Shown: piece by piece, positions 1-31,078 of the stretch
Position numbering within the stretch: position 1 is the first letter of the stretch
How the letters are laid out: each line of letters opens with the position of its first letter
Virus record (IMG/VR): IMGVR_UViG_3300025941_000073
Span: 1 to 31,078 of that record
Strand: one strand, 5' to 3'
DNA: 31,078 nucleotides
From: a virus
The notes under the pieces: generated by a model
Database searches by the model: none
What the model saw: only the letters and a program-made list of their open reading frames with translations
What the model was told of the DNA's origin: nothing
Position numbers and translations under genes: made by a program

Positions 1-621
1 GCCAACAGCTACATCCACGACACCGCCGTGGGACACGAGGTCAAAAGCCGCGCCGCCACCAATGTCATCACCGGAAACCGCATCTTCGACAACAACGGAT
101 CGGCCAGCTATTCCATCGACATCCCGAACGGCGGCAACGCCACCATCGCCAACAACGTCATCCAGCAAGGCCCCAACACGCAGAACCCGGCGATCATCGC
201 TTACGGCGAGGAAGGGGCGAGCAATGGCGCCGGAACCGTGTCGATCAGAGACAATACGATTTGCAACGATGATCCTGGCGGTTATTTGCTCCTTAACCCT
301 GGCGGTTTTCCTGTTGGGGTTACTAATAACGTGGTTTTTGGGCTGACCAGCGGCGGCGCCATACTCACCGATCGCCCCGTCCTCGATCTCTCGCCCATCG
401 CGTTTCTTGGATCAGCAGCGCCGCCACCGCCACCGCCTGATCCAACGCCGACGCTCCCGCCGCTTGAGCAATACCACGCCGATGTTCTCGCGGACTTCAA
501 GGTCTGGGCGGCGACGCATATCAAGCTGGCGACAATGCCGAAGACGCTGGCGGTGCTGAACACCGAGTTAAACTCCACGACCGTTCTTGGGATAATTAAA
601 GGGGATCGATGGTCGCAATGA
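1..621 (+). CDS. tail spike-like right-handed beta-helix protein, 5' partial
   Basis: The frame is open from base 1, so the true start lies upstream and only the C-terminal ~206 residues are seen. The first ~110 residues contain the N-rich turns of parallel beta-helix (pectate-lyase-like) rungs, such as NVITGNRIFDNNG, ATIANNVIQ and VSIRDNTIC. A run of prolines (PPPPPPDPTPTLPP) then links to a short C-terminal segment, EQYHADVLADFKVWAATHIK onward, that looks helical. Beta-helix proteins of this type are common as phage tail spikes that bind or cut surface polysaccharide. Enzymatic activity cannot be judged from this fragment. Its position directly upstream of a capsid gene is unusual for a spike, so a minor capsid or decoration role is possible. 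Its stop overlaps or nearly touches the next gene. Confidence 0.6.
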   Translation, partial: ANSYIHDTAVGHEVKSRAATNVITGNRIFDNNGSASYSIDIPNGGNATIANNVIQQGPNTQNPAIIAYGEEGASNGAGTVSIRDNTICNDDPGGYLLLNPGGFPVGVTNNVVFGLTSGGAILTDRPVLDLSPIAFLGSAAPPPPPPDPTPTLPPLEQYHADVLADFKVWAATHIKLATMPKTLAVLNTELNSTTVLGIIKGDRWSQ

Positions 622-890
622 CCGACCTCGCGACCATCACCGCCATCCTCTACGCCGCCCGTTTGAGTCGCCGCGTGCCGGAGACGAGCGGGGAAAAGCA
701 ACGGGCTATCGCGGAATCGGTCGTGGATGCTAGGCTGATCGTGGAAGCCACGACCGAGGATGAGGACGGAGCCGATTTCCGCCTGACCATGTCTCGATTA
801 CTGGAAGCCGAGCCGCCAGAGCAACCGCCGCCGTCGCCGGGCACAATCGGGCGTATCGCGGAAGCGAAGGCAACCCGTCGCCGGGGTTGA
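609..890 (+). CDS. small hypothetical protein upstream of capsid
   Basis: A 93-residue acidic protein rich in Ala, Glu and Arg with a proline-rich stretch (EPPEQPPPSPG) near the C terminus. I do not recognise a family. ATG 609 has the purine run AAAGGGG 4-5 bases upstream. A second ATG at 618 would make an ATGA overlap with the preceding stop, so the start may be nine bases later. It lies between the spike-like gene and the capsid gene, where scaffolding or decoration proteins are often found. That role is only suggested by position. The 111 bases from its stop to the capsid start contain no gene I can support. Confidence 0.55.
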   Translation: MVAMTDLATITAILYAARLSRRVPETSGEKQRAIAESVVDARLIVEATTEDEDGADFRLTMSRLLEAEPPEQPPPSPGTIGRIAEAKATRRRG

Positions 891-1001
891 TTCGGGCGCT
901 GGGCACCGCTGGCCCTTAAGCAGCGTGACCTCGTCGCCGGGGGACTGACCGGGCGCTCCTCCACGCCCCCTCAATCCCGAATTGCGACAGGAGCCACTCC
1001 G

Positions 1002-2114
1002 TTGGCAGACATGAACGTTACTCCGGCGAGAGCCGGACTTACTCCAACTATATGGGACAGTGACTTCTTCTCGGAGTATATCAGGAAGAACCAGTTCGCC
1101 AGATACATGGGAACCACGATGGGTTCCATGATCCAGGTGCGCGAAGACCTGACCCGAAAACAGGGCGATACCGTGGTTTTCCCGACCGTCCGCCGCCTGA
1201 TCGGCGCGGGTGTCACCGGAAACACCGTCCTTGAGGGCAATGAGGAAATCCTTAACGCGCGCTCGTTGGGCCTTACCGTCTCCGCGTTTCGTCATGCCGT
1301 TGCCGTAACGGACTGGGATGAGCAAAAATCCGTCATCGATCTCCGGGAAGCGGCGCGCGAGGCGCTGATGAACTGGGAACTGGAGAAAATGCGCTCCGAC
1401 ATCATCACGTCGCTCGAAGCCGTCACGGCTGACGGCAGCGTGCAGATTTCCTACGCCGCCGCCACCGCCGCCCAGCGCAACTACTGGATGGTCAACAACG
1501 CCGATCGCATCCTGTTCGGCAACTCCAAGGCCAACGCGGTCAGTGGCGTCATGGCGACAGCACTTACGACCATCAACAACACCACGGGCAAGATGACCGC
1601 CGCGACCGTCACGCTCGCCAAACGCATCGCCCGCACCGCCTCGCCGCGCATCCGGCCCATCAGCGTCAACGACGACGAAGAGTGGTTCGTCATGTTCATG
1701 CCGAGCCTGCCGTTCCGCGACCTGATGCAAGACCCGGTGATCATCAACGCGATGCAATACGCCTGGGATCGTGGCCGCGATAATCCGCTGTTCACCGCCG
1801 GAGACATCCTCTGGAACGGGGTCATCATTCGCGAAGTGCCAGAAATGCCGGTCCTCGCCGACGTGGGCGCGGGCGGCACCGTGGACGTGGCGATGTCCGC
1901 TCTGTGCGGCGCGCAGGCGATAGGTGTCGCGTGGGCGCAACGCATGAAAAGTACAACGAATACAAGGGATTACTCGTTTGTCCACGGGGTGGGATTGCAA
2001 GAAATGCGTGGCATTGGGAAGTTACGCTTTGGCACTGATCCAACAGTTGATACGACAAAGCCAGTAGATGCAGGCGTGGTCTCGGTGTTCAGTGCCGCCG
2101 AACCGGATGCGTAA
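1002..2114 (+). CDS. major capsid protein, N4-gp56 family
   Basis: A 370-residue protein that fits the N4-gp56 family of HK97-fold major capsid proteins. Family-like features include an N terminus of the type 'T..IWD..FFSEYIRKN.F..YMG', the segment GDTVVFPTVRRLIGAGV, the ELEKMRSDIITSLEA helix, and a late FVMFMPSLPFRDL stretch before the conserved 'DVL/TAGDILWNGVIIREV' region. It should form the icosahedral shell. The start is probably TTG 1002, because AGGAG at 989-993 sits eight bases before it. The first ATG, 1011, is 17 bases from that site and would remove only three residues. The last ~45 codons (about 1940-2110) use many AT-ending codons, unlike the GC-rich body of the gene. That shift is next to a homing-endonuclease-like gene. 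Confidence 0.85.
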   Translation: MADMNVTPARAGLTPTIWDSDFFSEYIRKNQFARYMGTTMGSMIQVREDLTRKQGDTVVFPTVRRLIGAGVTGNTVLEGNEEILNARSLGLTVSAFRHAVAVTDWDEQKSVIDLREAAREALMNWELEKMRSDIITSLEAVTADGSVQISYAAATAAQRNYWMVNNADRILFGNSKANAVSGVMATALTTINNTTGKMTAATVTLAKRIARTASPRIRPISVNDDEEWFVMFMPSLPFRDLMQDPVIINAMQYAWDRGRDNPLFTAGDILWNGVIIREVPEMPVLADVGAGGTVDVAMSALCGAQAIGVAWAQRMKSTTNTRDYSFVHGVGLQEMRGIGKLRFGTDPTVDTTKPVDAGVVSVFSAAEPDA

Positions 2115-2160
2115 CGAATAAGATGCTGTATCACACTCAGGACTGTGTGGTAAATAACGA

Positions 2161-2197
2161 AAGCCAGTGGGCGCTTGCGGCCACCCTCTGGCTTTCT
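2161..2197 (+). terminator. candidate terminator hairpin after the capsid gene
   Basis: AGCCAG-T-GGG (2162-2171) can pair with CCC-T-CTGGCT (2184-2193) around a 12-base loop, with one internal T-T mismatch, and is followed by TTTCT. The hairpin lies between the capsid stop and the HNH gene. The T run is short, so termination would be partial at best. Partial termination after the capsid gene would suit a highly expressed shell protein. Confidence 0.4.
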
Positions 2198-2227
2198 GAC
2201 CACACCGAGCAGGATGAGTGCCCGAAT

Positions 2228-3052
2228 ATGACTGTTTCCTACATACCGTATAGCGGACCCGTGGTCACGCGCGCCGAGGCGAAGGCCGCTGGTTTGACGC
2301 GTTACTTCTGGGGGTCTGAAAGCCCATGCCGTCGCCACGGTCACATCAGTGAACGAAGGACTGGCGACGGTAAGTGCATCGCGTGCTCCAGAGTGGAGGC
2401 GATGACATCAGAGGAAATCGCAGCGAAGCGGGCCAGGGCGAAGGAGTGGGATGATGCACACCGCGAGCAGAAACATGCCGTGGCGCGTGAGCGATACGAA
2501 CAGACCAAAGCGACCGACCCGGAAAAAATAAAGGCCAAGTGGAGGCGCGACTATCACGCCAATCCGGCGGCGGGTGTCCAACGCACCCTACGTTGGCAAG
2601 CCGCCAACGCGGAGAAACTCGCGGCCTATCGCGAGGCGACCAAGGAGATAAAGAAAGCCAGAGACGTTGTTTGGAACAAGGCGAACGCGGATAAAAGACG
2701 AGCCTACGTCCAGGCGTATCGAGACCGTAATCCCGAGAAGATCAAGGAATATCGCAAGGAAAATCCCGAAGTCTACCGGGCCATAAAACTGCGATACCGA
2801 GCGTTGCTGGCAAGTGCCGAAGGGAACCATACGGCGGCGGAACTGAAGGCGCTGCACAAGGTTCAGAAGGGCAAGTGCGCTTACTGCCGTGAGCCACTGA
2901 AGAAGGGCTACCACGCCGACCACATCCAGCCGCTAAGCAAGGGCGGGTCGAACTGGATTTCCAACATTCAGCTTTGTTGTTCTGGCTGCAACGTGAGGAA
3001 ACACGCCACCGACCCCATCGAGTTCGCGCAACGCCTGGGCCGCCTCCTCTAA
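2228..3052 (+). CDS. free-standing HNH homing-type endonuclease
   Basis: A 274-residue protein with a C-terminal HNH nuclease domain: CAYC at about residues 217-220, HADHIQPLSKGG with the catalytic-type histidines near 229-232, then SNIQLCCSGCN with the second metal-binding cysteine pair near 251-254. An N-terminal C34..H37..C50..C53 cluster may bind another zinc. The middle is a repetitive, highly charged helical stretch with 'NPEK..EYR'-like units, as in many phage intron-type or free-standing HNH proteins. Such enzymes nick or cut DNA and spread by homing. The frame is open from 2123, but ATG 2228 is preceded by AGGATGAG with nine bases spacing, and upstream residues do not look protein-like. 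The gene sits alone between the capsid and a small structural gene, a typical homing insertion. Confidence 0.85.
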   Translation: MTVSYIPYSGPVVTRAEAKAAGLTRYFWGSESPCRRHGHISERRTGDGKCIACSRVEAMTSEEIAAKRARAKEWDDAHREQKHAVARERYEQTKATDPEKIKAKWRRDYHANPAAGVQRTLRWQAANAEKLAAYREATKEIKKARDVVWNKANADKRRAYVQAYRDRNPEKIKEYRKENPEVYRAIKLRYRALLASAEGNHTAAELKALHKVQKGKCAYCREPLKKGYHADHIQPLSKGGSNWISNIQLCCSGCNVRKHATDPIEFAQRLGRLL

Positions 3053-3073
3053 CCCCGTAAGGAGCAAACCGAC

Positions 3074-3577
3074 ATGGCAACGAAACACGACGACGACGAC
3101 AAGGACGACGCCCGCAAGAAAGCGGCGGCGGAGCCAAAGCCGACCCCAGTGGCGGGAGCGGACCACGAGACCGCGACAACGCGCGTCGGCGCTACCGCCG
3201 CGCCCCCTGGCTCCGACATGTTCGGGCACACGCCGGAGCAGCGCGAGTTAATGGCGTCCAACTCCATCGGGGCGCAGATCATCCTCGACTACAACGGAGA
3301 CGGATCGTTGGGCGCTCGTGGCGGTGCCGGGGCGACGATTGAAGAAAACACGATGATCCGGGACGCGCATCTGATCGCCGTGGGCCTCGATCCCGCCGCA
3401 CCGTCAGGGCCGCCAACGGGCGAGCCGTGGGTTCCGCCCGAGCCTCCGGTAAGCACCCGCCACTCGGTCTCGGGGCACGCCACGCGCATGTCGTCGCTCG
3501 CGGCTGGCATCATCGCCGAGCCTGACGACGTTCCGCCGCCACCGGCGGGCAGCGTGGCCGGGGCGGCAAGTCGGTAG
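3074..3577 (+). CDS. hypothetical virion-module protein, charged N terminus
   Basis: A 167-residue protein with a strongly charged start (MATKHDDDDKDDARKK) and low-complexity Pro/Ala/Gly segments, including PSGPPTGEPWVPPEPP and a C-terminal VPPPPAG. No catalytic motif or membrane segment is visible. A strong ribosome binding site (TAAGGAG, nine bases before ATG) supports the start. Order and composition suggest a head-associated protein expressed with the capsid, but I do not recognise a family. Confidence 0.65.
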   Translation: MATKHDDDDKDDARKKAAAEPKPTPVAGADHETATTRVGATAAPPGSDMFGHTPEQRELMASNSIGAQIILDYNGDGSLGARGGAGATIEENTMIRDAHLIAVGLDPAAPSGPPTGEPWVPPEPPVSTRHSVSGHATRMSSLAAGIIAEPDDVPPPPAGSVAGAASR

Positions 3578-3602
3578 CAACGGCATAGCGGGAGGTCGTC
3601 CG

Positions 3603-3821
3603 ATGACCGAAGAGGACGACCTCGCCGCGTTGCTGCGTGAACAGGGGTTGCTGATCTTGAGCCTACGTGGACGCATCGCTGAACTCGAAACGAAATGCGA
3701 TGACGTGATCGCGAAGAACCTACGTCTCGAGGCTCGCATCCTCGAACTGTCATCGGCGAACCATGTCCTGCGCGGCCAACTGGAACGCTACGACGCGACC
3801 GACGATGAGGCGCCGCCGTGA
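3603..3821 (+). CDS. small coiled-coil protein
   Basis: A 72-residue protein almost entirely made of heptad-like leucine repeats (LAALLREQGLLILSLRGRI, then LETKCDDVIAKNLRLEARIL), so it is probably a short parallel or antiparallel coiled coil. GGGAGG lies about five bases upstream of ATG. Its stop overlaps the next gene by four bases (ATGs at 3818), which suggests translational coupling to the head-tail connector gene. No function is recognised. Confidence 0.65.
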   Translation: MTEEDDLAALLREQGLLILSLRGRIAELETKCDDVIAKNLRLEARILELSSANHVLRGQLERYDATDDEAPP

Positions 3822-4768
3822 CCGTCCCCGTTTCAACAATCGCGGAGCGTTCATTACGGCGGCTGGGCATCTCCATCGTCCCGGTCGCCGACCGCCCCGC
3901 GCTCAATACCCGCGTCTCACCGGGCGACATCGCGACCGCCGCGCTGATCGACCTCGGCGTGATCGCGACCGATACCGTGCCAACGTCGCAGGCGAGCATC
4001 GTGCCTCTCGACACCGTTGCCACCACCGGGTTGATCAAACTCGGCGTCATCGCCTCGGATGAAACGCCGTCCGCCACCGACCTCACTCTGGCGCGCGATG
4101 CCGTCACCGCCGTTCACAACGCTCTCGTCGGCCAGGGTAGCGTCGATTGGACAACCGCCGCGATCACGACCGCCGTGTCAGAGGAATACGCGGGCCTGAC
4201 GGCGGCTCATCTCGCCCCCTCGTTCGGCCGCGCATCCGATCCCGCTCTGGTGCCGCTACTGGAAGGGCGCATACGCACCGTCTCCAAGGTGAAACGGGCC
4301 TACAATCAGGCGCTCGCGGCGGTCACTCAGGTGCAGGCGTCGCTCGTTTCGCAGGCGAACGTGGGATGGGACAACAACGGCATTCCGACCGCCGTGGCGA
4401 CGGAATACACGACGCTGGTCGCGGCGACGCTGGCGTCGTCGTTCGGGCAGAAGACCGACCCGGCGCAGACCGAGATCATGGAAAAGCGGGTGCGGCGCAT
4501 GGCGCAAATCCTCGCGGCGCCTGAGTCAGCGGAGGCCGCCGTGCAATCCGTGCATGACGTGCTGGTGGCGCGCGGGTTGGCGCGTTGGAGCGTTTTCGAC
4601 ATACCCGTGGCCTGCGAGATTTCGTATGAGATGCTGGCCGCGAACCGCCTCGCGCCGCTGTTCGACATGAAAGCAAACCCGAACGACGAGGTGCTGGCGA
4701 CGCGAACGCTGATGCAAATCATCGCGCTGCCGACCTCCGGCGAGATCATGCGGGCGGTGTATTTTTGA
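3818..4768 (+). CDS. head-tail connector / tail accessory factor, P22 gp4-like, with tandem repeats
   Basis: A 316-residue protein. The N-terminal 95 residues contain three copies of an 'A...LG.I..D..P' helix-loop motif (about 7-20, 39-52 and 68-81; for example ALIDLGVIATDTVP and GLIKLGVIASDETP), resembling the start of P22 gp4-type tail accessory factors that seal the portal and add the tail. The remainder holds three repeats of ~65 residues, at about 94-160, 168-232 and 241-303. Each has a helix with 'A(V/L)..V...L', a Trp, 'IP.A...EY..L.AA.LA..F', and a final charged helix. Family members normally have one such unit, so this looks like internal triplication. The ATGA overlap upstream and TGATG overlap downstream place it firmly in the structural operon. 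Confidence 0.65.
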   Translation: MTVPVSTIAERSLRRLGISIVPVADRPALNTRVSPGDIATAALIDLGVIATDTVPTSQASIVPLDTVATTGLIKLGVIASDETPSATDLTLARDAVTAVHNALVGQGSVDWTTAAITTAVSEEYAGLTAAHLAPSFGRASDPALVPLLEGRIRTVSKVKRAYNQALAAVTQVQASLVSQANVGWDNNGIPTAVATEYTTLVAATLASSFGQKTDPAQTEIMEKRVRRMAQILAAPESAEAAVQSVHDVLVARGLARWSVFDIPVACEISYEMLAANRLAPLFDMKANPNDEVLATRTLMQIIALPTSGEIMRAVYF

Positions 4769-5541
4769 TGGCCGACGATCTCAGCTTCGGCGCCCCGACC
4801 TTCGAGGAGCCTGACGACGGGTTGGACTTTGGCGGCTCCCCACAGCCGCCTTCGGTGCCGCCTGACCCGACGGGAGAGAACTGGCGCGGGCCTCCGGGGC
4901 CGCCTGGACCGCAAGGACCGCCGGGAAGTGGCGCGCCGGGGCCTCCGGGGGCCGACAGCACCGTCCCGGGCCCGCCAGGGGCCGCTGGCGCACCGGGACC
5001 GCCAGGAGCTGACGGAACTGGTGCTGTCGTCGCCGCCGCGCCGCCGACATTCGCGCAGGGTAAGACCTGGTTCGACAGTATCGGCGGTCAGCTTTACGTC
5101 GGCTATGACGACGGCAATTCGCAACAATACGTCATCGCCAACACGACGCCGCTGCCGGCGATAACATACGCGCTCCTGCCGCCAGCGGTTCAGCAGGTGC
5201 CGATCACCTTCGCGTTCGCTTCAAAACCCGGGGCATCGGCTCTCGCTAATGCACCCATGGGAATGTCTTTGGTCGTTCCGGCTTCGCTGGCGGGGAGTGT
5301 TGTTTTTGATAGCACGAAGGCTACCGCCAACGCCGCGTTCGCGCTGAACCGTATCGTCAACGGGTCTACAATTACACAAATCGGGACTCTGACCGTGACT
5401 TCCGCATCGAATACGTCGGTTTCGTTGGCGGGCAGTGGTGCCACGTTAGCAGTGGGAGATACTTTGCAGATCGTGGCACCAGCAAGCCCAGATGCCACAT
5501 TGGCAGACGTGTCTTTTACGATCATGACTAGCAGGGTTTAG
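4768..5541 (+). CDS. tail fibre protein with collagen-like repeats
   Basis: A 257-residue protein. Residues ~41-84 are collagen-like Gly-X-Y triplets (GPPGPPGPQGPPG, GPPGADSTVPGPPGAAGAPG), which in phage fibres form trimeric stalks. The N terminus (MADDLSFGAPTFEEPDD) is acidic and likely docks to the tail. After the stalk comes 'TFAQGKTWFDSIGGQLYVGYDDGNSQQYV', split here into recognised pieces: a short fibre module common in phage tails (KTWFDS...QLYVGYDDG). The C-terminal ~110 residues form a beta-rich domain ending in DVSFTIMTSRV. ATG 4768 overlaps the previous stop (TGATG). Codon use becomes distinctly less GC-rich after about 5215, suggesting that the C-terminal domain was acquired separately. 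Confidence 0.75.
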   Translation: MADDLSFGAPTFEEPDDGLDFGGSPQPPSVPPDPTGENWRGPPGPPGPQGPPGSGAPGPPGADSTVPGPPGAAGAPGPPGADGTGAVVAAAPPTFAQGKTWFDSIGGQLYVGYDDGNSQQYVIANTTPLPAITYALLPPAVQQVPITFAFASKPGASALANAPMGMSLVVPASLAGSVVFDSTKATANAAFALNRIVNGSTITQIGTLTVTSASNTSVSLAGSGATLAVGDTLQIVAPASPDATLADVSFTIMTSRV

Positions 5542-6734
5542 GGGATATGTTTCCAACTCTTTCCCCTGACAACATTGTGGGCGTGTCCAATCGATATGCC
5601 ATAGCGTTCGCTAATGTCCCTCAAAATCAGGCCGCTGGAACGGATTGCCACAACGTCCGCGTTGGAGAGTTTCGACTTCCAGTGGCGCGTTCCCTTTGGG
5701 CGGCTGCCGTGTCGCGTTTTATCCGTTTCATTTTCTTCATGCGTGGCCCAGCGAAGATTAGCGGCCCGGTTGTCGTAGATGTCGCGGTTCCAGTGGGCAA
5801 CCTGATGAACAGGAGACGGCTTTTCGCCGTGGAACGTCCGGCAAACGATAACACTAACTCGGCGGCATTTGGCGGGGCCGAGATTGAGAACATGGTATCG
5901 TCCACCCTGCGGCACGGGTTTGATTATGGTTCCCTTGTAGGGATACCGCCTTCCCAGACGGGTGATGACGATACGATCGACCGACCTTACGCGCCCGAAA
6001 CTCGAAGCTTCATAGCCCGGATGCTTGGGGATTGGACGCCATTCTTCGGTTTCTCCCGGAACGCATTTCGGCGCATCGTTCACGTCGTGGGTTCCAGACA
6101 CGTGCTTCCATACAAGGTGGTCTCGAATGGCCGGAACGGCACTGCGCGAGATGCCGAAGCGTTTTGCTATAGCCGTTATGTGACCTCGATAAGGTTCCTC
6201 CGCGCACAGTCTTCGGATTTCTCTAACGTCGGTTTCGGTGAGTTTGGCCCCGTTCGCCCGCTCACCGCGAAGCCTCGTGCCATGCCTGATTTGGTCAAAT
6301 CTGTTGGCGGTTATCGTGGTCCATCGCAGGTTATTGGATCGGTTATTGCGGCGGTTTCCGTCATTATGGGCAACTTCGTATCCGGCCGCCGGTCTAGGTC
6401 CGTGGAACGCTGTGCAAACCAGAGCATGAACGAGTTGACGGAAAAACGTCGCGCGTTCGTCAATTTGAACCGGCAAGATGATGAGGGGAAGTGCGGCGTC
6501 ACACCACGGCGGCGGCTGGAATGCCTTAACCTGCTTCTTGGGAACGCTGACCGTCAAATATGGAGTGCTTCCATCCATTCTAAGAATGGTGCCCCGGTGA
6601 GCGATGAGCCTGCCTTGCTTCGTAAAAATAAGACGGTCCAACGTTCGGACCCTTCCAAGGCTCGATGCCTCGTAACCAAGGTGTCCTGGCACTGGACGCC
6701 ATTCCTCGATTTCGGATACGGATTGTTCAGCCAT
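5538..6734 (-). CDS. duplicated NUMOD4-HNH-HTH homing endonuclease, antisense to the tail operon
   Basis: A 398-residue protein made of two homologous halves. Each begins with a NUMOD4 motif (EEWRPVPGHLGYEASSLGRV at 10-29; EEWRPIPKHPGYEASSFGRV at 230-249). Each then has an HNH_3-type nuclease core (VCTAFHG...VAHNDGNRRNNRSNNLRW at ~106-138; VCRTFHG...VAHWNRDIYDNRAANLRW at ~297-329). Each ends in a resolvase-like helix-turn-helix (AIAKRFGISRSAV...VWKHV; DISERYGISIGHA...SWKHI). NUMOD4/HNH proteins are homing endonucleases, normally with one set of domains. The second core has Trp in place of Asn directly after the key His. GGAG lies nine bases before the ATG. The gene runs against its neighbours and ends next to the collagen-like fibre stop, so it must be transcribed from its own promoter. 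Confidence 0.85.
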   Translation of the reverse strand: MAEQSVSEIEEWRPVPGHLGYEASSLGRVRTLDRLIFTKQGRLIAHRGTILRMDGSTPYLTVSVPKKQVKAFQPPPWCDAALPLIILPVQIDERATFFRQLVHALVCTAFHGPRPAAGYEVAHNDGNRRNNRSNNLRWTTITANRFDQIRHGTRLRGERANGAKLTETDVREIRRLCAEEPYRGHITAIAKRFGISRSAVPAIRDHLVWKHVSGTHDVNDAPKCVPGETEEWRPIPKHPGYEASSFGRVRSVDRIVITRLGRRYPYKGTIIKPVPQGGRYHVLNLGPAKCRRVSVIVCRTFHGEKPSPVHQVAHWNRDIYDNRAANLRWATHEENETDKTRHGSRPKGTRHWKSKLSNADVVAIRSSGLILRDISERYGISIGHAHNVVRGKSWKHIP

Positions 6735-6798
6735 TTCGCTTTACTCCAGCGAGAGGTCAGGGGCTGGCGACGGGGTGAACGCCTGTCGTCAGTTCCGC

Positions 6799-6827
6799 AT
6801 AGTATATATCTCGCCTTTTCGCCGCAA
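6799..6827 (-). promoter_or_regulatory. candidate promoter of the antisense HNH gene
   Basis: On the minus strand, TTGCGG (6822-6827) and TACTAT (6799-6804) are separated by exactly 17 bases in an AT-rich patch between the HNH gene and the next plus-strand gene. They match the sigma70-type -35 and -10 consensus at three or four of six positions each. An independent promoter is expected here because the gene opposes the operon. Confidence 0.4.
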
Positions 6828-6859
6828 GGCATCACCATCCTGGCGGCGAGGACGTAGCG

Positions 6860-8350
6860 GTGGCCTACATCTTTGGCGACGGATTCGATTGCTACGCCGC
6901 CGCCGCCGATGCGGTCGCCGGATATTGGGATGGCGGCGCGGCGTCCAGCCTGACACTGGTGGCGGGGCGTTTCGCGGGAGGTCAGGCGTTTCAGCAACCC
7001 ACCGCCATAAACACGTTCCTGGTGAAGAATGGGGCCAATGATGCGCTTCATCATATCACCATCGCGTTCCGCCAGACGACGGGACTTATCGGGACGAACC
7101 TCTGCACCAATCTTTTATTCTCGGATGGGGCCACCGCCCAATGTTCCGTCCTGTTTCGCTCCGATGGGACCATGCTGCTTTATTCGGGGAACGCGGGAAC
7201 AATACAGGCGACATATACCGGGGCGGTTTCCGCTCAAAATACGTGGTTCGCGTTCGAGATCGAAATCCTCATTTCATCCACTGGCGGCTATATGAACGTC
7301 AGGAAGAACGGCAACACCAGCAACGATTTCACATCCGCGACGAACTTGAATACACGCGCGGGCACCGCCAACAACTACGCGAACCGGCTCTCTGTTGGCC
7401 ACAACGCTACTTTCGCCAGCGGTCAGCAATTCGACGACCTCCTCTGGCGCTCCGACGCGTCGAGCGTGCCGTGGGTTGGAGATATCCGCTGCTATACCAG
7501 AATGCCCGCGAGCGACGCGGCGGTGCAGTTCGCGCGGTCGCCGGGTTCGATAACGCAGACGGTGCCGACATCCGCGCCATCTACGTTCGGTGGTACTGGT
7601 AAGGCAATGTTCACTTCGTTTACTGCTGCTTACAGCGGAACCGTTACAGGTGTTGCCGTGTCTGTCGGTAGCACCGGCACCGCTGTCAATATGAAATGTG
7701 CCATTCATGCCGACAATGGCGGCAATGGTCCCGGTGTGGTTCTGGCCTCTGCCACCGCACCTGTCACGCCGGTTGTCATGGGAACCAACGCTTTTACATT
7801 CTCGCCAGGCGTGTCAGTTGTAAAAGGCACACAATATTGGGTTGCCGCGTGTCACGACGGCAATAATAACTACTCAGCGCCCATTAGTGGTTCATCCGTG
7901 GGCGCCAACACTAATATGGCCTACGCATCATTTCCTCAGGCTAATCCTGTAGTAACATCCAATACGCAGCCGGCGCAGTTCTCATGGACCTACGCCTCCA
8001 CCGCGAACTGGCCGATGGTCGCTGAAACCCTCCAGGACGGCACCACGTCCTACGTCTACGACGCCACCGTCAACGACGCCGATTTCTACACCATCGCCGC
8101 CATCGCCAGCACACCCGCGACCGTCGTCGCCGTCACCACGCGCGGGTTCGTGCAGAAGTCCGACGCCGGAACACGCGGCGCGGCGGTGCAACTGAAATCA
8201 GGCGCGACCACGGTGACCAGCACGCCGACGCTGCTGAGTTCATCGTTTGGCTGGCTGTGGCGCACTGACGTTACGGACCCGGCGACAGGCGCGGCGTGGA
8301 CGGCGGCGGCGGTCAATAACGTGCAAATAGGTCCGAAGGTGACGTCATGA
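6860..8350 (+). CDS. large tail/receptor-binding protein with beta-sandwich domains
   Basis: A 496-residue protein. Residues ~1-235 have a concanavalin/LamG-like pattern (IFGDGFDCYA..., WFAFEIEILISSTGGYMNVRKNG, QFDDLLWRSD...WVGDIRCYTRMP), common in phage proteins that bind surface sugars. Residues ~245-380 form a separate beta-sandwich domain with 'CAIHADNGGNGPGVVLASA' and 'GTQYWVAACHDG', like carbohydrate-binding or adhesin modules. The C-terminal ~110 residues (DADFYTIAAIASTPATVV...) are another widespread phage tail module. The start is GTG 6860, with GAGGA about eight bases upstream. The middle domain (about 7590-7990) is clearly less GC-rich and rich in T-ending codons compared with its flanks, pointing to domain exchange. 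The stop overlaps the next ATG (ATGA). Confidence 0.7.
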   Translation: MAYIFGDGFDCYAAAADAVAGYWDGGAASSLTLVAGRFAGGQAFQQPTAINTFLVKNGANDALHHITIAFRQTTGLIGTNLCTNLLFSDGATAQCSVLFRSDGTMLLYSGNAGTIQATYTGAVSAQNTWFAFEIEILISSTGGYMNVRKNGNTSNDFTSATNLNTRAGTANNYANRLSVGHNATFASGQQFDDLLWRSDASSVPWVGDIRCYTRMPASDAAVQFARSPGSITQTVPTSAPSTFGGTGKAMFTSFTAAYSGTVTGVAVSVGSTGTAVNMKCAIHADNGGNGPGVVLASATAPVTPVVMGTNAFTFSPGVSVVKGTQYWVAACHDGNNNYSAPISGSSVGANTNMAYASFPQANPVVTSNTQPAQFSWTYASTANWPMVAETLQDGTTSYVYDATVNDADFYTIAAIASTPATVVAVTTRGFVQKSDAGTRGAAVQLKSGATTVTSTPTLLSSSFGWLWRTDVTDPATGAAWTAAAVNNVQIGPKVTS

Positions 8351-8556
8351 CGGACGTTCGCCTCACACAGCACCTCGTGGAAGAATGGGCGAGCACGAAC
8401 CCCGATGTTCGGGCCACACAGGTCAGTCTGGAAATGTGGGCCTCGGTGCAGACCGTCAGCGGGCAGGTCGTTGTCAGTCAGATGCTCGTCGAGGAATGGG
8501 CCTCGATCGAGGCGCCTGTGTCGTCAGGCGATATCAGAGTGATGGTGCTGGCATGA
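8347..8556 (+). CDS. small repeat protein of the tail cluster
   Basis: A 69-residue protein built from three short repeats of the form 'V..(T/S)Q.(L/S).E.WAS', with WAS at residues 14-16, 31-33 and 51-53. Similar tiny beta-strand repeat proteins occur in phage tail regions, but their role is not established. It overlaps both neighbours by four bases (ATGA), so it is translated as part of the tail operon. No signal peptide or membrane segment is visible. Confidence 0.6.
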   Translation: MTDVRLTQHLVEEWASTNPDVRATQVSLEMWASVQTVSGQVVVSQMLVEEWASIEAPVSSGDIRVMVLA

Positions 8557-9371
8557 GCGCACTCGATTTCCCCAACTCCCCAACCGGCGGCCAGACCTAC
8601 ACTGGCCCCGGTGGCGTGGTGTGGTCCTGGGATACCGCCAAATGGGTCAACGGTTCGACCGGTGTGGCCGTCGCCGGTGTCTCGTCATTCGTAAACTACT
8701 GCGACAACAGCGGATTTTCCGTCAATCAACGTGGCTACGCCTCCGGCGCCGCCCTCGCCGCCGGGATTTATGGCTTCGATCGTTGGAAAGCGGGCGCGGG
8801 CGGGGCCACGCTCACGTTCACCGCCTCGCCCCCCTCCACCACGATCACCATTACGGCGGGGACGTTGCAGCAGGTCGTGGAAGGCGCCTCGGTGGCTGGC
8901 GGCAATTACATGCTGTCATGGACCGGCACCGCGCAGGGGAGGATTGGGTCGGGAAGTTACACCGTCAGTCCCGTCGCCATTGGCGGTTGGCCGGCGGGCG
9001 TGAACCTCCCGATCGAGTTCAGTGCCGGAACATTGTCGCGCGTGAAGTTCGAGAGTGGCACCGTGGCCACATCGTGGCTCGCCAAACCGGCGCGCGATGA
9101 ACTGAGCAACTGCCACCGCTTCTATAACGCCATCGCGGGCTGTCAGGTCAGCGCCTATGCGCCAGGCGCGTTTCCCGTGACAACGACGATGATCACGTTC
9201 CCTCCCATGCGCGGAATACCCGGGGTCTCCGCCGCCAACGTCAGTTACAGTAATGGTAGTGCTCTCGGCTTTACCGTGACGGGCAACCAGGCGACCGCGA
9301 CCCAGGTCACGGCGGCCGCGGCGGGGACGGCGATCGCCAGTTTCACTCTCGTTCTGACCGCCGACCTATGA
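8553..9371 (+). CDS. tail fibre protein with C-terminal beta domain
   Basis: A 272-residue protein. It starts with the fibre attachment-like motif FPNSPTGGQTYTGPGGVVWSWD, split here as FPNSPTGGQTY and GVVWSWDTAKWVNG, which is widespread at the N terminus of phage tail proteins. Next comes NYCDNSGFSVNQRGYASG and 'YGFDRWKAG', the start of a common phage C-terminal receptor-binding domain that includes the conserved ELSNCHRFYNAI segment near residue 185. The ATG at 8553 overlaps the upstream stop. The longer open frame to 8385 is disfavoured because it would overlap the previous gene deeply. It probably forms a short receptor-binding fibre. Confidence 0.7.
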   Translation: MSALDFPNSPTGGQTYTGPGGVVWSWDTAKWVNGSTGVAVAGVSSFVNYCDNSGFSVNQRGYASGAALAAGIYGFDRWKAGAGGATLTFTASPPSTTITITAGTLQQVVEGASVAGGNYMLSWTGTAQGRIGSGSYTVSPVAIGGWPAGVNLPIEFSAGTLSRVKFESGTVATSWLAKPARDELSNCHRFYNAIAGCQVSAYAPGAFPVTTTMITFPPMRGIPGVSAANVSYSNGSALGFTVTGNQATATQVTAAAAGTAIASFTLVLTADL

Positions 9372-9568
9372 ACGAGAGCGGACGCGCGCCCGGTCTTACC
9401 GCGTTGCTCAAGCAGCTTGTCGGCGCGCTGCCGCCTGGAATGCTGATGCTGGCGGTTTTCAACGTGATATTTTTGGGCGCCACGCTGTGGATTCTGCAAA
9501 GCAACATGGAAGCCCGCAACGCGATGTTGGCTCGCATCCTCGATAAATGCCTGGGAGCGCCGCGATGA
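9368..9568 (+). CDS. small single-span membrane protein, holin- or spanin-like candidate
   Basis: A 66-residue protein with one clear membrane segment (MLMLAVFNVIFLGATLWIL, about residues 25-43), a short N-terminal part and a charged C-terminal helix (NMEARNAMLARILDKC). Size and topology fit small phage lysis or membrane proteins. No holin family signature is recognisable, and no soluble endolysin gene lies beside it. It overlaps both neighbouring genes by four bases inside the tail operon. Confidence 0.6.
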   Translation: MNESGRAPGLTALLKQLVGALPPGMLMLAVFNVIFLGATLWILQSNMEARNAMLARILDKCLGAPR

Positions 9569-10164
9569 CTCAACATGCCATCACGCTGCCCTATCTCCGC
9601 ACATCGCCGAACCACATTCCCCGGCGCGACCTCGTGCTGTCAGCCTCCGACAGCCTGTCGCTGGTCGTCACCGTCGTTGAGAGCGATCACCCGAACGCCC
9701 AGGCGATCATCCTAAGCACCGACGCCAATGGTCCCGCGATGCAACTGGTGATCTGGCAGGATCACGACATGTGGGACACCTGCCACGACTACCAGCGCCC
9801 CGGCACGCTTTACGGAACGGTGCTGCAATCCGTCATCGGCTATCCGGCCAGCGCCGCCGGTTCGTGGGAGTTCCATCTGCCGACCGGATCATTCACCAAC
9901 GGCACGTGGCGCGATTTCCCCATCCGTTGCGGCTGGTCCATCCTGTTGCTGTGGAATAACGGCGCGAAGTCGTCGGTGCTGGCGCAAGGCATCATGAATA
10001 TCATGCGGCCGCGTGTCTGGGGCGTGCCGCTCATCGCCGTGCCACCGATCGAGCCGCCGATCATCATTATTCCGCCATCGGTCTCGCTGTTGGACCTCGT
10101 GACATCCGACACGGCACGGCCAATCCTCGCCTCCGATTCCCTGCTGCAACTGGAGACATCCTGA
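9565..10164 (+). CDS. hypothetical tail-module protein
   Basis: A 199-residue protein, beta-rich, with several Trp and His (VIWQDHDMWDTCHDYQRPG) and a stretch that begins PPIEPPIIIIPPSVSLLDLV. The last ~35 residues carry two similar 'LA(S)D(S)LL.L' phrases that also resemble LVLSASDSLSLVV near the N terminus. Residues ~95-140 (SWEFHLPTGSFTNGTWRDFP) may be a small jelly-roll-like domain. Function unknown. ATG 9565 overlaps the preceding stop, so the open frame's earlier start at 9547 is less likely. Confidence 0.6.
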   Translation: MTQHAITLPYLRTSPNHIPRRDLVLSASDSLSLVVTVVESDHPNAQAIILSTDANGPAMQLVIWQDHDMWDTCHDYQRPGTLYGTVLQSVIGYPASAAGSWEFHLPTGSFTNGTWRDFPIRCGWSILLLWNNGAKSSVLAQGIMNIMRPRVWGVPLIAVPPIEPPIIIIPPSVSLLDLVTSDTARPILASDSLLQLETS

Positions 10165-10165
10165 T

Positions 10166-11332
10166 ATGTCCGGCACGATCCGCGTCATCGATTTGCCTGA
10201 CCTGGGCGCCGTCACCGATGCGTCATCCTTTGTCGTGGACAAGACCGGCACCGGGCGCTTTTCGGCGTTGGCGCTGAAAAGCTATTGCGCCACGACCACC
10301 CTGCCCGAGGCCCCCTCGAACAACACGCCTTATGGCCGGATGAACGGGGCGTGGACGCCCGTTCTGGGTGACGCGCCATCGAACGGAACGACTTACGCGC
10401 GCCTCAATGCCACATGGACCACGGTGCCGCCCGAGGCACCGCTTAGTGGCGCCATCTACGGGCGCGGCAACGCCGGGTGGACGCCCGTGCTGCCAATCAG
10501 CGGCGGCGGCATCCAGGGCGGCCTCGGCGTCAACGGCACCCTGAACGTGGCGGGCGGAACCTACACCGACACGATGAACATCGGCTCGGCGGTTGGGTTC
10601 GAGTGGGCGTTCGGCGTGCAGGGCGGCTCGCAGAACCACGTCATGGTGCATCGCGGTAACTATTACGACGTGTGGCTTCCGGGCACCGGAGCGCGCGAAT
10701 GGATCTCGCCCGCCGGGGTGCAGATGACGCTCGACAGCAGCGGCTCTCTGGCGGTGCTCGGCGGCCTGACGGGCGCGACGGGCGTTTGGCAGCACGCCAA
10801 CTCGTTCGGCTTCGCACCCGGCGGGCAGGGGACGAAGTTCTTCCACGGCGCGTCCTACTACTGGGAATGGAACTCAACGACCGGGCAGATGACCTGGCTC
10901 AGCAACAACACGCCGCTGTGGAACATGCGCGCCTCGGACGCGGTATGCTTCAATTCCGTGGCGGCCGTGGGCGGCGTCGGCGCTTACATCAACAGTTCGG
11001 ACCGGCGCGGCAAAACCGGGATCACGCCGACGCCCAAGGGTCTCGCCGAGGTGCTACAGCTTCAGCCGGTCGCGTTCAGCCGCGCCGATCCCATGACCGG
11101 TTCGCATGAAGAAATCGGCTTCGTCGCCCAGGACGTGCTGCCGATCCTGCCCGAGGCCGTGTGGACGGCGGGCATTCCGCTGCGGGACGGTAGCGGCGGC
11201 CTGGACTCATCGGAGCCGACGCTGGCCATATCAGAGGCCACCATTTCCGCGATCAGCGTCAACGCGATCCAGGAACTCCATGCGCTGATCGTGACGTTGA
11301 CCGATCGCATCGCGGCGCTCGAAGCCGCCTGA
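10166..11332 (+). CDS. tail fibre with C-terminal peptidase S74 intramolecular chaperone
   Basis: A 388-residue fibre protein. Near the N terminus are three imperfect repeats of ~20 residues (EAPSNNTPYGRMNGAWTPV, DAPSNGTTYARLNATWTTV, EAPLSGAIYGRGNAGWTPV). The centre contains beta-strand motifs such as GGLGVNGTLNVAGGTYTD and WNMRASDAVCFNS. Residues ~277 to the end are a peptidase S74 (endosialidase chaperone) domain: SSDRRGKTGITP carries the Ser278-Asp and Lys283 of the self-cleavage site, followed by the family pattern 'L..LQPV.F......HEEIGFVAQDV..I.PEAV'. Such domains drive trimer folding and are then cut off. The terminal coiled-coil (IQELHALIVTLTDRIAALEA) also fits. GGAG lies ten bases before ATG. 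Confidence 0.85.
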   Translation: MSGTIRVIDLPDLGAVTDASSFVVDKTGTGRFSALALKSYCATTTLPEAPSNNTPYGRMNGAWTPVLGDAPSNGTTYARLNATWTTVPPEAPLSGAIYGRGNAGWTPVLPISGGGIQGGLGVNGTLNVAGGTYTDTMNIGSAVGFEWAFGVQGGSQNHVMVHRGNYYDVWLPGTGAREWISPAGVQMTLDSSGSLAVLGGLTGATGVWQHANSFGFAPGGQGTKFFHGASYYWEWNSTTGQMTWLSNNTPLWNMRASDAVCFNSVAAVGGVGAYINSSDRRGKTGITPTPKGLAEVLQLQPVAFSRADPMTGSHEEIGFVAQDVLPILPEAVWTAGIPLRDGSGGLDSSEPTLAISEATISAISVNAIQELHALIVTLTDRIAALEAA

Positions 11333-12849
11333 TGAGCGACACACTCGAAACGTTACAGAAGGCGCTAACCGCCCCGAAAAAGGGGATGCAACGGATTCCG
11401 TTTCCCACGGAAATCTATGAGCACCCGTCGTTGCCGTTGAGCGCGAAGAAATTGCTTAACCTCATGGTCGAGCAGGCGCCGAAAGACGCGCGCACGGAGA
11501 CGCCGCTGGTCTCCACGCCGGGGCTGGTGCCGTTCGTCAGTGTGGGAACCGGACCCATCCTGGCGATGAATGACGAGATGCCCGGCGTGATTTACGTCGT
11601 GAGCGGCACGAAGTTTTACCGTATTACTTTCAGCGCGGGCACGTTGCGGACGGAGGCCACGCCGTTCGCGACGCCGATCGTGACCTTGCTCGGCGACGTC
11701 GGCACGGCCGATGCGGGCACATCCCCGTGGAACAGCTTCGTGACCATCGCGGCGGGACCAACGGCGGTCGTCGTTGTCGTCGCCCCGCGCGCCTATACCT
11801 GCACCCACACGGGAATGCCGAACGAGATCACCGACCCGGACTGGCCCGGCGCCACGTCGGTCTGTTATGTGGATGGATACTTCGCGTTCTCATCGCTCGG
11901 CGACACGGCGCGGTGGTTTATCTCGCGGTTGCTCGATCCATTGAGTTTCGATGCGCTGGACTTCGTGTTTTCCGATGCCATGCCCAACGTCATTCGGCGT
12001 GTGATCTCTCATCGCGGCAACGTATGGACGGTCGGAGAAAGTGGCTTTGAGATTTTCTATAACGCCGGATCGAGCGGACTGGAAACAACACCAGGCGTCA
12101 GCTTCTTTCCATTTCGCCGCGCCTCCGGTGGCGTGATTTCGCAAGGCACCGGCTCGCCGCTCGCGGTCTGCCGCGCTGATCAATCGGTCTGGTGGGTCGG
12201 CCTCGACGGCATCGTCTATCGCTCGGACGGGTTCAAGGCAAAGCGGGTTTCGACGCACGCGATCGAGGCCATCATCGCCGGAAACGCGGTCGGCCTCGAC
12301 GCGGTGACGCACGCTTACCGTGGGCATTGGTTTTACTGTTTGACGACGCTGGATGACCGGACGCTGGTCTACGACGTGGCGACCGACAAATGGCACGAGC
12401 GATCGACCAGCACGGACGGGCACGCGCCATGGGCGGCATGGATGGAGGCGGCCGACAATAATTCGTTGCATCTGTTCGGCGATCGCGTCTCTGGGCAACT
12501 CTACACGATCGCGATGCAGGCCGCCGACGCGGGCGTGACGGTCATCCGGCAGGCCGTGCTCCCGCCGTTGTGGGCGAAGACGCGCCGGGCGTTCTGCTCT
12601 CGTATTGAGATCGAGATGGAGGTCGGTGGGACGAGCGTCGCGGGGCCGGTCAGTCTGGACTGGTCGGACGATGGCTCGCGGACATGGAAACCGGCGCGCA
12701 CCTTGCAGACCGGGGCGACCGGCGAGACGCGCAAGCGTGTATTCACGACGCGGTTGGGTTCGTTCCGGCAACGGACGTTCAGGATGACGACGCACGGATT
12801 GACGCGCCTCTACGCGGCCGATGCGGATATCGCGCCGGGAGAATCCTGA
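11332..12849 (+). CDS. packaged-DNA stabilisation / tail hub protein, P22 gp10-like
   Basis: A 505-residue protein whose layout fits P22 gp10-type DNA stabilisation proteins, which form the tail hub closing the portal-connector channel. The N terminus uses 'ETPLVSTPGLVPF..VG.GPI.AM', followed by 'GVIYVVSGTKFYRI', 'VCYVDGYFAFSS', and later WTVGESGFEIFYNAG, SVWWVGLDGIVYRSDG and KAKRVSTHAIE, each a beta-propeller-like strand typical of the family. The C-terminal part (ISLDWSDDGSRTW-type motif, then GSFRQRTFRM) is also as expected. Start and stop both use TGATG overlaps. Length is close to that of gp10-type proteins. Confidence 0.75.
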   Translation: MSDTLETLQKALTAPKKGMQRIPFPTEIYEHPSLPLSAKKLLNLMVEQAPKDARTETPLVSTPGLVPFVSVGTGPILAMNDEMPGVIYVVSGTKFYRITFSAGTLRTEATPFATPIVTLLGDVGTADAGTSPWNSFVTIAAGPTAVVVVVAPRAYTCTHTGMPNEITDPDWPGATSVCYVDGYFAFSSLGDTARWFISRLLDPLSFDALDFVFSDAMPNVIRRVISHRGNVWTVGESGFEIFYNAGSSGLETTPGVSFFPFRRASGGVISQGTGSPLAVCRADQSVWWVGLDGIVYRSDGFKAKRVSTHAIEAIIAGNAVGLDAVTHAYRGHWFYCLTTLDDRTLVYDVATDKWHERSTSTDGHAPWAAWMEAADNNSLHLFGDRVSGQLYTIAMQAADAGVTVIRQAVLPPLWAKTRRAFCSRIEIEMEVGGTSVAGPVSLDWSDDGSRTWKPARTLQTGATGETRKRVFTTRLGSFRQRTFRMTTHGLTRLYAADADIAPGES

Positions 12850-13103
12850 TGGCTGTCATTTTCACGGACGAAGCGTTCGACGCGATTCGTAGTTACTGCG
12901 AGGGAAAGTTGCGCGATGAGGTGGCGAGGATGCACGTCGCCAAAAGGGACTTGGGTGCTCAGATCGGGCTTCTGGTCGAATTGCCGGATGGCTGGCGGGT
13001 TGGCGCCGTGGCGGTCGCGAACGGCGACGACTACAACGCGGGTCCTGGCCTCGTGGCGGAAATCCGGCGACAGGCGGCGTTGCGACGCGGAGCGATGCAC
13101 TGA
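12849..13103 (+). CDS. small hypothetical protein
   Basis: An 84-residue protein with a helical first half (DEAFDAIRSYCEGKLRDEVARMHVAKRD) and a strand-rich second half (LLVELPDGWRVGAVAVANGDDY). No known family. TGATG overlap with the gp10-like gene and overlap with the next ATG indicate translation from the structural operon. Its place beside the tail hub gene suggests a tail-associated or assembly role. Confidence 0.6.
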   Translation: MAVIFTDEAFDAIRSYCEGKLRDEVARMHVAKRDLGAQIGLLVELPDGWRVGAVAVANGDDYNAGPGLVAEIRRQAALRRGAMH

Positions 13104-13672
13104 TGGCGTTCGCACCGCGCATTGTCGAGCCGCCGTTTCACGATGCGCCGATTGTTGATTCTGATTCGGGTCAGCAGCACTCGCGCGCCTGGACGAACTA
13201 TCACCAGACCGTCGCCGATCAGATCGCGCTATTGAGCGCGAACCGCGGGGCGAGCGGCGGCGGCGAGGCGGCGGCGGGACAGGTTGGCGAGTATAAGACG
13301 GTCTCACTGTTGGCGGGCTCGGCGGTTGGCCTGGGCAACCTCGCGGCGGCGAGCGTCACGCACCTGGATCTGACGCCGGGTGACTGGGAGATCTGGGGCA
13401 ACGTGGTGTTCCAACCGGCGGGCACGACCACGGTCAACGTCCTCGCGGCCTGGATCAACTCGGTCTCTGGGGCGGTGCCGGGGACTTTGGAGAGCGAGGG
13501 CTATGTGAGCCTGCGCGCGACGTTCACGGCGGGGCAGCATCAGGCGCTCGCGGTCGGGCGGGTGCGGCTGCTCAACAGCGCGGCCCAGACAATGCACCTG
13601 AACGTGCTGGCAGGGTTCGGCGTGTCGTCGATGGCGGCTTACGGCGTGCTGAACGCACGGAGGACGCGCTAG
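13103..13672 (+). CDS. hypothetical virion protein, beta-rich C-terminal domain
   Basis: A 189-residue protein. The N-terminal 55 residues appear helical (SRAWTNYHQTVADQIALLSA), followed by a Gly/Ala linker and a beta-rich domain (residues ~65-185; DLTPGDWEIWGNVVFQPAG, GYVSLRATFTAGQ). The DLTPGDW segment resembles small beta-sandwich modules found at phage fibre ends. I do not recognise a precise family. It is joined by overlapping stop/start codons to the genes on both sides. Confidence 0.6.
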   Translation: MAFAPRIVEPPFHDAPIVDSDSGQQHSRAWTNYHQTVADQIALLSANRGASGGGEAAAGQVGEYKTVSLLAGSAVGLGNLAAASVTHLDLTPGDWEIWGNVVFQPAGTTTVNVLAAWINSVSGAVPGTLESEGYVSLRATFTAGQHQALAVGRVRLLNSAAQTMHLNVLAGFGVSSMAAYGVLNARRTR

Positions 13673-14223
13673 TGCGTAACTTCCTCAAGATCGCGTCCGG
13701 CATTGAAACGCTCGGCGTCCTGATGGAACTGAACCGGCAACCGGAATTATGGGACCAACACGGCGATCGGACGCGCGGCGCCAGTCCACATCGCGAAGTT
13801 TCGGACATCTGGATTAGGTTCCGCGCATACGCCGACCTGACGACGCCCGAGTCGTTCGCTGAACCGTTCGTTCCCGCGTTCTATCCCGCCTGGACCGCAC
13901 TGCCGCATCTGCGCCCCATCGTGTTCGGGCTGATGGCGCGGTGCGAGGCGGTGCAGTTGGGCGGCGTATTGATTACGCGAGTGGGTCCGGGATGTCAGGT
14001 GATGCCACACGACGATCGCGGGCGTTGGCACCCCGAATTCTTCTCGACCAAAATTTATGTCCCGCTTATGACGAACGCGGATTGTTTCAATACGTGCGAG
14101 GACGAGAAGGTCATCATGGCCCAAGGTGAAGCGTGGATTTTCGACAATCTGAAGGTCCATTCGACCGTCAATAACGGCGACACCGACAGGATCACGCTCA
14201 TCGTCTCATTGCGGTGCGAATGA
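13672..14223 (+). CDS. aspartyl/asparaginyl beta-hydroxylase-like 2-oxoglutarate oxygenase
   Basis: A 183-residue protein resembling compact Asp/Asn beta-hydroxylase-like dioxygenases. Likely iron ligands are His113 and Asp115 in MPHDDRGRW plus His163 in NLKVHSTVNN. Arg173 in TDRITLIVSL is placed to bind 2-oxoglutarate. GEAWIFDNLKVHSTVNN matches the family's 'GE...FDN...H.V.N' pattern. Such enzymes hydroxylate Asp/Asn side chains using Fe(II), oxygen and 2-oxoglutarate. The start is GTG 13672, overlapping the previous stop. It lies among virion genes and overlaps the next gene, a cupin. The substrate is unknown; a virion or host protein would be a guess. Confidence 0.75.
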   Translation: MRNFLKIASGIETLGVLMELNRQPELWDQHGDRTRGASPHREVSDIWIRFRAYADLTTPESFAEPFVPAFYPAWTALPHLRPIVFGLMARCEAVQLGGVLITRVGPGCQVMPHDDRGRWHPEFFSTKIYVPLMTNADCFNTCEDEKVIMAQGEAWIFDNLKVHSTVNNGDTDRITLIVSLRCE

Positions 14224-14549
14224 TGGAAACAGGTGAAATCACGTTATACGCCGGGATCTTCTGTAAACTTTGGGTTATGCCGAAGCGTGGCGCGCTCCTG
14301 CCGCAGCATGTTCACCAGCATTCTCACATATCCCTCATTGTGCAAGGTGAGGTCCGGGTGTGGCGAGATGACGAATGCCTCGGCGACTTCAAGGCACCCG
14401 CCATGATAAAGATACATGCTCACGCGCCGCACGGTTTTCTTGCTCTGACCGACGACGTGACGATCGCCTGTATCCACAACGCCGATCACGCCGACCCCGA
14501 TGGCGCCCCGGTGATTATCGCCGAACGCCAGCCGGCAATGGAGGACTGA
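14223..14549 (+). CDS. small cupin-domain protein
   Basis: A 108-residue single cupin. Metal-binding histidines are in QHVHQHSHISLIVQGEVRVW (first cupin motif) and HAHAPHGF followed by ACIHN (second motif). The start is chosen at ATG 14223 because it overlaps the preceding stop (TGATG). The open frame extends to GTG 14214. Cupins bind metals or small ligands and include dioxygenases and isomerases. The reaction here is not deducible. Overlap with the hydroxylase-like gene suggests that the two act together or on the same target. Confidence 0.7.
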   Translation: METGEITLYAGIFCKLWVMPKRGALLPQHVHQHSHISLIVQGEVRVWRDDECLGDFKAPAMIKIHAHAPHGFLALTDDVTIACIHNADHADPDGAPVIIAERQPAMED

Positions 14550-14552
14550 TCA

Positions 14553-15272
14553 ATGCCGTTCGTCACCGCTCCTGTTATCGCCGCCGGAGTAACAGCCGCC
14601 GCCGGGATTGGCACATCTCTGCTTCAGAGCAACGCCACGTCGAAGGCCGCCGACAAGGCCAACGCGGTGCAGCGGGAGATGCTGGCGCAGTCGCGCGCTG
14701 ACCTTGAACCCTGGCGCACGGCTGGCCAGGGGGCGCTTCCGCAGGTCCAGAACGCCGCCGGAATGAACGGCCAGGAGGGTTACGACGCCGCGATGCAGGC
14801 GTTTCACACGTCGCCCGGATACAAGTTCCAGCTCGACCAGGGTTTACGCGCGGTTGACGCGGGCGCGGCGGCGAACTCGTTCGGACGCAGCGGCGCCGTT
14901 TTGAAAGCGGAACAGGCGTTCGGCAGCGGTCTCGCCGATCAGAGCTTCAAAGATTACTACAACCGCCTTTTTGATCTGAGCAAACTCGGCGAAACGGCTG
15001 CATCAGGACAGGCGACGGCAAGCCAGAACACCGGGACCGGCATCGCGCAGACCGATCTGTCCGAAGGCAGCGCGCAGACCTCGATCTACGGCAATCTGGG
15101 CAAAGGGATCAACGACTCGGTTGGCACATACATGAACAACTCGCTGTATCAGGACCGGACGAATGCGCTGATGAACTACGGAAACCCAGGCGCGCGCGCC
15201 GCTGGGGTGCCGAGCACGTCATCCATTTACCAGCCGCAGGTTAATATGACGCTTCCCCCGAATATGGTCTGA
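14553..15272 (+). CDS. DNA ejection / internal virion protein, P22 gp7-like
   Basis: A 239-residue protein. It begins with a hydrophobic Ala/Gly-rich helix (VTAPVIAAGVTAAAGIGTSLL) and then a long helical segment (SKAADKANAVQREMLAQSRADLEPWRTAGQ). Conserved-looking SPGYKFQLDQG and SFGRSGAVLKAEQAFGSGLADQSF, quoted here in parts as SPGYKFQLDQG and SGAVLKAEQAF, match a widely distributed phage 'DNA transfer/ejection' family that contains 'PGY.F...G..A......A..G...SG'. These proteins lie inside podovirus capsids and leave with the DNA to help it cross the envelope. It precedes two larger ejection-type genes, as in P22-like phages. Confidence 0.7.
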   Translation: MPFVTAPVIAAGVTAAAGIGTSLLQSNATSKAADKANAVQREMLAQSRADLEPWRTAGQGALPQVQNAAGMNGQEGYDAAMQAFHTSPGYKFQLDQGLRAVDAGAAANSFGRSGAVLKAEQAFGSGLADQSFKDYYNRLFDLSKLGETAASGQATASQNTGTGIAQTDLSEGSAQTSIYGNLGKGINDSVGTYMNNSLYQDRTNALMNYGNPGARAAGVPSTSSIYQPQVNMTLPPNMV

Positions 15273-15275
15273 GCC

Positions 15276-17642
15276 ATGCCCCAGTTTACCCAATGGAACG
15301 TTCCGTCGCCGTTTCCAAACGTGCTGTTCAATCCGGCGGCGGTGGACGCGGCGATCGCGAAGACGCAATCGGAACTCGGCAACCTCGATATCGAGCGCCA
15401 GAAGTTCGGGCTTGAGAAGGCGAAGTTCGACCGTGGGGTGACGGAGGGGGAAGGCTACATCGGCAGCTCGTTGTCCGGCACGACGGGAACGCCCGGCACT
15501 GGCGCATCGGTTGGCCCGCTGCCCGACGCGGGACCGGACCAATCGCGCGACGCGGCGGGGCAGGCGTCCTATGCGTTCTGGCTCGGCAAGGGCCTCGCTC
15601 CGCATCAGGCGGCCGGAATGGCGGCGCAGGAAGTCGCGGAGTCTGGTGGGCGGCCTCATGTCAAAGGTGATGGCGGCGACGCCTTCGGCCTCTACCAGCA
15701 CCATCCGGACCGGCGGGCGCTGATCCTGGCGAGAGCCGGCATCGACATGAACAAGCCCGATGCCAATACCCAGCGCGAGGGCGCTTACTGGGAGTTGATG
15801 AACGTCGAGCATGGGGCGCGGAAGATGCTCTTCGCCTCGAAAGACCCGGACGAGGCGGGCCGGGCGGCAACCGAGTTCGAGCGTCCCGATTCCAAACGCC
15901 GCGCCATCATTGACGCCGAACGCGGGCGGGACGCGCGGCGGATTTTCCAGTTGGCCAATCCGAACGGCGCGGCGGGGGTGGCCACGGCTTCGGTCGATCC
16001 CCGCGCGGGGCCGCGTGTGGGCCTTACCCCGCCGCCCGCCGTGGCAACCGCGCCAACCGTCGCGCCCGCGACAGCGCCGGGCGTCAATCCGAACGCGGCG
16101 GTGCAAATCCCGCCCGCGACGGTTACCGGACAGGCGGACGACCCCAACACGGCGGCGGTGAAGCAGGCCGCGACCGCGCTGCTGAACATGCCGGAGCCCG
16201 ACGCGGCGGCGGCTTATCCGACAGTCGTCCGAGAGCTTCAGGCGCGCGGCTTCGCGATGAACGCGCCGCCCACATATCCCGGCCACGAGGCGTTACAGGC
16301 GCTCGTCGGTGGCGGGGATCCGTCGGCGGCGGCCGTCGAGCCGTCCCGTCAGGCGATGCGGTTGGGCGGGGTTGCCGCTGCTGGAGACGCCGCTGGGCCA
16401 GGGCTGCCCGACGTGCAGCCGAACCGGATGGCGTATGGGACCAGCCTGCCAGGCGTGACGATCGGGATGCCGACCAACGGCATGGCGCCGTCTCCCGTTC
16501 AGACCGCCGCCGCACCGGCCCAGGCTCAACCAGGGGCGGCCACCCGCCCGCCGCCGGAAGCGCCACCCGCCGCGCCATCTCGGGCCATCCAGAGGGAGCC
16601 GCTTCTTTCCAACAACCTCACCGCCAGCCAGCAGGATGCCGCGCGGAGGGCTATTCGTGCCGGCACACCGCTCGCGACCGTCCAGGCGCACGTCGAGCAA
16701 TGGAAGCAGGAAAACGTCGCCGCCCGCCATCAGGACGCGGTGGACGCGGCGGCCCAGCAGCAGCAGGACTACGATCGGCGGCGCCAATTTCAGCAGGATA
16801 CGCGGCAACGCGAGAACGACCAGGCGGCGGCACAGAAGGCCGCCGAGGATCGGGTGCAACGCGAAATCGAGAACAAGCGCGCGGACACGTCAGCGCAGTT
16901 GTCGGCGGCGGCAAACGCCAGGGAAGCCGCGAAGGCTCACGAGGAGAATCTAAACAACCTTACGCCGAAGATCGAGGACGGCACCGCCACACCAGCGGAA
17001 AAGCGTCTCTACGCGGGTTCGTATTATGCTTTGCAGCAGCAGGGCGCGACGGCGACGACGATGGACGACCCGAACAACCCGGGACAGAAAATCCCGGCGA
17101 TGATCACGCGACGGTTGCCGAAGAACTTCCCGGAACCCGAAGGCGGCGCGCTGCCGTTGGTGATGTCATCACCGGGGGCTCCGACAAAGGCGCCGATGAC
17201 GGACACGCAAGCGGGAGCCGCGAGTTACGCTGACCGGATGAGCGCGGCGGAACCGATCATGCGTAACCTCGAATCATCAGCCGTCACTCTAATGCAAAAA
17301 GGGTTGGAACGGGTCGGGGACTTCACCGGCTACAATGTAAACTCCAAAGAATACGAAAAACTCAGGACAGCCCAGGAAGCATTCCTGGTTGGCATACTTC
17401 GCAAAGAGAGTGGCGCGGCGGTTAGTGCTTCCGAGTGGGAACGCTATGGAAAGATGTATTTCCCGCAGCCGGGGAACGATGCTGAGACAATAGAACTCAA
17501 GCGGCAATTCCGGCAGGCGGCGATCGACGGAATGATCCGTGAGGCCGGGCCGGCTTACAAACCGAAAGAGGCAGCGGCCACGCCCCAGACCGCGCCGAAG
17601 GTGATCAAGTATGACGCCACTGGCAAGCGGGTGTCGGAATGA
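15276..17642 (+). CDS. large internal virion protein with tail-lysozyme domain
   Basis: A 788-residue protein. Residues ~87-210 form a phage tail-type lysozyme domain (PF18013-like): SYAFWLGKGLAPHQAAGMAA leads to QEVAESGG, whose Glu122 is the likely catalytic residue, then GDAFGLYQHHPDRR and EGAYWELM. It probably cuts peptidoglycan locally during DNA entry. The centre (~215-470) is Pro/Ala-rich. Residues ~455-560 form a long charged coiled coil with Gln/Glu/Arg (QQQQDYDRRRQFQQDTRQRE and on). The C-terminal ~150 residues contain 'LVGILRKESGAAVSASEWERYGKMYFP', quoted in parts as GILRKESGAAV and SEWERYGKMYFP, a common segment of phage ejection proteins. It starts three bases after the previous stop and overlaps the next gene by ATGA. 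Confidence 0.8.
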   Translation: MPQFTQWNVPSPFPNVLFNPAAVDAAIAKTQSELGNLDIERQKFGLEKAKFDRGVTEGEGYIGSSLSGTTGTPGTGASVGPLPDAGPDQSRDAAGQASYAFWLGKGLAPHQAAGMAAQEVAESGGRPHVKGDGGDAFGLYQHHPDRRALILARAGIDMNKPDANTQREGAYWELMNVEHGARKMLFASKDPDEAGRAATEFERPDSKRRAIIDAERGRDARRIFQLANPNGAAGVATASVDPRAGPRVGLTPPPAVATAPTVAPATAPGVNPNAAVQIPPATVTGQADDPNTAAVKQAATALLNMPEPDAAAAYPTVVRELQARGFAMNAPPTYPGHEALQALVGGGDPSAAAVEPSRQAMRLGGVAAAGDAAGPGLPDVQPNRMAYGTSLPGVTIGMPTNGMAPSPVQTAAAPAQAQPGAATRPPPEAPPAAPSRAIQREPLLSNNLTASQQDAARRAIRAGTPLATVQAHVEQWKQENVAARHQDAVDAAAQQQQDYDRRRQFQQDTRQRENDQAAAQKAAEDRVQREIENKRADTSAQLSAAANAREAAKAHEENLNNLTPKIEDGTATPAEKRLYAGSYYALQQQGATATTMDDPNNPGQKIPAMITRRLPKNFPEPEGGALPLVMSSPGAPTKAPMTDTQAGAASYADRMSAAEPIMRNLESSAVTLMQKGLERVGDFTGYNVNSKEYEKLRTAQEAFLVGILRKESGAAVSASEWERYGKMYFPQPGNDAETIELKRQFRQAAIDGMIREAGPAYKPKEAAATPQTAPKVIKYDATGKRVSE

Positions 17643-19666
17643 TCCAGGCACAGATGGCGGACGGCACGGTCCTCCAGTTCCCCGAAGGGACACCGGATGC
17701 CGTGGTCGACAAGGCGGCCTCGGATTATATCGGATCGAGCAAGACCCCCGGCCCGTTGATGTCGGATTACCACGAAGCGGGAACGGACAACACAGACATC
17801 GAACCCCGTGATGGTATCGCCACCCGCATCGTCAACGCGACGACCGAGGGGTTCAGGACCGGGGCCGCTGGCCGCACCGACCCGGAAGCCGTGGCGGGCC
17901 GGGAGCAATTCAATCGTGGGAATCCGATCAATACCTGGGTCGTTTCGCCGGGACTGAATCTGGCTGGCGGCGTCCTTGGCGCCGCGGGAGGCGCCATCGG
18001 TCAGGGTGCCTATGAACTCGGTAATCTGTATTCCCCAGAGTTGGGCCGAGACGCTTACATGGGCGCTCAGGTGCTCGGCGCGCTATGGCCGTTGCGAGCC
18101 AAGATCCCATCGCCCGCCGAAATGACGGCGGCGCCACGCATCAATCCGAACATGAAAGGATTCGAGCAGCAAACAGCGACGCCTCGGTTCGTGCCGGAAC
18201 GGTTCGCGCCCGACGTATCGGAACTCGATCCGCGCAACGCAATCCAAACGCTCATTCAGCACGACATAACGGAGAACCCGCCGCCCGCGCCGAATCGTGG
18301 AGCGCCAAATCAGGGTGCCGCGTCACAACCCCCGCCCATTCCCGAGGTGGCGCCGCGTGCCGCTCCGCTGATGGAGGGGTTCAACAAAGCGGAGCCGCCG
18401 CCCGTTCCGCCCGTTGAGCCGCCTGTTCCTGGCAGTGTCGGCGCCGCTGCGTCGCGAGAGGGGACAGACCCGTCAGTCCTCACCGCGAAAACCCCGGCGC
18501 AAGAACGGACCGACTTCACGACATCGGTCCAACAAACCGTTCGGGATCGCGCACGCCCAGGCGTGAAGCCAGACACGATCGAGGACCACAACACATACGT
18601 TCCCGGCGTGAAGCGGCTTGAGTCAGCCCGCGTGTTCGATCCGGAAGTCGCCGGCAATCACGACGCGCTGATGGACATCGATCCGGCTTACAAAGCCGCC
18701 GTGGACAAGTATGAGCAGGAAAACATCCACGACGTGCTGAAAAGCAAATACCAACAAATGGAGGGCACCCAAAACACGACAGAGGCGATAAAAGAACAGC
18801 GCAAGGCGGTTTCACCGGATGCGCTTGGCGTGTTTGAGAACGAACGCCCGGTTAACGGGCAGCCAATTATCGACCTCATCAATGAAATCCGCGACGGCCC
18901 GACCGGCAAAAGCGAGGCGGTGACCAACACGCTCAACCGGATTGAAAAAAGCCTCTACGACAAGAGTGGCAACCTCGAAGTGTTGCCATCGCAGTATTAT
19001 GGCGCGCGGCGAAATCTGATGGAGATCCGCGACAGCGGGCCGATGACAAAGGAAGGCGCCGAAGCGAGGACCGCGCGGCGCGAACTCGGGCGGGTGGGAG
19101 AGGTGCTGGATCGGGTGATCGGCGAGGGTTCAACCGGCTACAAGGATGTCTACCTGCCGCAGTGGGCACACTTCTCGCGGTTGATCGATCAGCAAGAGTA
19201 TCTGCAAAGCAAGACGCTCGGCGCCGGCAAGATCACCGGACAGAACGGCAACATAACGTGGAGCGGGATGCAGAAGCTGCTCGAACAGATCGCGATCGAC
19301 AAAAAGAAGCCGGGCAACAGCCGGGCAAAGACGCTGACCGAGGATCAACTGAATGATATGGTCGCCATTCGGAATGAACTCGCCGCGTTGAAACACCGCG
19401 ACGACCTCGCGAAATCAAATGGCAGTCCCACGGTTAAGAAGGCCGCCGCCGCCGCGCGACTCGGCGCTCCCGTCATGGGGTTGTCTCCCGAGGCCATCGA
19501 CGCCGTTATCCATTCCGTGCTGGCGAAGACGACTTTCGGGTCTGGAAACATGGTCTATCAGTTTGTCGGCAAGCCATTCCTCGAAAAGCGGCGGCAACGG
19601 AAAGCGGACGCCATCATGGAGACCACAAGGAACAAGCTGCTGAACACCGATATCCCACTGGAGTAG
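17639..19666 (+). CDS. large DNA ejection / internal virion protein
   Basis: A 675-residue protein. The N terminus MADGTVLQFPEGTPDAVVDK is a short motif shared by many phage internal virion proteins. A Gly/Ala-rich, potentially membrane-active stretch follows (LNLAGGVLGAAGGAIGQGAY, about 103-122), then Pro-rich linkers (190-270). The rest is helical (DFTTSVQQTVRDRARPG; INEIRDGPTGKSEAVTNTLN; ARRELGRVGEVLDRVIGEG), ending in a region rich in Lys/Arg. Layout and location as the last virion gene fit a P22 gp16/gp20-like ejected protein. It meets the leftward operon tail-to-tail only five bases away. Confidence 0.7.
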   Translation: MIQAQMADGTVLQFPEGTPDAVVDKAASDYIGSSKTPGPLMSDYHEAGTDNTDIEPRDGIATRIVNATTEGFRTGAAGRTDPEAVAGREQFNRGNPINTWVVSPGLNLAGGVLGAAGGAIGQGAYELGNLYSPELGRDAYMGAQVLGALWPLRAKIPSPAEMTAAPRINPNMKGFEQQTATPRFVPERFAPDVSELDPRNAIQTLIQHDITENPPPAPNRGAPNQGAASQPPPIPEVAPRAAPLMEGFNKAEPPPVPPVEPPVPGSVGAAASREGTDPSVLTAKTPAQERTDFTTSVQQTVRDRARPGVKPDTIEDHNTYVPGVKRLESARVFDPEVAGNHDALMDIDPAYKAAVDKYEQENIHDVLKSKYQQMEGTQNTTEAIKEQRKAVSPDALGVFENERPVNGQPIIDLINEIRDGPTGKSEAVTNTLNRIEKSLYDKSGNLEVLPSQYYGARRNLMEIRDSGPMTKEGAEARTARRELGRVGEVLDRVIGEGSTGYKDVYLPQWAHFSRLIDQQEYLQSKTLGAGKITGQNGNITWSGMQKLLEQIAIDKKKPGNSRAKTLTEDQLNDMVAIRNELAALKHRDDLAKSNGSPTVKKAAAAARLGAPVMGLSPEAIDAVIHSVLAKTTFGSGNMVYQFVGKPFLEKRRQRKADAIMETTRNKLLNTDIPLE

Positions 19667-19671
19667 CCGCG

Positions 19672-20085
19672 CTACCTTAGAAAATCGATCGACCCTAACG
19701 CGGCGCCGAACAGCAGGAACCAACAGACCGCCACGCCGACGTTGTAGCTGATGGGCTTCGACGGCTGCCTTACGTCGATGAACTCCCATTGCGTCACGGG
19801 AGGCGCTGATGGTGGCGGGGCAGCCGGGGGAGGCGTCCATGCCGGTCGCGGTGGTTCAGGCGGCGTCCACATCGGCTCCACCACGACCTCGATCGGCGGC
19901 GCCGCCAGCATCTCCTCCCACGTCATCGCGTGCCGCTTCCTGAACGCCTCGGCCTGTAGCGCCGCCGACGCCCGCTCGCCCGCGTGATCGCTCCCCAGCA
20001 TCCCCAGGATGCGCGCCAGTTTCGCGCGGTCAGCGGGGGTCACGACTTCCGCCTGTCGTTCTCGAGCCTGTCCGTTGCTTCCCAT
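19672..20085 (-). CDS. small C-terminally anchored membrane protein
   Basis: A 137-residue protein with a soluble helical N terminus (DRAKLARILGMLGSDHAGER ASAALQ), a proline-rich middle (WTPPEPPRPAWTPPPAAPPP) and a single C-terminal membrane helix (NVGVAVCWFLLFGAALGSI). The N-terminal 'RAKLARILGMLGSDHAGER' block is common in small alphaproteobacterial proteins of unknown function. ATG 20085 is chosen because the upstream gene ends inside its first codons (46-base overlap). It is the last gene of the leftward operon. Confidence 0.65.
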   Translation of the reverse strand: MGSNGQARERQAEVVTPADRAKLARILGMLGSDHAGERASAALQAEAFRKRHAMTWEEMLAAPPIEVVVEPMWTPPEPPRPAWTPPPAAPPPSAPPVTQWEFIDVRQPSKPISYNVGVAVCWFLLFGAALGSIDFLR

Positions 20086-20228
20086 TTATCAGCGATCCTC
20101 CGCAGCATCGCCGGCACCAGCGGCATCCCGACCGACCGCGACAGATCGCGTATTTCCGATGAACAGGTTCCCGTGGCGATCACCTCGCCATCTAATCGCA
20201 CTTCCATAACGAGAGGCCGCCGGCTCAC
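20040..20228 (-). CDS. small hypothetical protein of leftward operon
   Basis: A 62-residue protein (MEVRLDGEVIATGTCSSEIR; LVPAMLRRIADKWEATDRLE), beta-strand then helix. Start GTG 20228 overlaps the previous stop by GTGA. ATG at residue 8 is an alternative start. It ends within the following gene. No known function, but translational coupling with both neighbours supports it being real. Confidence 0.5.
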   Translation of the reverse strand: MSRRPLVMEVRLDGEVIATGTCSSEIRDLSRSVGMPLVPAMLRRIADKWEATDRLENDRRKS

Positions 20229-20404
20229 TGTCCGCTTCCATCGCAGCAGGCATTGTCACACAGCCACTCGTCTGTTCCGCTCGCGTTGTACATCGCTTCG
20301 CGGATGCCGAGGTTGCATTGGCAAATCGGGCATTGCGGTGTCGCCTGGTCGGGGTCGTCTCGGCAATCCCGTAGCCACTGCCTCACGGTCGGAAAGTCGC
20401 TCAT
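20225..20404 (-). CDS. small cysteine-rich zinc-binding candidate
   Basis: A 59-residue frame starting MSDFPTVRQWLRDC. It contains CPICQC at residues 25-30 and a terminal CDNACC at 49-54, a likely zinc-binding cluster. ATG 20404 overlaps the upstream stop (ATGA), and its own stop overlaps the GTG of the next gene. This unbroken chain of coupled starts is the main support. DNA- or protein-binding is possible, but function is unknown. Confidence 0.6.
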   Translation of the reverse strand: MSDFPTVRQWLRDCRDDPDQATPQCPICQCNLGIREAMYNASGTDEWLCDNACCDGSGQ

Positions 20405-20613
20405 CGTCTGCCCCTCGTCCGATACCGCGCCAGATGCTCCACCGCGACGCTCTCGGCCATCCGCGCTGAGAGGCGGCTATCCTCGACCAGTTCGTCCAGG
20501 CACCGCTCCTGCGCCCGCACACGCGCGGCAAGGGCACGCAGGTGGACAGCGATCGCGGGGTTGGTCTCGGAGATGGCGTCGGCGATAACGATCAGTTCGG
20601 CGTGGTTGCTCAT
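20401..20613 (-). CDS. small helical protein of leftward operon
   Basis: A 70-residue helical protein (MSNHAELIVIADAISETNPA then AIAVHLRALAARVRAQERCL). The frame stays open far upstream, but ATG 20613 is preferred because it overlaps the stop of the previous gene (ATGA). Upstream sequence in this frame would overlap two other genes and looks like a shadow. Function unknown. Confidence 0.6.
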   Translation of the reverse strand: MSNHAELIVIADAISETNPAIAVHLRALAARVRAQERCLDELVEDSRLSARMAESVAVEHLARYRTRGRR

Positions 20614-20759
20614 GTCAGAACCTCGAACATCCAGAGGATGACCGACGCGGTGGTCAACGCGACCAGCGCCGTATCGGGGAGCGCGGCCAGGAATGCCTCC
20701 AGCCGCATGGTGCGGCGGCGGCGATGATGGCGGTGCCATGCGAGGCTGTTGCTGGGCAT
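20610..20759 (-). CDS. tiny single-span membrane protein
   Basis: A 49-residue protein beginning MPSNSLAWHRHHRRRRT, a strongly basic start, followed by a hydrophobic segment (FLAALPDTALVALTTASVIL). This looks like a small positive-inside membrane protein. Start ATG 20759 overlaps the preceding stop, and its stop overlaps the next ATG. A second ATG at 20708 would give a 32-residue form with just the membrane helix. Confidence 0.5.
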   Translation of the reverse strand: MPSNSLAWHRHHRRRRTMRLEAFLAALPDTALVALTTASVILWMFEVLT

Positions 20760-20965
20760 CACGCCGCTAACCTTAGTTCGCCCTGCTCGATCACGGCAGG
20801 CAGCGGCGCATCGCACGCCACCGTGATCGTGACCGGAACGATGCGCCAACCCTCCGCACGCTCGCCGATCGTCAGTTGAGGCAGCCGGATCATCGCGGAG
20901 TGCCACTCGCATCCGGTGTCCGGATGCCAGAATGCGTAGCCGTGGAGCGCGCGGGTCTCAGACAT
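20759..20965 (-). CDS. small hypothetical protein of leftward operon
   Basis: A 68-residue protein (MSETRALHGYAFWHPDTGCE, ending VIEQGELRLAA), mostly strands with several aromatic residues. ATG 20965 overlaps the end of the upstream zinc-motif gene by eight bases. The frame is open further upstream to 21430, but that part overlaps the upstream gene and is rejected. No family recognised. Confidence 0.55.
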   Translation of the reverse strand: MSETRALHGYAFWHPDTGCEWHSAMIRLPQLTIGERAEGWRIVPVTITVACDAPLPAVIEQGELRLAA

Positions 20966-21503
20966 CGGCGCTATCCAGCAGCGCGTCCGCCCGCTGCTCG
21001 GCGGCACACAGTTCGCAGAGCAACAGCCCGTCGAACCGCTCCGTCGCGTCCTCCCGGCAGCACGCGCAGCCCGCGATGACCTCGCCCGTCCCGTCGCACA
21101 TGCTACAGGTCCAGGCCTTGGCCCATGGATCATTGGGGTGGTCGTGCGTGATCTGACCGGCGCCGGAACAGTCGTCGCACTCGATGAGCAGCGGCGGGGC
21201 ACTGATAACAGACACCGACGCCTCGCTGATTTTCCCCGCCGATGAATGGCCGGGGGATTCGTTTCGCGTGCAACCAAAACCCGGAAGTTCGCTTCCCAGG
21301 TGTAAGGAAATATTATTCTCTTGCGCCGGTTGCGTCGCCAGGTATGTTCGGTTCTGTACGTAAGGTTTTTCGGAACTCCCGACAGTATTGTCGGGTAAAG
21401 CGCCGCCGCTTGTCTTGCCGCGACTATCATTCGACTTCAGAACGGTTCGTTTATCTGCCGAGTTTAGCTCGGAGAGGGGAGTATCACTATGCGAGACGGA
21501 CAT
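20958..21503 (-). CDS. DnaJ-type CxxC zinc-binding protein, first gene of leftward operon
   Basis: A 181-residue protein. Its C-terminal half contains paired cysteine motifs of the DnaJ zinc-finger type: CDDCSGAG (C109, C112) and CSMCDGTG (C133, C136), followed by CACC (146-149) and CELC (163-166), so two zinc sites are likely. The N-terminal ~105 residues are polar, low in structure and less GC-rich than the rest. ATG 21503 is preceded by GGAG with seven bases spacing. It is the first gene after the candidate leftward promoter and operator. Protein or RNA binding is plausible; the role is unknown. Confidence 0.65.
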   Translation of the reverse strand: MSVSHSDTPLSELNSADKRTVLKSNDSRGKTSGGALPDNTVGSSEKPYVQNRTYLATQPAQENNISLHLGSELPGFGCTRNESPGHSSAGKISEASVSVISAPPLLIECDDCSGAGQITHDHPNDPWAKAWTCSMCDGTGEVIAGCACCREDATERFDGLLLCELCAAEQRADALLDSADV

Positions 21504-21527
21504 GACGCGCTCCGGGTGTGTGGGAGC

Positions 21528-21556
21528 ACTATTTCACTAACCGTGAATGGGCGCAA
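21528..21556 (-). promoter_or_regulatory. candidate leftward promoter (PL-like)
   Basis: On the minus strand TTGCGC (21551-21556) and AATAGT (21528-21533) are 17 bases apart, just upstream of the zinc-motif gene. The palindromic operator at 21533-21547 fills the spacer, so a bound repressor would block RNA polymerase. The box matches are moderate (three and four of six). Confidence 0.45.
21533..21547. promoter_or_regulatory. operator O1, TTCAC-N5-GTGAA
   Basis: Perfect inverted repeat TTCAC TAACC GTGAA. The same half-sites with the same five-base spacer recur at 22015 and 22075, flanking the Cro-like and CI-like genes, so this is very likely a shared repressor operator. It lies at the start of the leftward operon, equivalent to lambda OL. 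Confidence 0.7.
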
Positions 21557-21718
21557 TCAGAAAGATCCGGTTTTTTTTCCAAAATGGTGAAAAAAGATTC
21601 CGGGCGCTGGGGCAAGATCCCCCCGCCAAACAACCCCGATTCCCTCGCAAGCCGGGCGCGAACGATCCGCCGCGCCGGCCGTCGATGCACAAACGGACGA
21701 AGACGCTACCGGAGCCGG

Positions 21719-22000
21719 TCAGCGTAGTTCTGGATGCCTCAGTCGTTCTGCTATTGCTGGATCACGCGTCCCGAATATGACACCCTCATAGAACCACACC
21801 GGGGAAAACCCGAACTCACGGCAGGCGTTTCTGATCGCCTCGTGCGACGGCGGGTTCCGGTGTTTTTTGATGTTGGTCATCTGCGGGCTGGTCAGGCCCA
21901 CCCGCGAAGCGAACGCGGCCTGAGACAACCCCGTCGCTTCCTGCACGAGCACGAAGCGGTCGCATAATTTTTCGATGAAAATGGTATCACTGCTGGACAT
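21719..22000 (-). CDS. short CI-like repressor, XRE-family helix-turn-helix
   Basis: A 93-residue protein with a clear XRE helix-turn-helix: VLVQEATGLSQAAFASRVGL, then TSPQMTNIKKHRN as recognition region, and a family-typical FGFSPVWFYEGV after it. It transcribes opposite to the Cro-like gene and is flanked by copies of one operator, which fits a phage immunity repressor. It lacks the C-terminal S24 peptidase domain of lambda CI, so RecA-stimulated self-cleavage cannot be its inactivation route. A good Shine-Dalgarno site is not visible before ATG 22000. A promoter -10 seven bases before the ATG suggests a leaderless or near-leaderless mRNA. Confidence 0.85.
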   Translation of the reverse strand: MSSSDTIFIEKLCDRFVLVQEATGLSQAAFASRVGLTSPQMTNIKKHRNPPSHEAIRNACREFGFSPVWFYEGVIFGTRDPAIAERLRHPELR

Positions 22001-22007
22001 ACCACCA

Positions 22008-22037
22008 ATGGTATCTCACCTGTAGTGAACCATACAA
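22008..22037 (-). promoter_or_regulatory. candidate repressor promoter (PRM-like)
   Basis: On the minus strand TTGTAT (22032-22037) and TACCAT (22008-22013) are 18 bases apart. Operator O2 occupies the spacer. The -10 lies only seven bases from the repressor ATG, implying a leaderless or very short leader. It is almost superimposed on the opposing rightward promoter. Confidence 0.4.
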
Positions 22038-22038
22038 T
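22009..22038 (+). promoter_or_regulatory. candidate rightward promoter (PR-like)
   Basis: TGGTAT (22009-22014), an 18-base spacer holding operator O2, then TACAAT (22033-22038), a five-of-six match to the -10 consensus. It would give a ~55-base leader to the Cro-like gene, containing operator O3. An alternative -35, TTGACC at 22064-22069, lies upstream of O3 but lacks a convincing -10. Confidence 0.45.
22015..22029. promoter_or_regulatory. operator O2, CTCAC-N5-GTGAA
   Basis: CTCAC CTGTA GTGAA, a one-base variant of the perfect operator seen at 21533 and 22075 with the same spacing. It lies between the -35 and -10 boxes of both candidate divergent promoters, so binding would repress both. 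Confidence 0.65.
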
Positions 22039-22072
22039 ATGCCAACGGTGAAATTCCGCCCTCTTGACCAGA

Positions 22073-22091
22073 CATTCACTTTTGGTGAATG
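22073..22091. promoter_or_regulatory. operator O3, CATTCAC-N5-GTGAATG
   Basis: The longest palindrome of the three: seven-base arms CATTCAC (22073-22079) and GTGAATG (22085-22091) with the same five-base spacer. It sits 60 bases from O2 (centre to centre) and just upstream of ATG 22101 of the Cro-like gene. It overlaps the alternative ATG 22089. Confidence 0.7.
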
Positions 22092-22100
22092 GTCGCGGGT

Positions 22101-22343
22101 ATGGCCCGTTTCCGATCTCTCGACGAAATACTTGATGCGCTAGGCGGTGAGTCTGCCGTCGCCACGATGCTGGGCTGCGGCCCGAGTTCCGTCAGTAATT
22201 GGAAGGCTCGCGGCCTCCCGAAAGGGCGCTGGGTCGATCTCGTGACCCTCGGTGCCGAGCGAGGCATCCGCCCACCGATCACGCTGGAGGAGGTTCGACG
22301 GGCGTCCGTCGCCATAGAAGACGCGCGGGGCTGCCCCGCATGA
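22101..22343 (+). CDS. Cro-like helix-turn-helix protein
   Basis: An 80-residue protein with Cro/YdaS-type helix-turn-helix: LDEILDALGGESAVATMLGC, then GPSSVSNWKARGLPKGRW as the recognition helix and following turn. It is divergent from the CI-like gene across operators O2 and O3, matching a lambda-like arrangement in which Cro represses the repressor promoter. ATG 22101 is preferred. ATG 22089 is in frame but lies inside the operator with no spaced ribosome binding site. Two hairpins follow its stop. Confidence 0.75.
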   Translation: MARFRSLDEILDALGGESAVATMLGCGPSSVSNWKARGLPKGRWVDLVTLGAERGIRPPITLEEVRRASVAIEDARGCPA

Positions 22344-22380
22344 CCCATCCGCCCCTGTCCCCCACCGGGGCCGATCGAGT

Positions 22381-22397
22381 GGCGGGCGTTACCCGCC
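22381..22397 (+). terminator. hairpin after Cro-like gene (possible attenuator)
   Basis: GGCGGG CGTTA CCCGCC: a perfect six-base-pair stem with a five-base loop and no T run. It lies between Cro and the methyltransferase, 33 bases before a second, terminator-like hairpin. Function as an attenuator or nut-like element is possible but unproven. Confidence 0.3.
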
Positions 22398-22429
22398 GTC
22401 GTCACCACCCCCAACTTCCCTCGGCTCGC

Positions 22430-22454
22430 GCCCCCATGCGGGCCGGGGGCTTTT
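22430..22454 (+). terminator. candidate terminator upstream of methyltransferase
   Basis: GCCCCC (22430-22435), a nine-base loop, GGGGGC (22445-22450), then TTTT. It would end or attenuate rightward transcription after the Cro-like gene, like lambda tR1. The methyltransferase ribosome binding site GAGG starts just after the T run. Confidence 0.5.
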
Positions 22455-22465
22455 GAGGCGCTGAG

Positions 22466-23371
22466 ATGAGGCCGCTCGCCATCGATCTGTTCTGCGGCCT
22501 CGGAGGCTGGACGGAGGGGCTACTCGCCGAGGGCTACGACGTGGTGGGGTTCGACATCGAGCGGCACCGCTATCCGGCACGAGCCACCCGCGCGAGCGGC
22601 GCGATAAAGCAGCCCGGTGTCGGTTCCTGGGATCGGTCACGACCGTCATACACGCCCAACTTTCACGCGTTCAGCGTGGATGAAGGCCCCGCGATCGACG
22701 GCTGTTGGGTGGAATACCCCGCGCAACTGGTCATCCAGGACGTGCTCACGCTGCACGGCTCGCAGTTCCGTGACGCCGCGCTTATCGTCGCGAGCCCGCC
22801 GTGTCAGGCCTACAGCTATCGCGCGATGCCGTGGAAACGCGCCAAGGCGCTCCCGCCGCCGTGCAACGCCCTGTTCGACGCCTGCTTCCGCATTCAGCGC
22901 GAGGCAATCGAGGCCGCCGGTCATCACATTCCGCTCGTGGTCGAGAACGTGCGCGGCGCGCAGCCGTGGGTCGGACGGGCGCGGTGGAACTTCGGCTCGT
23001 TCTACCTGTGGGGCGACGTGCCGGCGCTGATGCCAATCACGTTCAAGGCCCAGAAGTTCAACCCCGATGGCACGGCGCACCCGCCCGGCTCGTGGTTCGC
23101 GATAGCCGACAGCAAGAACCGCGGCGCCAACGGGGCCAAGGTTCCCGGCTTTCGCTTTGATGGAAGTGGTCGATCGTTTCAGACGGCGAGCGTCAATGAG
23201 GGCATCAAAGCCGCAAAAGATGACGCGGGAGGCTACGGCGGCGGGTTCGGTTGGGACAGTTCGCCCATGCGCCGCGGCAACTCCAAATCACCCGCCCGCA
23301 AAGCCGCCTCGGCGATGATCGCCCGAATCCCACTGCCGCTGTCACGCCACATCGCGGCCACCTACCGATGA
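22466..23371 (+). CDS. DNA (cytosine-5) methyltransferase
   Basis: A 301-residue C5-cytosine methyltransferase that transfers methyl from S-adenosylmethionine to C5 of cytosine. Motif I is AIDLFCGLGGWTEG (residues 5-18). Motif IV ASPPCQAYS has catalytic Cys113. Motif VI is VVENVRGAQ (Glu160, Asn161). NFGSFYLWGDVP and a late PLSRHIAATY are typical of phage and solitary enzymes. The target domain is small, so the enzyme is compact. No partner restriction gene lies beside it, so it is probably a solitary enzyme for protecting phage DNA or for regulation. GAGG sits seven bases before ATG. Its stop overlaps the next start. Confidence 0.9.
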   Translation: MRPLAIDLFCGLGGWTEGLLAEGYDVVGFDIERHRYPARATRASGAIKQPGVGSWDRSRPSYTPNFHAFSVDEGPAIDGCWVEYPAQLVIQDVLTLHGSQFRDAALIVASPPCQAYSYRAMPWKRAKALPPPCNALFDACFRIQREAIEAAGHHIPLVVENVRGAQPWVGRARWNFGSFYLWGDVPALMPITFKAQKFNPDGTAHPPGSWFAIADSKNRGANGAKVPGFRFDGSGRSFQTASVNEGIKAAKDDAGGYGGGFGWDSSPMRRGNSKSPARKAASAMIARIPLPLSRHIAATYR

Positions 23372-23676
23372 ACCACGCCGCCCGCCTCGCCGGGCTTTCC
23401 GACGAAAACGGCGACATGATCCGCGCGCCGTGCCCCGTGTGCCGCGCATCAACGTCGGGCGTGACCAACACAAGGGCCTGGCACGGCATCGTCAGGCGCA
23501 GACGGAAATGCCGCGCGTGCGAACACCGTTGGTCGACGCTCGAGATACCGTCCGAACTGGCCGCGTCCCTCCCGCTGATGGAGGAGAATTTGCGGCGCGT
23601 CTCTCGCACGGCGGCGGAGATGGCGGACGCGCTCAACGCGATCACCGCGCTGATGCCGGCGAAAAGCGAGGGATGA
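23368..23676 (+). CDS. zinc-ribbon (NrdR-like) protein
   Basis: A 102-residue protein. Residues ~21-58 carry a zinc ribbon: CPVCRASTS then RRRRKCRACEHRWST, similar to the N-terminal ribbon of NrdR and to phage proteins with 'RRRRC..C..RW.T'. No ATP-cone follows; instead a helix (EENLRRVSRTAAEMADAL). A nucleic acid-binding or transcriptional role is likely. ATG 23368 overlaps the methyltransferase stop (ATGA). The longer frame from 23251 would overlap that gene and is rejected. Confidence 0.65.
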   Translation: MNHAARLAGLSDENGDMIRAPCPVCRASTSGVTNTRAWHGIVRRRRKCRACEHRWSTLEIPSELAASLPLMEENLRRVSRTAAEMADALNAITALMPAKSEG

Positions 23677-23677
23677 A

Positions 23678-24178
23678 ATGGCCGCATCGACATGGGCATC
23701 GCCGGAAATTGATGCGCGGATCATCGCGCTAAAGCAGACGAAGGGCCTGTCGCACACAACGATCGCGGCGGCGATTTGTCACGAGTTCGGCGTGTTCGTG
23801 AACAAGAACATGGTGCTCCGTCGCGCCAGGACGATCCTCGGCATCGACCGGGGCGAAAAGGCGGCCAACGAGAGGCAGGAACGCAAGCGCCGCGCCGAAC
23901 GGGCGGCGCTGGAACCCAAGGCACCGCGCCCGGTCAATGTTCCGCCGCCCACCGTGACGTTGCCGCCGCTGGCGAGCGCGCTGGCGCCGTGGCCCGTGGT
24001 GGTGCCGTCGCCGCCTCCGCCGCCGCTCGGCAACGGCAAATGCGCATTCCCGCTCTGGGCCAACGGGGCGACGCCCAGCCATGAATACTGCTCGAAGCAA
24101 ACCCCGCTGGGCAGCAGTTGGTGCGCCGAATGTCGCGCGGTCGTCTGGCACACGTATCGACAGGCGAGGGCGGCATGA
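23678..24178 (+). CDS. GcrA-like cell cycle regulator homologue
   Basis: A 166-residue protein with the two ends of GcrA. The N-terminal helix-turn-helix is W6..PEIDARIIAL..T.GLSHTTIAAAI...FGV.VNKN.VLRRART. A Pro-rich linker (82-115) leads to a C-terminal C.FP...YC..W C..C cluster: KCAFPLWANG (C122), EYCSKQ (C138), SSWCAEC (C149, C152). In alphaproteobacteria GcrA binds sigma70 RNA polymerase and activates promoters with methylated GANTC sites. A phage copy could redirect host transcription. It starts two bases after the zinc-ribbon gene stop and overlaps the nuclease gene. It is the best host clue in the window. Confidence 0.8.
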   Translation: MAASTWASPEIDARIIALKQTKGLSHTTIAAAICHEFGVFVNKNMVLRRARTILGIDRGEKAANERQERKRRAERAALEPKAPRPVNVPPPTVTLPPLASALAPWPVVVPSPPPPPLGNGKCAFPLWANGATPSHEYCSKQTPLGSSWCAECRAVVWHTYRQARAA

Positions 24179-24678
24179 GCGCCGCACGCACTCCCAACGT
24201 CCAGCGCGAATGGCAGCTTCAACGCGCTATAGCTACGTACTTAAGTAAAGCGTTGCCGCCCGATGCCTACTGGACGGCGATCGACATCGGTTCGGCGGGC
24301 TCGGCGCAGGCGGGGCAATTACGCAAAGCCCGAGGCGTGAAGCCTGGAATTGCTGATGTTCTGATAGCGTATCTCGGCGCGACGCTCTGGCTCGAAATCA
24401 AGGCCGGCACGCAACTGTCCGAACATCAGAAGCTGTTCCGCGATCAGGTCATGGCGAACGGTCATTGCTGGGCGCTCGCCAGATGCCCCGAGGACGTCGA
24501 ACAGGCGTGCCGCGACGTGGGCATTCCGCTGCGGGCGAGTTTCACCCAGATCCACCAACGCATCGCGGAGCAGGACGCGCGGCTGCCCGCGAAGCGCAAG
24601 CGCACCGTGTTCCGCAAGCCAAAGAGCGATGGCGTCTCCGTGGCCGCCGCCCATCGTCTCGGATTGTGGCGGCCGTGA
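24175..24678 (+). CDS. VRR-NUC domain nuclease (PD-(D/E)XK)
   Basis: A 167-residue VRR-NUC family nuclease. Key residues: KPGIADVL with Asp61, LWLEIKAG with Glu74 and Lys76 (the D...ExK core), and SEHQKLFRDQ with Gln85. The N-terminal EWQLQRAIATYL helix matches the family. Small phage members of this family are structure-specific nucleases likely to act in recombination or replication. ATG 24175 overlaps the GcrA-like stop. The C-terminal basic segment (LPAKRKRTVFRKPK) may bind DNA. Confidence 0.85.
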   Translation: MSAARTPNVQREWQLQRAIATYLSKALPPDAYWTAIDIGSAGSAQAGQLRKARGVKPGIADVLIAYLGATLWLEIKAGTQLSEHQKLFRDQVMANGHCWALARCPEDVEQACRDVGIPLRASFTQIHQRIAEQDARLPAKRKRTVFRKPKSDGVSVAAAHRLGLWRP

Positions 24679-24722
24679 GTGTGTCTCTGGAATTGTTCGG
24701 GAGAGTGGGTAGAAGGGAGATA

Positions 24723-24745
24723 CCAGCCCAGATTGGCTGGGCTGG
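24723..24745. terminator. hairpin downstream of VRR-NUC gene
   Basis: CCAGCCCA (24723-24730) and TGGGCTGG (24738-24745) form a perfect eight-base-pair stem with a seven-base loop. There is no T run on the plus strand. It lies in the 238-base convergent gap, so it could be a bidirectional stop or RNA stability element. Confidence 0.4.
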
Positions 24746-24765
24746 CTCTCAGAGGGAGCGATCAG

Positions 24766-24852
24766 ATGATGAAGCATCTGAAACTCCTGCCACGGATAGT
24801 TGTGTGGATCACGGTCTCAGTCAAGATCGCGATCAGCATAGTCCGCAGGTAG
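24766..24852 (+). CDS. possible 28-residue membrane peptide
   Basis: A short frame MMKHLKLLPRIVVWITVSVK (28 residues in all) with one hydrophobic, basic-flanked helix. A strong ribosome binding site, AGAGGGAG, lies about eight bases upstream. It resembles small toxic or membrane peptides in form only. Its length makes a chance frame possible. Confidence 0.35.
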   Translation: MMKHLKLLPRIVVWITVSVKIAISIVRR

Positions 24853-24857
24853 GCCAA

Positions 24858-24885
24858 GGGCCAGTCCAGACGATCGGGCTGGCCC
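24858..24885. terminator. GC-rich hairpin in convergent region
   Basis: GGGCCAG (24858-24864) pairs with CTGGCCC (24879-24885) around a 14-base loop, between the rightward nuclease operon and the leftward GIY-YIG gene. It lacks a clear T run, so it is only a candidate terminator. Confidence 0.3.
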
Positions 24886-24916
24886 AGGCCCTCGGGAACC
24901 CACCCCCAGATACTCT

Positions 24917-25507
24917 CTACCGGGACCCGGCGGTGACGGGCTCGCGGGACTGCTGCTTCGCGGGACGCCGAACCGAGACCTCACGGGTCAACAGATACGT
25001 GATCAGAGAGGTCAGCGTGCGGCTTTCCTCCTTAGCCAGACGCTCCGATTCGATCCGCAAATCCTCGGGCAACCGCAAAGAAAACGTCTTTTTGTCTTGC
25101 CTTGCTGCTCTCTTACGGACTTCCCGTGGGGGCAATGGAATCGACAGTATGGCCTGTTCAACAATCAGCCTGTTGATTGTGGAAATAGCTATATCAGTAG
25201 ATACCCGGAATATTTCGTTCCCGATCGCATATTGGGAAAGTGCCTTATGAGCCAGACGTTCAAGTCTCATGGCATCGTATCGAGGCATACCCCATCCGCA
25301 TGCTACGCGATGAATGGATTTCCATTTGAGCGCCACGCTTCTCAGGCGTTCGTATGGATCTTCCGCGAAACCGACCTTCAGAATGTCAGCATCCGACGCC
25401 ATTACGTAAACGTAGCGAGGGCCTACCGCTCCTCGCGGAATATCTGTTCCATCTTCTCGCGGATCGCCTTCGATTGGTTCGGTAGGTCCGGCTTCTTCGA
25501 CCGCCAC
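24917..25507 (-). CDS. GIY-YIG (T5orf172/MUG113-like) domain protein with C-terminal ribbon-helix-helix
   Basis: The frame encodes a GIY-YIG-type domain of the T5orf172/MUG113 class: GPRYVYVMASDADILKVGFA, then DPYERLRSVALKW, the Leu-Glu-x-x-x-His helix MRLERLAHKALSQY, and GNEIFRVS. A ribbon-helix-helix-like segment follows near the C terminus (KKTFSLRLPEDLRIESERLA, then ESRTLTSLITYLL). Such fusions may target nuclease-like domains to DNA. The start is uncertain. The frame is open to 25675, but the part above ~25440 overlaps a convincing RHH gene and looks like non-coding shadow. GTG 25507 is a compromise. ATG 25402 would delete the first beta strand. No start codon is correctly spaced from the GAGGAG near 25432. 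Confidence 0.65.
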   Translation of the reverse strand: MAVEEAGPTEPIEGDPREDGTDIPRGAVGPRYVYVMASDADILKVGFAEDPYERLRSVALKWKSIHRVACGWGMPRYDAMRLERLAHKALSQYAIGNEIFRVSTDIAISTINRLIVEQAILSIPLPPREVRKRAARQDKKTFSLRLPEDLRIESERLAKEESRTLTSLITYLLTREVSVRRPAKQQSREPVTAGSR

Positions 25508-25611
25508 TCGTTCAGGCGCTTCAGAAAACCCTCGGACACGACCAGTTGCAGCCGCTTTTCCAGGGGTTCCCACGGGATCTCCGGTGCCGATTCGGTTCGT
25601 GTCTCTCTCAT
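25423..25611 (-). CDS. small ribbon-helix-helix protein
   Basis: A 62-residue protein. EKRLQLVVSEGFLKRLNEW followed by RSKKPDLPNQSKAIREKMEQ is a typical ribbon-helix-helix DNA-binding fold: one strand, then two helices separated by 'PDLPN.S.AIR'. Such proteins are usually dimeric repressors or antitoxin-like regulators. ATG 25611 is chosen because GAGG lies six bases before it. ATG 25623 is an alternative. The gene overlaps the start of the GIY-YIG frame in the -1 register and ends in GAGGAG-CGG-TAG. It faces left from an AT-rich intergenic region that is probably its own operator. Confidence 0.65.
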   Translation of the reverse strand: MRETRTESAPEIPWEPLEKRLQLVVSEGFLKRLNEWRSKKPDLPNQSKAIREKMEQIFREER

Positions 25612-25647
25612 TTTTCGCCTCATTCATGGGATTCTGGCCATTTCCGT

Positions 25648-25697
25648 GTTGACATTCAAGATGGTTAATATACACATGTTGAAGTTACACAGTCAAC
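25648..25697. promoter_or_regulatory. divergent promoter/operator region with nested inverted repeats
   Basis: An AT-rich region between the RHH gene and a plus-strand operon. GTTGAC (25648-25653) mirrors GTCAAC (25692-25697), and TTCAA (25655-25659) mirrors TTGAA (25679-25683). On the minus strand TTGACT is 18 bases from TATATT, a good promoter for the RHH gene. On the plus strand TTGACA is a perfect -35 box with only weak -10 candidates. An autoregulatory site for the RHH protein is likely. Confidence 0.5.
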
Positions 25698-25710
25698 AAG
25701 GACAACCCGC

Positions 25711-25950
25711 ATGAACCGCCGCCAACAACCCCGCGCGATCGACGCGCCGGAGCCGTGCTTCACGCGGCTTCGCACCACGCCCCACGGCCCGTGGCTACCC
25801 GCCCGCATCTACCAGCGGCTCGGCCAACTGGCGGGCGAAATCGAGGGCGTGCCGACCGACGTGGAACGCGTCTGGACATCCGGGGAGATCATCACCGAGG
25901 CCGAGTGGCGCGATCTGATGCGCGACCGCGCCCGCGCCGCACCGTTTTGA
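25711..25950 (+). CDS. small hypothetical protein, first gene of replication operon
   Basis: A 79-residue protein (RTTPHGPWLPARIYQRLGQL; ITEAEWRDLMRDRARAAPF) with AAGGA eight bases before ATG. The arrangement 'T..GPWLPARIY' and 'EAEW..L..D' looks like a small conserved phage early protein, but no function is known. It is the first gene rightward of the divergent regulatory region. Confidence 0.6.
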   Translation: MNRRQQPRAIDAPEPCFTRLRTTPHGPWLPARIYQRLGQLAGEIEGVPTDVERVWTSGEIITEAEWRDLMRDRARAAPF

Positions 25951-25965
25951 AGGGAGAAATCGAAC

Positions 25966-26715
25966 ATGGATGACATGACACGATCTAACGTGCCGATGAT
26001 CGATCTGACGGCGGCGCTCGATCCCTCATCGTTGGCGTGGTGGATTGAGTGGAATTACTCGGATAACGCCACCGCCATCGACTTGTTACTAAAGCGGTTC
26101 GTCACGTTCACCGACGTAACCGTGAATGGAATACACGACGATTTTACCTGCGGCCACGCCGCCGATTTCGCGCACGCACTGAAACAGGCCGCCAACGCGC
26201 TCGATGAAACGCGGACACGCATTAAAAAGCCGGTGCTTCATGCCCAGAGGATGATCGACGGCGAAGCGAAGAAGCTGGCCGATCGCGTCGCCTCGGCGGT
26301 GCGTGAGGTCGAGACGCGCGTGACCGCATATCTACGGACGAAGGAAGCGGAGGCACGGGCGGCGGCGGAAGCGGAGGCAGCGCGGCTACAGGCGGAAGCC
26401 GAACGTCTCGCCGCCGAGGCGCTGCGAGTTGATGGCGTGATCACAGCGGAAACCGCCGTCGATGCCCTGGAAGCAGCTCAACGCGCCGACGAACTGGCGA
26501 ACGCGAAGGCCCTCGAACTGACCCGCACGCGCGGCGTCGGTGGGGCACTGACGGCGCTCAAGGATAACTGGGTGGCCGAACTGGTGGACATCACCAAAGT
26601 CCCCGCCGCCTACCTGCAACTCAACGACAGCGTGGTCAAAGCCGCGATCAAATCCGGCGTCCGCGACATACCCGGAATCAGAATATGGAACGATGCGAAG
26701 GCATTCGTTCGATAG
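25966..26715 (+). CDS. phage early protein with central coiled coil, unknown function
   Basis: A 249-residue protein with an N-terminal globular part, an Ala/Glu/Arg-rich coiled coil (~110-165: EAEARAAAEAEAARLQAEAE), and a conserved-looking end: WVAELVDITKVPAAYLQLND then AAIKSGVRDIPGIRIW. The C-terminal 'VP..YL..ND..VKAAIK.GVR.IPGIRI' pattern is widespread in phage replication modules, next to SSB-like and recombination genes, but no function has been assigned that I know. AAGGGAGA lies before ATG. It is followed by the candidate SSB. Confidence 0.65.
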   Translation: MDDMTRSNVPMIDLTAALDPSSLAWWIEWNYSDNATAIDLLLKRFVTFTDVTVNGIHDDFTCGHAADFAHALKQAANALDETRTRIKKPVLHAQRMIDGEAKKLADRVASAVREVETRVTAYLRTKEAEARAAAEAEAARLQAEAERLAAEALRVDGVITAETAVDALEAAQRADELANAKALELTRTRGVGGALTALKDNWVAELVDITKVPAAYLQLNDSVVKAAIKSGVRDIPGIRIWNDAKAFVR

Positions 26716-26720
26716 AGCAC

Positions 26721-26742
26721 GCGGCCCGCTCCGAGTGGCCGC
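26721..26742 (+). terminator. hairpin between early genes
   Basis: GCGGCC, a ten-base loop, GGCCGC, in the 63-base gap between the coiled-coil gene and the candidate SSB gene. It is followed only by TTAACG, so it is at most a partial terminator or mRNA-processing signal. Confidence 0.3.
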
Positions 26743-26778
26743 TTAACGACTGACGACCTACCGAAAAGGAACTTCAAC

Positions 26779-27474
26779 GTGGCATTCATGCAACCCCCCG
26801 CCTCCAACTCCGGCGAGTTCGTGCCTATCATTTCTTATAACGCCGTCTCCGGGCGGCTGTCGCTCCGCGACCGCACTCAAAACGTCTCGGGCGAATGGGA
26901 AGCGAAAGAAACCGACGTGACGATGGCGCAACCACCGTTCGCCGTGGATTTCGGCAAACTGGATGTGGGATGGGTTTTCTTCGTCAAGGGCGCGGCCCCG
27001 CTCTGGGCACTCGCGCCTTACGGCAAGCCGATTCCGGAACGCCCGCCGTCCCCCGGCAACGATATCGCCGGCAAACCGCTGAACTACCGCCAGGGCTTCC
27101 GTGTGCCCGTGGCCGGTAACGCCATCGGCGGCGTGCGCGAACTGGCCGGACAATCCGCCGCCCTGATCAACGGATTGAATGAACTGCACTCGGCTTACGA
27201 GGCGGCGCCGGAGGCGGCGATGGGCAAGATCCCGGTCGTGAAGATGATCCGGACGGACGCGATCAAATCCGGACAGGCGACGAACTATCAGCCGGTGTTC
27301 GAGATCATCGCCTGGGTCGAGCGGCCTGACGTGCTGGGGCCGCGCACCGTTCCCGCGCCGCGCGCATCGGCTCCCATCTCGCGGATGACGCCACAGGCGA
27401 CGGCGCAGATGGCGCAGGCGAGCGTGGCGCCCGAGCCGAAAGTCCGGGTGCTCGAAGACGCGATGCCGTTTTAG
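26779..27474 (+). CDS. candidate phage ssDNA-binding protein with SSB-like tail
   Basis: A 231-residue protein. The first ~155 residues are strand-rich (EFVPIISYNAVSGRLSLRDR; VGWVFFVKGAAPLWALAPYG), consistent with a nucleic acid-binding domain. A short disordered linker (PAPRASAPISRMTPQATAQ) leads to the acidic-hydrophobic terminus KVRVLEDAMPF, resembling the DDDIPF-type tip through which SSB recruits replication partners. Its position directly before the primase-helicase gene supports this. Start GTG 26779 has AAGGA eight bases upstream. No recognised OB-fold signature, so the SSB call is an inference. Confidence 0.5.
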   Translation: MAFMQPPASNSGEFVPIISYNAVSGRLSLRDRTQNVSGEWEAKETDVTMAQPPFAVDFGKLDVGWVFFVKGAAPLWALAPYGKPIPERPPSPGNDIAGKPLNYRQGFRVPVAGNAIGGVRELAGQSAALINGLNELHSAYEAAPEAAMGKIPVVKMIRTDAIKSGQATNYQPVFEIIAWVERPDVLGPRTVPAPRASAPISRMTPQATAQMAQASVAPEPKVRVLEDAMPF

Positions 27475-27482
27475 GGGAGCCG

Positions 27483-29516
27483 ATGGCGGCGGCCACCAGT
27501 ATGCTAACCCAGGCCGCCGCTCCCCTGCTGGCGGTGCTGCCGCCTGTCGCGTGGCTGCCGCATCGCCTTGTCCGCAAGCCGGACGGGAACCTCGATAAGC
27601 CGCCGTGCCAGGGCGCGCGAACCAACGCGCCCGAAACATGGTTCACCTTCGAGGCGGCCTCGGCACTGCTGACGAGCAAAAACGACGTGGCCGGTATCGG
27701 CTTCGCCATCGTGGGCGGCATCATCGCGCTCGACTTCGACCACTGCCGCGACCCGCTGACAGGGCTGCTCGACGACGAAGTGCAACGCGAGGTCGAACGC
27801 CTCGAATCCTATGCCTACGTGACGCCCTCCCACACTGGCATCCGTATCGTCGGGCTGAATGACCACGAGTTGCCCCTGCCCGGCGGCAAACACGTCCGCT
27901 GGCTCCCCGGCGGCCACAAGATCGAAATCTTCGTCGGTCCCGTTAGCTTTTATAACACATTCACCGCCGAGACGATCGCCGGTTACGACACGCTCCGGAC
28001 TATCGCGGAAGACACGTCGGACTACCTGACGGGTCTGGACGCCGGGAAGGCGGGCGCGGTGAACGGCGCGGCCACGCACACCACGCACGCACCCAACCCA
28101 GATCCGCAACGCTCAGCCGCCGCCATCGCCGCCGCCCTGGCCTGTATCCCCAACACGGTTAAGGACTGGGATGAATGGTGCCGCATCGGCATGGCCGCGT
28201 GGCGCGCCTCCGGAGGCCGGGGAGCGGGGCTGGATGCCTGGATGGCGTGGTCGGCCCGCAATGCCTGTCACGACCCGGCGGCCTGCGAGGAACGCTGGCA
28301 ACACTGGTTCAGCAGCCCGCCAACCAAGATCGGCTTCGGCACGCTCTACTACGAAGCACGCCGCCATAAGCCGCTGTTCGTCGCGCCGTTCGACCCGCCC
28401 CAGCAGGGGCCAGCGGGCGAGCCGGGCGACGAGGGGAGGGCAACGGACGGCGATCTCCCTTTTAAGAAGCGCGTCAGGCCGCCGCCCGCTATCCTCACGA
28501 TCGCCGAACTACTGGCGCTCCCGCCGCCGCAATGGCTCGTGGCCGGACTGATCCCGGAGCAATCCCTGGTCGTGCCCTACGGCCCGCCGAAGTCAGGCAA
28601 GTCGTTCCTGATGATGAGCGCGGCGTTGCACATCGCCGCCGGACGGGACTGGTTCGGCCACGCCGTCCAGCAAGGCGCCGTGGTCTACGTGATGGGCGAG
28701 GGCATTGGCGGCATGGGAACACGCATTCGCGCCATGCTGACCCGCTACGACATGGCGCCAGACGTGCCGTTCTTCATTGTCCGACGCGCCGTCAACTTCC
28801 GCGATCCCGCCGAAGTCAACGCGCTCGAAGAGGTCATCCGCGCTCGCATCGGCGACATGCCGTTGCGGCTGCTGGTGATCGACACGTTGGCGCGCGCCAT
28901 GCCCGGAGCCGACGAAAACAGCGCGCAGGAAACCGGCGCCGTGATCGCCGCCGCCGACTACCTGAAGGAAGAACTCTACTGCACCGTCGCCCTCGTTCAC
29001 CACGAGGGGAAAGACGGCTCACGCGGCGCCCGGGGCACGTCGGCGCTGCGAGGCGCCTGGGACGCGGCCTATCAGATCGTGTCGTCTGGCCGGCGCATGA
29101 CGCTGACCGTCATCGACCAGAAAGAGGGCGAGGCCGGGCAGGTGTTGCGTTTCGACATGGAAGAGGTCGCGGTCGGAATCGGGCGGACTTCCTTGGTTCC
29201 CGTGCTCGATGATACGGCGGATGATACGGGTGATACGGGCAAGCGCCCGCGCGAGTTCGGAGGGCAAACCGGGTTAGCTCTCCAAGTACTGCGTAATCTT
29301 ATCGCCAGCCCCGAGTCAGCCATCCTCCCGCCATTCTCGGGTATGCCGGACGGAGACGTGCGCGGCATCAACCACGAAATCTGGCGACGGGCTTTTTACG
29401 AAAAAATGCCGGGAGAACCGCAGCCAAAAAGAAAGCTGGCGTTCTATCGGGCGTCTCAAAAATTGCAACAACTCGGCGCGGTAGGAGTGCGCGACCCATG
29501 GGTATGGTTAACATGA
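27483..29516 (+). CDS. bifunctional DNA primase/polymerase with RepA-type helicase/ATPase
   Basis: A 677-residue replication protein. The N-terminal primase-polymerase domain (1-~190) has the catalytic IALDFDHC (Asp84, Asp86) and TPSHTGIRI. A PriCT-like helical domain follows (~205-295; DWDEWCRIGMAAW, AACEERWQHWFSS). The C-terminal AAA_25/RepA-like ATPase has Walker A GPPKSGKS (367-374), Walker B LRLLVIDT (Asp467) and VALVHHEGKDGSRGARGTSA. It should prime and unwind DNA at the phage origin. Its 3' end contains three TGATACG repeats, and its stop overlaps the start of an open frame within a dense iteron array. This fits an initiator gene next to its own origin. Confidence 0.85.
   Translation: MAAATSMLTQAAAPLLAVLPPVAWLPHRLVRKPDGNLDKPPCQGARTNAPETWFTFEAASALLTSKNDVAGIGFAIVGGIIALDFDHCRDPLTGLLDDEVQREVERLESYAYVTPSHTGIRIVGLNDHELPLPGGKHVRWLPGGHKIEIFVGPVSFYNTFTAETIAGYDTLRTIAEDTSDYLTGLDAGKAGAVNGAATHTTHAPNPDPQRSAAAIAAALACIPNTVKDWDEWCRIGMAAWRASGGRGAGLDAWMAWSARNACHDPAACEERWQHWFSSPPTKIGFGTLYYEARRHKPLFVAPFDPPQQGPAGEPGDEGRATDGDLPFKKRVRPPPAILTIAELLALPPPQWLVAGLIPEQSLVVPYGPPKSGKSFLMMSAALHIAAGRDWFGHAVQQGAVVYVMGEGIGGMGTRIRAMLTRYDMAPDVPFFIVRRAVNFRDPAEVNALEEVIRARIGDMPLRLLVIDTLARAMPGADENSAQETGAVIAAADYLKEELYCTVALVHHEGKDGSRGARGTSALRGAWDAAYQIVSSGRRMTLTVIDQKEGEAGQVLRFDMEEVAVGIGRTSLVPVLDDTADDTGDTGKRPREFGGQTGLALQVLRNLIASPESAILPPFSGMPDGDVRGINHEIWRRAFYEKMPGEPQPKRKLAFYRASQKLQQLGAVGVRDPWVWLT
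29210..29237. repeat. TGATACG repeats inside the primase gene
   Basis: Three exact TGATACG heptamers at 29210, 29222 and 29231, spaced 12 and 9 bases, all in one orientation. They match the reverse complement of CGTATCA in the array ~300 bases downstream, so they may be an outlying part of the origin. Confidence 0.55.
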
Positions 29517-29695
29517 CAAAACGAAACGTATCACGTATCATTGGCGTATCATGCCGTATCATTGGATACGCCTCCAAACGTATCATTCACCGTATCAAAA
29601 ATGCCCCCTTTAGGGGGCATTTGATACGGGTGATACGGGGCGCGGTCCTGGGATGGGGGGCGTATCATGCCAATGATACGGGGCGGCGGGTATGA
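29513..29695 (+). CDS. possible 60-residue protein encoded by the iteron array
   Basis: An open frame begins at ATG 29513, overlapping the primase stop (ATGA), and ends at 29695, overlapping the next gene's ATG (ATGA). It reads through the whole iteron cluster, giving a basic, Ile/Arg-rich product (MTKRNVSRIIG, CRIIGYASKRIIHRIK). The overlaps at both ends are what would be expected of a translated gene here. It may only be a frame kept open to couple translation of neighbours across the origin. Product composition is dictated by repeats. Confidence 0.4.
   Translation: MTKRNVSRIIGVSCRIIGYASKRIIHRIKNAPFRGHLIRVIRGAVLGWGAYHANDTGRRV
29527..29680. repeat. CGTATCA iteron array, candidate replication origin
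   Basis: Seven exact CGTATCA heptamers (29527, 29534, 29545, 29555, 29579, 29591, 29661) and three inverted TGATACG (29622, 29631, 29674), plus one near copy at 29564. Pairs form palindromes: CGTATC-ATTG-GATACG at 29555-29570 and CGTATCA-N6-TGATACG at 29661-29680. A hairpin with stem ATGCCCCCT/AGGGGGCAT lies at 29601-29620. It directly follows the primase-helicase gene. Clustered iterons beside an initiator gene are characteristic of phage and plasmid origins. Confidence 0.75.
29601..29620. terminator. strong hairpin inside the iteron array
   Basis: ATGCCCCCT (29601-29609) pairs perfectly with AGGGGGCAT (29612-29620) around a two-base TT gap (with the terminal T-A likely opened to form a TTTA tetraloop). 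Inverted iterons on either side extend the symmetry, with a two-base bulge. It may be an origin structure or a terminator; the downstream TTTGATA gives little T run. Confidence 0.5.
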
Positions 29696-30360
29696 GCGCC
29701 GCACGCAAGCTACGAACAGCCGACGATAACGACCGCTTCCGGGCGGCGCTGATTCCCGTGGACGAGGCCATGTGGGCCTCCGAGCAGAAATACGGCGTCG
29801 GCCGCCTCGAACGCCTCGTCAGCCCGACCACGCTGGCCGCGTATCAGCGCGGCTGGTCGGCGTATCGTCAGGCCATCGAGGAAGGCGACGCGGCGGCGGT
29901 CGAAGCCATCGGCCCGAAGATGATCCAGGCCCTCGCCGTGATGAACAGCGAGGCGACAGCAGCGGGCCACAAGCCACTCGCGCCGGACACCTGGGAGGCC
30001 GACATGGGCAACGGCGTGACGTTGGTGGTGGTCAGGACCAACGCCGAGGCATCAGCCGTCCTGCGTGCCTCCAGGGCGGCGGACGGGCTATCCTACGAGA
30101 CAACGCTGCCGCCAGACCTCGCCGTCACCGTTCGCGACCAGCACGAGGGGCGCGCCCTGGTCGTCATCACCATGACGGAAATCGTCCGCCTGTTGCGCGC
30201 CCAGGAAACCGGATTGTGGGGAACGAAGTGGGAGGGCACGCCAGTGCACAGCGGGCGGCAGGGTGACGAAATGGCGGCGCACGACATGGCCCGCTCGGGC
30301 TATCCAATGTCAGAACCGCTAACTGTCGCCCAACCGTCCGCCGTCGTCCTGCCGTTCTAG
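29692..30360 (+). CDS. hypothetical phage early protein
   Basis: A 222-residue protein. The N-terminal ~95 residues are helical (ALIPVDEAMWASEQKYGVGR; AAYQRGWSAYRQAIEEGD), the rest mixed (VTLVVVRTNAEASAVLRA; GRALVVITMTEIVRLL), and the end is SAVVLPF, with a hydrophobic terminal phrase. Similar proteins sit near primase genes in alphaproteobacterial prophages, but no function is known to me. ATG 29692 overlaps the iteron frame's stop (ATGA). Confidence 0.65.
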   Translation: MSAARKLRTADDNDRFRAALIPVDEAMWASEQKYGVGRLERLVSPTTLAAYQRGWSAYRQAIEEGDAAAVEAIGPKMIQALAVMNSEATAAGHKPLAPDTWEADMGNGVTLVVVRTNAEASAVLRASRAADGLSYETTLPPDLAVTVRDQHEGRALVVITMTEIVRLLRAQETGLWGTKWEGTPVHSGRQGDEMAAHDMARSGYPMSEPLTVAQPSAVVLPF

Positions 30361-30368
30361 GAGGCCGC

Positions 30369-30857
30369 ATGAGCACGGGAAAATGGCGAGAGCCCGGCGT
30401 GCCGCACAAGGGATGGACCTGCGTCGAGGTCGAAGATCTCGAAACGCCCTCGATGACCTGTGAAATGTGCGAGACCACGGAAATCCGCTACGCCCACCAC
30501 ATGACGCACCCGGAATACGCGGGGACGCTCCGGTGCGGTTGCATCTGCGCCGGCCACCTGGAAGAGGATCTGACCGGCGCGCGAAGCCGGGAAAGCAAGG
30601 CACGGCAAAAGTTCAAACGGAAAGCCGCGTGGGCGTATCGGTGGTGGAAAGTATCCATGCTCCAAAACCCTTGGACACGGCTGGGGAAGCATATCGTTAC
30701 CGTGATGCGGCCCGCGCGGAGTGAGGGATGGAAAATTCGCGTGTTCAACACGAAGACCCGCGTCGAGCGCATGGGACGGGTGGCGTGGCCGAGCGAGGAA
30801 GCAGCCAAGGCCGCCGCGTTCGATGCGCTGGAATGGCTGAAGGCACGCGGCGAATGA
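30369..30857 (+). CDS. hypothetical protein with Cys/His-rich putative zinc site
   Basis: A 162-residue protein. Residues ~31-64 contain CEMCETTEIRYAHHMTH and then LRCGCICAGHLEE, arranged like a zinc-binding module (C..C...HH...H...C.C.C..H). The C-terminal half has aromatic-basic segments (AAWAYRWWKVSMLQNPW, KARGE) and a strand-rich part (GWKIRVFNTKTRVERMGRV). Such proteins occur in phage and alphaproteobacterial genomes without known function. AGGAGG lies just before ATG, within the gap to the previous stop. Confidence 0.65.
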   Translation: MSTGKWREPGVPHKGWTCVEVEDLETPSMTCEMCETTEIRYAHHMTHPEYAGTLRCGCICAGHLEEDLTGARSRESKARQKFKRKAAWAYRWWKVSMLQNPWTRLGKHIVTVMRPARSEGWKIRVFNTKTRVERMGRVAWPSEEAAKAAAFDALEWLKARGE

Positions 30858-31078
30858 GCGAGGTTCGCTACCACAGCGGGCCGTCCGAGGAGCGGCGCCG
30901 CACCGAGGATGCCCGCCGCGCCAAACTCCTGGACGACGTGCGAGAAATCGAGGCGATGACCGACACCGACCTCGACCTGGAAATCGTGGTGCTCAGCAAG
31001 ACCATCGACGACATCATCATCGATGTGATGGCCAACAATGAAGGCGCGACCAATCGCGGCAGCACATGGAAGATCGCC
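30854..31078 (+). CDS. hypothetical protein, 3' partial
   Basis: The frame begins at ATG 30854 (ATGA overlap with the previous stop) and is open through the last base, giving 75 residues. It is charged and probably helical: EERRRTEDARRAKLLDDVRE followed by IVVLSKTIDDIIIDVMAN. The true end lies beyond the window, so no function can be judged. Confidence 0.55.
   Translation, partial: MSEVRYHSGPSEERRRTEDARRAKLLDDVREIEAMTDTDLDLEIVVLSKTIDDIIIDVMANNEGATNRGSTWKIA

Follow-up and report, generated by a model that had tools for sequence, protein, structure and literature searches.

The window, meaning the whole stretch of DNA analysed here, is an entire IMG/VR record (31,078 bases) that lacks terminal repeats; it belongs to a tailed phage and encodes head, tail-fibre and tape-measure proteins. 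An ORF elsewhere in it (22466-23371) gave partial DNA methyltransferase matches (PHROG 363 and 5999; Pfam C5 methylase barely at threshold). The locus considered below consists of a putative initiator gene and the array of a 7-bp word, CGTATCA, that starts about 10 bp after its stop codon:

27483..29516, + strand: putative initiator gene (677 aa) with primase-polymerase region, ATPase and C-terminal winged helix
aa 216-292: PriCT_2 in the primase region (Pfam, 2.5e-14)
aa 345-512: AAA_25/RepA-like ATPase (Pfam AAA_25, 1.4e-40)
29210..29237: DNA coding for the ATPase-to-winged-helix linker DDTADDTGDTG and containing three further CGTATCA words on the - strand (29210, 29222, 29231), within the gene's 3' end
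29256..29513, + strand: C-terminal winged helix-turn-helix domain (aa 592-677; AlphaFold2 pLDDT 93.8)
29421..29471, + strand: recognition helix QPKRKLAFYRASQKLQQ (aa 647-663; model helix 56-72), with positions p1=R650, p2=K651 and p3=L652
29527-29680, both strands: ten exact CGTATCA/TGATACG words, seven on + (starts 29527, 29534, 29545, 29555, 29579, 29591, 29661) and three on - (starts 29622, 29631, 29674)
29565 (start), - strand: CGTATCC, a 6/7 copy and eleventh member of the array
29555-29570: palindromic word pair CGTATCATTGGATACG, second member 6/7
about 29580-29636: hairpin, ssDNA fold -21.1 kcal/mol, z = -8.5
29661-29680: palindromic word pair CGTATCATGCCAATGATACG

The N-terminal half of the initiator matched PHROG primase/helicase families, and Pfam recognized only AAA_25 and PriCT_2 in the protein, with no DUF927 or D5/Primase_Cterm helicase. 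The best PDB match of the ATPase was RSF1010 RepA, both by sequence (hmmsearch, 1g8y, E 1.5e-14) and by fold (1nlf, E 1.3e-12); the domain is a RecA-fold RepA homologue of the RSF1010-RepA-like hexameric type. The C-terminal domain matched no Pfam family and, when searched alone against PDB sequences, gave no credible match. Its AlphaFold2 model has the order H-E-H-H-E-E, i.e. H1-S1-H2-H3-S2-S3 with a two-strand wing, and its closest PDB folds are CRP/FNR-like (weak E of 0.02, probability 1.00). This presumed DNA-binding domain is fused to the ATPase, unlike the separate RepC iteron binder, acting on oriV iterons, of an RSF1010/IncQ replicon. The linker is of low confidence (pLDDT <50 at model residues 243-252). 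In the Methylobacterium currus plasmid NZ_CP089300 (L602:9377-9446), three words are likewise found within the AAA gene, about where the linker before the winged helix is expected, as in the window, and such in-gene words in linker DNA could possibly be a recurrent design.

CGTATCA occurs 15 times in the window, against 2.67 +/- 1.72 expected (0/100 shuffles), and outside the array and the gene it is found only at 2048 and 29840. The commonest 7-mer of the intergenic stretch has 10 copies, mononucleotide shuffles (n=5000) never exceeded 3, and elsewhere in the window no 7-mer reaches more than 4 copies within 175 bp; the density of the array is far beyond chance. The stem of the hairpin is built from inverted words around the core ATGCCCCC-TTTA-GGGGGCAT. 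An AT-rich melting region between two iteron sets was looked for; the intergenic stretch has 53% GC versus 63% for the window, with the GC-rich hairpin in its middle. Rfam and tRNA scans gave no match. A 65-aa open frame spans the array (29498-29695), but it is probably spurious because the repeats themselves form its codons.

The first-pass annotation, made without database searches, had reported ten exact heptamers in both orientations within 154 bases, three more copies in the 3' end of the primase gene, two palindromic pairs and a strong hairpin, and all of these held. The heptamer being common genome-wide would have counted against it, and this is not the case (2/15 copies elsewhere in the window). 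The array being absent beside homologous initiator genes would also have done so; arrays are present there, although the word itself differs between relatives, as described below.

Close relatives of the initiator are encoded on five viral contigs. One of them (L012) carries CGTATCA in the same places as the window, including the in-gene linker words, and two others carry different words in the same place (L011, CGTGACA x9; L013, CCGGACA x8). The window has the same word as L012 and is 83% identical to it over aa 625-677, versus 57% over the ATPase and 17% over the N-terminus; with L011 it has 85% identity over the ATPase, versus 49% over aa 625-677, and the two words differ. These segment identities show that the three are natural chimaeras, in which the C-terminal domain and the array have been exchanged as a cassette.

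Distant relatives in phages, satellites and plasmids also keep an array at the stop codon, with CGTGACA, CCGGACA, CGGGACA, CGTAACA and other words, and most relatives share the hairpin design of the window. The following all have the array at the stop and a word-flanked hairpin:

Rhizobium phage 16-3 and RHph_X2_25: CGTGACA
Roseobacter phage CRP-823: CTACAAA
Roseobacter phage CRP-831: GTATAAA
Methylobacterium element: CGCAACA
Xanthobacter and Azospirillum elements: CGGGACA
Pseudorhodobacter element: CGTGACA
Sinorhizobium element: AGGAACA

The dense array starts within about 60 bp of the stop in nearly all relatives with this C-terminal domain, some having a few copies slightly upstream of the stop, and this position was found both protein-first and word-first. 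An array at that place was absent from some actinobacteriophage, Caulobacter and Microcystis relatives with the same ATPase but other C-termini (Nocardia NBR1, BirdsNest, Dove, Caulobacter GB2A and Microcystis Mae-JY30), a point that counts against the origin reading. In a circular 35-kb Methylobacterium plasmid, the TOPRIM and AAA pair is the sole annotated replication module. The C-terminal domain is rare in bacterial genomes (2/385 Alphaproteobacteria), and order-level searches of bacterial genomes added no members. In one further record (L040:2329-2434, MW202711), seven ACGTTCA words lie within the initiator gene, not after it.

A word-first scan with CGTATCA returned mostly chance or coding repeats, together with arrays beside other replication genes, and apart from the window this domain was present only in L012. 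The CGTATCA arrays of L066, L075, L128, L142 and L147 adjoin other genes without a match to the C-terminal domain model, and it is possible that the word is used by unrelated initiators too. A second class with the same ATPase and a different C-terminal domain (marine relatives, L405-L484) has an array after 24/67 genes, with too few relatives per word for deriving a code; its absence after most of these genes likewise speaks against the origin reading. Dense post-stop arrays of the second class were seen in L020-L030, L043, L405-L416, L423, L424, L441, L455 and L473, with GCGGAAG, GGCGTAGGTT, GGCGAGGGTT, GGCGGAGC, GCGGAAATA and other words; in many of them the spacers are AT-rich and conserved (GTAAGTCATTGAAATCATTG) and a hairpin is present.

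The word varies together with the recognition helix, which in relatives follows the pattern x-x-x-p1-p2-p3-A-F-x-R. When CGTGACA and CCGGACA were scanned for word-first, the contigs recovered were unrelated, and the genes beside their words have RRQ/KRQ or xK in common at p1-p3. A rule for base 2 was written before later loci were fetched by two further protein-first scans, giving 100 loci, and 22/24 covered new loci fit it. In a near-isogenic series, p1-p3 and word pair as ARQ-CGTGACA, ARM-CGTAACA, ART-CGTCACA, ARV-CGTTACA and ARK-CGGGACA. Among the 15 close relatives forming the ARQ, ARM, ART and ARV groups, p3 alone of 351 alignment columns is one-to-one with word base 4 (Q-G, M-A, T-C, V-T); the runner-up column reached 1.33 of 1.91 bits, and 0/5000 label shuffles yielded any one-to-one column. 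In this comparison, identity between proteins that use different words reaches 96% (L521 versus L525).

The same relationship extends across 53 diverse members, in which the associations of p2 with base 2, p3 with base 3 and p3 with base 4 were each reached in 0/20000 shuffles, and still in 0/20000 when similar members were collapsed to 31; p1, p4, p6 and p8 are far more weakly associated with the word (53 members). At p2, R and K go with G at base 2, Q, D and L mostly with C, and N and S are mixed; at p3, K and Q go with G4, M and L with A4, T with C4 and V with T4. The K651-L652 of the window fits the G2 and A4 of CGTATCA, in which T at base 5 is peculiar to the window word. On a tree from the ATPase only (50 rows), the words need at least 26 changes, and phylogenetically independent pairs favour p3/base 4 by 11:0 (p = 0.001) and p2/base 2 by 7:0 (p = 0.016).

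The scoring of this code was limited to 7-mers ending in [AT]CA, the base-4 rule was derived from the same data, and L542 was counted although it has no real array. Exceptions are L283 (QK, CCGTACA), L535 (SM, C[GA]TCACA), L487 (NL, AGGAACA), L538 and L540/L545, whose words do not end in CA, and L228 at base 3. The winged helix and the array are also adjacent, and linkage accounts for part of their co-inheritance. The covariation itself is shown. The first-pass annotation had left open whether the protein or a host partner binds the array; the word changes in step with the initiator's recognition helix, and therefore that protein, rather than a host partner, is favoured as the reader. This inference is strongly supported by the covariation, although binding data are lacking.

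Records of the near-isogenic series are 9-19 kb long, with an integrase in 6/10. One integrative element of 11 kb (L599:1-11017, IMGVR_UViG_3300031223_000909) encodes an integrase, Prim-Pol/PriCT_2, an AAA_25-winged-helix initiator followed by its array, TerL, HNH, an HK97-type capsid and a portal, without a recognized tail gene, and from this gene set it likely resembles a capsid-forming phage satellite. In a satellite-like subfamily (L190, L486 and L515-L545; 24 loci), a conserved 14-mer, GGTCCCAATGCCCC, lies about 60-90 bp past the array and might be a packaging, attachment or regulatory signal.

Taken together, the array is very likely a phage replication origin and the preceding gene its initiator, which supports the candidate origin of the first-pass annotation; origin activity itself is inferred from the domains and from precedents, without binding or replication data. 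The check on cumulative GC skew gave no support, as the minimum lies away from the array in the window, the circular phage CRP-823 and the Methylobacterium plasmid alike. In the mechanism we propose, the C-terminal winged helix would bind each CGTATCA word, residue 651 (p2) reading base 2 and residue 652 (p3) reading bases 3-4. Protein bound to many words in both orientations around the hairpin would place the RepA-like ATPase, whose predicted role is to form a hexameric helicase that opens the DNA; the primase domain may then begin synthesis. The start could be the extruded hairpin, much like the ssi hairpins used by RSF1010 RepB' (PMC4234260). The array, its position, the domain layout, the winged-helix model and the covariation are established by computation, whereas physical binding, helicase loading, hairpin priming and origin activity are all inferred. 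The origin would be self-cognate, just downstream of its own gene, and the specificity of protein and array would shift jointly, partly through swaps of a cassette made up of the C-terminal domain and the array (as between the window, L012 and L011) and partly through single helix substitutions matched by a concerted change of all words.

A transcriptional reading, in which the array is an operator through which the protein controls its own or the next gene while replication starts elsewhere, is unlikely. Binding sites next to a gene would suit it, and in the window, L011 and 16-3 the hairpin, bordered by short A/T stretches, looks like an intrinsic terminator. However, the array lies downstream of the gene and not at its promoter, an operator with 8-16 copies in mixed orientation and a hairpin among them would be unusual, the reader would be a fused primase-helicase, and many relatives' hairpins lack a T run after them. 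Clustered short repeats are also found in parS and pac sites, and some carriers of the array are plasmids, so that a partition or packaging site, or several such roles at once, might be considered; this is very unlikely, as the word tracks the recognition helix of a replication ATPase, not ParB or terminase, and the annotated terminase and ParA genes are located elsewhere.

Likewise very unlikely is that word and C-terminal domain are co-inherited purely as adjacent DNA, with the helix not reading the word. Cassette exchange is evident and the array begins about 10 bp past the stop, both of which speak for this explanation. Against it, a single one of the 351 columns is one-to-one with base 4 among proteins as much as 96% identical, the same helix residues pair with the same word in otherwise dissimilar proteins, and p2 and p3 map to different bases.

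Our results raise a bolder possibility, towards which the balance tips only slightly, that in a large family of initiators from phages, satellites and plasmids the specificity for the origin follows a compact predictive code (p2 to base 2, p3 to bases 3-4); these elements would have switched origin identity repeatedly by a coupled mutation of one or two residues and the concerted rewriting of every word, the likely driver being escape from cross-replication, satellites or origin-directed nucleases. Origin-directed nucleases that copy initiator specificity press on PLE origins (PMC8263062), and antagonism of this type, or the avoidance of cross-replication, is a plausible but untested driver of word switching here. 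Initiator-iteron specificity has so far mostly been solved one replicon at a time. In the near-isogenic series, the four residues found at a single helix position are matched by the four letters at one iteron base. This allows sequence-based prediction of origins and cognate initiators, and explains how replicons may avoid cross-talk. It also offers a direct way to test how up to a dozen binding sites shift along with their protein, and orthogonal initiator-origin pairs could serve plasmid engineering in Proteobacteria.

The layout of an initiator reading iterons beside its own gene is already known from SaPI/PICI Rep and P4 alpha. In SaPI Rep/Cch2, the C-terminal domains bind iterons that follow the helicase gene directly (PMC7581432). 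The rep-ori of Gram-negative PICIs, whose layout, according to a 2018 description, was not known from any other bacterial replicon, supports replication (PMC6092414). Like the initiator of the window, whose DNA binding is inferred from covariation, SaPI/PICI Rep and SCCmec Cch2 combine an initiator helicase and a C-terminal DNA-binding domain with a fused or adjacent primase (PMC7581432, PMC6092414), and SaPI/PICI have short iterons immediately 3' of the initiator gene. They differ in having DUF927/D5 helicases rather than a RecA-fold RSF1010-RepA-like AAA_25, and apparently in having two iteron sets flanking an AT-rich stretch rather than words in both orientations around a word-stemmed hairpin, whereas the window family includes full phages among its carriers and has a residue-level code. 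In the RSF1010/IncQ system RepA-RepB'-RepC, RepA is the closest solved ATPase, and oriV iterons, hexameric helicase and ssi hairpin priming make up the same set of functions as is proposed for the window (PMC4234260), but three proteins are used there, compared with one or two, no RepC homologue and 7-bp words in the window family.

P4 alpha (ori/crr) and pRN1 orf904 are primase-helicases with C-terminal winged helices and a nearby origin, which for orf904 is just downstream (PMC4234260); their helicase classes differ from that of the window family, the pRN1 origin is a stem-loop without iterons, and the P4 primase is TOPRIM. The RepA_N and origin (Odn target) of V. cholerae PLE resemble the window in that DNA-binding domain and iterons covary through module exchange (PMC8263062), yet the PLE domain is N-terminal and without a helicase, and its two specificity groups reflect module swapping, not a residue-base code. 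No earlier report of a residue-to-base code was found in the open-access literature searched, and what appears to be new is the ATPase/winged-helix family, the code linking its residues to bases, and the way word and helix have switched together time and again.
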